From Veillonellaceae bacterium DNF00626 (GTDB taxonomy: Bacteria > Bacillota > Negativicutes > Veillonellales > Dialisteraceae), in assembly GCA_001553355.1 (NCBI GenBank), contig KQ960837.1, forward strand, positions 1 to 47,056: a stretch of DNA of 47,056 nt, in the 5' to 3' direction. A model generated the notes under the pieces. That model saw only the letters and a program-made list of their open reading frames with translations, did not search any database and was not told the origin of the DNA. Position numbers and translations under genes: made by a program. Positions 1 to 47,056 of this stretch are shown one piece after another. Numbering within the stretch: position 1 is the stretch's first letter; every line of letters begins with the position of its first letter.

Positions 1-261
1 GGATGAAACCATTATTTCGTAAAATTTCTACTTAGCTTTCGGGAAAAACAACATGCTTTTCTCACTCTGTGTGAGCAAATTATATTTTGGTTAATTGTAA
101 AATGAAATCGGACACATAAAAATACAAGCAGAAAAACCTGTAGTAAGATGAATTTGACCAATATATCTGCTGAAAGGGGTATCCTTCATATCTCAACAGC
201 ATTCTAACACAAAGAAACGTTCTTTCCAACAGCAAATTGCTCGACTTTCATCCGCTACATA
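1..261. other. Non-coding stretch left of the metal-uptake block
   Basis: No convincing gene is visible on either strand. The stretch holds a 19-bp element at 81-99 resembling the operator at 4043-4061. On the minus strand this element is followed by a TATAAT-like box, so a leftward promoter leaving the window is possible. The right end abuts the first copy of the 39-bp direct repeat. It may be the leader of a gene that lies off the window. Confidence 0.4.
81..99. promoter_or_regulatory. Candidate operator, second copy of the 19-mer
   Basis: TATATTTTGGTTAATTGTA matches the palindromic 19-mer at 4043-4061 at 15 of 19 positions, with the right half (GTTAATTGTA) identical. Read on the minus strand it runs straight into a TATAAT-like hexamer, as the other copy lies against a -10 box. 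A metalloregulator site of the Fur type is an inference from size and context. Confidence 0.4.
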
Positions 262-300
262 ATTTTTCTGAGTGACTGTCCGATTTAATATTGCAATTTA
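262..300 (+). repeat. 39-bp direct repeat, copy 1
   Basis: A 39-bp sequence starting ATTTTTCTGAGTGACTGTCC and ending ATTGCAATTTA is repeated exactly, same orientation, at 3998-4036. The two copies bound a 3.7-kb block holding the TrmO-family gene, the ABC operon and the TonB-receptor tail. Flanking bases differ on both sides, so the identity is limited to these 39 bp. Confidence 0.85.
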
Positions 301-332
301 GTAATGATTTCTATTTGCCTTAAGGAGGAAGA

Positions 333-734
333 ATGGAATTAAAAGAAATAGGGAAAATACACAGTCCTTACAAAACAGTAAAAGAAGCGCCGCGGCAGGG
401 AAAGCTTTCTGATAAATCTTGTGAGCTTGAAATCTTTCCGGCTTATGAAGCAGCACTGCTTCATGTGGATGAAAGGAGATATTATGTGGTTTTATATTTT
501 GCCCACGAAGCTGACCGCACGGCCCTGCAAACAGTGCCGCCCTGGGCAAAAGAACCTTACGGCGTATTTGCCTGCCGTTCGCCGCGCCGGCCGAATCCCA
601 TCAATTTATGCGTGGTCAAGCTGGTAAGGCGAGAAAAGAACAGACTTTTTGTAATCGGGCTGGATGCCGTTGACGGAAGCAGCCTGATTGACATAAAACC
701 CTATGTAAAAGAACTGGATGAAGCGGAAGCGTAG
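333..734 (+). CDS. TrmO/TsaA-family (YaeB-like) tRNA methyltransferase-type protein
   Basis: A 133-residue protein matching the YaeB/TsaA/TrmO beta-barrel family. The E. coli member TrmO N6-methylates t6A37 of tRNA-Thr using SAM. The family signature RSPRRPNPINL sits near residues 83-93, preceded by FAHEADR and followed by a VDGSSLIDIKPYV motif typical of the domain end. It is only the core domain; TrmO itself is about 235 residues, so short stand-alone members like this may have another role. The start follows a strong AAGGAGG. It converges with the ABC operon and shares a bidirectional terminator with it. Short members near metal or corrinoid uptake genes are common, but a metal-linked role here is inference. 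Confidence 0.75.
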   Translation: MELKEIGKIHSPYKTVKEAPRQGKLSDKSCELEIFPAYEAALLHVDERRYYVVLYFAHEADRTALQTVPPWAKEPYGVFACRSPRRPNPINLCVVKLVRREKNRLFVIGLDAVDGSSLIDIKPYVKELDEAEA

Positions 735-794
735 GCAATAAAAACAGACACTGCGGAAAAATAATTTCATCGCGGTGTCTGTTTTTATTGCCTA
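732..794. terminator. Bidirectional terminator between the TrmO-family gene and the ABC operon
   Basis: A perfect 20-bp inverted repeat (left arm from 732, right arm ending 794) starts within the stop codon of the TrmO-family gene. Arms rich in A on one side and T on the other let it work in both directions. The ATPase gene ends about 130 bp further on. Confidence 0.8.
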
Positions 795-923
795 TACAAG
801 CAAGTGATACAGCTTATTCAAAAAATGCAGTGCATGCCGTGGTCAAGGAAGTGCCGTCTTTTCCACCGAACGATTTGTAAGAAGGGTGGATGGGAAGCCT
901 TGTTTATACTGGTGATAGCAGTG

Positions 924-1718
924 TTATACCGGTATATGTTCATCGAGGGTTCTGACGGACATGTGCGGAATGATTACAGGGACGCCTGTCTGGTCCTGCT
1001 TGATTTCAGCATGGACGCCATATACATCTTTGAGCATATTTTCCGTAAATACTTCTTCCGGAGAGCCTTGGTTATAGATTCCCCCGTTTCCGTCAAATAC
1101 GAAGACCCGGTCTCCAAATCGTGCGGCTAAGTTTAAGTCGTGAAGAACAACGACAAACCCTATATGATGATGTCGCGTAATTTCCTTTATTACTTCACAC
1201 AGCTCCAATTGCTTTTGTAGATCAAGACTGTTTGTCGGCTCATCCATGAGAAGCACTTTCGGTTTTCGAACAAGTGTCTGTGCGATAGACACTAATTTCT
1301 GCTGGCCGCCACTGAGTGAAGAAAATGAGGTCTGTGCCAAATGGCTTATGTGGAGTGTTTCTAATATCTTCATGACGCATGTTGCATCCTCTTTTGTGAT
1401 ATGCAAGTTTAAATAGGGCAACCGGCCTAAAAGAACTGTCTCAAAAACCGTAAGGTTTAAGGATGAAACTTCTTCCTGTGGCAGATAAGCCATGAGTGCG
1501 ATTCGTTCTTTTAATGTTATGTTGGTAATGTCCCGGTTCCCGTAAAAGAATCTTCCTGATGGAGAAAGCAGGTGAAAAAGGCATTTCAGGAATGTGGATT
1601 TTCCGGCGGCATTGGGGCCTATGATTACGTTGAATTCATTTTTGAATGTAAGAGAGAGATTTTTGAAAACAGGAGATTTTCCCGGATAAGCGAAGGATAA
1701 GTTTTTCGTGGTAATCAT
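924..1718 (-). CDS. ABC transporter ATPase, FecE/BtuD type
   Basis: A 264-residue ATP-binding subunit of an iron-siderophore/heme/cobalamin-class importer. Walker A is GPNAAGKST at residues 34-42, followed by the Q-loop (AYLPQEEVS), the signature LSGGQQKL, Walker B VLLMDEP and the switch histidine in VVVLHDLN. The length is normal for FecE/FhuC/BtuD. It overlaps the permease gene by 4 bp (ATGA type), so the two are translationally coupled. It is the last gene of the three-gene operon. The substrate cannot be read from the ATPase. Confidence 0.92.
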   Translation of the reverse strand: MITTKNLSFAYPGKSPVFKNLSLTFKNEFNVIIGPNAAGKSTFLKCLFHLLSPSGRFFYGNRDITNITLKERIALMAYLPQEEVSSLNLTVFETVLLGRLPYLNLHITKEDATCVMKILETLHISHLAQTSFSSLSGGQQKLVSIAQTLVRKPKVLLMDEPTNSLDLQKQLELCEVIKEITRHHHIGFVVVLHDLNLAARFGDRVFVFDGNGGIYNQGSPEEVFTENMLKDVYGVHAEIKQDQTGVPVIIPHMSVRTLDEHIPV

Positions 1719-2776
1719 AGGCTTTTTCTTCCTTGGTTGAAGATGAGGATAATAAAGAAAGGGATTCCGATAAAAGAAGTAATGAGTCCAATCGGGAGAA
1801 GTGCTCCGGGAATAAGGATTTTTGAAAGCATGGAGGCCACAGAAAGGATAAAAGCGCCAAAGAGAGCGGAAACCGGAAGCAGGAAACGCTGATCTTCCCC
1901 GGTGAGTCCTCTTGCAAGATGGGGTGCGACAAGGCCTAAAAATCCGATGGTTCCCACGAAGCAGACTGCTGTTGCTGTGAGCAGTGAGACAAGTATGATG
2001 ACATGACAGCGCAGCTGGTAAACATCTACTCCCAGGCTCAGTGCTTTCTGGTCATTCAGTGTAAGAGCCGTGAGTTTCCATGAGTGATGGAGAAAAAAGA
2101 AAAAGGTGAAAAGAAATACAATGGCAAGAATGACTGTTTTCTCCCAGGTGGATTTTGACAGGCTCCCAAAACTCCAGAAGATCAGACTTTGCAATTTATT
2201 TTCATCGGCAATATATTGAAGAAACATGGTGAATGCATGAAAAATGAAATTAAGAGCGATGCCGAAAAGAATAATTAAATGTCTTTTGCTTTGATGCCAG
2301 GCGGAAAAACGATAAATTAGAAAAGAGGCTACCAGGGCGAATAAAAAAGAGTTGACCGTGACAAGCAGATTTGACGGTATGCCCAGAATATTGATATCCA
2401 GAATGATTCCTACTGCGGCGCCGAAAGCGGCTGCTGCAGAAATTCCCAGTGTATAAGGGCTTGCCATAGGATTTCCTAAAATGGTCTGCATTTCACAACC
2501 GCAGATGGAAAAACCTGCACCGGCAAGGATTGCCATGCATGCCATCGGGAGGCGGATGTCCCATATTACGGTGTGAAGAGTTGTGTTTTCATCGCCTGCA
2601 AGAGCTGATAAAACCGCTGAGAGTGGAATTGTAGTAGACCCTATGACAACATTCAGAAAAAAGCAGAGAAGAGTGCCTACAATAAGGGCAGTAAGAGCAA
2701 CTGTTTTCTTTCTGACAATCTGGCGGTATATAAAAACAGCTTTTTCTACGGAGGCTATTCCATTTTGATTTTCCAT
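1715..2776 (-). CDS. FecCD-family ABC permease
   Basis: A 353-residue polytopic inner-membrane protein of the FecCD/BtuC family, with about 9-10 hydrophobic segments. The conserved GNPMASPYTLGISAAAAFGA motif near residues 115-134 and the cytoplasmic GFLGLVAPHLAR loop that docks the ATPase are both clear. It would work as a homodimer with the ATPase and the lipoprotein. It overlaps the binding-protein gene by 22 bp and the ATPase gene by 4 bp, so the operon order is binding protein, permease, ATPase. The family moves ferric siderophores, heme, cobalamin or other metal complexes. Confidence 0.92.
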   Translation of the reverse strand: MENQNGIASVEKAVFIYRQIVRKKTVALTALIVGTLLCFFLNVVIGSTTIPLSAVLSALAGDENTTLHTVIWDIRLPMACMAILAGAGFSICGCEMQTILGNPMASPYTLGISAAAAFGAAVGIILDINILGIPSNLLVTVNSFLFALVASFLIYRFSAWHQSKRHLIILFGIALNFIFHAFTMFLQYIADENKLQSLIFWSFGSLSKSTWEKTVILAIVFLFTFFFFLHHSWKLTALTLNDQKALSLGVDVYQLRCHVIILVSLLTATAVCFVGTIGFLGLVAPHLARGLTGEDQRFLLPVSALFGAFILSVASMLSKILIPGALLPIGLITSFIGIPFFIILIFNQGRKSL

Positions 2777-3885
2777 AAGCCATCCGTCCTTTTTATCAGC
2801 ATGAATCTGTCGTAAAATTCATCGAGCTGTTTTTCCGGATCAAGAGATTGGAATGCTTCCGGGTAGAACGATTTAGCAAAACACTGTACCGGGTAGAAGA
2901 GGAACGGTGTACGGTTAAGTTCATGATGAAATTCATAGACTTCTTTATTTTTAACGGCCTTAATATTCTGCCAGCCCGGACGTAAAAGGATATTGAAACG
3001 ATTCGGCTGCGGTGCCTGTAAATCAAACCCCATGCCCATCCGACTGCAGTCGGAAAGGATAATGAAATCAGGGTCAGCGTTGATTACAAATTCCGGATCA
3101 ATCATAACTCCGCCTTTCATGGATTTTCCGGCAGCATGATCTGCCAGGTTGTCTCCGCCGGCATAGTTAATAAGGGCACCCCATCCGGATGTCTTGCTTG
3201 TTTTGGATGGACCGTACACTTCGGCGGTGCCTGATTTTTCATAGTAAACAAGAGGTTTACTTCTTTTTACGTTGGCAAGTCCGTCTTTGACTACTTTAAA
3301 CTGTTTATCCAAAAATGCATTTACCTCTGCCGCTTTTTCCTCTTCATTGAAAATCTTACCCATCAGCGTATATGTTTCCTGGGCAGAGCGGTCTACATTT
3401 TGGGGGACATCTACCAGCACAAGGGCAATACCGGCTTTCGTGAGTTGCGGTTCTATATCCAATGCATGGAGGTGAGCCTGCATGGCGGAGTTGACGATGA
3501 GAACGTCCGGCTTTTTGGCAAGAATGGCCTCCAAATCGAAGGGAGCATTGTGTGGAGAAATAACAGTCCATCTGTCTTTCCATTGTGGGAATTTGGCTTC
3601 ATATACGTTATCATAACTCCATTTGCCGCCGGAATCGCCGACACCAACCAGCATTTCAAAAGCTGCTTCTCCTTTGAGGGGAATAATAAAGTTAATCAGG
3701 TCAAAGGTACTGAGGGCGTAGGTTTTAATAGTTTTGGGAAGAGTTACTTTTCGGCCGGTGGCATCTGTGATAGTGATGGACACATCTTTTTTGGGGGATA
3801 CCGGTTGGAACAGGTTGCTACATCCGGCAAACATGATGCCTGCTACCATGAAAAGAAGACAGAAGAAGAATTTTGTACTGCGCAT
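2755..3885 (-). CDS. Periplasmic metal-complex-binding lipoprotein (TroA/BtuF-like)
   Basis: A 376-residue lipoprotein. Residues 1-21 form a signal sequence ending in the lipobox FAGC, with the lipidated Cys at 22. The mature part has the two-lobed helical-backbone pattern, with KKPDVLIVNSAM in the first lobe and NADPDFIILSD in the second. It would deliver an iron, heme or corrinoid complex to the FecCD permease. The start is set by TAGGAGG, whose TAG is also the stop codon of the TonB-receptor remnant directly upstream. That receptor remnant supports an outer-membrane-dependent substrate such as a siderophore, heme or cobalamin. The exact ligand is not determined. Confidence 0.88.
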   Translation of the reverse strand: MRSTKFFFCLLFMVAGIMFAGCSNLFQPVSPKKDVSITITDATGRKVTLPKTIKTYALSTFDLINFIIPLKGEAAFEMLVGVGDSGGKWSYDNVYEAKFPQWKDRWTVISPHNAPFDLEAILAKKPDVLIVNSAMQAHLHALDIEPQLTKAGIALVLVDVPQNVDRSAQETYTLMGKIFNEEEKAAEVNAFLDKQFKVVKDGLANVKRSKPLVYYEKSGTAEVYGPSKTSKTSGWGALINYAGGDNLADHAAGKSMKGGVMIDPEFVINADPDFIILSDCSRMGMGFDLQAPQPNRFNILLRPGWQNIKAVKNKEVYEFHHELNRTPFLFYPVQCFAKSFYPEAFQSLDPEKQLDEFYDRFMLIKRTDGLWKIKME

Positions 3886-3897
3886 GTGCTCAACCTC

Positions 3898-3999
3898 CTA
3901 GAATCGATACTGGTAAGAAACGCTGTAATTGGTACCTGGCATTCGGAAGCCGCAGCTTTCTTCATAGTAACGATCAAAAATATTGTTGACTGCCAGGAT
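3898..3999 (-). pseudogene. C-terminal remnant of a TonB-dependent receptor
   Basis: On the minus strand an open frame ending at the TAG at 3898-3900 reads LAVNNIFDRYYEES, then MPGTNYSVSYQYRF and stop. This is the classic last-strand pattern of TonB-dependent receptors (xxNxFDxxY, then PGRxYxxxxxxxF with a terminal Phe). Only about 33 residues survive. Homology stops at the 39-bp repeat and an in-frame stop lies at 4021-4023. The receptor that presumably served this ABC importer has been lost here, leaving its tail between promoter and operon. Confidence 0.75.
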
Positions 4000-4036
4000 T
4001 TTTCTGAGTGACTGTCCGATTTAATATTGCAATTTA
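3998..4036 (+). repeat. 39-bp direct repeat, copy 2
   Basis: Exact copy of 262-300 in the same orientation. Here it lies between the candidate operator (4043-4061) and the TonB-receptor tail, so on the minus strand it is part of the transcribed leader of the ABC operon. Recombination between the copies would excise the whole block 301-4036. Confidence 0.85.
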
Positions 4037-4042
4037 ATTAAT

Positions 4043-4061
4043 TACAATATAGTTAATTGTA
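4043..4061. promoter_or_regulatory. 19-bp palindromic operator candidate
   Basis: TACAATATAGTTAATTGTA has perfect 6-bp arms (TACAAT/ATTGTA) around a 7-bp centre and abuts the -10 box of the promoter at 4061-4089. A bound repressor would block initiation or promoter clearance. Length, AT-richness and the metal-uptake operon it controls suggest a Fur-family regulator, by inference. Confidence 0.55.
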
Positions 4062-4089
4062 TTTTAGCAATATGCTATCATTTTGTCAA
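4061..4089 (-). promoter_or_regulatory. Sigma-A promoter for the ABC uptake operon
   Basis: On the minus strand TTGACA (4084-4089), a 17-bp spacer and TAAAAT (4061-4066). The -35 overlaps the end of thiE. It reads into the operator, the repeat leader, the receptor remnant and the binding-protein gene. Confidence 0.75.
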
Positions 4090-4724
4090 ATTGATTTAAT
4101 GGAATAAAAAATATGTTTTAACGCCCTTGCTGCTTCTTTTGGTTTATCGGCAGTCATAATCTCGGATACCACAGCAATTCCATCTATATTTATTCCTTTT
4201 AACTTCAATAAGGTATCTTGATGGATTCCGCCAATAGCCACTATGGGAATTTCTATATTTGCCTTGATTTGTTGCAGTGTGTGTAGGGAAATAACAGTAG
4301 CATCTTTTTTTGTGTCTGTCGAAAATATAGCGCCTACACCTAAATAGTCTGCCCCTTCTTCTGCTGCTTTCTGTGCTTCTTCTTCTGTCGAGGCAGATAT
4401 ACCTATTATTTTTTCTTCCCCAATTATTTTTCGTGCGACAGAAAGAGGCATGTCACTTTGCCCTAAGTGAACACCGGCGGCATCAACGGCTTGCATGATG
4501 TCTAAGCGGTCATTGATAATCAAAGGAATATGATAAGCATCTGTTACTTCTTTAACTTGACAGGCTTGTTGATAAAATGTTCTTGTATCGGCTGTCTTTT
4601 CTCGAAGTTGTACGACAGTTACTCCGCCTTGAATGGCTTCTTCTACTACATGAGCAAGAGGGTATTTCTTGCATAAAGAAGAATCTGTCACTAAATACAA
4701 TTCATAATTCTTATCATATTTCAT
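4086..4724 (-). CDS. thiE: Thiamine-phosphate synthase
   Basis: A 212-residue TIM-barrel enzyme that joins hydroxymethylpyrimidine diphosphate and hydroxyethylthiazole phosphate to thiamine phosphate. Family motifs are present: VVQLREK near residue 40, the phosphate/Mg region LIINDR and GVHLGQSDMP, GISASTEEEA, GVGAIF and the phosphate-binding IGGI. The length is normal. The start lies inside the end of thiM (11-bp overlap), so the two are coupled. No thiD or pyrimidine synthesis gene is nearby, which fits a salvage route. Its 3' end overlaps the -35 of the ABC-operon promoter. Confidence 0.95.
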   Translation of the reverse strand: MKYDKNYELYLVTDSSLCKKYPLAHVVEEAIQGGVTVVQLREKTADTRTFYQQACQVKEVTDAYHIPLIINDRLDIMQAVDAAGVHLGQSDMPLSVARKIIGEEKIIGISASTEEEAQKAAEEGADYLGVGAIFSTDTKKDATVISLHTLQQIKANIEIPIVAIGGIHQDTLLKLKGINIDGIAVVSEIMTADKPKEAARALKHIFYSIKSI

Positions 4725-5511
4725 GAATGCGTCCCCATTCTTTCAATGTGTTTATATTCATTTTCCCTATTTCATCAATAATTCCCATGTGAAAATGTCC
4801 AAGACCTTTATTTCCATTTTGTTTCCATGAAATTTCTCCGGCTATGCCCATTGTCATAATAGCTTCTACAGTAGCATCATAAGCATCCTGGCTTGCCGCA
4901 GCCACAAAAGTTCCTACCAACGATGTGCACATACAACCTGTCCCGGTAACAGTGCCCATCTCTTTACATCCATTTTCAATTTCTGTCAGTCTTTGACCAT
5001 CAGTTATTTTGTCAATAGCACCCGTGACTGCCAATATGGTTTTCCATTGTTTCGCATAATTTTTGAGTAAATCATTCACCTGAGAAATATTTTCGCTACC
5101 GGCATCAACGCCTTTCATGTGAATATTTTCTTCTGCCAGAGCCATTATTTCCGACAAATTACCACGAATCACTGTCATATGTATTTTCCCCATCAAAAGC
5201 CGTGCCACTTCTCGTCTATATACTGTTGCACCGCATCCAACGGGATCAAATATAACCGGTATCCCTAATTCATTGGCCTTTTGTCCTGCCATTATCATTG
5301 ACTTCACTTTTACACTATTTAATGTACCTATATTAATAACTAAAGCTGATGCGATACCCACCATATCTTCTACTTCTTCTATGGCATCCGCCATCACCGG
5401 TGCGCCCCCTATGGCAAGTGTTACATTCGCACAATCGTTTACTGTCACATAGTTGGTTATATGATGTACCAACGGTTTTTTACTTTTAATATCTGAAATC
5501 ATATCTTTCAT
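4714..5511 (-). CDS. thiM: Hydroxyethylthiazole kinase
   Basis: A 265-residue ribokinase-fold enzyme phosphorylating the thiazole alcohol for thiE. Recognisable parts are PLVHHITNYVTVNDCAN at the N-terminus, APVMAD, PVGCGAT and the catalytic TGTGCMCT motif with its Cys. A longer frame exists upstream, but GGGAGGG lies just before the ATG at 5511 (MKDMISD), so I take that start. No TPP riboswitch (no CUGAGA core) is visible in the short leader. The gene follows the thioredoxin terminator. Confidence 0.94.
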   Translation of the reverse strand: MKDMISDIKSKKPLVHHITNYVTVNDCANVTLAIGGAPVMADAIEEVEDMVGIASALVINIGTLNSVKVKSMIMAGQKANELGIPVIFDPVGCGATVYRREVARLLMGKIHMTVIRGNLSEIMALAEENIHMKGVDAGSENISQVNDLLKNYAKQWKTILAVTGAIDKITDGQRLTEIENGCKEMGTVTGTGCMCTSLVGTFVAAASQDAYDATVEAIMTMGIAGEISWKQNGNKGLGHFHMGIIDEIGKMNINTLKEWGRIHEI

Positions 5512-5549
5512 CGTGATCCCTCCCAATCTCGTATTCTACTCCCATCCCT

Positions 5550-5608
5550 ATCAAAATAAAAGAGACTTCAATGGCTGAAAATATGTATTCTTTACCATTA
5601 AAGTCTCT
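5550..5608 (-). terminator. Terminator of the thioredoxin gene
   Basis: On the minus strand AGAGACTT (from 5608) pairs with AAGTCTCT (ending 5561), extended by ATGG/CCAT, followed by TTTTATTTT. It lies right after the thioredoxin stop and before thiM. Confidence 0.7.
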
Positions 5609-5618
5609 ATCGCAAAAA

Positions 5619-5936
5619 TTATTTCGTATTCTTTTCAATGAATTTAACCAATTCAGGATATCCCACATCACCGCCGCCGATGATTCGATCAATTTCTTTT
5701 CCATCACGGAAAAATATCAATGTGGGTATGATTTCTACTTCAAATCGTTCTGCCAATTCTTTATCGTCATCGCAATTCACTTCATAAATAGGTATAGATA
5801 TTTCACCGGAGACTTTCTCTACCATCGGATGAAGACGACGACAATAACCACACCACGGTGCGCTAAACATGACAACAGCATTTCCTTTAGCTGTCACTTC
5901 ATCAAAATTTCCTGTTCCACTTATCACCTGTATCAT
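5619..5936 (-). CDS. Thioredoxin-like protein
   Basis: A 105-residue single-domain thioredoxin fold. The active site is SAPWCGYCRR with Cys29 and Cys32, so CGYC rather than the usual CGPC, closer to glutaredoxin-like thioredoxins. The cis-Pro region VEIIPTLIFFRDGKE and the GG motif near the C-terminus are present. No signal peptide, so cytoplasmic. AGGAGG sits 8 bp before the second ATG (MIQVIS), preferred over the ATG two codons earlier. It has its own promoter and terminator and is monocistronic. Confidence 0.92.
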   Translation of the reverse strand: MIQVISGTGNFDEVTAKGNAVVMFSAPWCGYCRRLHPMVEKVSGEISIPIYEVNCDDDKELAERFEVEIIPTLIFFRDGKEIDRIIGGGDVGYPELVKFIEKNTK

Positions 5937-5975
5937 ATACATGTCCTCCTATTCATAATCTTATATCTGTATTTT

Positions 5976-6004
5976 ATTATATCTGTTATATCGAAAATCG
6001 TCAA
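5976..6004 (-). promoter_or_regulatory. Promoter of the thioredoxin gene
   Basis: TTGACG (5999-6004), 17-bp spacer and TATAAT (5976-5981) on the minus strand, about 40 bp before the start codon. Confidence 0.75.
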
Positions 6005-6025
6005 TTCAACGACTTCTATTTTTTC

Positions 6026-6053
6026 ATAAAAATAACCGCCCGATAAGAGCGGT
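6026..6053 (-). terminator. Terminator downstream of tmRNA
   Basis: On the minus strand ACCGC and GCGGT arms around a 9-bp loop are followed by TTATTTTTATG. It lies about 65 bp beyond the mature 3' end of ssrA. Confidence 0.7.
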
Positions 6054-6119
6054 CATGCTACATGTCGTAGCTATATAAAAACGAATATAAGTTCCACCTA
6101 CGTTTCGTCTATTCACGTC

Positions 6120-6462
6120 TGGTGGAGATGAGGGGAGTCGAACCCCTGTCCAAAAAGATTGTCACATAAACTTCTCCGAGTGCAGCTATTGTTTGAAATT
6201 TAAGTAAAGTACCGTACAAGAGCAAACTACCTTTACCGATTTCGGAATTATTTTCCCTACTTTGTCCCGAACGCCCAAAGCAAGTATCCTATTGGTTGAT
6301 GTCAGCCTGACGTCATAGGAAAACGTCAGGGGACATTAGCAGATTAGGCTGCTAAAGCAAAATCTTGTTTTGCGTTTATGTTTGTCCACCGTTTAACGGG
6401 TAAATGGAATCCCGACTCGCTATTTATGACACAAATTCTCCTGTCGAAACCGGTGCATCCCC
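6120..6462 (-). ncRNA. ssrA: tmRNA
   Basis: The 5' end GGGGATG pairs with CATCTCC at the 3' end, followed by an encoded ACCA. The T-arm GGTTCGACTCCCC and the 5' CCGGTTTCGACAGG element are canonical. The tag frame ends AKQDFALAA and stop (GCAGCCTAA), the usual ALAA degron. The remainder forms pseudoknots, for example the CCTGACG/CGTCAGG pair near 6310-6330. It rescues stalled ribosomes together with SmpB, which is not in this window. Length about 343 nt. Confidence 0.95.
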
Positions 6463-6473
6463 GGAGTGTTCCT

Positions 6474-6502
6474 ATCATAATTCAAATTTTTATCCTTGTC
6501 AA
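6474..6502 (-). promoter_or_regulatory. Promoter of ssrA
   Basis: TTGACA (6497-6502), 17-bp spacer, TATGAT (6474-6479) on the minus strand, 12 bp before the mature tmRNA 5' end. Confidence 0.75.
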
Positions 6503-6509
6503 ACTTTGT

Positions 6510-7421
6510 TTATCTTACCAATTCAAGACAAGCGATCATTTCCTTTGGTAATGGTGCTTCAAAATGCATTTCTTGATGAGTGATGGGATGAACCAAATCT
6601 AAAGTATGGGAATGAAGCGCTTGGCCTTCCAAGGGAAAATCATCTTTCTTTCTTCCGTAAAGTGGATCATTCACTACCGGATGTCCTATGTATGCCATAT
6701 GAACACGAATTTGATGCGTCCTTCCCGTTTCCAATTGACATTCAAGCCACGAATATTTAGGGAAATATTCCAACACACGAAAATGCGTCACTGCCGGTTT
6801 CCCTGCATCCGGTTGCACTTCTCTTTTCATTCGATTTTTTAAGCTTCTCCCTAAGGGGAGACGAATCACCCCTTGATTTCCTTCCATCTGCCCATGCACC
6901 AATGCCAAGTACCGCCGTTGTGCCACATGGTCAGCTATTTCTTTTTGCAAAACAGGAAAAGCTCTTTGTGATTTTGCTACCACCATTACTCCGGATGTAT
7001 CCTTATCTAACCGATGAACGATACCCGGTCTTTCCGGATCACCCACAGCACGCAAAGCATCTCCGCAATGAAAAAGCAAAGCATTCACCAACGTGCCATC
7101 AGGATTCCCCGTACCGGGATGAACCACCATGCCCCTTGCTTTATTAATCACAATCATGTCATCATCTTCATACAAAATATCTAAGGATAATTCCTGAGGA
7201 AGCAACGAATCTTCCTTCTTTAGCTCCCAAGAGAAATATATTCTCTCTCCTTCAGATACATGATAATTCGCATGAAGCACTTTTCCGGAATCAGATAGAG
7301 CCTTACCGGCTTTGATATACTTCTGTACTTCTGAGCGTGTCAAACCGGTTTGTTCCGTCAAAAAACAATCAAGACGAACCTTTTCATCATCTGCGCCTAC
7401 CACATAATCCTTATCAATCAT
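6510..7421 (-). CDS. RluD-type 23S rRNA pseudouridine synthase (YlyB-like)
   Basis: A 303-residue enzyme with an N-terminal S4 RNA-binding domain (about 15-65: VRLDCFL to YHVSEGERI) and a RluA/RluD catalytic domain. The catalytic motif is HRLDKDTSG at 136-144, with Asp139 the nucleophile, followed by GRTHQIRVHM. Firmicute genes of this type directly after lspA (ylyB) modify 23S rRNA uridines in the helix-69 region or similar sites; the exact target is not readable here. It overlaps lspA by 8 bp, so the two form one unit. Confidence 0.93.
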   Translation of the reverse strand: MIDKDYVVGADDEKVRLDCFLTEQTGLTRSEVQKYIKAGKALSDSGKVLHANYHVSEGERIYFSWELKKEDSLLPQELSLDILYEDDDMIVINKARGMVVHPGTGNPDGTLVNALLFHCGDALRAVGDPERPGIVHRLDKDTSGVMVVAKSQRAFPVLQKEIADHVAQRRYLALVHGQMEGNQGVIRLPLGRSLKNRMKREVQPDAGKPAVTHFRVLEYFPKYSWLECQLETGRTHQIRVHMAYIGHPVVNDPLYGRKKDDFPLEGQALHSHTLDLVHPITHQEMHFEAPLPKEMIACLELVR

Positions 7422-7851
7422 TATTCGTTCTCCAAAAATAAAAAATTATCAGCGCTACACCTACGCACACCGCAATATCTGCCACATTAAATATGGGCCA
7501 TATGCGAAAATCAAAAAAATCTATCACACCCTGTATGCGTACGCGGTCAATAGCATTTCCAAAAGCACCGCCCAAAAGAAAGCCTACTGCCAAAGGAAAA
7601 TAAAAAGGTTCTTTAGGAATTTTATTTCGCAGCCATAAAAAAGCCACAAACAAGAGAACTACAATACCCAGAAAAAAAGCGCTCTGATGAGGAAATATCC
7701 CAAATGCTGCACCGGGATTAATGATATACGTCAAATGAAATATCCCCGGTATCAAAGGCAATGTTTCTCCCAAATCAAAGAAACTCGTTACCATATATTT
7801 CGTTAATTGATCAAGGATAACTACTGTTATCGCTGCATAAATTGTCTGCAT
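7414..7851 (-). CDS. lspA: Prolipoprotein signal peptidase II
   Basis: A 145-residue inner-membrane aspartyl protease that removes signal peptides from lipoproteins, such as the binding protein encoded at 2755-3885. Four hydrophobic segments are visible. The two catalytic Asp blocks are GNAIDRVRIQGVIDFF and FNVADIAVCVG. The frame is open further upstream, but TGGAGG lies 4 bp before the ATG at 7851 (MQTIYAA), giving the family length. It is coupled to rluD. Confidence 0.94.
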   Translation of the reverse strand: MQTIYAAITVVILDQLTKYMVTSFFDLGETLPLIPGIFHLTYIINPGAAFGIFPHQSAFFLGIVVLLFVAFLWLRNKIPKEPFYFPLAVGFLLGGAFGNAIDRVRIQGVIDFFDFRIWPIFNVADIAVCVGVALIIFYFWRTNND

Positions 7852-7923
7852 AAAACCTCCAGTCAATTTATTATAGCATGTAAAAAGTGCAAACAGAATA
7901 TAAAATTCCATTTGCACTCATCA

Positions 7924-8898
7924 TCAATAAGCAATAAACACTTCTACATCTTGTCTGCCAAAGTTATAACATTCTTCAAACGTTTCCATACAAAGATCAA
8001 TTTTATTCCCTTTAATGGCTCCACCGGTATCTGCTGCAATAGCATCACCGTATTGAGGAATATAAACTCTTGTTCCTAACGGAATCACACTGGGATCAAC
8101 AGCAACTGTACCATAACCAGCCCTTGTACCTGTGGCAGTGATACCAAGACCATTTCCATCTGACGGATGATAAGCGGTAGCATTCATTGTCGTTACCCAG
8201 CCTACAGTACCTTCTTTATTTCCCGTGCGAATAATTCCTTTCGTACCCTCTTCAAGGGTTTCCTCTTTGATAATTCCGCTGCGAATCACCTTTCCGTCAG
8301 AAAGAAATTCTTCCACTTCCACTTGGCGTTTTCCCGGCGTTCCTTCTTTAACAATTACTGTTTCATCAGCGCCAAGAGAACTATCATACCAACGTTCATA
8401 TTCACAAGGTGCATTTTCTACACGCTCCACAGTGCGCACAGTATAAGGCACTACATGAATCACCATATTCCGCGTAACTTTTGTCAATGCATCTTCTGTT
8501 GACATGACAGATCGCCAATCATACCCGGCATCATTCAAAACACCTTGCACCGTTTGCTGCGTAGTATAAATGACTTTAGATTTTCCATTTTCTACCACAG
8601 TTACAGGGACAGCACGTTCTACATAAAGCAAAGAACCATTTTCTACTGACTCGGTACTAGTCCAATACTTGTCATAAGTACCCAAAGGTTTTTCCAAGTC
8701 TTTCAATATTTTCCCAAAATTACTGCCTTTTGTTTCTATGATTTTCTTTTTAGAACCATCATAAACAATTACCTTCTTCACTTTCGATTGAGAAGTCACT
8801 GCATCAGCAAACGTAGCTGATGCGGAAAGAAAACAAAGAACAAATGTCAGGAATAAGGAAATTATTATTTTTATTTTTTCAAAAGCTAATTTTTTCAT
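7924..8898 (-). CDS. Secreted G5/3D-domain cell-wall protein (YabE-like)
   Basis: A 324-residue exported protein. A signal peptide of about 32 residues ends ATFADA. Two DUF348 (ubiquitin-like) modules follow (YDGSKKKIIETKG and VVENGKSKVIYTT), then a G5 domain ending GIIKEETLEEG, then a C-terminal 3D domain from MNATAYHPSDG to DVEVFIAY with the three conserved Asp, including DTGGAIKGNKID. The 3D domain is the MltA-type lytic transglycosylase catalytic fold, so it probably cleaves peptidoglycan, like Bacillus YabE. The start is chosen at GAGAGGTGAACATG; the upstream extension lacks a signal. Confidence 0.88.
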   Translation of the reverse strand: MKKLAFEKIKIIISLFLTFVLCFLSASATFADAVTSQSKVKKVIVYDGSKKKIIETKGSNFGKILKDLEKPLGTYDKYWTSTESVENGSLLYVERAVPVTVVENGKSKVIYTTQQTVQGVLNDAGYDWRSVMSTEDALTKVTRNMVIHVVPYTVRTVERVENAPCEYERWYDSSLGADETVIVKEGTPGKRQVEVEEFLSDGKVIRSGIIKEETLEEGTKGIIRTGNKEGTVGWVTTMNATAYHPSDGNGLGITATGTRAGYGTVAVDPSVIPLGTRVYIPQYGDAIAADTGGAIKGNKIDLCMETFEECYNFGRQDVEVFIAY

Positions 8899-8920
8899 GT
8901 TCACCTCTCCCACGGTCGTT

Positions 8921-8948
8921 ATTCTACCATAGGTGGACATTTTGTCAA
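8921..8948 (-). promoter_or_regulatory. Promoter of the 3D-domain protein gene
   Basis: TTGACA (8943-8948), 16-bp spacer, TAGAAT (8921-8926) on the minus strand, about 22 bp before the start codon. Confidence 0.7.
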
Positions 8949-9419
8949 ATTTAGGTGAGTTTACAATTTATTTTTACGCTATTTTCACTATATTTATTGA
9001 TTTTTTGAAATTTACCCCTCTCGTAAAATGCAACGGACTTTATTTATCCATCTCAAGAAATATATAATATTTTCTTTTGTTTGGTCTGTTTTCACACTTT
9101 GTTAATTGTCAATGTTGTCCTTTACCAATAGACATTTATCATTTTGAGTGAAAAAAGAAGTAAAAATTAATTCCCATAAAAAATGACTTTATCACATTTT
9201 GACTTAGCCAAAGAATAATTTCGCATTCCTTCTCACTCACTCTTTGCATTTTTGCTTATGGGATTTTTTCGACCCATTTCTTCCCTTTCCTCCGTCATTA
9301 AATCATTAGAATTTGTTTAAAAGTGGGAAAGAATATTTATTTTGTTCGTTTATATGTTTGCCATTCCCTAAAAATCTTCATTTTCGATATCTTTTTGCAT
9401 TTGATTACCCTTTTACAAC
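8949..9419. other. AT-rich intergenic stretch, nothing recognised
   Basis: About 470 bp without a supportable gene, RNA motif or repeat. It separates the promoter of the 3D-domain gene from the ppk1 terminator. Short open frames here lack ribosome-binding sites and coding bias. Confidence 0.5.
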
Positions 9420-9452
9420 AAAAGCCTTATGCGTCTTTTCCATAAGGCTTTT
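9420..9452. terminator. Terminator of ppk1
   Basis: Perfect 12-bp arms AAAAGCCTTATG (9420-9431) and CATAAGGCTTTT (9441-9452), with T-runs possible on both strands. It lies about 30 bp after the ppk1 stop. Confidence 0.8.
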
Positions 9453-9480
9453 ATATTGCTTCTATTTACGTTTTTATCTC

Positions 9481-11625
9481 TCATCGAACAGGTATATAAT
9501 GGACCAATTTTTCAGCTAATGTCATTTCTTTTGTTCTTATTCTTTTTTCTGCCAATGACTGGAAATAGTCTTGAGCACATAATTTATTTTCCTCCGCCGC
9601 TGTTTTGATCCATGTCCCATCAGGCTGCATGATATAGGCTTTTTGGTTATCTTCCAATTCTATATCCAACATCTTTTTTATCCGCTGTTTGATATCTATA
9701 TCATCTATACCAATCATGAGTTCTACACGATCATTCAAGTTTCTCGGCATCCAATCGGCACTACTGATATATATTTCTTCTCGACCGCCGTTTCTAAACC
9801 AAAAAATACGACTATGTTCCAAGAAACGCCCGACAATACTGCGAACGGAAATATTTTCACTAATCCCGGGAATCCCCGGTTTTAAAACACAAATGCCCCG
9901 TACAATCAATTCTATTTTGACTCCCACTTGTGAAGCTTCATAGAGTTTCGCAATAATTCCTTTATCCAAGAGCGAATTCATTTTCGCTATAATATGAGCT
10001 TCTTCTCCTTTTTTGGCATATTCTATTTCCCTTTCAATCATCGCCATTGATTGTTCTCTTAGATTAATCGGTGCCACGATAAAGGATTGCCATGTGGGCG
10101 GATCGGAATAACCGGAAAGCAGGTTAAAGAACGCAGACGCATCTTTTCCTAATTTATCACTGCCGCTAAGTATCCCTAAATCCGTATATAGTTTCGCCGT
10201 CGATGCGTTATAATTTCCTGTCCCAATATGCACATATCTCCGAATACCTTCTTTTTCTCTTCTAATTACCAATGTACATTTAGAATGTGTTTTAAGTCCT
10301 ACCAACCCATAGATTACATGAGCACCGGCCTTTTCTAATCGCCGTGCCATTTGTATATTATTCGCTTCATCAAAACGCGCTTTCACTTCCATAAGTACGG
10401 TTACTTGTTTACCGTTTTGTGCGGCTTTTTCTAAGGCTTGCACAATGGATCCGGAGGATTTTACTCGATAGAGCGTCTGTTTAATAGCCAACACATCTTT
10501 GTCAATAGCGGCAGAAAATAAAAATTTTTCTACCGATTCTTCAAAAGACTCATAGGGAAGATGTACCAGTAAGTCTTTTTCTTTAATCATGTCAAATATA
10601 TTCTTATCATTACTAAATTGCAGCATACTCCACGGGGTATGGGGATGCGCTTCGGGATAACGCAGATAATCATAACCTTTGATGTCATAAAAGGCAAAAA
10701 ACACTGTTAAATCTATCGGCCCATCTATTTCATACATATCTTCTTTCCGAAGATTCATATCTTGCGTCATAAAGCGTTGCATAAAACGACTTGTTCCCCG
10801 CTCAAATTCCACGCGAACCGACTGCCCCCATTGCCGTTTCCTTAGTTGCCTTTCCACTTCCACCACTAAATCCCGCGCATCTTCTTCATCAATATACAAA
10901 TCGGCATCTCGAGTAATACGGAAAGTATGTGCTTCCAGTAAATCGTAACCGATGAAAAAGCGCGAAGCAAAATGCATAAGTACATCTTCCAAGAAAATAA
11001 ATTTCTTTTCGTTTCCGGTAGCAGGTATCGCAATAATTCTTGACAACACAGATGGTACCGGAACAACAGCGGTTTTTACGTCAATATCATTTTCCTCATC
11101 AATGGACATATCTCGTTCATTTCTCTCCAGAAGCATGGCAATGTTCAAACTTTTGGACGTCAAAAACGGAAAAGGATGCGAAGAATCCACCGCCATCGGT
11201 GTAACCACGGGAAATACTTCCCTTTCAAAATAATTCTCGAGCCACTTTTTTTCTTCCTCATTTAAACTTTCAGGTTTTACGAAAAAGATGCCTTCTTTCG
11301 CTAAGGCCGCCACAAGAGATTTAAATAATACATATTGTTTAGCCACTAATTTTTGACAAGTTTCTGAAATATTTTCCAACTGTTCCACCGGTGTCATATG
11401 AGCAATATCACGGCTCATTACATGATTATCCCGTTGATGACGTAACCCTGCCACACGTATCATAAAAAACTCATCCAAATTAGATGAAGTAATCGCTAAA
11501 AATTTTAACTTCTCAAGCAGAGGATTCCCCGGATCTTCCGCTTCTTGCAAGACTCGTTTATTAAAAGCAAGCCATGATAATTCCCGATTGAGATAGTAAT
11601 GATAACTTTTCACATCTGTATCCAT
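9481..11625 (-). CDS. ppk1: Polyphosphate kinase
   Basis: A 714-residue PPK1 that reversibly polymerises ATP gamma-phosphate into polyphosphate. The N-terminal domain opens with YLNRELSWLAFNKRVLQEA, the family hallmark. The catalytic PLD-like domains carry the phospho-acceptor His in LKTHSKCTLVIRRE and the second His in RYVHIGTGNYNASTAKLYTDLG. The length is full. It starts one base after the stop of the degenerate Ppx-like gene, so the pair is co-transcribed and probably co-translated. A canonical exopolyphosphatase gene lies divergently 1.7 kb away. Confidence 0.96.
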   Translation of the reverse strand: MDTDVKSYHYYLNRELSWLAFNKRVLQEAEDPGNPLLEKLKFLAITSSNLDEFFMIRVAGLRHQRDNHVMSRDIAHMTPVEQLENISETCQKLVAKQYVLFKSLVAALAKEGIFFVKPESLNEEEKKWLENYFEREVFPVVTPMAVDSSHPFPFLTSKSLNIAMLLERNERDMSIDEENDIDVKTAVVPVPSVLSRIIAIPATGNEKKFIFLEDVLMHFASRFFIGYDLLEAHTFRITRDADLYIDEEDARDLVVEVERQLRKRQWGQSVRVEFERGTSRFMQRFMTQDMNLRKEDMYEIDGPIDLTVFFAFYDIKGYDYLRYPEAHPHTPWSMLQFSNDKNIFDMIKEKDLLVHLPYESFEESVEKFLFSAAIDKDVLAIKQTLYRVKSSGSIVQALEKAAQNGKQVTVLMEVKARFDEANNIQMARRLEKAGAHVIYGLVGLKTHSKCTLVIRREKEGIRRYVHIGTGNYNASTAKLYTDLGILSGSDKLGKDASAFFNLLSGYSDPPTWQSFIVAPINLREQSMAMIEREIEYAKKGEEAHIIAKMNSLLDKGIIAKLYEASQVGVKIELIVRGICVLKPGIPGISENISVRSIVGRFLEHSRIFWFRNGGREEIYISSADWMPRNLNDRVELMIGIDDIDIKQRIKKMLDIELEDNQKAYIMQPDGTWIKTAAEENKLCAQDYFQSLAEKRIRTKEMTLAEKLVHYIPVR

Positions 11626-11626
11626 A

Positions 11627-13183
11627 TTATCGTTTCTCCAATTTCACTGCCACACCATATACATTTTCAAACAATTCTTTGTTCTTTTCAAATATCCATC
11701 GTTCTAACGCGGTATTTTCATCGCTGTCATATTCAATCAAAAGACAATCCCCCGACATTCGTACCATCACATCTTTCATTTTTTGTTTCCTCGAAATATC
11801 CATAGCACGCGCCAAACGGAAAATAGCAATTAATTTCAGTACAACTATTTTTGCCATATCTGATATAACGGCATAAGGTTTTTCATCGATTTGCGGTATT
11901 CCTTTATGGTCATAATAAACAATACACGCCACTATATCTTTTTCTTTATCCGAAATACCAAAAATATCTGTCCCTCTAATTAAATTCCATGCATGAAGAG
12001 ATGAATCGAGTAAATTCACATATTTCCCTATTTGATAGAGAATAATAGCCATACGAAGTAAAAATTCATCTCGATCAGTAATTCCACCATATTTCTTTAA
12101 TTCTGAAAACATCATATGGCTGTAATATTCTAACGCCTTCGTATGTGCCGTTTCATAGTAATACGACTTGGCAATAGCACGAGTAAGCTCTAAATTTTGC
12201 CCTCGCATGTATAAAATCGCACTTTCTTTATGCTTTTCTGCCCCATAAAAACCTGTCACAGCTTCCACAAAGGAAATACCGGATATTAAAATATGATTGG
12301 TCGATACGTGATTAATTATTTCCTTATATATATAAATGGATGGCCATATAGTCATCGACTGCCATTCGTCAATCACCTTTTCATCACGTTGATTTATCAT
12401 AGATAAAAATCCTGAATCACTATAAAACTTCCTGAACACATCCGGATTAACTTCAGTGATATTTCCTTCTCCCACAGGCAATTGCATTAGCTTTATGATA
12501 ATTCCTGCTTCGCGCCCGGAGAATATAACAGATAACGGATGATAACTGTTAACAGCACCCCAAAGCGGTTCCATAATCGCATGAATATATTCTTCCATCG
12601 CTCGCGGAAAATCCTGGGATTCTCGCTGACTTGACTTGAATGTTTCCAATAGACGAAGCGTACCTATATGGACATTATGCTGATAGGTCAAAGTCCCTTT
12701 TGTCCATAAAGTAAATCCCACACAGCCGGATGTAATATCCACAAAAAGAAGATTCTCCCCTAAATCATATTTCTTATCACGACACATCTTTCTCATACCG
12801 TATTGAAGCCAAAAGTGCTTATAATATATTTCCTGCGGCATATCAACGACCTGTACGATAAATCCTGTATTCACTCGGATAAGATCCAATACAGAAAGAC
12901 AATTTTCCGCTTCCCGAAGCACAGCCGTAGCATACACTTTATATTCCGTCACTTGATAATCATCAAGCAATTGCTTTAACCCCCGAAGCATATCGCAAAG
13001 GCGACGAGTGGAAGAAAAAGATAATTTTTTATTAAGAAATACTTCCTCACCAAAAGATGTTTGTTTCCGCACCGATTCAATCACACGAATATCATCAATA
13101 GCCGCATAAGAAACAATTTTCATGGATAAATTGGAAGAGCCTATATGAATGACTCCATACATTGAAGCCTTCTTTTCTGTCAT
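11627..13183 (-). CDS. Degenerate Ppx/GppA-like protein upstream of ppk1
   Basis: About 518 residues, collinear with Ppx/GppA plus C-terminal HD layout, but the active sites are eroded. The phosphate-1 loop, DLGSNSIR in the neighbouring ppx, reads HIGSSNLSMKI. The second glycine loop, DLGGASLEI there, reads VDITSGCVGFTL. The HD motif, LLHDTGKYI there, reads ILYQIGKYV, losing both metal ligands. The fold is probably kept but catalysis is doubtful; a regulatory or polyphosphate-sensing partner of PPK is an inference. TGAGGA sits too close to the first ATG, so I prefer the second (13183). It is full length with no frameshift, so it is not a simple pseudogene. Confidence 0.75.
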   Translation of the reverse strand: MTEKKASMYGVIHIGSSNLSMKIVSYAAIDDIRVIESVRKQTSFGEEVFLNKKLSFSSTRRLCDMLRGLKQLLDDYQVTEYKVYATAVLREAENCLSVLDLIRVNTGFIVQVVDMPQEIYYKHFWLQYGMRKMCRDKKYDLGENLLFVDITSGCVGFTLWTKGTLTYQHNVHIGTLRLLETFKSSQRESQDFPRAMEEYIHAIMEPLWGAVNSYHPLSVIFSGREAGIIIKLMQLPVGEGNITEVNPDVFRKFYSDSGFLSMINQRDEKVIDEWQSMTIWPSIYIYKEIINHVSTNHILISGISFVEAVTGFYGAEKHKESAILYMRGQNLELTRAIAKSYYYETAHTKALEYYSHMMFSELKKYGGITDRDEFLLRMAIILYQIGKYVNLLDSSLHAWNLIRGTDIFGISDKEKDIVACIVYYDHKGIPQIDEKPYAVISDMAKIVVLKLIAIFRLARAMDISRKQKMKDVMVRMSGDCLLIEYDSDENTALERWIFEKNKELFENVYGVAVKLEKR

Positions 13184-13347
13184 AGTCATTCCTCATTTCA
13201 TCAACTATTTAAAAATATAGTATTATACATATATTATATATGAGAATGGTAAAAAAGAAATAAAAAAATCAATCTATCTATCAATTCTATGCACAACAGC
13301 ACTTTCGTTGTAAAATAAAGATAGTTGCACAAAGAAAGGAAATATTT

Positions 13348-14925
13348 ATGAACCGTATCGCCATCATCGACTTAGGCTCTAACTCCATCCGTTTCATTAT
13401 CATGGAAATTTCTAAAGACGGCGTCTATCGTCTCATTTACCAAGAAAAGAAACCCATTCGCTTAGCTGAAGGAATGACACTAAAATCGCCCCTTCTCACA
13501 GAACATGCCCAAGAGCGAGCTTTGCACTGTCTACAAGTATATCGTCATATCGCTGACGCTTACCAAGTCATAAAAATTATCGCCGTTGCCACAGCAGCAG
13601 TCAGAAATGCTCACAACGGCTCATCCTTTCTCAAAAAAGTTCGTTCTCTCACTCACATTCCCATGACAATCGTCAGTGGGAAACAAGAGGCAGCTTTAGG
13701 CTTTATCGGTGTACTTCACACGATTCCCATGTCTGATTTCATACTCTTTGACTTAGGCGGTGCCAGTTTAGAAATATCTTTAGTGCAAAACCACAAACGT
13801 ATACACTCCGTGAGTATTCCTATCGGTGCACTTACGTTAACGGAAAAATTCAAAACAGGGGGACATGTATCTCCTGCCATTATAAAAAATATACAAAACT
13901 ATATAAAAGAACGATTCACAAAAATTCCGTGGCTTGCTAAAGCAAAACTTCCGGTCATTGGCATCGGCGGCACAGTACGAAACTTAGGAAAAATTTATCA
14001 AAGAAAAACCAACTATCCTTTACCGAAAGTGCATCAATACCAAATATCCGCCAAAAATCTTCTCCCTCTGATCACTCACATCAGCCAATGTACGCTGGAA
14101 GAACGCCGGAAGATACCGGGACTTTCACCGGAACGGAATGACATTATCACCGCCGGTGCTCTTATTATAGGAGAATTAATAAAATATACCCAAACAAAAT
14201 ATATTACTATTTCCGGTTGTGGTCTTAGAGAAGGTCTATTCTACCACTGGTATGCCCCCATTTATGACCCGAAGGGCGAAACATATAAAAATATGCTTAT
14301 TTCTTCCACCCGAAACTTTTACAATACTTTTCCTCACGAAAATGATAAACACACCCGATTTGTAACAGCGCTTGCACTTTCCCTTTTCGACCAGTGGCAA
14401 CAAACATTACAACTTCCGAATTATGTAAGAAATATTCTCTATACTGCTGCCTTACTTCACGATACAGGAAAATACATCAATTACTACAATCATGAAAAAC
14501 ACAGCACTTACATGATCTCTCACGCACGAATTTACGGATGGACGCACAAAGAACAAATCATGTGCGCCGTCACCTGTGCCTTTCATCATCGTTTTTCTGC
14601 CAAAGTACTAAAATCCATACCGGAAATATCTATTCTAAATGAAAAAGATCTCATCCAAGTCAAAACTATTTCCTGTATTCTCGCTTTAGCAGAAGCCTTA
14701 GATGCCGGATATGATGAATCCATCTCGCAAATCATAGGAAATACAAAAAAGGAAATTTTAAATCTCCGCGTATACCTAAAAGGAAATCACCTTCACATTT
14801 ACCAATACACAACCAAACAAATCACGGAAACATTTCGGAAAATTATCAATCGACCACTTCACATAGAATGGTATCCCGACAGTCAAAAACAAGAACTTAT
14901 CCAACTAATGGCAGACCTTCTATAA
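13348..14925 (+). CDS. ppx: Exopolyphosphatase (Ppx/GppA family) with HD domain
   Basis: A 525-residue enzyme of the ASKHA fold that releases phosphate from polyphosphate, possibly also from pppGpp. It has RIAIIDLGSNSIRFIIME at the N-terminus, the catalytic Glu region SGKQEAALGF, the second phosphate loop FDLGGASLEIS and GIGGTVRNLGK. From about residue 330 an HD-type domain follows (LLHDTGKYINYYNHEKHS, then AFHH). AAGGA lies 7 bp before the ATG. It is divergent from the degenerate paralog-ppk1 pair, so polymer synthesis and degradation genes sit together. Confidence 0.92.
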   Translation: MNRIAIIDLGSNSIRFIIMEISKDGVYRLIYQEKKPIRLAEGMTLKSPLLTEHAQERALHCLQVYRHIADAYQVIKIIAVATAAVRNAHNGSSFLKKVRSLTHIPMTIVSGKQEAALGFIGVLHTIPMSDFILFDLGGASLEISLVQNHKRIHSVSIPIGALTLTEKFKTGGHVSPAIIKNIQNYIKERFTKIPWLAKAKLPVIGIGGTVRNLGKIYQRKTNYPLPKVHQYQISAKNLLPLITHISQCTLEERRKIPGLSPERNDIITAGALIIGELIKYTQTKYITISGCGLREGLFYHWYAPIYDPKGETYKNMLISSTRNFYNTFPHENDKHTRFVTALALSLFDQWQQTLQLPNYVRNILYTAALLHDTGKYINYYNHEKHSTYMISHARIYGWTHKEQIMCAVTCAFHHRFSAKVLKSIPEISILNEKDLIQVKTISCILALAEALDAGYDESISQIIGNTKKEILNLRVYLKGNHLHIYQYTTKQITETFRKIINRPLHIEWYPDSQKQELIQLMADLL

Positions 14926-14931
14926 AAGAAA

Positions 14932-14963
14932 AATCGATTCCCATAAAAAGGAATCGGTTTTTT
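14932..14963. terminator. Terminator shared by ppx and queF
   Basis: Arms AATCGATTCC and GGAATCGGTT (one G-T pair) around a short A-rich loop, followed on the plus strand by a run of T. It lies between two convergent genes. Confidence 0.75.
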
Positions 14964-14965
14964 TA

Positions 14966-15457
14966 TTATCTATTTCGTACCATTTCCGGTGACAAATCAT
15001 GATGAAGCAATCGATAGCGAGCAAATTCCACCCAATCTGTACCGGGCTTACCATAATTCGCATAAGGATCGATGGACAAACCGCCACGAGGTAAAAACTT
15101 CCCCCACACCTCCATATATCGAGGTTGTAGCAATTGAACCAAATCATGCAAAATCATATTCACACAATCCTCATGAAAATCCCCATGATTACGATAACTA
15201 AAAAGATATAACTTCAACGACTTACTCTCTACAATATATTCATCAGGAATATAAGAAATATATACAGTCGCAAAATCCGGTTGCCCTGTCTTCGGACACA
15301 AACTGGTAAACTCCGGACAATTAAATTTCACAAAATAGTCATTATCTTTATGTTTATTGGGAATCTTCTCCAATACAGACGGATCATAATCATATGCATA
15401 CTTTGTCTCCTGATTTCCAAGAGCATGCAACTTTTCAATACCTTCTCTATGTTCCAT
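14966..15457 (-). CDS. queF: NADPH-dependent preQ0 reductase
   Basis: A 163-residue type-I (YkvM-like) QueF of the tunnelling fold, reducing 7-cyano-7-deazaguanine to preQ1 for queuosine. The catalytic block is [13 protein letters not shown] with Cys54 (thioimide) and Asp61 (proton donor). The NADPH/substrate motif [20 protein letters not shown] follows. GGACGGAGG precedes the ATG. No other queuosine gene is next to it; it lies 34 bp after the end of ecfT on the same strand and could be read from that transcript. Confidence 0.95.
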
Positions 15458-15490
15458 AAACGCCTCCGTCCCTATTGTACCAAATCACCA

Positions 15491-16174
15491 TCAAAATCCG
15501 CAATGAACTCTTCCGTAAATAATCGCTATTGTCACCAAAAGAACCAATACCAGCATCATATAATCGCCCAACTTCGGTATCACATTTCCCATAAATGTTC
15601 TCTGCTTACCGCCGAACCCTCGAAATTCAAGAGATAACGCCATCGTTTCACTACGCCCCAAAGAACGAAGCATCAATGGTCTAACGATAGACATATACCG
15701 CTTTACTTGGCGGAAAAAATTTCCTTTCACCGCAAGCCCACGACAAGCCTGCGCCTCTCCGATTTCTCGATTTTCTGATATAAAATCCGGAATAAAACGA
15801 AGCCCGGCAGTAAACATAAATGCATATTCATAAGGTACACGAAGTTGCCGTACCATAGCAGTTGTCAAATCCTGAAGCTTGGTAGTCGTTAAAAGATAAA
15901 TAAAAAGCAAAGTCATTCCAAGCATGCGAAGCGCTGCTACATAAGATTCCTCTTTCGTGCCGCCGCCTACATATTCAACCAATCCCAAGAAAGCGGCGAA
16001 AACCACAAGCATCACCACTGCCTTTATATTTCCAAAAAATGCTCGAGCAAGCAATAGCAATACTACTTCTACCCCGCATAAAATCAAAAGACTATACGGT
16101 TCATGAAGGACAAGCGCCCAAACAGCAGTCCCTATGGTCAAAATAATTTTCGTTATCGGTACTAAACTTCTCAT
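15491..16174 (-). CDS. ecfT: ECF transporter transmembrane subunit T
   Basis: A 227-residue energy-coupling-factor T subunit with about 5-6 membrane helices. The coupling-helix Ala-Arg-Gly-type motifs that contact the ATPases appear as EAQACRGLAVKG and LSLEFRGFGG. It follows the second ATPase gene with an ATGA overlap (16171-16174), which sets the start at MRSLVPITK. It forms the membrane scaffold that joins the fused S/A1 protein and A2. Confidence 0.92.
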   Translation of the reverse strand: MRSLVPITKIILTIGTAVWALVLHEPYSLLILCGVEVVLLLLARAFFGNIKAVVMLVVFAAFLGLVEYVGGGTKEESYVAALRMLGMTLLFIYLLTTTKLQDLTTAMVRQLRVPYEYAFMFTAGLRFIPDFISENREIGEAQACRGLAVKGNFFRQVKRYMSIVRPLMLRSLGRSETMALSLEFRGFGGKQRTFMGNVIPKLGDYMMLVLVLLVTIAIIYGRVHCGF

Positions 16175-16989
16175 CGAACACTCGCCCCTTTCAATGCTAA
16201 AAACGTACGGCAAAATACATCCATATCTTTGCAATATGGCGCTCCCGGTAAAGAACGTCCCAAAATCACGGACGGCGGATAAGATAACCCCAAACTTTCC
16301 GGATTATAAGCCCCTGAAAATAACTTCTCCGGCGCTCCATCAAACGCCACCTTCTTCTCTGCAATAACCACCACGCGCGAACAATCTCGAGCCACAATAT
16401 CCATATCATGCGTCACAAAAATCACCGTAATACCCTTATCACAAAGGCGATGCATTAAAGATACTAATTTACTACGTTCTCTTCCATCCTGTCCGCTCGT
16501 CGGTTCATCCAAAACCAAAAACTTTGTATGCATAGCCAAAGCAGAAGCAATCGCCACACGCTGCTGATCTCCACGAGATAACATACGCGGATATTCTTTT
16601 GCCAAATCCGTCAAATCCGTATCATGAAGAGCTTCCTTCACTACAACATCAAGATCCGCTCCCCGTTTCCCCTGCTGATAAGGACCAAAAGCCACTTCCT
16701 CATAAACCGTAGGCATAAACATCTGCCTATCCGGCTGCTGAAATACATAACCGATAAATCGACTCCGCATAGTAGCATCCTCAGAAGTGATATCCATACC
16801 ATCAAAAAATATATTTCCCGATGCCGGATATTCTAAACCTGTCAACAAACGTGTCACTGTCGTTTTACCACTACCATTACGACCGCTCACCGCCACAAAT
16901 TCCCCTCTACCAAAAGAAAGAGAAATACCATCCAACACATACGGATCCTTTTTAGTATACCGAAAACTTACATCTTTAAGCTCCAACAT
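16171..16989 (-). CDS. ecfA2: ECF transporter ATPase A2
   Basis: A 272-residue ABC ATPase. Walker A is SGRNGSGKTT, the Q-loop YVFQQPDRQMFMPTVYEEVA matches the ECF Q-helix pattern, the signature is LSRGDQQRV and Walker B FLVLDEPTSGQD. The start (MLELKDVSF) follows GGGGGACAGGGAC and overlaps the end of the upstream fused gene by 14 bp. It pairs with the A domain of that fusion to make the heterodimeric motor. The end of the protein is extended beyond the usual core, as in other EcfA proteins. Confidence 0.92.
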   Translation of the reverse strand: MLELKDVSFRYTKKDPYVLDGISLSFGRGEFVAVSGRNGSGKTTVTRLLTGLEYPASGNIFFDGMDITSEDATMRSRFIGYVFQQPDRQMFMPTVYEEVAFGPYQQGKRGADLDVVVKEALHDTDLTDLAKEYPRMLSRGDQQRVAIASALAMHTKFLVLDEPTSGQDGRERSKLVSLMHRLCDKGITVIFVTHDMDIVARDCSRVVVIAEKKVAFDGAPEKLFSGAYNPESLGLSYPPSVILGRSLPGAPYCKDMDVFCRTFLALKGASVR

Positions 16990-18466
16990 GTCCCTGTCCC
17001 CCTTCCAATGCATGAACTACCGAATACTCTGCATCCTTCATATTAAAAAATGATTTTTCAAAAGAAATACCGGCTTTTTCCAAAGAAAGCTGTGCACGAA
17101 ACATATCAGGAATAGCCTCTTGATAAACTCCATGCTCATCCATATACCGAAGAACATCACCGGGCATCCCGTCACAAAGAATTTTCCCTTGATCCAAAAG
17201 AACAAAACGATTAGCATATGGCAAAGTTGCCTCCAAATGATGCTCAGCTACCACTACCGTAAGCCCCTCACGACGATTCAACTCGCCAACCATTTCATAA
17301 AATTCCCCAATACCTTCCGGATCAAGAGAACTCGTAGGCTCATCAAATACCAAGATATCAGGCTCCTCGGCAAGCACAGCCGCCACTACCAACCGCTGCC
17401 GCTGTCCGCCGGATAACGTAGCCACACGACGTCCTTCCATTCCGCCTAAATGCACTTTTTCCAAAGCTTCTGCTGAGCGACGACGAATCTCTTCCGGTGA
17501 AAACCCATGATTCTCCAAAGTAAATGCCATTTCCTCACCCACCGTGAGCGTCACAATCTGCGATGTATAATCCGACAAAATCACGCCGATACTATACGCC
17601 AATTCAGCAATACTCGTTTGCGTTGTTGCCTTTCCATCAGTAAAAACCATGCCGGTCATCGTTCCGCCATAATAATGAGGAACTGCCCCTGCCATTGCCA
17701 TAAGAAGAGTCGTCTTTCCCGCGCCATTAGGCCCTGTCACCACCAAGAAATCACCCTTCTTTACATCCAATTGAATATCACGAAGTACCGGTTCTTCAGA
17801 AAAAGGATAAGAAAAACTCAAATGCTCTACACTAATTACCCCTTCACCCGATTGTTTCAAAACCAGATTTTTATGATCACTATTCTTCACGCCGGACACC
17901 TTCATATATCCGAAAGACTGAAACAAATGAAATGCCGGGAAATAAAGAAATGGTGTAATCAATGCATTTCCCACACCTACCAAAGCCACCATCGGGAGCA
18001 TTGCATAAAGATAAACCTTCTGAGGAATCCCCATAACCAAAGTCAAAATAGAGACAAAAACAAATCCACTGACTATAGTTGCCAAAAAGCCGGTTATCAT
18101 AGGCTTCACATCAAACTTGCCAATTTTTAATGCCGGCACCGAATGAGCAAAGAAAGCGACCACAAACGATGCGAAAAACTCACTAAAGAAATTACCATAA
18201 GGAAATGCAGACTTAGACGTGAACACTTCCATAAGTGCTGCCACCATACAAATACCCACACACTGACGATATGACGGCTTCGTAAGCAAAATAGCCACCA
18301 CATACGTAGCAATCATCCAGTTAGGAGTAAACCCTGCCACCGACGGAGACACCAAATGTAAAATCATTCCGATAGCAAGCATCAAAGTAGAAATAGTCAA
18401 CCACCTAAGCTCACCCCCTCGTGCCTTTACAAAAATGAGCTTAGATACATCTACCACAGACTCCAT
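16976..18466 (-). CDS. Fused ECF S-component (TrpP-like) and ATPase A1
   Basis: A 496-residue fusion. Residues 1 to about 200 hold six hydrophobic segments of an S-component; LHLVSPSVAGFTPNWM and TSKSAFPYGNF resemble the tryptophan transporter family TrpP. From about 215 an ABC ATPase follows: ISVEHLSFSYP, Walker A VTGPNGAGKTT, signature LSGGQRQRL and Walker B ILVFDEPTSSLD. S-components are normally separate proteins, so specificity and motor are covalently joined here. TAGGAGGG sets the start at 18466. It lies directly behind a T-box with specifier UGG, which makes tryptophan the predicted substrate. Specificity is inference from regulation plus weak family likeness. Confidence 0.82.
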   Translation of the reverse strand: MESVVDVSKLIFVKARGGELRWLTISTLMLAIGMILHLVSPSVAGFTPNWMIATYVVAILLTKPSYRQCVGICMVAALMEVFTSKSAFPYGNFFSEFFASFVVAFFAHSVPALKIGKFDVKPMITGFLATIVSGFVFVSILTLVMGIPQKVYLYAMLPMVALVGVGNALITPFLYFPAFHLFQSFGYMKVSGVKNSDHKNLVLKQSGEGVISVEHLSFSYPFSEEPVLRDIQLDVKKGDFLVVTGPNGAGKTTLLMAMAGAVPHYYGGTMTGMVFTDGKATTQTSIAELAYSIGVILSDYTSQIVTLTVGEEMAFTLENHGFSPEEIRRRSAEALEKVHLGGMEGRRVATLSGGQRQRLVVAAVLAEEPDILVFDEPTSSLDPEGIGEFYEMVGELNRREGLTVVVAEHHLEATLPYANRFVLLDQGKILCDGMPGDVLRYMDEHGVYQEAIPDMFRAQLSLEKAGISFEKSFFNMKDAEYSVVHALEGGQGHVGA

Positions 18467-18484
18467 AACAATCCCTCCTAAAAA

Positions 18485-18749
18485 ATAATAAAAAAACCTT
18501 TCATTCCTCCGCAAATGCGAAGGGACGAAAGGAATTAATTCCGCGGTACCACCCTTATTGACTAAAAGTCCAACTCATGGCCAACACCATTATTCCCTAT
18601 AACGGGAGACCCCCGGCGGCTCCTACACCAAACGGTTCAGACCGCATCTCACAAGTCCATTCATGACAACTATTGCACCGCACTCCCACTTCCGGCGGCT
18701 CCCTGAACCAAATCATTATCACTACTCTTCTTGATCCTCGATTTGAATT
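18485..18749 (-). promoter_or_regulatory. T-box leader, specifier UGG (tryptophan)
   Basis: The minus strand carries the T-box core AGGGTGGTACCGCGG (18541-18555) and a terminator made of CCTTTC/GAAAGG arms and a long T-run (about 18485-18532). The Stem I base GGTTCAG/CTGAACC and the GAAGAGTAGT motif lie upstream. Aligning the block after the specifier with the second T-box in this window (ACTTGTGAGATGC versus ATCCCTGAGGTGC) places the specifier at 18657-18659, reading UGG. Uncharged tRNA-Trp would stabilise the antiterminator and switch on the ECF operon. The variable base in UGGU would pair with G73 of tRNA-Trp only by wobble, a small caution; an AUG four bases earlier is the alternative. 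Confidence 0.85.
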
Positions 18750-18755
18750 GTTCAA

Positions 18756-18784
18756 AGTATACCACTTCATATATAACCTGTCAA
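18756..18784 (-). promoter_or_regulatory. Promoter of the T-box/ECF operon
   Basis: TTGACA (18779-18784), 17-bp spacer, TATACT (18756-18761) on the minus strand, just before the T-box leader. Confidence 0.85.
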
Positions 18785-18804
18785 ACAAAAATCAAAAAAA
18801 ATTT

Positions 18805-19647
18805 TCATTCCCCATCAAAAAACACAGCAACCACTTTTTCTCCGCCATAGATAGACAAGCCGCACAAACAAAGATCAGACAATACAGGGACAGTCAACAA
18901 TAGCAAGGGATCCGCCACCATAAGAAAAGGCGAATCCACAGGAAGATAATGAAAAATAACCGACGGAAGAAATACAAGCGCCACATAAAACAAAGCAGAC
19001 ACCACCGTCTGAACAAAACGTTTTTTCCTAACACCGGTCAATGCAAAATAAAAATAAAAAGCAAAAAACCCCATAACTAAAACCAATTTTATAACAAAAA
19101 TCTGCTTCAATACCGCTGCCAAAAAGAATATAAGCATAAAAGGCGCCATCATATTCATTTGATACCACATCACCGGAAGAAGAGCAACTATCACGGAAAA
19201 AGGTATCACCCCACTCAAAAACGCAGTTGTCAGCCAATATTGAATAAAATCAGATTTCCCCTTCAAATACCTATAACACCAAACCGCTCCTTCTACCGCA
19301 AAAGCAGACAAAATAACAAAAGAAATCATACAAACCAAAGCCGCCAAAACGAACAAGATATATGAATCCTGATACAATGCTTGCCAACCATTAAGCAAGC
19401 ACCAACAAAAGAGTGTCAAAAATACAATCAACGAAGGCCATATCACCACATGAGCCACGGCGCGCGAGCGATAATAATCCTCACCCCGTTGACGAAAACG
19501 AAACAACTGATACACGATCGGAACAATCCAACCGATCCCTATAAAAACTAATAATGCCACCTGAAGTGCTGCTACGGTATGCCACAAAATTCCCACTGCA
19601 CTCACAGGACATAACAAAATCAAATACCAAGACAAATCACGTATCAT
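18805..19647 (-). CDS. Polytopic membrane protein of unknown function
   Basis: A 280-residue protein with about 8 hydrophobic segments and short charged loops, for example RFRQRGEDYYRSR and TGVRKKRF. I recognise no family. AGGTGATTTT before the ATG at 19647 (MIRDLSWYL) sets the start. It is flanked by the strong terminator at 19688-19729 upstream and the T-box promoter downstream, so it appears monocistronic. Its stop lies only 21 bp before the -35 of the ECF operon, so read-through into the T-box is possible. A role in transport is only a guess from topology. Confidence 0.7.
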   Translation of the reverse strand: MIRDLSWYLILLCPVSAVGILWHTVAALQVALLVFIGIGWIVPIVYQLFRFRQRGEDYYRSRAVAHVVIWPSLIVFLTLFCWCLLNGWQALYQDSYILFVLAALVCMISFVILSAFAVEGAVWCYRYLKGKSDFIQYWLTTAFLSGVIPFSVIVALLPVMWYQMNMMAPFMLIFFLAAVLKQIFVIKLVLVMGFFAFYFYFALTGVRKKRFVQTVVSALFYVALVFLPSVIFHYLPVDSPFLMVADPLLLLTVPVLSDLCLCGLSIYGGEKVVAVFFDGE

Positions 19648-19687
19648 AAAATCACCTCGCATCTATTTTACCATAATATTCATAGCA

Positions 19688-19729
19688 AACAGAAAAGGAC
19701 TTTGTCTGCATACAAAGTCCTTTTCTGTT
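19688..19729. terminator. Strong hairpin terminator upstream of the membrane protein gene
   Basis: A perfect 18-bp inverted repeat (19688-19705 and 19712-19729) with a 6-base loop; A-rich and T-rich ends allow termination on either strand. On the minus strand it ends the transcript that starts at the cobalamin riboswitch. Confidence 0.8.
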
Positions 19730-19744
19730 TGTTAAGTGTACTCA

Positions 19745-19863
19745 TGAAGTGCTACCCCAAGATATTTTCACTTCACTATATTGTAAGCCTCCCCCAATAA
19801 TAGCTTACTTGATTAAACAGTCATTGATTGTCTTGTGATCTTCTCATTATTATTTATCACAAG
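19745..19863. other. Cluster of three hairpins behind the cobalamin riboswitch
   Basis: Three inverted repeats lie in a row: TGAAGTG/CACTTCA (19745-19775), GTAAGC/GCTTAC (19783-19808, enclosing a GGGGGAGG on the minus strand) and CTTGTGAT/ATCACAAG (19832-19863, overlapping the end of the small ORF). None has a T-run. The spacing suggests an ordered RNA structure or an mRNA-stabilising 3' region. Confidence 0.45.
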
Positions 19864-19933
19864 GGAGAGAAATAAAAAACGCCACAAGAAATATAAACGT
19901 AATCATCCAAAAAACAATTACATCTAAACTCAT
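19850..19933 (-). CDS. Possible 27-residue single-span membrane peptide
   Basis: The first open frame after the cobalamin riboswitch. It encodes 27 residues starting MSLDVIVFW, with a continuous hydrophobic core, and ends SLPCDK and stop, so one membrane helix is predicted. No clear Shine-Dalgarno precedes the ATG (it follows GCGCGGC), which lowers confidence. No known family recognised. The ATG sits about 25 bp after the B12 box, where a riboswitch could control access to it. Confidence 0.3.
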   Translation of the reverse strand: MSLDVIVFWMITFIFLVAFFISLPCDK

Positions 19934-19954
19934 GCCGCGCAAGTTACTAACTAA

Positions 19955-20105
19955 AGAATTGATGGCACTCTGACTTCGTTCATCGCCTTACCATCATCTC
20001 GTGATGACATTGATGGCAAAACTCACTTCACAGTTACGGGCTAGCTCCGGACTCCCACCGAAATTTCCCATGACAACTCTCATTTATTCAATTGACTATT
20101 TAATC
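19955..20105 (-). promoter_or_regulatory. Cobalamin riboswitch
   Basis: The minus strand carries the conserved core in order: TGGGAA, then CGGTGGGAGTCCGG, GCTAGCCCGTAACTGTGA, a GATGATGGTAAGGCGATGA segment and the B12-box-like AAGTCAGAGTGCC. This matches the adenosylcobalamin/cobalamin riboswitch consensus in sequence and spacing. No ordinary cobalamin gene follows: only a 27-codon ORF, a hairpin cluster and a strong terminator come before the next gene. Confidence 0.82.
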
Positions 20106-20247
20106 TTTTATTATTTTAGCACAAATATTTTTTCCGTGCAACACCATTCATGAATAGAAATTTCCCTAATTATCGACTTCCGAAAAAATATTTCATCTAA
20201 ACATTCGATTAATTATAAGTAATTCATACTGCTGATACGAACCAGCA
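20106..20247. other. Short AT-rich gap between riboswitch and helicase gene
   Basis: It holds the presumed promoter region of the riboswitch transcript and the 3' end region of the helicase gene. No further feature is recognised. Confidence 0.4.
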
Positions 20248-21525
20248 TTACTTACCCCAACGCCCCCGTCTATTTCCTTTTTCCGTGTCATTCTTTCTCT
20301 TTTTTCGCATATCTGCCCCTTTGTGTCCCAGTGCCTTATGCTCCTTCTTCTTCGTAGGCTTATACATCCCGGGCACCACAGATTTTGTCACTGCCGCCTT
20401 CTTTACACGACGTACCTCACCCTTTTCATCATACTTCGTAATCTTTTCCTTAATCGTTCGCTCCAACTTACGAAGTATAGAAATATCCTCCGGCGTAGCA
20501 TAGGTCAGAGACACCCCTTCCATGCCGGCTCTACCGGTACGCCCGATGCGATGAATATAATACTCCAAATTACGCGGAATATCATAATTAAATACATGAG
20601 TGACACCCACGACATCAATCCCTCTGGCAGCAATATCAGACGCCACTAAAACTTGTATCCTTGCCTTTTCAAACTCACGAATGACCTGATTACGCTGTCC
20701 CTGCGTCATATCACCATGAATTTCATCCACTGCTAACTCCGTATCACACTGAAGTTTTTCCGCCAATTCATGAGCGCCCTCACGAGTATTACAAAAAACC
20801 ACCGCCAAATAAGGATGAAACTCCTCCAAATGCTTCAAAAGCAATGCATATTTCCTTGTCTTTGTTGTTTCATACACACGCTGCTCCACCGTCGATGCCA
20901 CAGCTTTTTCTGCCACATCAATATAACACGCTGCCTTCATATACTTATGTGCTAATTTTTTTGCTTCCATAGGCATCGTTGCACTAAAAAGACAAAGCTG
21001 CCGCCTCTTCGGCGTCGCATCAATAACCGCTTCTATATCCTCTCTAAACCCGGCAGCCAACATTTGATCCGCCTCATCCAATACAATCGTCTTCACTTCA
21101 CCAAGGCGAATACTACCGCGCCGCAAATGATCCATCAAACGTCCCGGCGTTCCAATAACAATATGAGGATCACGCTTCAATTTCCGGAGCTGATTCTCAA
21201 TCGTTCTACCACCGATAATATCCACCGCATCTACACCGTGACTCTCCGCCAAAGGTCTCAGCACCTCAAAAATTTGCTTCGCCAACTCACGCGTGGGTGT
21301 TAAAATAACCCCTTGAGTTCCACGCTCACTATTTATTCTTTCCACCAACGGCAAAAGATATGCCAAAGTCTTCCCCGTTCCCGTTTCCGACTTTCCGACC
21401 ACATCCTTACCCTTCAAAAGAACCGGAATAGCTCTTTCCTGAATCAAAGTAGGCACCTTAATTCCACGATGATACAAAAAATCCGCCGACATTTGACTCA
21501 TTCCTAATTGCACAAAAGCATTCAT
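20248..21525 (-). CDS. DEAD-box RNA helicase (CshA/DeaD-like)
   Basis: A 425-residue two-domain ATP-dependent RNA helicase: Q motif near TLIQERAIPVLL, motif I SETGTGKT, Ia PTRELAKQ, Ib TPGRLMDHL, II DEAD, III SAT, V ARGIDV and VI HRIGRTGRAG. The C-terminus is a short Lys/Arg-rich tail (RKKRKNDTEKGNRRGRWGK) likely to bind RNA; no DbpA or long C-terminal domain. Such proteins act in ribosome assembly, cold adaptation and RNA turnover. AGGACGGGTA precedes the ATG. It appears monocistronic. Confidence 0.93.
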   Translation of the reverse strand: MNAFVQLGMSQMSADFLYHRGIKVPTLIQERAIPVLLKGKDVVGKSETGTGKTLAYLLPLVERINSERGTQGVILTPTRELAKQIFEVLRPLAESHGVDAVDIIGGRTIENQLRKLKRDPHIVIGTPGRLMDHLRRGSIRLGEVKTIVLDEADQMLAAGFREDIEAVIDATPKRRQLCLFSATMPMEAKKLAHKYMKAACYIDVAEKAVASTVEQRVYETTKTRKYALLLKHLEEFHPYLAVVFCNTREGAHELAEKLQCDTELAVDEIHGDMTQGQRNQVIREFEKARIQVLVASDIAARGIDVVGVTHVFNYDIPRNLEYYIHRIGRTGRAGMEGVSLTYATPEDISILRKLERTIKEKITKYDEKGEVRRVKKAAVTKSVVPGMYKPTKKKEHKALGHKGADMRKKRKNDTEKGNRRGRWGK

Positions 21526-21610
21526 TACCCGTCCTGCCTTTCCCTATTTTCTAATCATTATACCATACAGATTACTATTTCCCCTACCAAAGAAATATCA
21601 CCACTCCAAG

Positions 21611-21638
21611 AAAAAACGACGATGCTCACACATCATCG
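21611..21638 (-). terminator. Terminator of the M20 amidohydrolase gene
   Basis: On the minus strand CGATGATG pairs with CATCGTCG (one G-T pair) around a 6-base loop and is followed by TTTTTT. It lies 20 bp beyond the stop codon. Confidence 0.75.
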
Positions 21639-21657
21639 CTTTCCCATCCCTATTTCC

Positions 21658-22908
21658 CTACTCAGAAAGTTCAAGCATACTCTCCAAATCAGTTGCCTTG
21701 AAACTACGTATCTCCGGCTTTTCCTTCAACATAGCAAGCACATAAGACAATGCCACTTCTACCCCGGTAACCAAACCTTTCTCCCCGATATCAAACTTCG
21801 GTGCGTGATGAACATAACCACTTCCCACCTCTTCATCATAAATACCGGTCAATACGAAAAGTCCGGGATAAGTAGCCTCTATAATCGAAAACGTTTCTGC
21901 GCCCATCCAAAGTGACGTACGTTCATGAATGACATCCTCACCGCAAGTCTCAATGGCTGCCCGACGACCGACTTCCACACACTCCTTCGTATTCACCGTA
22001 GGCGGGAAGAACTGATCCTCCAAAAACTCCTCACGACAACCGGTCATGACACAAGCATGATGAACAATATCCATCAAAGCCTTCCGGAAATTAAGACCTG
22101 CCTCTTGCGACTCACACCGTGCTGTACCGGCAAACACAAGCTCATCCGGAACCACATTCGGCTCATGCCCCCCTTCTACCGCGCCAAACGAATAAGTGAA
22201 ACACTCCGACGGCGGAACCCTCATCATCCGATAATTACGAAGCTCTGCGCCCAACTGAATAAAAGCCTCAATCGGACTATGTGTCTGATCCGGTCTTGAA
22301 CCATGACCACCAACGCCATGAATTTTCACCCGAAAGAAATACGCACCTGCCATCGCACTACCATCAATAATTTCCACCTGTCCCACCGGCACATCCCACT
22401 TCACATGCGTACCATAACAAGCATCAATATGAATATGATGATCACGCAAATAACGAAGAAGCTGAGGAACACCACGTTTTCCCAATTCCTCTGCCTCCTC
22501 AAACATCAGAACAACCTTACCTTCCCAATCCTCCTTATGCTCTACCAAAATCTTCGTCTCCGTCAAAAGCATAGCCATATGACCATCATGCCCACAAGCA
22601 TGCATAGCCCCGACATTTTTAGAAACAGCGACCTTTTTCTTCGATAAATTAGTAGCATCCTCTACAATAGGCAATGCATCGATATCCGCGCGCATCAAAA
22701 CCGTCCAACCGGGCTTACCGCTATCCAAAAAACCCAAAACACCGCCGGAAGGCACACGCACCGTCTCAATCCCCCACTCATGAAGACGATCCTCAATAAA
22801 CTCCATCGTCCGAAACTCCTTTTGCGAAAGCTCCGGATACTCATGAAAATACCTACGGAAAGAAATTAACTGTTTTTCTTCCTTCTTCACCAATGCTCTA
22901 ATATCCAT
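21658..22908 (-). CDS. M20D-family amidohydrolase (N-acyl amino acid hydrolase type)
   Basis: A 416-residue zinc-dependent aminoacylase/carboxypeptidase-like protein, related to hippurate hydrolase and IAA-amino acid hydrolases. The N-terminal FRRYFHEYPELSQKEF, RADIDALPI and the metal block MHACGHDGHMAMLL are family hallmarks; EEAEELGKRG gives the catalytic Glu pair. A dimerisation insert follows (VGGHGSRPDQTHSPIEA). GGAGGGG sets the start at 22908 (MDIRALVKK), although the frame is open 36 codons further. The substrate is not predictable; no linked transporter. Confidence 0.9.
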   Translation of the reverse strand: MDIRALVKKEEKQLISFRRYFHEYPELSQKEFRTMEFIEDRLHEWGIETVRVPSGGVLGFLDSGKPGWTVLMRADIDALPIVEDATNLSKKKVAVSKNVGAMHACGHDGHMAMLLTETKILVEHKEDWEGKVVLMFEEAEELGKRGVPQLLRYLRDHHIHIDACYGTHVKWDVPVGQVEIIDGSAMAGAYFFRVKIHGVGGHGSRPDQTHSPIEAFIQLGAELRNYRMMRVPPSECFTYSFGAVEGGHEPNVVPDELVFAGTARCESQEAGLNFRKALMDIVHHACVMTGCREEFLEDQFFPPTVNTKECVEVGRRAAIETCGEDVIHERTSLWMGAETFSIIEATYPGLFVLTGIYDEEVGSGYVHHAPKFDIGEKGLVTGVEVALSYVLAMLKEKPEIRSFKATDLESMLELSE

Positions 22909-23045
22909 ACTATCCCCTCCATTATTTTTTTTATTATAGAAATAGCCTGCCCCTCTGTCAATCAATGACATAAAATAACAACTACGGACAAACCAAACCC
23001 CCGTCATATAATTCATATAAAAATAAAAAATAAAATCCGCTTTTC

Positions 23046-23074
23046 TTGCTATTAGAAAAAAAACATGCTAAAAT
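23046..23074 (+). promoter_or_regulatory. Promoter of rpsT with overlapping palindrome
   Basis: TTGCTA (23046-23051), 17-bp spacer, TAAAAT (23069-23074). The -10 is the centre of a perfect palindrome CATGCT-AAAAT-AGCATG at 23064-23080, a shape suited to a repressor site. Confidence 0.7.
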
Positions 23075-23111
23075 AGCATGGTATGAATAAAACAGACGGG
23101 AGGTGAAACAA

Positions 23112-23459
23112 TTGCCGCAAATTAAATCCAATATAAAGACCATGAAAACCGATGCCAAAAAAAGAGCTGCTAACGCTGCAGTTCGCTCACGGATTCACGG
23201 TGCAATAAAAAAAGCAGTAGCTGCTGCTAACACAGAAACAAAAGACGAAGCTATACGTGCTGCGCAGAGCATTATCGACACTGCTGCACGCAAAGGCATT
23301 ATCCATAAAAACGCTGCTGCTCGCAAAAAATCCCGTCTCAATGACAATGTAAACGCTGCCATTGAAAAACAGAAAGCCTTAGATGCAAAAATGGCTGCAG
23401 AAGAAGCAAAAGAAGAAGCAAAAGAAGCTTACATCGAAGCAATGAATGAGAAGAAATAA
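23112..23459 (+). CDS. rpsT: Ribosomal protein S20
   Basis: A 115-residue basic protein of the 30S subunit; the body from PQIKSNIKTMKTD through ARKGIIHKNAAARKKSRLN is typical S20. It is about 28 residues longer than E. coli S20 because of an Ala/Glu-rich helical tail (AEEAKEEAKEAYIEAM). GGGAGG (23098-23103) lies 8 bp before a TTG at 23112, giving a start PQIKS like other S20 proteins; the GTG at 23103 is inside the Shine-Dalgarno region. A TTG start is common for S20 and can limit expression. Monocistronic with its own terminator. Confidence 0.93.
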   Translation: MPQIKSNIKTMKTDAKKRAANAAVRSRIHGAIKKAVAAANTETKDEAIRAAQSIIDTAARKGIIHKNAAARKKSRLNDNVNAAIEKQKALDAKMAAEEAKEEAKEAYIEAMNEKK

Positions 23460-23464
23460 AAAAG

Positions 23465-23496
23465 AAAGACGAAGACATCCCGTCTCGTCTTTTTTA
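23465..23496 (+). terminator. Terminator of rpsT
   Basis: AAAGACGA (23465-23472) pairs with TCGTCTTT (23485-23492) and runs into a T-tract, just after the stop codon. Confidence 0.8.
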
Positions 23497-23509
23497 TTGC
23501 CTAAAATTT

Positions 23510-24112
23510 CTATATTTTTTTAAACACAAATAAATATTCATGCGCTATTAAAAGAAAATTGTATTTTACACTATTTGTCTTCCAATACCCCGTAGCTTTA
23601 CAATTATGTTGCTCTTTGATGATTACTTCTTTCAATTTAAATCCCGCCTCTTGAAAAATTTTCATCACATCAAAAGACATCGGTATCATAAACCCCTTTT
23701 GCCTTGTATCTCCCATCAACACAGCACAAAATTTATTTTTTTTCAACACTCGATAACTTTCTTTTGCCACACTTTTCATCTCTGCCAAAAAATCTTTTAC
23801 TTTTAACAAAGATAAATCACCTTCTGTATTTTCACTATATGAAATAATATTTGCATAAGGCGGATGTGTACAAATTAAATCAATAGAATCATTAGAAATA
23901 AAATCTAAATGACGAGCATCCCCTTTTCGCAAATAAACTCTACCATTCGCCCCTTCATGTTCAAAATCAACTTTTTCTTTGCATCGTTCCAATGCCGTAT
24001 CATTGATATCTACACCAATGATATTTCTATTCAATAATTTCGCTTCAACATACCATCTCACTATATTATCAATGCAATAAACACCTTCGAATAAATTATT
24101 TATTTCGACCAT
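23510..24112 (-). pseudogene. DNA methyltransferase, N-terminally truncated or degenerate
   Basis: A 200-residue Rossmann-type SAM methyltransferase of the N6-adenine/N4-cytosine DNA class. The catalytic motif is THPPYANIISYS (TPPY type), the acidic ribose motif is IGVDIN and a further block is VLMGDTRQKGF. The SAM-binding FxGxGTT loop expected before VEAKLL is broken: the sequence reads FEGVYCIDNIVRWYVEAKLL. No ribosome-binding site precedes the ATG, which lies right after the hemL terminator. No target-recognition region or restriction gene is nearby. Most likely a decayed orphan from a restriction-modification system; a functional short RNA or DNA methylase is the alternative. Confidence 0.6.
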
Positions 24113-24151
24113 AAAAATAACACCGGATATATTTTCTCCGGTGTCGTTTTT
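24113..24151. terminator. Terminator of the tetrapyrrole operon
   Basis: ACACCGGA (24120-24127) and TCCGGTGT (24137-24144) arms with AT tracts on both sides. On the minus strand it directly follows the hemL stop and ends in TTATTTTTAT. Confidence 0.8.
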
Positions 24152-25453
24152 TTATTTTATTTCTGCCACTTTTTTCATGGCTTTTTCCGCCGCCTGAATG
24201 GTTCTTTCTATATCTTCTTCACTATGGGCATAGGCCATAAACAACGTTTCAAAAGGCGATGGCGCAAGGTAAATACCTTGTTCGAGCATGGACAGGAACC
24301 ATGTTTTAAATTGTTCCCATGAGGACGCAGCAGAGTCATCGTAGTTTTCTACGGGATTTTCGTTAAAGAAAATTCCAAACATCGAGCCTGATTGATGAAT
24401 TTGTACTGGAACGCCTGCTTTATCAGCTGCATTTTTCCAACCGGTGAGCAGTTTTTTTGTTTTTTCTTCTAATTTTTCATAAAAATCCGGAATGGATTGT
24501 ATTTCTTTGAGTGTCATAAGTCCTGCTGTAACAGCTAAGGGATTTCCGGATAGAGTGCCGGCTTGGTAAACAGATCCTTCCGGTGCAATACAATTCATAA
24601 TTTCTCTTCGTCCGCCATAGGCTGCTGCCGGAAGTCCGCCGCCGATAATTTTTCCGAGACAGGTAAGGTCCGGCTTGATGTGATATTTCCCTTGCGCTCC
24701 ATAGCGTGAGGTACGGAATCCACACATGACTTCGTCAAATATGAGTACTGTGCCGTGTTTTTTGGTCTCTTCTCGAAGGGTTTCAAGGAATCCGTCTTTC
24801 GGTAAGACACAGCCCATATTGCCTGCTACCGGTTCAACGATAACGGCAGCAATGGTATCTCCTATGTCGTTCATCGTTTGTTTGAAGGTTTCGATATCAT
24901 TATAGGGTACAACGACTGTGTCTTGTGCCGTTCCTTTTGTGACACCGGCGCTATCCGGGCTACCAAAGGTGGCAGCTCCTGATCCGGCTTTGACTAATAG
25001 GCTATCACCATGTCCGTGGTAGCAACCGTTGAATTTGAGAATTTTATCACGACCTGTATATCCTCTTGCTGCACGAAGGGCACTCATGGTGGCTTCTGTG
25101 CCGGAGGATACCAGTCGAATTTTTTCTATGGTCGGATAAAATTCTGTGACTAATTTCGCCAATTCTGTTTCAATGCATGTGGGCGCACCGTAACTGGTAC
25201 TTTTTTCTGCTGCTTTTTGTATAGCGCCAATCACTTTGGGATGGGCATGGCCTAATATCATGGGCCCCCATGATCCGATGTAGTCTACATATTCATTGCC
25301 GTCAATATCTATAATATGCGCTCCTTTGGCTGATGCGATAAAGGGTGGCGGACAGTTCATGTGCGGATAGGATCTAACCGGACTGTTTACTCCGCCGGGC
25401 ATATATTTCTTTGCTTCGTCAAAGGCTTTTTGTGATTCTTTGAGATTAAACAT
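24152..25453 (-). CDS. hemL: Glutamate-1-semialdehyde 2,1-aminomutase
   Basis: A 433-residue PLP enzyme, class-III aminotransferase fold, forming 5-aminolevulinate from glutamate-1-semialdehyde. The PLP lysine lies in CLGKIIGGGLPAAAYGG; also GGVNSPVRSY at the N-terminus, SSGTEATMSALRAARG for phosphate binding and LIFDEVMCGFR. Full length. AGAGGAGG precedes the ATG and the start overlaps hemB by 8 bp. Last gene of the operon. Confidence 0.97.
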   Translation of the reverse strand: MFNLKESQKAFDEAKKYMPGGVNSPVRSYPHMNCPPPFIASAKGAHIIDIDGNEYVDYIGSWGPMILGHAHPKVIGAIQKAAEKSTSYGAPTCIETELAKLVTEFYPTIEKIRLVSSGTEATMSALRAARGYTGRDKILKFNGCYHGHGDSLLVKAGSGAATFGSPDSAGVTKGTAQDTVVVPYNDIETFKQTMNDIGDTIAAVIVEPVAGNMGCVLPKDGFLETLREETKKHGTVLIFDEVMCGFRTSRYGAQGKYHIKPDLTCLGKIIGGGLPAAAYGGRREIMNCIAPEGSVYQAGTLSGNPLAVTAGLMTLKEIQSIPDFYEKLEEKTKKLLTGWKNAADKAGVPVQIHQSGSMFGIFFNENPVENYDDSAASSWEQFKTWFLSMLEQGIYLAPSPFETLFMAYAHSEEDIERTIQAAEKAMKKVAEIK

Positions 25454-26435
25454 TATTTTCCTCCTCTTTTAACCACTTTGCTACGTCAATGGCATGGTAG
25501 GAAATGATAATATCTGCTCCTGCACGTTTCATGCACATCATGCTTTCCATAACAATTCGTTTTTCGTCTATCCATCCGTTAGCTGCTGCCGCTTTGACCA
25601 TGGCGTATTCTCCGCTTACGTTGTACACTGCCACCGGTCGATTAATTTTTTCTCGCACTTGGTGCACGATATCCAAATATGCTAATGCCGGCTTGACCAT
25701 GATAATATCTGCCCCTTCAGCTAAATCTAATTCTACTTCTTTCATGGCTTCACGGCTGTTGGCAGGATCCATTTGGTAACCTTTTCGATTGCCGAATTGC
25801 GGTGCAGAGTTTGCAGCATCACGGAATGGCCCATAATAAGCGGATGCATATTTCACGGCATAGGACATAATAGATGTATTTTCATATTTTTCTTTGTCGA
25901 GCGCTTCACGAATAGCGGCAATACGGCCGTCCATCATATCTGATGGCGCAATAATATCCGCTCCGGCTTCTGCTTGGGATACTGCTGTTTTGGCTAATAG
26001 TTCCAGTGTGGGGTCGTTGTCTACTTCTTGACCGCACAGCTTGCCACAGTGTCCTGAATTGGTATATTGACACAGACATACATCACCGACAATGAGCATA
26101 TGCGGAAATTCTTTTTTTATGGCTTTCATCGCTTGCTGTACCGGGCTTGTCATGTCCCATGCCGATGATCCGATATCATCTTTATACTCCGGTAATCCAA
26201 ATATTTCTACTGCCGGTATTCCTACTTTGGCTGCCTTTTCTACTTCTTTTAATGCTTCGTCTACGGAAAAATGATAGCAACCCGGAAGACTTGATATTTC
26301 TTCTTTCACTTTTTGTCCCGGTACAACAAAAATCGGGTAGATAAAATCTTTTATGGAAACAGTGTTTTCTCTAACCATACTCCGAAGGGCTTCGTTTTTT
26401 CTTAAGCGACGCGGACGTAATAAATTCACTTTCAT
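25446..26435 (-). CDS. hemB: Delta-aminolevulinic acid dehydratase (porphobilinogen synthase)
   Basis: A 329-residue TIM-barrel enzyme condensing two aminolevulinates to porphobilinogen. The zinc-binding Cys cluster VCLCQYTNSGHCG, APSDMMDGR and the Schiff-base lysine in IMVKPALAYLD are present. I choose the ATG at 26435, which overlaps the cobA-hemD stop as ATGA (26432-26435), rather than the ATG three codons earlier. The zinc-type Cys site separates it from Mg-only HemB forms. Confidence 0.97.
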   Translation of the reverse strand: MKVNLLRPRRLRKNEALRSMVRENTVSIKDFIYPIFVVPGQKVKEEISSLPGCYHFSVDEALKEVEKAAKVGIPAVEIFGLPEYKDDIGSSAWDMTSPVQQAMKAIKKEFPHMLIVGDVCLCQYTNSGHCGKLCGQEVDNDPTLELLAKTAVSQAEAGADIIAPSDMMDGRIAAIREALDKEKYENTSIMSYAVKYASAYYGPFRDAANSAPQFGNRKGYQMDPANSREAMKEVELDLAEGADIIMVKPALAYLDIVHQVREKINRPVAVYNVSGEYAMVKAAAANGWIDEKRIVMESMMCMKRAGADIIISYHAIDVAKWLKEEENNV

Positions 26436-27952
26436 GATTGGCATACTTCCTTTCTAATGGCTTCCGTCAGGCCTTTAATGGTAAAGGTGTCGGAAATAAT
26501 ATGAGGCGTCAGTCCAAATTGTCTGCAAGCGTCAGCTGTAATTGGCCCGATGCATGCTAATGTTACATCTTTCAACAGTTCTGTTTCTCCATCTATTTGA
26601 TGCATTAAATTAATTACCGTAGATGAGCTGGTAAAGGTAATGATGTCTACTTCTTTATTTTTCAGTAATAGTTTCAGTTTTTGTTTATTTTCTTTATCGC
26701 ACACGGTTTCATAGGCTTCTGCTACGTCTACACGACATCCCAAATCTCGTAGCCCATCGGGAAGTACGTTTCGCGCAACTTTGGCGCGAGGAAGAAATAT
26801 AACATCTTCTTTGGTTAATAAAGGTCTCATGGCTTCTAATAAATCTTCTGCTTTATAGGCTTTAGGTATCACATCTGCTCTAAGTCCATATTTTCTTAGT
26901 TCTTGATCGGTCGCCGGTCCGATGACGGCAATTTTCATATGCCCCATCGCACGCATGTCCAACCCTTTGTCGTACAGCCGACGGCAGAAATATTCTACTC
27001 CATTCTGACTGGTAAATACAATCCAAGTGTATTCTTTTATATGTTCAATGCCTTCATCAATAGTCTTCCACTCGTCTGACGGTACTGCCATTTTAATGGA
27101 TGGTATTTCTGTGCAATAAGCACCTAAGTCTTCCAATGCTTCGGTAAGCCGTGATGCTTGTGTCCGTGATCTTGTAATCAAAATGCGTTTTCCAAAGAGC
27201 GGTTTATTGTCATACCATTGTAATTCGTCACGCAGTTTTACAACATCTCCGACAATAAATACAGCCGGCGGTTGAATATTCAATCGTTTTACATCATCGC
27301 CTGCTTTTTCTAATGTAGTCGTGTATGTTTCTTGATAAGGTCTTGTGCCCCAACGAACAAATGCCGCCGGTGTATTCGGATTTCTTCCGTACTCCATCAG
27401 CTTTTTGGCAATTTCCCCGGCTTGTCCTACGCCCATAAGAAATACTAAAGTATCGACAGCTCCGGCTAATTTGTCCCAGTGTATGGATGATTTTTCTTTC
27501 GTGGGATCTTCATGACCTGTAATCACGGCAAAGGATGCAGCTACTTTTCTATGAGTTACCGGTATTCCTGCATATGCCGGTGCTGCAACGGAAGATGAGA
27601 TTCCCGGCACTTCTTCAAAGTCTACACCGGCCTTGTGAAGAACTTGTATTTCTTCTCCGCCTCGGCCAAAGATAAAGGGATCTCCGCCTTTCAGTCGAGC
27701 AACAATTTTTCCTTCTCTTCCTTTTTGTGCTAAAAGTTCACTGATTTCTTCTTGTGTCATCGTGTGGTTGCCCACTTTTTTCCCTACGTAAATGTATTCT
27801 GCCTTTTTGTTGGCAAAGCGTAAAATACGACGGTCTGCTAAATAGTCACCTACAATGACATCTGCTATTTCTAAACAACGTTTTCCTTTTAGTGTGAGAA
27901 GTTCCGGATCTCCGGGGCCGGCTCCGATTAAAAATACTTTCCCTTTTTTCAT
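26432..27952 (-). CDS. cobA-hemD: Uroporphyrinogen-III methyltransferase/synthase fusion
   Basis: A 506-residue bifunctional protein. The CobA (SUMT) domain covers about 1-245 with GAGPGDPELLTLKG, GDPFIFGRGGEE and AAFVRWGT; it makes precorrin-2 from uroporphyrinogen III with two SAM. The HemD domain covers about 250-500 (GKRILITRSRTQ onward) and closes hydroxymethylbilane to uroporphyrinogen III. This fusion is common in Firmicutes and favours flow to siroheme/cobalamin. AGGAGG precedes the start. No hemE or heme-branch gene is in the operon. Confidence 0.95.
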   Translation of the reverse strand: MKKGKVFLIGAGPGDPELLTLKGKRCLEIADVIVGDYLADRRILRFANKKAEYIYVGKKVGNHTMTQEEISELLAQKGREGKIVARLKGGDPFIFGRGGEEIQVLHKAGVDFEEVPGISSSVAAPAYAGIPVTHRKVAASFAVITGHEDPTKEKSSIHWDKLAGAVDTLVFLMGVGQAGEIAKKLMEYGRNPNTPAAFVRWGTRPYQETYTTTLEKAGDDVKRLNIQPPAVFIVGDVVKLRDELQWYDNKPLFGKRILITRSRTQASRLTEALEDLGAYCTEIPSIKMAVPSDEWKTIDEGIEHIKEYTWIVFTSQNGVEYFCRRLYDKGLDMRAMGHMKIAVIGPATDQELRKYGLRADVIPKAYKAEDLLEAMRPLLTKEDVIFLPRAKVARNVLPDGLRDLGCRVDVAEAYETVCDKENKQKLKLLLKNKEVDIITFTSSSTVINLMHQIDGETELLKDVTLACIGPITADACRQFGLTPHIISDTFTIKGLTEAIRKEVCQS

Positions 27953-27961
27953 AATGCCTCC

Positions 27962-28891
27962 TTATGGTAATTTATGTAATTCTTCTAAAATGTGACGACC
28001 TCCATCGGCCAATAATTGAGTAGCTATTTCTTTTCCTAATTCTTTCGCCTTGTCTTTTGTCCCGTTCATGTCACGTCGATATAATGTTTTCCCATCCACA
28101 GATGCAATAAATGCCGACACGTGAATATGTCCTTCTGCCGGTACTGCATAAATGCCTGCCGGCACTTTACAGTCACCGCCCATTTTTCCTAAGAAGGCCC
28201 GTTCAGCCATAATGCATGATGCTACTTCTTCATTGTGCAAAAAGTGAATGATTTCTTGTATTTCTTTATCGTCTTCTCTCACTTCGATGCCCATAACACC
28301 TTGCCCGGCTGCCGGTATGCTTTCTATTTCTGATATATAAGAAGAAATGCGCTCTTCCAATCCCAATCGCTTCAATCCGGCAGCTGCCAAAATGATAGCA
28401 TCATAGTCTCCTTCGTCTAATTTACGAAGACGTGTTTGGACATTTCCACGAAGTGTTTTTATTTTCAAATGGGGATAGCGATGAAGAAGTTGTGCTTGCC
28501 GCCGCAAACTGGATGTGCCCACCACGGCATGAGGCGGTAATTCGTCTAAATTCTTATATGCGGATGAGACAAAGGCATCTCGTGGATCTTCTCGATTTGT
28601 CACCGCCGCCAGCATTAATCCTTTTGGCACTTCAGCCGTCATATCTTTCAGTGAATGGACTGCCATGTCTGCTTTTTTCTCTAAAAGCATCACTTCCAAT
28701 TCTTTGATGAACAGTCCCTTTCCACCTATATCAATCAATGCTCGATCTAATATTTGATCGCCTTCGGTCGTGATAGGAAGAAGTTCTACCTCTATATTAG
28801 GATATTTCTCTTGTATCCTTCCTTGCACATATTTCGCTTGCCACAATGCCAAAAGACTTTCTCTTGTGGCTATCATGATTTTCTTTTTCAA
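27962..28891 (-). CDS. hemC: Porphobilinogen deaminase
   Basis: A 309-residue enzyme joining four porphobilinogens into hydroxymethylbilane. ATRESLLALWQA at the N-terminus, VHSLKDM, GTSSLRRQAQL and GNVQTRL are signatures; the dipyrromethane cofactor Cys lies in MGGDCKVPAGI. The start is a TTG at 28891 behind AGGAATG; the next ATG (codon 6) would remove the first strand. It lies 9 bp before cobA-hemD. Confidence 0.96.
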   Translation of the reverse strand: MKKKIMIATRESLLALWQAKYVQGRIQEKYPNIEVELLPITTEGDQILDRALIDIGGKGLFIKELEVMLLEKKADMAVHSLKDMTAEVPKGLMLAAVTNREDPRDAFVSSAYKNLDELPPHAVVGTSSLRRQAQLLHRYPHLKIKTLRGNVQTRLRKLDEGDYDAIILAAAGLKRLGLEERISSYISEIESIPAAGQGVMGIEVREDDKEIQEIIHFLHNEEVASCIMAERAFLGKMGGDCKVPAGIYAVPAEGHIHVSAFIASVDGKTLYRRDMNGTKDKAKELGKEIATQLLADGGRHILEELHKLP

Positions 28892-28895
28892 GATA

Positions 28896-30164
28896 TCATT
28901 CCTTTCCGGACGTCAGTCCAAATAATTTCGTCACCGCTTGTTTTTCTTCTCGTTCTTTTTCTGTACCGGCATATTCATTCAATCGTGTCATCGGCTCTCG
29001 AAGTATTTTACGGATAATCATATGTGTCATATTTTCTATGATTTTTTTGTCCTCTTCTTCCAGGTTGGGTAGTTTCCCTAATGCTCGTTTTAATTCTCTT
29101 TTTCTGATTTGCTCCGCTTTATCCGATAGCGATACCATCACCGGCCTTGTAGTGAGGTATGTAAATCTTTCTTTGATAGATTCTATTTCTTCTTCAATAA
29201 TGAGCTTGGCTCTCTCGGCCTCTCCTGCTCTGAATTGGATATTATGTTCTACCATGTCTTGTAAATCATCAATATTATACAGTGTAACGTTTCTGATATG
29301 TCCTACTTCCGGTTCAATATCACAGGGCACAGCGATATCAATAGCAACGAGGGGTTTATTTTTTCTCTGCATCATCAAATTACGAATAGCCCAGGCTTTT
29401 ACAATATACTGCGTAGCACCGGTAGCCGTGATGAAGATATCAATATCCTCTGCTCCTTCTACTGCGCCATGAAAAGGCACTGTCCGTCCGCCAAATTTCT
29501 GTGCTAAGGCTTCGGCTCTCTCCGGATGACGATTGGTAACCACCAATTCTTTTAAGCCTTTACCTTGTAAATGTTTCACCAAGAGTTCTGCCGCATCACC
29601 GGCACCAAAGATAAGCGCACTTTTATTTTCCAATGATCCTAATATTTTTTCTGCCATTTTCACTGCTGCGTAACTGACAGAAACCGCCGCTGTGGATATG
29701 CGTGTCTCCGTACGCACCCGTTTACCTGTGCGAATAGCTCGATGAAACAGTGTATTCAAAACGGTTTGTGTAGCTTTTTCCGATAGCGCTAAGGTATAGG
29801 CTGTTTTGATTTGATTCAAAATTTGGCTTTCTCCAAGCACCATCGAGTCTAATCCTGACACGACGTTAAATAAATGGCGAATACATTCTTCATTTCTGTA
29901 AAAGAAGAAATAGTCTTCCTCTGCGCTTGTATTTCCTGATAAAGTCATAAATAACTCAAGAAGTGTTTCTTTCGCCTGTTTTTCTTCCAACACGGCATAA
30001 ATTTCCGTTCGATTACAGGTAGATACAATAACTGCTTCTCTGATATTTTCTTGTTCCTTTATATGACGCAGACCACACCTTGCACTTTCTTCCGATATGG
30101 AAAATCGCTCACGAATGTCTACACTTACCGTTTTATGATTAAGTCCTAATACTGCTAAAATCAC
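28896..30164 (-). CDS. hemA: Glutamyl-tRNA reductase
   Basis: A 422-residue enzyme, first step of the C5 pathway, reducing Glu-tRNA to glutamate-1-semialdehyde with NADPH. The catalytic Cys lies in VSTCNRTEIYAV, followed by VVSGLDSMVLGESQILNQIK, the NADPH fold GAGDAAELL and the C-terminal dimerisation helices. Its first 26 bases overlap the end of the siroheme dehydrogenase gene. GluTR is the usual control point of the pathway. Confidence 0.97.
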   Translation of the reverse strand: MILAVLGLNHKTVSVDIRERFSISEESARCGLRHIKEQENIREAVIVSTCNRTEIYAVLEEKQAKETLLELFMTLSGNTSAEEDYFFFYRNEECIRHLFNVVSGLDSMVLGESQILNQIKTAYTLALSEKATQTVLNTLFHRAIRTGKRVRTETRISTAAVSVSYAAVKMAEKILGSLENKSALIFGAGDAAELLVKHLQGKGLKELVVTNRHPERAEALAQKFGGRTVPFHGAVEGAEDIDIFITATGATQYIVKAWAIRNLMMQRKNKPLVAIDIAVPCDIEPEVGHIRNVTLYNIDDLQDMVEHNIQFRAGEAERAKLIIEEEIESIKERFTYLTTRPVMVSLSDKAEQIRKRELKRALGKLPNLEEEDKKIIENMTHMIIRKILREPMTRLNEYAGTEKEREEKQAVTKLFGLTSGKE

Positions 30165-30771
30165 GACGTATACACCCCTCTGCTTTTTCTATTTGCCCTT
30201 GTTTCACTAATTCCATCATTTCTTTGCCCAAAGCAATGCGCCAAAAGCGTTCTCTTTCCGTTCCGCTTTTGATATATGTCTTTAATTCCTTCCGCAAAAC
30301 AGTCACCCGTTCAAGCCACTCTCCATACCCATCAGGAATCGTTTCTGCCAATCGTTCTTTCATATATTTCGCCATGGCAGGTGACTTTCCGTCAGTGGAT
30401 ACGGTGATCATAAATCCTTCTTTACAAATCCTCGCCGGGAGAAAACAATTCCCCACATAAGGAAAATCTGCAGAATTAAATAAAATCCTTTCCTGCTTTG
30501 CTTCATCTCTGATATCTTCGGCTACCTTTTGCACTCCCGTAGCGGTAATAACGAAATCATACCCTTTTAAATCTCCTGGAGTATAATATTTCCTCTTTAA
30601 AGAAATATCCTTCTCTTCTGCCATTTTCTCCAACTCCGCGCAAATATCCGGTGCCATAACTGTCACTTGAGCCTCTTCTTCTAATAGCCTCTGTACTTTC
30701 CTAAGTGCCACATGCCCACCGCCTACGACCAACACGGAAACACCTTTCATATGTAGATTAATAGGATACAT
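30139..30771 (-). CDS. Precorrin-2 dehydrogenase / sirohydrochlorin ferrochelatase-type protein
   Basis: About 210 residues of the SirC/Met8/CysG-N family. The NAD fold is VSVLVVGGGHVALRKVQRLLE near the start; later ADFPYVGNCFLPA and VSTDGKSPAMAKYMKERL are family blocks. It oxidises precorrin-2 to sirohydrochlorin; whether it also inserts iron or cobalt is not certain. AAGGAG is 6 bp before the ATG at 30771 (MYPINL), chosen over upstream ATGs. Next to hemA, it draws uroporphyrinogen to siroheme or cobalamin. Confidence 0.9.
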   Translation of the reverse strand: MYPINLHMKGVSVLVVGGGHVALRKVQRLLEEEAQVTVMAPDICAELEKMAEEKDISLKRKYYTPGDLKGYDFVITATGVQKVAEDIRDEAKQERILFNSADFPYVGNCFLPARICKEGFMITVSTDGKSPAMAKYMKERLAETIPDGYGEWLERVTVLRKELKTYIKSGTERERFWRIALGKEMMELVKQGQIEKAEGCIRRDFSSIRT

Positions 30772-30785
30772 CATATTCTCCTTCA

Positions 30786-31061
30786 TCACACCATGCGCGA
30801 AAATCGCTCAAAAGCATCAGAAAATTCAGATAGCGTTTTCTCCGTATCGCCCTCTTTCATTCCTTTCGCCACACAAGTACGAATGTGCTGTTCCAGTAAT
30901 ACTTGCCCCACTTTGTGCAACGCTGATTTGGCTGCATTAATTTGTGTTATAACATCTTCACAAGAAATATCTGTATCAATGGCTCGATCTACAGCCTGTA
31001 CTTGCCCTATAATTTTCTTTAAACGGTTATGCAGACATTCCGAATTTTCGATCCCTTTCAT
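30786..31061 (-). CDS. CsoR/FrmR-family metal-sensing repressor
   Basis: A 91-residue all-helical DUF156 protein with the CsoR fingerprint Cys34, His59 and Cys63 (SCEDVI and EQHIRTC), the Cu(I) ligand set of CsoR; RcnR/InrS/CstR have other sets, so Cu(I) is the best guess. The core RLKKIIGQVQAVDRAI is typical. The start ATG lies one base after the rnhB stop and uses the AAGGATGG inside rnhB. It sits inside the tetrapyrrole operon, with no copper ATPase or chaperone next to it. Autoregulation of the operon is possible but no operator was identified. Confidence 0.88.
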   Translation of the reverse strand: MKGIENSECLHNRLKKIIGQVQAVDRAIDTDISCEDVITQINAAKSALHKVGQVLLEQHIRTCVAKGMKEGDTEKTLSEFSDAFERFSRMV

Positions 31062-31062
31062 A

Positions 31063-31845
31063 CTAACCATCCTTATTCTCATTATTTTTTAAAATCATAC
31101 TTTTTATCGGTTCAAAACTTTTCCGATGAATAGGCGTAATACCTAATCTCCGTATGGCATCAATATGTTCTGCCGTACCATATCCTTTATTTTGCGCAAA
31201 ACCATAACCGGGATACATTTTGTCATATTCATCCATTAAATGGTCTCTATGCACTTTCGCCACAATAGACGCTGCTGCTACTGCCGCCGATTTCGCATCA
31301 CCATGTATAAGGGGTAAAGTCGGTACAGAAAAATGAAGAGGCATAGCATCCACTATGACCGCTTCCGGTGCTATGGACAACTCGTTCACTGCCTTATACA
31401 TAGCTTCCATCGTTGCTTCGTAAATATTCACCGCATCAATTTCTTCCGGCGGCAAACTTACAATAGAAATATCGACTGCCTTCTCTCGTATTTCCTTTGC
31501 TAACTCTTCTCGATGTTTCGGGGACACTTTCTTCGAATCATTCAGCCCTTTAAAAAAGGTATACGGTTTTAAAATGACCGCCGCCACAGTCACCGGTCCG
31601 GCTAAGGGGCCTCTCCCTACTTCATCCATCCCGACTACATACGTCATACCTTGATGATAAAACTGCGATTCCGGCGTATACATATCGTCTACACGAAGAC
31701 GCTCTGCCGCCTCACGTTCACGCTTTTTCACATAAGATTGAAATAAATGTTGCACGCCCACTCTTTCATCATTCATGATTTCGGTCAATACTTCAGCAGG
31801 CACATCTTCTTGAGATAAGATATTTTTTATTTCTGAAATAGTCAT
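31063..31845 (-). CDS. rnhB: Ribonuclease HII
   Basis: A 260-residue RNase HII cleaving RNA in RNA/DNA hybrids and at misincorporated ribonucleotides. The catalytic block GMDEVGRGPLAGPV, then LNDSKKVSPKHRE, VDAMPL and HGDAKSAAVAAASIVAKVHRD are present. About 60 extra N-terminal residues before the catalytic domain, as in B. subtilis RnhB. It is linked to rbgA by an ATGA overlap, the same order as in many Firmicutes. Confidence 0.96.
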   Translation of the reverse strand: MTISEIKNILSQEDVPAEVLTEIMNDERVGVQHLFQSYVKKREREAAERLRVDDMYTPESQFYHQGMTYVVGMDEVGRGPLAGPVTVAAVILKPYTFFKGLNDSKKVSPKHREELAKEIREKAVDISIVSLPPEEIDAVNIYEATMEAMYKAVNELSIAPEAVIVDAMPLHFSVPTLPLIHGDAKSAAVAAASIVAKVHRDHLMDEYDKMYPGYGFAQNKGYGTAEHIDAIRRLGITPIHRKSFEPIKSMILKNNENKDG

Positions 31846-32699
31846 TCTTTTTCCTCCGGTACCTTATCCAATGTGACACGACCTAATTTCCCTTGACGAA
31901 AATCATGAAGCACCAACGTTTCCGTGCGCTCAAAATCAACGACTCCCCCGGGCAAAAGACACCCTCGACGCCGCCCTATTTCTTCCAACAAAATTTCTAC
32001 TTCATCAGATAGTTCCTTTAATTTATATTTTTCCATTAATACTTGCGGTGCCATCTTTTTCAATGCATCCAATAAGGAAATAACCACACTATGCGCGTCA
32101 AAAACATCACCGGCAATAGCGCCGGTGGCTGCCAAGCGCAGTGCTGCCTCTTGATCTTCAAACTTCGGCCAAAGCACTCCGGGCGTATCGAGCAAATCTA
32201 AGCCGTCAGATAGCTTCACCCATTGCTTTCCTCTTGTATGTCCCGGCGTATTAGCCGTTCGTGTCATTGCCGCACCGGCAATAAAATTAATAAGCGTAGA
32301 TTTTCCCACATTCGGAATACCCAAAATCATAACTCGTGCCGAACGTGCCTTAAATCCACGACTTTTCCACTTCGTAAGCACGGGAAGTGCCGCCTCACGA
32401 ATGATGCGCAATAATTTTTTTCTATCCTTTCCATCCTTACAACTGATGGAAACCACTGACGCGCCTTTTTTACGAAAATATTCTTCCCACTTCTTTGTCA
32501 TTACCGGATCGGCTAAATCCGCTTTATTCAAAATAACAATTCTTGCCTTTGTACCGATTAACTCTTCCACCATGGGATTAGCTCCGGAAAAAGGAATACG
32601 AGCATCAAGCAACTCTGCCGCCACATCTACTGATTTCAAATGCTCCTCAATCAGCCGCTTTGTCTTCGCCATATGCCCGGGAAACCATTGTATCAACAT
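31842..32699 (-). CDS. rbgA: Ribosome biogenesis GTPase RbgA/YlqF
   Basis: A 285-residue circularly permuted GTPase needed for late 50S assembly. The G4 motif NKAD (58-61) precedes G1 GIPNVGKS (127-134), then DTPG, which is the permuted order. The N-terminal WFPGHMAKTKR and C-terminal RNA-binding helices are typical. GGAGG sets the start at 32699 (MLIQWFPGHM). It is the first gene of the operon running to hemL. Confidence 0.96.
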   Translation of the reverse strand: MLIQWFPGHMAKTKRLIEEHLKSVDVAAELLDARIPFSGANPMVEELIGTKARIVILNKADLADPVMTKKWEEYFRKKGASVVSISCKDGKDRKKLLRIIREAALPVLTKWKSRGFKARSARVMILGIPNVGKSTLINFIAGAAMTRTANTPGHTRGKQWVKLSDGLDLLDTPGVLWPKFEDQEAALRLAATGAIAGDVFDAHSVVISLLDALKKMAPQVLMEKYKLKELSDEVEILLEEIGRRRGCLLPGGVVDFERTETLVLHDFRQGKLGRVTLDKVPEEKE

Positions 32700-32894
32700 A
32701 TAAACCTCCATACACTACGGGGTATCCTATATACATTTTACCATATCTATATCGATAAATGTATTTTATTTTTATATTTTTCGATATTTATCACCCTGCA
32801 TTCATTATTTATATTTTCTCTTATTAGCATTCTCTCTTTTTTCGTTGTAAAATACAGTTATTACAAACAATAAAAATTTCATGGAGGGATCATC
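32700..32894. other. Divergent promoter region rbgA / moxR
   Basis: About 195 bp of AT-rich sequence between two divergent operons. TAAAAT-like -10 boxes can be seen on both strands (for example near 32848 on the plus strand), but no clear -35 partner, so I do not fix a promoter. Confidence 0.4.
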
Positions 32895-33836
32895 ATGGAC
32901 ATGAATAAAAAAGAAATAATCAATACTGTATTAAATGAAACTAAAAAAGCTGTACGTGGAAAGGATGACGTACTTCGCTCTATTTTGACTGCTATCTTAG
33001 CAGGCGGTCATATTTTAATTGATGATATTCCCGGCGTAGGGAAAACAACCATTGCCGTGGCATTTAGTCATACCTTGGGACTTGATTACAAGCGTGTACA
33101 GTTTACGCCGGATGTGCTTCCATCGGATATTACCGGATTTTCTATGTATGATAAATCATCTGATTCATTTCGATATATGCCCGGTGCTGCAGTGACGAAT
33201 TTTCTCCTTGCGGATGAAATTAATCGAGCATCACCAAAAACACAATCCGCTCTTTTGGAAGTCATGCAAGAGGGAAAATTATCCGTCGATGGCAAGAGTT
33301 ATGACGTTCCGAAACCTTTTATCGTCATGGCAACACAAAATCCTATCGGTTCATCGGGAACACAAGATTTACCTGAATCTCAAACCGATCGTTTTATGAT
33401 TCGTATCTCCATCGGTTATCCAAGCAAAGAAGATGAAATAAATATATTAAAAGGAATCACACCGGCCTCTGATATTCAACCGGTACTCACCGGAGAAGCT
33501 CTTTGCTCACTCCAAGAGGAGGTAAAACAAGTTCATATGATTGATGATTTATATGCTTACATTGTTTCTTTAGCTCATTTATCTCGCCACCACAAAGATA
33601 TTTCTTTGGGTATCTCTCCTCGTGGTGCTATGGCCCTCGCTGCCATGTCTCGCGCGGCAGCATTCATCGATGGACGAAATTATGTCACTCCCGATGATAT
33701 ACAAAAAGTTATTCCCTTTACGTGGGGGCATCGTATTTCCCTCACCGGCGATGCACGCATGACAGGAAAAACAACCGAGCAAATTTTAAATGACATCTTA
33801 CATTCTATTCCTGTCCCAACTCTTACGGAGGCTTAA
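32895..33836 (+). CDS. MoxR-type AAA+ ATPase
   Basis: A 313-residue AAA+ chaperone-like ATPase. Walker A is IPGVGKTT (about 46-53), Walker B LLADEINRASP, sensor 1 ATQNPIGSSG; the C-terminal lid contains SPRGAMALAAMSRA. MoxR proteins mature or activate partner complexes. GGAGGG precedes the ATG. It leads a three-gene operon with DUF58 and transglutaminase proteins, a widely conserved set of unknown exact function. Confidence 0.93.
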   Translation: MDMNKKEIINTVLNETKKAVRGKDDVLRSILTAILAGGHILIDDIPGVGKTTIAVAFSHTLGLDYKRVQFTPDVLPSDITGFSMYDKSSDSFRYMPGAAVTNFLLADEINRASPKTQSALLEVMQEGKLSVDGKSYDVPKPFIVMATQNPIGSSGTQDLPESQTDRFMIRISIGYPSKEDEINILKGITPASDIQPVLTGEALCSLQEEVKQVHMIDDLYAYIVSLAHLSRHHKDISLGISPRGAMALAAMSRAAAFIDGRNYVTPDDIQKVIPFTWGHRISLTGDARMTGKTTEQILNDILHSIPVPTLTEA

Positions 33837-34832
33837 ATGCAAAAAACAGCTCTTCTTATCATGGTCATTTGCGCTATATTTCTCATGACTATGTACGATT
33901 TTTACGGTGCTTTTCTTTTGGGCATCATTATGCTTTTGACACCTGTTCCCGGACTCTTTTTACTGTTTTGTGTAAAAAAAGATATCACGGTTACGACAGA
34001 CGCACCTACTAAGGCTTTTCGTAATCAAGAAATACGAATCCCCTTTCACATTCATTCCCGTTTCTTTTATTTCCTTCCATTTACTATCACGATAAAAAAT
34101 AAAGGAGACACATTTTCATACAATCAATCCGAACAAGCCCTTACATGGACACCAACAAATTCCGGACGTATCATACCACCGGCAGTTACTATTTCTTTTA
34201 CTGATCCCTTTCATCTTTTTTATCGTTCTTATACACATGAATTTTCACCGATGGTTATTATGCCTAAAAAAATTGGACATACAAGAAATATTCTCCATGC
34301 ATTACTCCAAGGTATCATAGAGGAAAAAGAATATTTTGGTGCGACTGCTTATGAGCCGGGTGATAATATCAAGCTCATGAATTGGAAAGTCACCGCCAGA
34401 AAAGATGATTTATATATGCGTGATACGCAAACAGATACATCGCCTCTTTTGACATTGGCCGCAGATTATGACACGCCGGACAGCAATCAAGATATCCTTT
34501 TTGATACGCTTTTTTCTTCCGGTATGGCACTTCTTGATCAACATCATACTTTTCGCTTTTTATGGTGTACGGAGAAAAACTCGCCTCGCTCTGTTCTTAT
34601 CCGCACTCAGGAAGAATGGCTCAAAGAACTCTATGCATTCCTTCTCTATGGCGGTACTCATGCACTTTCTTATGCTCCCTGTCCGTCAGACAGCCCTGTA
34701 ATTTATTTCACAAATCAAAAAGCACCTTATTTGCCCTCGTCACCTTTTATCCGACTTTGGACAACGAATAAAACCGGCTCCGGCGAATTATGCGGTACAT
34801 CCGCCATTCTCGAAGCCATAGGAGGACAATGA
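33837..34832 (+). CDS. DUF58-domain membrane protein
   Basis: A 331-residue protein: two N-terminal membrane segments (about 5-22 and 24-45), then a beta-rich part, then the DUF58 core. The hallmark is YEPGDNIKLMNWKVTARKDD near residues 170-190, followed by a von Willebrand-A-like region. It starts immediately after the moxR stop using GGAGG inside moxR. It is probably the substrate or partner of the MoxR ATPase. Confidence 0.88.
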   Translation: MQKTALLIMVICAIFLMTMYDFYGAFLLGIIMLLTPVPGLFLLFCVKKDITVTTDAPTKAFRNQEIRIPFHIHSRFFYFLPFTITIKNKGDTFSYNQSEQALTWTPTNSGRIIPPAVTISFTDPFHLFYRSYTHEFSPMVIMPKKIGHTRNILHALLQGIIEEKEYFGATAYEPGDNIKLMNWKVTARKDDLYMRDTQTDTSPLLTLAADYDTPDSNQDILFDTLFSSGMALLDQHHTFRFLWCTEKNSPRSVLIRTQEEWLKELYAFLLYGGTHALSYAPCPSDSPVIYFTNQKAPYLPSSPFIRLWTTNKTGSGELCGTSAILEAIGGQ

Positions 34833-37189
34833 TGAAAATTTTTACTATTCCTCTACCGGCTCTTGCTTTATCTGCTACTTGCCATGCTCTTTTGTCCCCC
34901 GCTTATGAAAGTGCTTTCGCATTTGCTGTTTTATTATTTCTTATCACCACTTTAACCATTTTTCTATTGATAAAAACAAAAAACACTACAAGAAAATATA
35001 TTTTTACGACAATTCCTATTTTATTTGTCTTATTTCTTCTTTCTATGCCAAGTAAAATGGAACAAAGCTTTTACTCAGCCTTAATTCCTCTCATAGACCG
35101 TTGGAATGAAGCCTATGATGTATCTTTCACATTCGACTCTCTTCTTCCTGATACATCACCTACCATGGCACTCTATGCATTTTTCGCCTTTCTTTGGTAC
35201 ATCGGCACACTTTCTGCATTTTCTCCTTTTATCCGTATCTTCGCAAGTATCATTGGTTTTTTATCCATTTTATTCAATTTTTATTTTGCCATAGAACCAC
35301 CCATACTTGATATTCTTCTTATCACCGCTTTCGGAATTAGCTTAATAGCAGATAAAAAGAGTCAAGTTTTTATAAGTGCCATATCACTTCTCATCGGTAG
35401 TATTTTATTCTTTCTTTATCCGACAAAATCCTATCATCAGCCGGCATTTTTATCGACTTGGCAAGAAGCATTTCTCTCCATCACTGACCCGGCACTTTCT
35501 CTTTTTCATGGTGGGCATGCCTTTGCTACCATAAACGCCGGTAGTGACGAAGAAAAAAAATTAGGTCATGTAGACGGCATTCACTTTACCGGTCGGACGG
35601 TGGTCAATATCCAAACCGAAGAAGTAGAACATCCTCTTTACATACGTCATACCATTGGCGCCATATACAAAGACAATCACTGGGATGAACTGCCCGATAG
35701 CGCTTATGAAAATACATCCCCTCTTTTCGACAAAAATCAAGGTGAGTGGTACGACCAAAGTGCATGGCTCATGGAAGTCATTTCTCATAATGCGGAACTC
35801 ACTTCTTTATACAATCAATATTTACCTTCAAACGCCCCCTTATCTACAAGAAAAAGAAATTTTTCCATTTCTGATGTGTATGGCAAAACGTCTTACTATT
35901 TTATTCCCTATCATGCCAGTTTTGGATCTGATATTTTTATCTATGATCGAGCACCAAAAGGAAATAAGCAAAAAATTTACTCCACTTATTTATGGCAAAT
36001 CCCTACCGGTTCTGCTCTTTCATTTTTAGGAAATACAACGTCATCAGACCCTTATTTCCTTACTTATGCAGCAGGAGAAAAACTGTATGAAAAATTTGTT
36101 TATAAACATTATTTAACCGTTCCGGAAAAAATACAAACTTCTATCAATAGCATATTCCCCTTATCTCAGGCAACAACACTCAAAGAAAAATACCAAAAAG
36201 TGGAAGATATACGACATTTCTTCTCAAGCCACTATACCTATACCACACATCCCGGGAAAACTCCTGAAGGGAACGATTTTATCAATTATTTTCTTACAAA
36301 GCAAAAAGAAGGCTACTGCACCTATTTCGCCTCTGCCGGTGTTATGCTCCTTCGGGCATCCGGCATTCCGGCACGTTACGTCACCGGGCTTTATGTCAGC
36401 GAAAAAGATTTGCTCAAATCACCTGCACTTGATGGCGTTCATCATATCTCTGTCAGTGATCGGCACAGCCATGCATGGGCAGAGGTATATGTAGACGGAA
36501 TCGGTTGGGAACCTTGCGAATTTACGCCGGGTCAAGGAAATGGAGAAAATCCCTTCCAACCCCCAACGCCTAAATTATCCGATAAACAAAAAACTCCACC
36601 CACTCAGAACACACAAAATAAACAAAAAGAACAAAAAAATGAACCCCAAAAGAAATCACAAAAAGAACAGGAAAAAAATTCTCAGCCAAATGAGAAGCAT
36701 CAGCAAAAATCTTCCTCATCAAATCAATTAAAAAATCTCCCGGTGCCGCAAAAACCTGTTATACCGACAAAGAAATCATCTATTTCTTCTATCTTTTATC
36801 CTATTTTTGTTCTCTTATTCATCTTCCTTATTAGTATTTACTTCTTGAATAGAAGAATAAAATATGTGCCGCGCATGCTCCACCAAGCATTAGATAATGA
36901 AAAATATTTCGCAGCCACCATTCCGTACATGATGCGATTAACCTTACGATACGGCTATCCGTTAAAAGAAAGTTATGATACATGGTGTCATACGGTCAAT
37001 CAGGATGAACGCTTCAACGGTTTTGATACGTGGCTTAATTTAATCATGAAAAGTAAATTCAATGAAACCCCTCTAACGATGGAAGAACGAAAAATTGCCA
37101 TCAATATCATCCGGAATATTCGCATGCAACTACTGTCGTCACAAACAAAAAAAGAACGTTTCCTTTTCCGTTACATCTACAAACTTTAA
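34832..37189 (+). CDS. TgpA-like membrane transglutaminase-domain protein
   Basis: About 785 residues. Five to seven N-terminal membrane helices (1-215), an extracytoplasmic part, and a transglutaminase core with Cys496 in KEGYCTYFASAGV and His547 in RHSHAWAEVYV. The third residue position reads EFTPG, where most relatives have DPTP, so a Glu may stand in for the Asp. A Lys/Gln/Asn-rich linker (about 585-640) leads to one more membrane helix and a DUF4129-like C-terminal tail. The start overlaps the DUF58 stop; GGAGG favours the second of two ATGs. Likely a cell-envelope cysteine peptidase or crosslinker. Confidence 0.87.
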   Translation: MKIFTIPLPALALSATCHALLSPAYESAFAFAVLLFLITTLTIFLLIKTKNTTRKYIFTTIPILFVLFLLSMPSKMEQSFYSALIPLIDRWNEAYDVSFTFDSLLPDTSPTMALYAFFAFLWYIGTLSAFSPFIRIFASIIGFLSILFNFYFAIEPPILDILLITAFGISLIADKKSQVFISAISLLIGSILFFLYPTKSYHQPAFLSTWQEAFLSITDPALSLFHGGHAFATINAGSDEEKKLGHVDGIHFTGRTVVNIQTEEVEHPLYIRHTIGAIYKDNHWDELPDSAYENTSPLFDKNQGEWYDQSAWLMEVISHNAELTSLYNQYLPSNAPLSTRKRNFSISDVYGKTSYYFIPYHASFGSDIFIYDRAPKGNKQKIYSTYLWQIPTGSALSFLGNTTSSDPYFLTYAAGEKLYEKFVYKHYLTVPEKIQTSINSIFPLSQATTLKEKYQKVEDIRHFFSSHYTYTTHPGKTPEGNDFINYFLTKQKEGYCTYFASAGVMLLRASGIPARYVTGLYVSEKDLLKSPALDGVHHISVSDRHSHAWAEVYVDGIGWEPCEFTPGQGNGENPFQPPTPKLSDKQKTPPTQNTQNKQKEQKNEPQKKSQKEQEKNSQPNEKHQQKSSSSNQLKNLPVPQKPVIPTKKSSISSIFYPIFVLLFIFLISIYFLNRRIKYVPRMLHQALDNEKYFAATIPYMMRLTLRYGYPLKESYDTWCHTVNQDERFNGFDTWLNLIMKSKFNETPLTMEERKIAINIIRNIRMQLLSSQTKKERFLFRYIYKL

Positions 37190-37597
37190 TGGATACTTCA
37201 AACTCATGTGAGAATAGGATACGTTTATAGCTCATTTGTATTCCAGCGGTGTAGTGCTATTGCTTTTATGTTTTTAGCCACTGTAAAAATGCTGACGGTT
37301 AGAGCAAATGGTTACCATGTACGTGTAAAAAAACATGGTAGCAACTTACCTCTACCGTCAATTCTTTCTGAATAGCCACCTTCTCCATGTACGGAGAAGG
37401 TTTTTCTTTTAACTTCCCATAAAACAGCCCCCAAAATATTCCATATAGGAAACATAGATGCATGCCCATCTTAAAACTCTTTAGGAAACCAAGGTAGGAC
37501 TCCCAAAACTTTAATTTGTCAAACAAATAAAAATCTCCTTTAGGAAAAAAGAAATTCATTGTATACTGTATAAAAACAGAAAGAAAAGGTGAACCAC
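37190..37597. other. Hairpin-rich gap after the MoxR operon
   Basis: About 400 bp without a supportable gene. A long interrupted hairpin lies at 37292-37360 (TGACGGT/ACCGTCA outer, CCATGT/ACATGG inner) and a strong terminator at 37378-37410 on the plus strand. This could be the operon 3' region or a separate small RNA. The remaining part to 37597 is AT-rich and holds the leader of the first AEC gene. An antisense frame at 37299-37613 is not convincing. Confidence 0.5.
37378..37410 (+). terminator. Rho-independent terminator
   Basis: CCTTCTCC (37379-37386) pairs perfectly with GGAGAAGG (37393-37400) and runs into TTTTTCTTTT. It ends transcription from the MoxR operon or from a small RNA in this gap. 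Confidence 0.85.
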
Positions 37598-38515
37598 ATG
37601 AATATCTTATCACTGATATGGTATGTTCTCTGTCCGATACTTATCATGACAACTGCCGGCTATCTTTTAGGGAATAAATTCCATGTCGATCCTCATACGT
37701 ACAACCAAGTCATGAATAAAGTCGTATGGCCCGTTTATATTTTCTACGGCTTTTATCTTTCCCTGCCGTCACTATCCATTCTCGTATTTTTCCCTTTCAT
37801 TTTTTTATTATTACTTCTGCCCATGATTTTTGGCAAAACCCAATGGAATTATATCCCCTCCATTTTTGAAGAAGGCGCTTTTGTTACAATCGTAATACTT
37901 CTATTTATTTGTATCCGTGATCCCTATGTGACAAACGATAATACTTCCTATTTGCCTATATTCCGGACTGTGTCTATTTCGCTTGTCATCATGATTCAAC
38001 TATCTACCTTAATGCTTCAAACGTTCAAAAAGCATCAAAAGCCCGCTCATTTTCTAAAAAATTTACTGACACTCCCGGCTCTTTACGCCATTTGTGCTGC
38101 TTTTGCATGTTACCGGCTGTCCTATCCCATAGAAGAAACATTCACTGCACCGGTTATCTCTCATCTGTCCGGTGTTTTTATCATACTCGCTACCGTCACA
38201 TTTGGCGTCCAATTAAACTATATGTCCGATACCGAGAAAATAACCCAACCGCTTCATTTTCTGATACCTCTTATTCTTGCACCGATAGCCACCGCTGTAT
38301 TTCTTTATTTCATTCCTATACTTTCGCCCCTTACTAAACAAATATCTCTGATTTTTTTCACCACTCCCTGCATGTTATATATCCTCAAATCTACTGCCAT
38401 CCATTTTATACGGAAAAAATCACTGTATCCTTTACTCATTCCTGCATGTTTTGCTGTCATTTTATGGATAACAATAACGCTCAGCGTCGTTCTCCTATAT
38501 CCCTTGGAGGCGTAA
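37598..38515 (+). CDS. AEC-family permease, first of a tandem pair
   Basis: A 305-residue protein with about 9-10 hydrophobic segments. ILIMTTAGYLLGNKF at the N-terminus matches the AEC (auxin efflux carrier/malate permease-like) start pattern; the rest is divergent, with fewer of the Asn/Pro motifs of the family. AAAGGTGAACCAC precedes the ATG at 37598. It ends one base before the next AEC gene. Members export or exchange organic acids and related anions; the substrate is unknown here. Confidence 0.7.
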   Translation: MNILSLIWYVLCPILIMTTAGYLLGNKFHVDPHTYNQVMNKVVWPVYIFYGFYLSLPSLSILVFFPFIFLLLLLPMIFGKTQWNYIPSIFEEGAFVTIVILLFICIRDPYVTNDNTSYLPIFRTVSISLVIMIQLSTLMLQTFKKHQKPAHFLKNLLTLPALYAICAAFACYRLSYPIEETFTAPVISHLSGVFIILATVTFGVQLNYMSDTEKITQPLHFLIPLILAPIATAVFLYFIPILSPLTKQISLIFFTTPCMLYILKSTAIHFIRKKSLYPLLIPACFAVILWITITLSVVLLYPLEA

Positions 38516-38516
38516 C

Positions 38517-39494
38517 ATGGAACTTTTCAATATTCTCACCAACAATATTTTACCTCTGCTAATTTTCATGAGCATCGGATACATTCTGGATAAATATGCC
38601 ATACTCGATGTAGCGGCTCTGACAAAACTTACTTTTTATATCATTCTTCCCTGTTTTATTTTTTACAGTATTTGCATTGCACATATCAATATATCGCTCT
38701 TGCATGTATTTCTCTTAGCCCTGACACTTATGATTGTCTTAGGAATTATCAGTACATCATGTGCCAAAATATGTCATTGGGATAACTCCAAAAAAGAAGC
38801 CCTCAAAAATGGCACGATGTTTTCCAATTCCGGCAATTTAGGCATTGCGTTAGTAGCTCTTGTATTCACCAATAGTCCCTATCTTATCAACGGAGAAACC
38901 CCTTATTTCGCTGAAGCAATGGCAGTAGCAACTATTTGCCTTATACAAATGAATATGTTTTTAAACACATTAGGTCTTTATCAAGCCGGAAAAGGGAGCT
39001 TATCTCCCCATGATACATTGATGGTCATTTTTCATATGCCGGTCATTTATACCTTAACGGCCGCCTTTTTAGTTAAATCTTTGAATATCGATTTAAGCGG
39101 TACCTTTTTATGGCCTATTTTTCAAAGCTGTGCCGGTGCTTTAGTAGCCGTGGTCATGATGGCATTAGGTATTCAAATACGACGATCACATATTTCCTTC
39201 GGTGACCATGATGCTTGGCTTGCTTGTTTCATTCGACTTATCATCAGCCCCTTCTGTGCTTTTTGCCTTATCAAATTATGGGCATTCATCGGACATCCCT
39301 TTTCGCCCATAGCATCACAAACCATTTTCATCATGTCATCTGTACCGGCCCCTGCCAATTCTGTCCTCTTTGCCATAGAATTTAAAAATCACATAAACTT
39401 AGCAACAGAAATTGTCATCATGTCAACCCTTCTCTCCGGCATTACCCTCACCGGTGCTATTTATCTCTCACGTATCCTATTTCCTCTTTCATAA
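38517..39494 (+). CDS. AEC-family permease, second of a tandem pair
   Basis: A 325-residue membrane protein more typical of the AEC family than its neighbour: LPLLIFMSIGYILDKY at the start, NGTMFSNSGNLGIALV near residue 100, an MALGIQIR segment, and SSVPAPANSVLFA near the end. Ten membrane segments are likely. GGAGG from the end of the first gene provides its ribosome-binding site, so the two are co-translated and might act together. Substrate unknown; organic acid transport is the family norm. Confidence 0.85.
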   Translation: MELFNILTNNILPLLIFMSIGYILDKYAILDVAALTKLTFYIILPCFIFYSICIAHINISLLHVFLLALTLMIVLGIISTSCAKICHWDNSKKEALKNGTMFSNSGNLGIALVALVFTNSPYLINGETPYFAEAMAVATICLIQMNMFLNTLGLYQAGKGSLSPHDTLMVIFHMPVIYTLTAAFLVKSLNIDLSGTFLWPIFQSCAGALVAVVMMALGIQIRRSHISFGDHDAWLACFIRLIISPFCAFCLIKLWAFIGHPFSPIASQTIFIMSSVPAPANSVLFAIEFKNHINLATEIVIMSTLLSGITLTGAIYLSRILFPLS

Positions 39495-39500
39495 AAACAT

Positions 39501-39543
39501 AAAAGGACTTCATCATTCAAAACGAATCATGAAATCCTTTTTA
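39501..39543. terminator. Bidirectional terminator between AEC gene and tRNA-Cys
   Basis: AAAAGGACTTCAT and ATGAAATCCTTTT arms pair with one mismatch. A- and T-rich ends serve the AEC operon on the plus strand and the tRNA on the minus strand. Confidence 0.7.
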
Positions 39544-39550
39544 TATGCAT

Positions 39551-39625
39551 TGGAGGCGGTGCTCGGATTCGAACACGAGGATACAGGTCTTGCGGACCAT
39601 TGCCTTACCTCTTGGCTACACCGCC
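39551..39625 (-). tRNA. tRNA-Cys (GCA), structurally unusual
   Basis: A 75-nt tRNA with a perfect 7-bp acceptor stem (GGCGGTG/CACCGCC), a normal D-arm, anticodon GCA and encoded TCCA, i.e. U73 as in tRNA-Cys. Three defects stand out: position 33 is C (loop CCGCAAG) instead of the near-invariant U; the anticodon stem has two mismatches at 27-43 (A-G) and 28-42 (U-U); and the T-stem CTCGTG/CCGAG pairs only with a bulged U. The promoter is intact, so it is probably transcribed. It may be a decayed second copy or a specialised variant. Confidence 0.85.
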
Positions 39626-39639
39626 ACAGTAACATTCAT

Positions 39640-39668
39640 AGTATATCCTATATTTTCTCAAAAGTAAA
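39640..39668 (-). promoter_or_regulatory. Promoter of the tRNA-Cys
   Basis: TTTACT (39663-39668), 17-bp spacer, TATACT (39640-39645) on the minus strand, about 14 bp before the tRNA 5' end. Confidence 0.65.
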
Positions 39669-39679
39669 TTGAAATATTT

Positions 39680-40276
39680 CTATTTTATTTTACCATATGA
39701 TTCAACTAATATTTCAAAAAGCATTTTTTCTGCTTCACAATCCCATAACGCCCGGTGGAAATATTGACAAGGCAATTGAAACCATTCACAAAGCGCTTGC
39801 ACGGAATATTTCTGACGTCCATCAACATCCGGCACTACCTGATGAGCCAACATATTCGTGTCAATATACGGGCCGGATGTGAAAGACTTTCCCTCACTTT
39901 TCGACTTGAAATAAATATGCAACAAATCCATATCTATACTATGACCTACTAAAATAGAATCCCCTAAAAAAGCGACTAATTGCGGATATATATACTCCCA
40001 TTCGGGTGCTGTTTTCAACATGTCATCAGTCATGCCTGTCAACTGTTTCACCACCGGTTTAATTTTTTCTTTTGCTTTAACCAACGTATGAAATATATCT
40101 ACCATCTGCCCTTCTTCAACACGAAGAGCGGCGATTTCCGTCACATCTCCCATCGTTCCGGTAGTTTCCACATCAAGAATGGTATATGTATCCTTAACTA
40201 CATTCCTTATTTGTTCTATATCTTTTATTTCATATAACCGTATCGCAGTTAATATTTCTTGGTTTTCTTTTTTCAT
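39680..40276 (-). CDS. DnaQ/PolC-like DEDDh 3'-5' exonuclease
   Basis: A 198-residue stand-alone exonuclease domain. Exo I is ILDVETTG, Exo II VGHSIDMDLL, Exo III HRALWDCE with the catalytic His and Asp; LTGMTDDMLKTAPEW is typical of the epsilon/PolC type. About 25 extra N-terminal residues precede the core. It could proofread for a polymerase or trim RNA ends; no polymerase is nearby. The start ATG follows GGGAAGAAT. Confidence 0.9.
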   Translation of the reverse strand: MKKENQEILTAIRLYEIKDIEQIRNVVKDTYTILDVETTGTMGDVTEIAALRVEEGQMVDIFHTLVKAKEKIKPVVKQLTGMTDDMLKTAPEWEYIYPQLVAFLGDSILVGHSIDMDLLHIYFKSKSEGKSFTSGPYIDTNMLAHQVVPDVDGRQKYSVQALCEWFQLPCQYFHRALWDCEAEKMLFEILVESYGKIK

Positions 40277-40420
40277 ATTCTTCCCTCTACACCATGCTTC
40301 TTAGTTATATAAAATTTAGGAGAAAAACGCAAGTTTATTTATAAAATATCCATTCACAGCACATAATACTTACCCGGCTACCGACTCTTTACATTTTTTC
40401 CAAAAAATATTTTTTTCATC

Positions 40421-40449
40421 TTGACAAATGAAATTTCGTACATTATAAT
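40421..40449 (+). promoter_or_regulatory. Consensus promoter of the isoleucine T-box unit
   Basis: TTGACA (40421-40426), 17-bp spacer, TATAAT (40444-40449): a perfect sigma-A promoter, as expected for an operon controlled by attenuation. Confidence 0.9.
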
Positions 40450-40455
40450 CATTCT

Positions 40456-40728
40456 AACCTCTAACAAAGAGGCCTAAAAAATGAAAACCCGTTGACGGGA
40501 AAGAGTAATTTACTCACGTAAAACAAAGCGAGCCGAGTTTGGTGAAAGTCGGTATTTACACGTAAATGAAAATCATCCCTGAGGTGCAACACTGAATTAA
40601 TTAAGTGTTGACGTCATTTCCACGTTAAAGGAAACGCGTATGTTGGTACGTTGTAGAGCGTCTGAATAATTTCAGAAACCTGGGTGGTAACGCGGATTCT
40701 TCCGTCCCTCGATGAGGGGCATTTTTTA
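40456..40728 (+). promoter_or_regulatory. T-box leader, specifier AUC (isoleucine)
   Basis: A canonical T-box: Stem I with GAGTA and GCGAGCCGAGTTTGGTGAAAG, the specifier block AATGAAAATCATCC with AUC at 40572-40574, the T-box core GGGTGGTAACGCGG (40682-40695), and a terminator GTCCCTC/GAGGGGC followed by TTTTTT. UGGU in the bulge fits the A73 discriminator of tRNA-Ile. Uncharged tRNA-Ile would allow read-through into the small ORF, the BASS transporter and the dehydrogenase. Confidence 0.92.
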
Positions 40729-40780
40729 TACCCTTTTTCAGACATAAGCTCTCAACTGCAAAAGGTAAGGAGGGATTATG

Positions 40781-40816
40781 ATGGAAAGTGATATTGGTAT
40801 TTATAGCAATGTATAA
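40781..40816 (+). CDS. Small ORF (11 residues) between T-box and transporter
   Basis: AAGGAGGG (40667-40674 in spacing terms: 7 bp before the start) is followed by two adjacent ATGs; the second opens MESDIGIYSNV and stop. The Shine-Dalgarno is the strongest in this unit, stronger than that of the transporter 31 bp downstream. It could be a leader peptide that opens the transporter start by coupling, or a broken gene start. Two Ile in eleven residues is not enough to claim a second attenuator. Confidence 0.5.
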   Translation: MESDIGIYSNV

Positions 40817-40847
40817 TTCTAAATCATTATGAAAAGGGGTATTTAAT

Positions 40848-41846
40848 ATGAAAAAAACATTTCAATGGATCATGACTTATTTTGGAATAGTCACATTTGT
40901 ATTCTTTCTTTTAGGACTTGCTGTACCATCCTGGTGGACATGGGTTCTTAGCAAAGTGGGCGGCGTATCCGTTCTAAGCGTTCTCTTGGGGATTATCATG
41001 TTCGGCATGGGGACAACACTCAGCCATAAAGATTTCCTTGTCGTTTTCAAACATCCTCGTGATGTCTTTCTCGGTGCTGTCGCACAATATACTATCATGC
41101 CGCTATTGGCATATTCACTATCCCGACTGTTCCAACTTGATCCGGCACTAACCGCCGGAATGGTTATCCTCGGAACTTGTCCGGGCGGAACCACTTCAAA
41201 TGTCATCACCTACATGAGTAAGGGAGATTTGGCTTACTCCGTCACAATGACATCCGCCTCCACCTTACTCGCACCTATATGTACACCACTTCTGACATTT
41301 TTACTCATCGGAAAAGAAATCCATTTCGATCCGGTAGCTATGTTTGTTTCCATATTAGAAATAGTCATCCTGCCTGTCGCTTTAGGCGTTTTACTAAAAA
41401 CATTCTTGCCTAAAGTAACCAACTTCGCTATGGATTACACCCCGGGCATATCCGCTTTGACAATCTGCCTTATACTCGCCGGTGTCGTCGCATCCTCCAG
41501 AGATGCCCTTTTATCCCACTTAGGACTGGTTCTTGTAGTCGTTATGCTCTTCAATTTATTAGGATATCTTTTAGGCTTTGTAGTCGCTAAAGTATGTGGA
41601 CTCTCATGGAAAAAGGCTGTCACCTTAGCCATAGAAGTAGGAATGCAAAATTCCGGACTCGCAACCGGTCTTGCCAAAGTTCACTTTGCTGCTATGCCGG
41701 CTGCCGTTATTCCCGGAGCCCTGTTCTCCGTCTGGTTTAATTTATCCGGCGCCGCTCTTGCTTGGGCATGTATCAATTATCTGAACCCTCGCTTCGGTGA
41801 AGAAGAACTATCTGTCGAAAACGGTAATCTTGAATCTGCCGTTTAA
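40848..41846 (+). CDS. BASS-family (bile acid:Na+ symporter-like) transporter
   Basis: A 332-residue inner-membrane protein with about 9-10 helices. The family hallmarks LGTCPGGTTSNVITYMSKGD (crossover helix, near residue 105) and EVGMQNSGLATGLA (second crossover, near 265) are clear. Bacterial relatives such as PanS and plant BASS5/BAT5 move 2-oxo acids and related carboxylates with Na+. AAAAGGGG precedes the ATG. Isoleucine T-box control suggests a branched-chain 2-oxo acid or an isoleucine precursor as substrate; this is inference. Confidence 0.9.
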   Translation: MKKTFQWIMTYFGIVTFVFFLLGLAVPSWWTWVLSKVGGVSVLSVLLGIIMFGMGTTLSHKDFLVVFKHPRDVFLGAVAQYTIMPLLAYSLSRLFQLDPALTAGMVILGTCPGGTTSNVITYMSKGDLAYSVTMTSASTLLAPICTPLLTFLLIGKEIHFDPVAMFVSILEIVILPVALGVLLKTFLPKVTNFAMDYTPGISALTICLILAGVVASSRDALLSHLGLVLVVVMLFNLLGYLLGFVVAKVCGLSWKKAVTLAIEVGMQNSGLATGLAKVHFAAMPAAVIPGALFSVWFNLSGAALAWACINYLNPRFGEEELSVENGNLESAV

Positions 41847-41885
41847 AATATTGTTAGTACAAAAATAAAGAAAGAGGGATGTATG

Positions 41886-42938
41886 ATGGAAAATCAATTT
41901 TTACCAAGTTACACAATCGGTTCTAATGCATATGAAGCCGTACCGGAAGTTTGTGGATTTTATGGAAAAACTGCTGTCGTCATCGGCGGAAACAAAGCAA
42001 GAAAAGCAGCAGAAAAAAGATTACTTTCTGCTTGCAAAGGAGCATTAGAAGTCACAGGTTCATTCCTCTACGGAGACGATGCTACCTATGAAAATGCCGA
42101 TGCATTAGCCAACCTAAAAGAAGTGCAAGAAGCCGATATGATTTTTGCCGTCGGCGGAGGACGCGCTGTAGATACCGTCAAAAAGACAGCCGGAGAAATG
42201 AATAAACCAATTTTTACATTTCCCACACTCGCTTCAAACTGTGCCCCTGTCACAGCTGTCGGTGCCTATTACTACCCAAACCATGCTTTCAGATCTGTAT
42301 GGTATCGTACACGTCCGGCATTCCACACCTTCATTGATACACAAGTCATTGCCGAAGCTCCGGAAGAATATTTCTGGGCAGGTATCGGAGATGCACTGTC
42401 CAAACAATATGAAGTCGTATTTTCCTCTCGCGGTGATACCCTGACCTACAGCCAAAGCTTAGGTATCCAACTGGCACACCATTGCTCCGACGGACTCCTT
42501 CAACATGGCGAAGAAGCCTTAAACGCAGTAAAAAATCAAACCGTTAATAAAGCCGTAGACTATGTCACGCAGAATATTATTTGCTCCACCGGTATCATCT
42601 CCAACCTTGTACCGGAAGATTACAATTCCAGCTTAGCTCATGCGCTGTACAACAGTCATACAGGAACCCCTCATGAAGGAAAATACCTGCATGGTGCCGT
42701 TGTCGTCTGGGGTGTACTTGTTCTCCTTACCATGGATGGACAAACAGAAGAAAGAAATAAACTCTATGACTTCTGCAAACGCACACAATTGCCGCATAAA
42801 TTAGCTCACATCGGAATCAAAGATCCGACAGAACTCGTAAAAAATGCTCTGATAAAACCGGATTTACGAAAAGTCCCCTATGAAGTGACTGAAGCAAAGG
42901 TCATGAAAGCCATTGAAGACTTAGAAAAATTAAACTAA
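41886..42938 (+). CDS. GldA/HcxA-like NAD(P)-dependent dehydrogenase
   Basis: A 350-residue iron-containing-alcohol-dehydrogenase-fold protein of the glycerol dehydrogenase group. FAVGGGRAVDTVK binds the cofactor; FTFPTLASNCAPVTAVGAYY follows; the metal ligands are likely the Asp in WAGIGDALSKQYE and the two His in SLAHALYNSH and EGKYLHGAVV. It resembles E. coli YbdH (HcxA), reported to act on 2-oxo/2-hydroxy carboxylates, more than glycerol dehydrogenase itself. GAGGG is 7 bp before the second of two ATGs. With the BASS gene and the isoleucine T-box it suggests interconversion of a 2-hydroxy acid and the 2-oxo acid precursor of isoleucine. Confidence 0.85.
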   Translation: MENQFLPSYTIGSNAYEAVPEVCGFYGKTAVVIGGNKARKAAEKRLLSACKGALEVTGSFLYGDDATYENADALANLKEVQEADMIFAVGGGRAVDTVKKTAGEMNKPIFTFPTLASNCAPVTAVGAYYYPNHAFRSVWYRTRPAFHTFIDTQVIAEAPEEYFWAGIGDALSKQYEVVFSSRGDTLTYSQSLGIQLAHHCSDGLLQHGEEALNAVKNQTVNKAVDYVTQNIICSTGIISNLVPEDYNSSLAHALYNSHTGTPHEGKYLHGAVVVWGVLVLLTMDGQTEERNKLYDFCKRTQLPHKLAHIGIKDPTELVKNALIKPDLRKVPYEVTEAKVMKAIEDLEKLN

Positions 42939-42947
42939 AAAAACATG

Positions 42948-42989
42948 ACAACAAAAAGCACGCTTCCTAAAGAGCGTGCTTTTTGTTGT
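42948..42989. terminator. Bidirectional terminator of the isoleucine unit and the autotransporter gene
   Basis: Perfect 17-bp arms (42948-42964 and 42973-42989) rich in A and T at the outer ends, loop of 8. It serves both convergent genes. Confidence 0.85.
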
Positions 42990-43004
42990 AAATAAAGATA
43001 GGAA

Positions 43005-44267
43005 TTATCTATTTTTCAATGCTTCTATTTCTTGCTTCTGACGAGCTATTTCATCTTGCAATCTACCAATAATATCATAGAACTCAGTCGCAGAAATCAT
43101 TCCTTCCGATGTCCCTGATATTTCCTTATGCCCGGAGCGACCCACACGGATAGATGCCCCAAAGGTATACGCATCATCACCACCGGATACCGTTCCTGCA
43201 AAACTCAAGAGCACATGACGATTCGGGCGGAAGAAAGCTCCCATAGCGATGGCATTTTCACTTTTATAATACCCCGTAGCCACAGAAATATTCCACTTGC
43301 TCGCTGCATCATATCCCAAGGGATGAAGACCGGACAAAGCAGTCACCTTTGCCAACCCTTTATTCGTATACCCTTCCATGCTTGCCAATTTATCTCCGAA
43401 AGTTTTTTCCACTTCCTTAATCCGCGCTTCCGGATCACCCAATTTCGTCACCTTTTCATCTACAGTCTTAATCGTCTTTTCCAAATCCGTTCTTGTGTTA
43501 TCAATCTTATGATCCAATGCCTCTACCTTGTTCGCTTTTTCTTTTACCTGATCATAATCAACTAACTTAGCTTCTAAATCACCAACCTTATTAGCAGCTG
43601 AATCTGCCTTACCGGAAATAGTCTTCACTTTTTCATCCGTTTCCGTTTTTGCCTGCCGTAACTGTCCTGCAATGCCTTCTTGAAACTCTTGATTCCCGTC
43701 TTTTATTTTGGTAATCTCTTCATTGTGACTTTTCACGGTATTATCAATCTGTGTCACTTTTCCCTCTAACTCACCGACCTTATTAGCAGCTAAATCTGCC
43801 TTGTCTGAAACAGTTGTTACTTTCCCCTCAAGTGTCGTAAACTTTCCCTCTACAGCCTCCGCTTTCTCCTTTGCCGCCGTAGCCATCTTATTTACTGTAT
43901 CTCCCACCTGACGGAAAGCTTCTAACTTTGTATCCACTTTTCCTTCAGCCGCTGCCACCTTCTGTTCAGCCGCTGACACCTTCCCGGTCAATTCAGCAAT
44001 CTTTGCTTCATGCTGAGCCGCTTTCTCTGCATTTCCTTTGACAGTATCATAATTTTGAATCATATTTTCTAAAGTAGCCTTTTTTCCGTTATAGTCATTT
44101 AAATCTTTTTCCATAAGCTTTATTTTTCCATCTATAGCAGTTACTTTCCCAAGAGCTTCATCTGCCTTATTCTTAGCCTCTTGTATATCAGATGCCTGAT
44201 CTGCCATAACACCGCTGCTTACCAATGACGCCAATAATGCACTTACTAAAATCACTTTCTTTTTCAT
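43005..44267 (-). CDS. Small trimeric autotransporter (coiled coil plus YadA-type anchor)
   Basis: About 420 residues. Signal peptide 1-22 ends SSGVMA. Residues about 23-300 are heptad-rich coiled coil with repeated AANKVGELEGKV / AANKVGDLEAKL blocks. The YadA-type anchor lies at about 305-375 (LSGLHPLGYD, then barrel strands ATGYYKSENAIAMGAFF and YTFGASIRVG). Unusually the chain goes on for about 45 residues after the barrel, ending in a coiled coil (IGRLQDEIARQKQEIEALK). No head domain. GGAGGT is 8 bp before the second ATG (44267). Probably an outer-membrane stalk whose tail reaches the periplasm. Confidence 0.85.
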   Translation of the reverse strand: MKKKVILVSALLASLVSSGVMADQASDIQEAKNKADEALGKVTAIDGKIKLMEKDLNDYNGKKATLENMIQNYDTVKGNAEKAAQHEAKIAELTGKVSAAEQKVAAAEGKVDTKLEAFRQVGDTVNKMATAAKEKAEAVEGKFTTLEGKVTTVSDKADLAANKVGELEGKVTQIDNTVKSHNEEITKIKDGNQEFQEGIAGQLRQAKTETDEKVKTISGKADSAANKVGDLEAKLVDYDQVKEKANKVEALDHKIDNTRTDLEKTIKTVDEKVTKLGDPEARIKEVEKTFGDKLASMEGYTNKGLAKVTALSGLHPLGYDAASKWNISVATGYYKSENAIAMGAFFRPNRHVLLSFAGTVSGGDDAYTFGASIRVGRSGHKEISGTSEGMISATEFYDIIGRLQDEIARQKQEIEALKNR

Positions 44268-44316
44268 TTTCATTTACCTCCATTTAATAAATTCGATTTA
44301 CTTCCTGACGTTTTCA

Positions 44317-44345
44317 ATCATACCATATGAATTGTATAAATTCAA
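44317..44345 (-). promoter_or_regulatory. Promoter of the small trimeric autotransporter
   Basis: TTGAAT (44340-44345), 17-bp spacer, TATGAT (44317-44322) on the minus strand, about 50 bp before the start codon. Confidence 0.65.
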
Positions 44346-44709
44346 TATAATCATATTATAAAATAAATTTTTATGTTCGATATCATATTTTCTGTAATCA
44401 AATATAATTAAACTATTACATATATAACAAAATTATGTTATTTCATACGGTATTTCACGAAAATACCGGTGATTCGTCCCTATTCTCTTATTATTTATCC
44501 ATCAAAGAAAATAAAATCCACCAAGAGCAAATATTGAATCGTCTATAAAAACTTCACATTGTAAAAATAATGTCATATCATAAATCTCAATCAAATATTC
44601 TAAAACGTTTTACTCTTGCGGTTATTTTCTCTGCTTTTCTTTCCTACCGCGTCAATGGTACTAAAGGATTTACATAAAATCCATATGCATGCATATCTGT
44701 CACGAACAC
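44346..44709. other. AT-rich gap between the two autotransporter genes, nothing recognised
   Basis: About 360 bp with no gene, RNA motif or repeat that I can support. One short plus-strand frame (44616-44822) runs into the opposite gene and lacks a ribosome-binding site. Confidence 0.45.
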
Positions 44710-44746
44710 AAAAAAACAGCGAGGTTATCTCACCTCACTGTTTTTT
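44710..44746 (-). terminator. Terminator of the large autotransporter gene
   Basis: AAAAAACAGCGAGGT and ACCTCACTGTTTTTT arms (one mismatch) around a 6-base loop; on the minus strand it ends in a run of T. It lies just after the stop at 44760. Confidence 0.8.
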
Positions 44747-44759
44747 CAGTACAGTATTC

Positions 44760-47056
44760 TCAGGGATTAACTTGAGATTGTTTCGTGTCATAAACAGTAT
44801 TGACGCGAACACGATCAATTGATTGTCCTTTTACTTCATTTCTCAATCTGTCTACTCGGATACGTGCATCTCTCACATCTCTGATTTCTTTTTCAAATTC
44901 ACTCAATGCTCTGTCCATCATATCATCTGACGGCGCACCTTTTTTCAGTGCCGCATAAATCATTTGTGCCATTTCATGACGAGAGAATTCCGTCTTATTC
45001 GCCATACTTTGGAATGCGCCTAAAAGATTTTCCTTTTGTAACTGTCGGATGTATAGATAAGCCCAATGGTTATCCGGTGTATCCGGATACATTTCCGGTG
45101 TATACAATTGTTCTTTCGGTGCATCTAATTTAGTAAGCACTTGATTCATCTTTCTTTCCATCACGTCTATCCGGTCTTTCAGTCCTTTATTTTCTTTTCG
45201 CAAGTCAATAATTTCTCTTGCCATAGCAATTCGAGACCCGGTGACATTATTTTCACCACTTCCCATCTTCAGACTCAAGCCGATATTATACATGTTATTA
45301 TCATTTCCTATGGTTCCGCTGAAGCTAACCATGGAATCTTCACTCGGTCGATAGTATGCGCCCATTGCAAAGGCATTATTTCCGCGATAGTTACCATAAG
45401 CAGCGGCAAAATCCCACTTATTATCAGGATCAAAGTCAAGCGGATGAAGTCCTGCCAATGCGGCTGCTCCTGCTCCTACACGGTCAATATGAACTCCCAT
45501 GAGTGCTACTCGTGCTTCTGTTCTAAATAGCTGTGATCCATTAATAGCATCAAAGCTATTTGGCGCTATAACGCCCGGAGCCACATGATGAATAGCTTTA
45601 CCGCCGGCATCAATACCTTCTTTTGTCACAGCCGGTCCGTTCTTGATAGTAAGTCCGGTTTCATTCAAAGTCACATCGCCCATTTTCATGGATTTTGTTT
45701 CGATGGTATCAGCTTTGAGTACCTTGGTTTCTACACGCTCAAGGTTCTTCAACTCTTTAGCCAGTTTCACCGTCATCTTACCGTTTTCCTTGTCTGTGAC
45801 AACTCCGATATTACCATCAGAAAGCTTGGTAGTATCCTTTACTCCGCCTTCGATGGTGAGTGTGTCATTCAGCTTACGTTCAACCGTGTCACCGCTGTCA
45901 CCGGCAAACTTCATGCCGTCATTCATCGTTGCCAATTCATTGACTTTATCGCCATCTTTGACAACAATACGTGTTTCTCCGTCTTTGCCATCAACGCCGA
46001 CTTTACCATCTTTCGTAGTAATTTGAACTGTATTTTTACCGTCTTTACCTTTCATGCCGATAGAACCATCTTGACCATTCAAAGTGACGCTATTGCCATC
46101 TTTACCGGTAACACCCATTTTTCCGTCTTTACCGTTAAGAGAAATAGTGTTTTTCTTACCATCTTTATCAGTAGCACCGTTGATAGTCGTAATACCGTCT
46201 TTACCGTTGATTGTAACGGAAGCGCCGTCTTTATCGTCAGCACCTTTCGGGCCTTTCGCGCCGATCGTGCCATCTTTAGCGTTCATAGTAACCGTTGTAC
46301 CATCTGCGCCTTTACCGCCGATGGTGCCATCTTTACCATTCATAGTAACGCTTGTACCATCTGTGCCTTTAGCGCCCACCGTACCATCTTTACCATTCAT
46401 AGTAACAGTTGTACCGTCTGTACCTTTAGTTTCAACGATACCATCCTTGCCATTCATGGTAATGGATTCTCCATCTTTACCATTAACAACTAATTTACCA
46501 TCTTTTTCGCCTTTTTTGCCGATTTCGATAGTATCTTTCATCGCATAGGTAATCTTCTTGGTATCTTTGTCAATAGTAGCAATCAAACCATTGCCGGCTG
46601 CAAATTCTACGGTTTCTTTCTGATCCTTACCTAAGGCAACATTAGCTCTGTTCTGGGCTTTATCTTCTCCTACCAATATATCAAAACCTTGATTTGTCTT
46701 GTAAAGTTGACTGCCGTTCACAGCATCTTTTGAATCTTTACTAATATCCCCATTTTCAATAGAGGTTAGTTTATTGCCGCCATTATCTAGTCCTTTGTCG
46801 GTTAAAGAAACAGCTTTCTTATCTTTTGCCTGAATGGTAATACCGCCCTTATTGATAACAGTCGTGTTACCTTTTCCGTCAGTGGTTGTTACACCATCCA
46901 CGGTGGTGGTAGTACTATTCCCTTTTCCATCGGTAGTTGTTACTCCTGTAGCGTTTGTAGTAGTTGTATTCCCCTTATTATCGGTTGTAGTTGTGCCGGC
47001 ACCGGTCATATTGGTCGTATTGCCTTGATCGTCCTTCGTTTCTACACTTGTCAAGT
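44760..47056 (-). CDS. Large trimeric autotransporter with SLH domain after the barrel (partial, N-terminus off window)
   Basis: At least 764 residues; the start is beyond the window. From the visible N-terminal side: Thr/Asn-rich TTTDGKGNTT repeats, a YadA-stalk-like neck (NGSQLYKTNQG), then Gly-rich 19-residue repeats VTMNGKDGTVGAKGTDGTS, a second neck (AINGSQLF), and a YadA anchor (LAGLHPLDFDPDNKW to YNIGLSLKMGSG, about 45245-45450). After the barrel come a coiled coil (about 45120-45230), an SLH domain (MYPDTPDNHWAYLYIRQL to FSRHEMAQMIYAAL, about 44950-45095) and a charged tail. The SLH domain would be periplasmic and bind peptidoglycan, tying adhesin and outer membrane to the wall, as OmpM does in this class. 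Confidence 0.88.
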   Translation of the reverse strand, partial: LTSVETKDDQGNTTNMTGAGTTTTDNKGNTTTTNATGVTTTDGKGNSTTTTVDGVTTTDGKGNTTVINKGGITIQAKDKKAVSLTDKGLDNGGNKLTSIENGDISKDSKDAVNGSQLYKTNQGFDILVGEDKAQNRANVALGKDQKETVEFAAGNGLIATIDKDTKKITYAMKDTIEIGKKGEKDGKLVVNGKDGESITMNGKDGIVETKGTDGTTVTMNGKDGTVGAKGTDGTSVTMNGKDGTIGGKGADGTTVTMNAKDGTIGAKGPKGADDKDGASVTINGKDGITTINGATDKDGKKNTISLNGKDGKMGVTGKDGNSVTLNGQDGSIGMKGKDGKNTVQITTKDGKVGVDGKDGETRIVVKDGDKVNELATMNDGMKFAGDSGDTVERKLNDTLTIEGGVKDTTKLSDGNIGVVTDKENGKMTVKLAKELKNLERVETKVLKADTIETKSMKMGDVTLNETGLTIKNGPAVTKEGIDAGGKAIHHVAPGVIAPNSFDAINGSQLFRTEARVALMGVHIDRVGAGAAALAGLHPLDFDPDNKWDFAAAYGNYRGNNAFAMGAYYRPSEDSMVSFSGTIGNDNNMYNIGLSLKMGSGENNVTGSRIAMAREIIDLRKENKGLKDRIDVMERKMNQVLTKLDAPKEQLYTPEMYPDTPDNHWAYLYIRQLQKENLLGAFQSMANKTEFSRHEMAQMIYAALKKGAPSDDMMDRALSEFEKEIRDVRDARIRVDRLRNEVKGQSIDRVRVNTVYDTKQSQVNP
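46090..46480 (-). repeat. 57-bp coding repeats in the large autotransporter
   Basis: Each unit encodes 19 residues, VTMN followed by five G-X-X triplets (GKD GTV GAK GTD GTS). About four units are close copies; others on both sides are diverged or interrupted by a short insert (PKGADDKDG). The collagen-like triplets are broken by VTMN every fifth unit. Such repeats can change copy number by slippage or recombination and vary stalk length. Confidence 0.75.

Follow-up and report, generated by a model that had tools for sequence, protein, structure and literature searches.

Dissection of two corrinoid riboswitches has described a loop-loop contact between L5 and L13 (PMC10653944). In the repressing switch dissected there, P13 and the terminator coexist; in the activating cobT switch of Alkalihalobacillus halodurans, the 3' side of P13/L13 is also the 5' arm of the terminator, and the two structures are mutually exclusive (PMC10653944). 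That switch is the only activating one described, all other corrinoid riboswitches being reported to repress (PMC10653944). Two further systems are related: EutX of Enterococcus and Rli55 of Listeria place a noncoding RNA instead of a gene behind a B12 riboswitch (PMC7602753), and the ppe2 leader of Mycobacterium tuberculosis places an atypical B12 riboswitch and a short leader ORF before a non-metabolic gene (PMC11260477).

The window analysed here, a stretch of 47,056 nucleotides from Veillonellaceae bacterium DNF00626, corresponds to contig C24 in a draft genome of 1.59 Mb, and holds an element that resembles each of these systems in part. With the A. halodurans cobT switch it shares an L5-L13 contact in which L5 (GCCCG) has a bulged C, and a predicted exclusion of the terminator by P13; it differs in that its sister elements control surface proteins and not cobT, and its sign is predicted; the published switch responds to cobinamide. 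Like EutX and Rli55 it is followed by noncoding sequence, but the latter two contain ANTAR sites and are produced when B12 is absent, while for the window RNA we predict extension when B12 is present. The ppe2 switch is comparable in its short leader ORF, as several autotransporter members of the window element's group have leader mini-ORFs, but it is a translational OFF switch of a different aptamer class. The reading that we prefer, with a probability of about 0.6, is that the window element is an orphan riboswitch of a surface-protein group in the Negativicutes, that is, a B12-ON autotransporter leader whose gene was lost. The features are collected in Table 1.

Table 1. Predicted features of the riboswitch locus and of related loci (positions refer to the window unless a locus is named)
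Feature	Position	Strand	Remarks
Upstream gene, DEAD-box RNA helicase	20248..21525	minus	
Promoter-like site	20113..20141	minus	TTGCAC (20141-20136), 17-nt spacer, TGC-TAAAAT, extended -10
-10 of promoter-like site	20118-20113	minus	putative, from sequence
Corrinoid (cobalamin) riboswitch aptamer	19947..20115	minus	RF00174 30.1 bits, genome E 4.8e-6
L5 kissing-loop sequence GCCCG	20037..20041	minus	GCC(C)G pairs with CGGC of L13
Peripheral stem, 10 pairs	19986..20021	minus	arms 20021-20012 and 19995-19986
P13/L13	19928..19944	minus	ACTT GCGCGGCAT GAGT; L13 has CGGC (19937-19934) and AUG (19933-19931)
Intrinsic terminator 1 (expression platform)	19874..19939	minus	inner 15-bp stem, 3' arm to 19880, U-run 19879-19874
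27-codon AUG frame	19850..19933	minus	probable by-product of L13 and terminator 1
Stretch transcribed when terminator 1 is open	19744..19863	minus	three weak hairpins
Three hairpins	19832-19863, 19783-19808, 19744-19776	minus	
Strong Shine-Dalgarno-like GGGGGAGG	19795-19788	minus	then GUG AAG UGA, a two-codon frame
Terminator 2, 18-bp inverted repeat CAGAAAAGGACUUUGU...ACAAAGUCCUUUUCUG	19690..19727	minus	
Next gene, 285-aa membrane protein without Pfam match	18805..19662	minus	probably not the riboswitch target
Leader mini-ORFs	L014 after 5544, L016 after 1910, L188-L191		
Subgroup of activating-type architecture before surface-protein genes	L014:5396-8824, L016:1771-1910, L174:11052-16625, L188-L191, L193		

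A divergent corrinoid aptamer

The initial annotation had recognized a cobalamin riboswitch on the minus strand, and covariance-model searches bear this out. With the Rfam family RF00174 the window copy shares P5, P6, a long peripheral stem, the L5-L13 contact and a core of ACUGU plus an AGUCAGA-type sequence, but it belongs to a divergent subgroup, lacks a target gene, and scores 1.4 bits under the gathering score of 31.5, a figure that is a search threshold and not a structural feature. A plain Rfam scan of the window is silent because the aptamer scores below this cut-off. A second model, R2, was built from three sister elements of the same genome (C64a, C64b and C18) and two elements of a genome from another family (G021), with the window sequence left out; it scores the window at 115 bits (20071..19928, minus; E 1.1e-27 genome-wide). 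Because R2 owes nothing to the window sequence, this score indicates that the aptamer is almost certainly real and homologous to the sister elements.

The alignment of these six members points the same way: 96% of its cells are paired, both sides have changed in 15 of the 26 pairs, and none of 500 shuffles does as well. P5, P6 and the peripheral stem are kept by compensatory changes, and in the peripheral stem nine of the ten pairs are changed on both sides among members, in the alignments of four and of six alike. No decay is apparent in the aptamer and switch of the window.

Sister elements precede surface-protein genes

BLASTN with the whole unit found two places in the same genome, both on C64 and both before autotransporter-like genes, that are 76% and 70% identical to it. 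The third sister, C18, reaches 41.2 bits by RF00174, above the cut-off, and precedes an autotransporter. The first G021 element is followed by genes for OmpH, a YbjN-like protein, a TonB-dependent receptor and an autotransporter-like protein of 3326 residues, in which a Pfam barrel was not found; the second precedes genes for YadA-type trimeric autotransporters. Extending the R2 search to 300 genomes of the class Negativicutes gave strong matches before large surface-protein genes in five further genomes (G134, G246, G140, G192 and G177). The targets in G140 and G134 carry a Pfam autotransporter barrel, and homology to the autotransporters of the present genome was shown for targets in G140 (41% over 871 aa), G134, G177 and G021. 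More distant R2 matches precede TonB-dependent receptors and OmpH-like genes, mostly without the shared terminator. Judged from sequence, the targets of the group are large surface proteins, most of them autotransporters. Several autotransporter members also carry a strong Shine-Dalgarno sequence and a mini-ORF of 9-12 codons between terminator and gene (Table 1). Our literature search on cobalamin riboswitches with autotransporters or with Dialister returned nothing on the present system.

A few loci seen along the way deserve mention in their own right. One strong group member (L194, G189:C18:9680-9825) precedes a 208-residue ORF that is MerR-type regulator-like and not a surface protein. 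A frame of 3548 residues in G177 (L225:8155-18801) joins an autotransporter-like passenger and barrel to the plug domain of a TonB-dependent receptor. At L015:13459-14434, YbjN-like and OmpH-like genes follow a truncated B12 riboswitch that scores 31.3 bits, and a similar one precedes an OmpH-like gene in G007.

An orphan copy and its possible history

Nearly every family genome checked has the helicase and membrane-protein genes that flank the element next to each other; the gaps that were measured span 64-503 nt, and in these relatives neither a riboswitch nor any other gene lies between the two. Because the relatives keep the flanking genes together without it, we take the unit to have been added in the present lineage. 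A leader with its autotransporter would have arrived between the two genes, and the coding part would then have been lost. The relic with a lost target proposed in the initial annotation is thus the best fit, with the amendment that, going by the targets of the sisters, the gene lost was likely an autotransporter and not a B12 transporter. That loss is inferred from the sisters and not seen, because local alignment and translated comparison found no autotransporter remnant between the two terminators.

Loss of this kind does occur in the genome, to judge from a locus at about 116.1-116.6 kb of C39 (L141:6030-6750, minus), where a weak riboswitch-like match (17.5 bits) is followed by a signal-peptide stub that runs into the end of a barrel and which we read as an autotransporter deletion relic. 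The Shine-Dalgarno-like sequence and two-codon frame downstream of terminator 1 in the window may likewise be the remnant of an autotransporter-leader mini-ORF. The undecayed aptamer and switch fit a recent loss and continued use equally.

Under continued use, the unit could make a functional small RNA controlled by B12, with another RNA or a protein as its target; this reading is possible but doubtful. The unit has its own promoter-like site, an undecayed aptamer and switch and a strong terminator 2, EutX and Rli55 provide a precedent (PMC7602753), and elsewhere in this genome a conserved array of noncoding hairpins follows a tandem B12 riboswitch. Against it stands the content of the roughly 150 nt between terminators 1 and 2. 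As the initial annotation stated, the 18-bp inverted repeat is present and no full-length gene lies ahead of the membrane-protein ORF; the three hairpins it listed can be folded, but only slightly better than shuffled sequence (z -1.5, 27/300 shuffles), and 187 of 300 shuffles contain three non-overlapping stems of 6 bp or more, 32 of 300 three of 7 bp or more. BLASTN detected no homologue of the 3' part of the unit, whether in the rest of the genome or among 40 relatives, and a DNA search of the 40 relatives with the whole unit returned only the same-genome sister aptamers and one short low-complexity match. Duplexes of the window RNA with the tested autotransporter and neighbour messages were no better than those of shuffles.

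Although the genome encodes one ANTAR protein, the 461-nt unit contains no ANTAR dual hairpins with A..G.. hexaloops, and an ANTAR-sequestering RNA was rejected on this ground. Rfam microRNA matches at terminator 2 lie far under the cut-offs and reflect a perfect hairpin by chance; terminator 2 itself could end transcription in both directions. The small-RNA option of the initial annotation is therefore retained as tentative, the ANTAR-loop and duplex tests having given it no positive evidence in the window, and we lean towards a relic rather than a functional small RNA.

The tandem element just mentioned is the stronger candidate for a B12-controlled noncoding RNA. At C39:13188-13632 and in seven other family genomes, two tandem class-I B12 riboswitches are followed by several hundred gene-free nucleotides that contain two to four hairpins, whose loops carry AGGGAA, as well as a terminator of their own (loci L001, L015 at C39:12500-13650 on the minus strand, L031, L032, L033, L034, L042, L043, L045 and, in another family, L159). 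The gene that comes next varies between genera, being glutathione peroxidase, copper-amine-oxidase-like, UPF0597 or pnp. G018, which belongs to another family, also has similar hairpins behind a tandem pair. No Rfam family matches this RNA. A role as CsrA sponge was discarded, CsrA (PF02599) being absent from all 12 family genomes.

Architecture and sign of the switch

Covariation among the members supports the L5-L13 kissing contact at the sequence level: GCC(C)G faces CGGC or UGGC, in C18 GUC(C)G faces CGAC (C-G to U-A), and three of the four pairs persist in both G021 elements. P13 is short, with 4-5 bp. Directly 3' of the core, the four elements of the genome (window, C64a, C64b and C18) have the sequence UGCGYGRCAURAGU in common. 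The 5' arm of terminator 1, CGC.GCA.GAG (19939-19929), is the 3' side of L13/P13, hence P13 and the terminator are predicted to exclude each other. When the first six members were folded from UGCGYGRCAURAGU to the next U-run, all six gave a long stem with the L13 element as its 5' arm and a U-run at the end of its 3' arm, the form of an intrinsic terminator. In most members the duplex of L13 and the 3' arm surpasses shuffled arms, with p 0.053 in the window alone and 0.000 to 0.19 in ten other members; 10 of the 11 fall within 0.000-0.053, and C18 is at 0.19. A separate, stand-alone terminator was not found in the window, the best within 200 nt being -0.5 kcal/mol. Control class-I switches of Dialister relatives, by contrast, mostly have a compact separate terminator (e.g. 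UCCACCUUUUCUGACGCAGAGGUGGA-UUUUUUU), a contrast that is not absolute, as no clear separate terminator was seen in some controls, and weak separate hairpins occur in a few subgroup members.

Because this arrangement of P13 and terminator is that of the activating A. halodurans cobT switch, we predict that B12 probably turns the window switch on. Without corrinoid, the RNA would fold into terminator 1 and transcription would stop after about 230 nt. With corrinoid, L5 would kiss L13, P13 would form, terminator 1 would be blocked and polymerase would continue, reaching an autotransporter or similar surface gene in the sister elements. In the window it would reach only terminator 2, yielding a noncoding transcript some 420 nt long.

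The opposite sign, that of an ordinary B12-OFF switch, is unlikely. Here the 3' strand of P3 would pair with L13 as an antiterminator without B12, and B12 would free L13 for the terminator. Such repression is reported for all corrinoid riboswitches but one (PMC10653944), and five of the first six members have a P3 3' strand (GUGCC) complementary to the L13 sequence GGCAY. The pairing fails in C18, however, where the terminator pairing is kept, and P13 and terminator coexist in the dissected repressing switch, whereas in the window group they appear mutually exclusive. More doubtful again is the combination of the activating sign with function in trans, in which the window RNA would be a B12-induced small RNA derived from an activating autotransporter-switch group found across the Negativicutes.

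Neighbouring genes and promoters

Transcription of the unit is expected, from sequence, to start near 20106, below a promoter-like site that matches 8 of 12 consensus bases and lies under the threshold of the promoter scan. The nearest named records to the helicase protein upstream are from Dialister, at about 70% identity. For the membrane-protein gene, a -10-like TAAAAT of its own (19671-19666) follows terminator 2. This gene is the next one and lies on the same strand as the riboswitch, but that the switch drives it by read-through is highly improbable, given the 18-bp stem of terminator 2 in between and the agreement of its -10-like site with that of relatives without the riboswitch.

Further along the minus strand, at 15491-18747, a T-box leader stands before genes that probably encode a tryptophan ECF transporter: a TrpP-plus-ATPase fusion, another ATPase and an EcfT protein of the CbiQ type. 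At 39554-39625, also minus, Rfam finds a tRNA that ARAGORN does not report.

The 27-codon frame

The initial annotation had listed a 27-codon hydrophobic ORF, the three hairpins and the 18-bp terminator behind the aptamer, overlooking terminator 1 with its U-run. The AUG frame exists, but it consists of L13 and the terminator stem: its AUG sits inside UGCGYGRCAURAGU, no Shine-Dalgarno sequence lies ahead of it, and the translation is hydrophobic because U-rich terminator sequence reads as Phe/Leu/Ile/Val. Behind the sister riboswitches, the frame after the same site has 12 codons in C64a and 5 in C64b, and there is no AUG in C18, in G021 or in members from other families. From these comparisons the frame is very probably not a gene. 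The B12-controlled membrane micropeptide that the open frame and its hydrophobic translation had suggested is scarcely credible, as start and frame fall in L13 and the terminator, which explains them, and neither conservation in the sisters nor a Shine-Dalgarno sequence accompanies them. This illusion of a micropeptide created by a terminator is a caution in calling small ORFs behind riboswitches.

Implications for the Negativicutes

The literature that we searched describes one activating corrinoid riboswitch (2023); if our reading of the architecture is right, the Negativicutes have a whole group of such switches. The orphan copy would be an example of such a leader losing its gene or becoming a regulatory RNA. 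The targets of the group, if this is true, would be giant autotransporters and not B12 metabolism genes, and B12 would act as a signal by which gut and oral bacteria remodel their surface.
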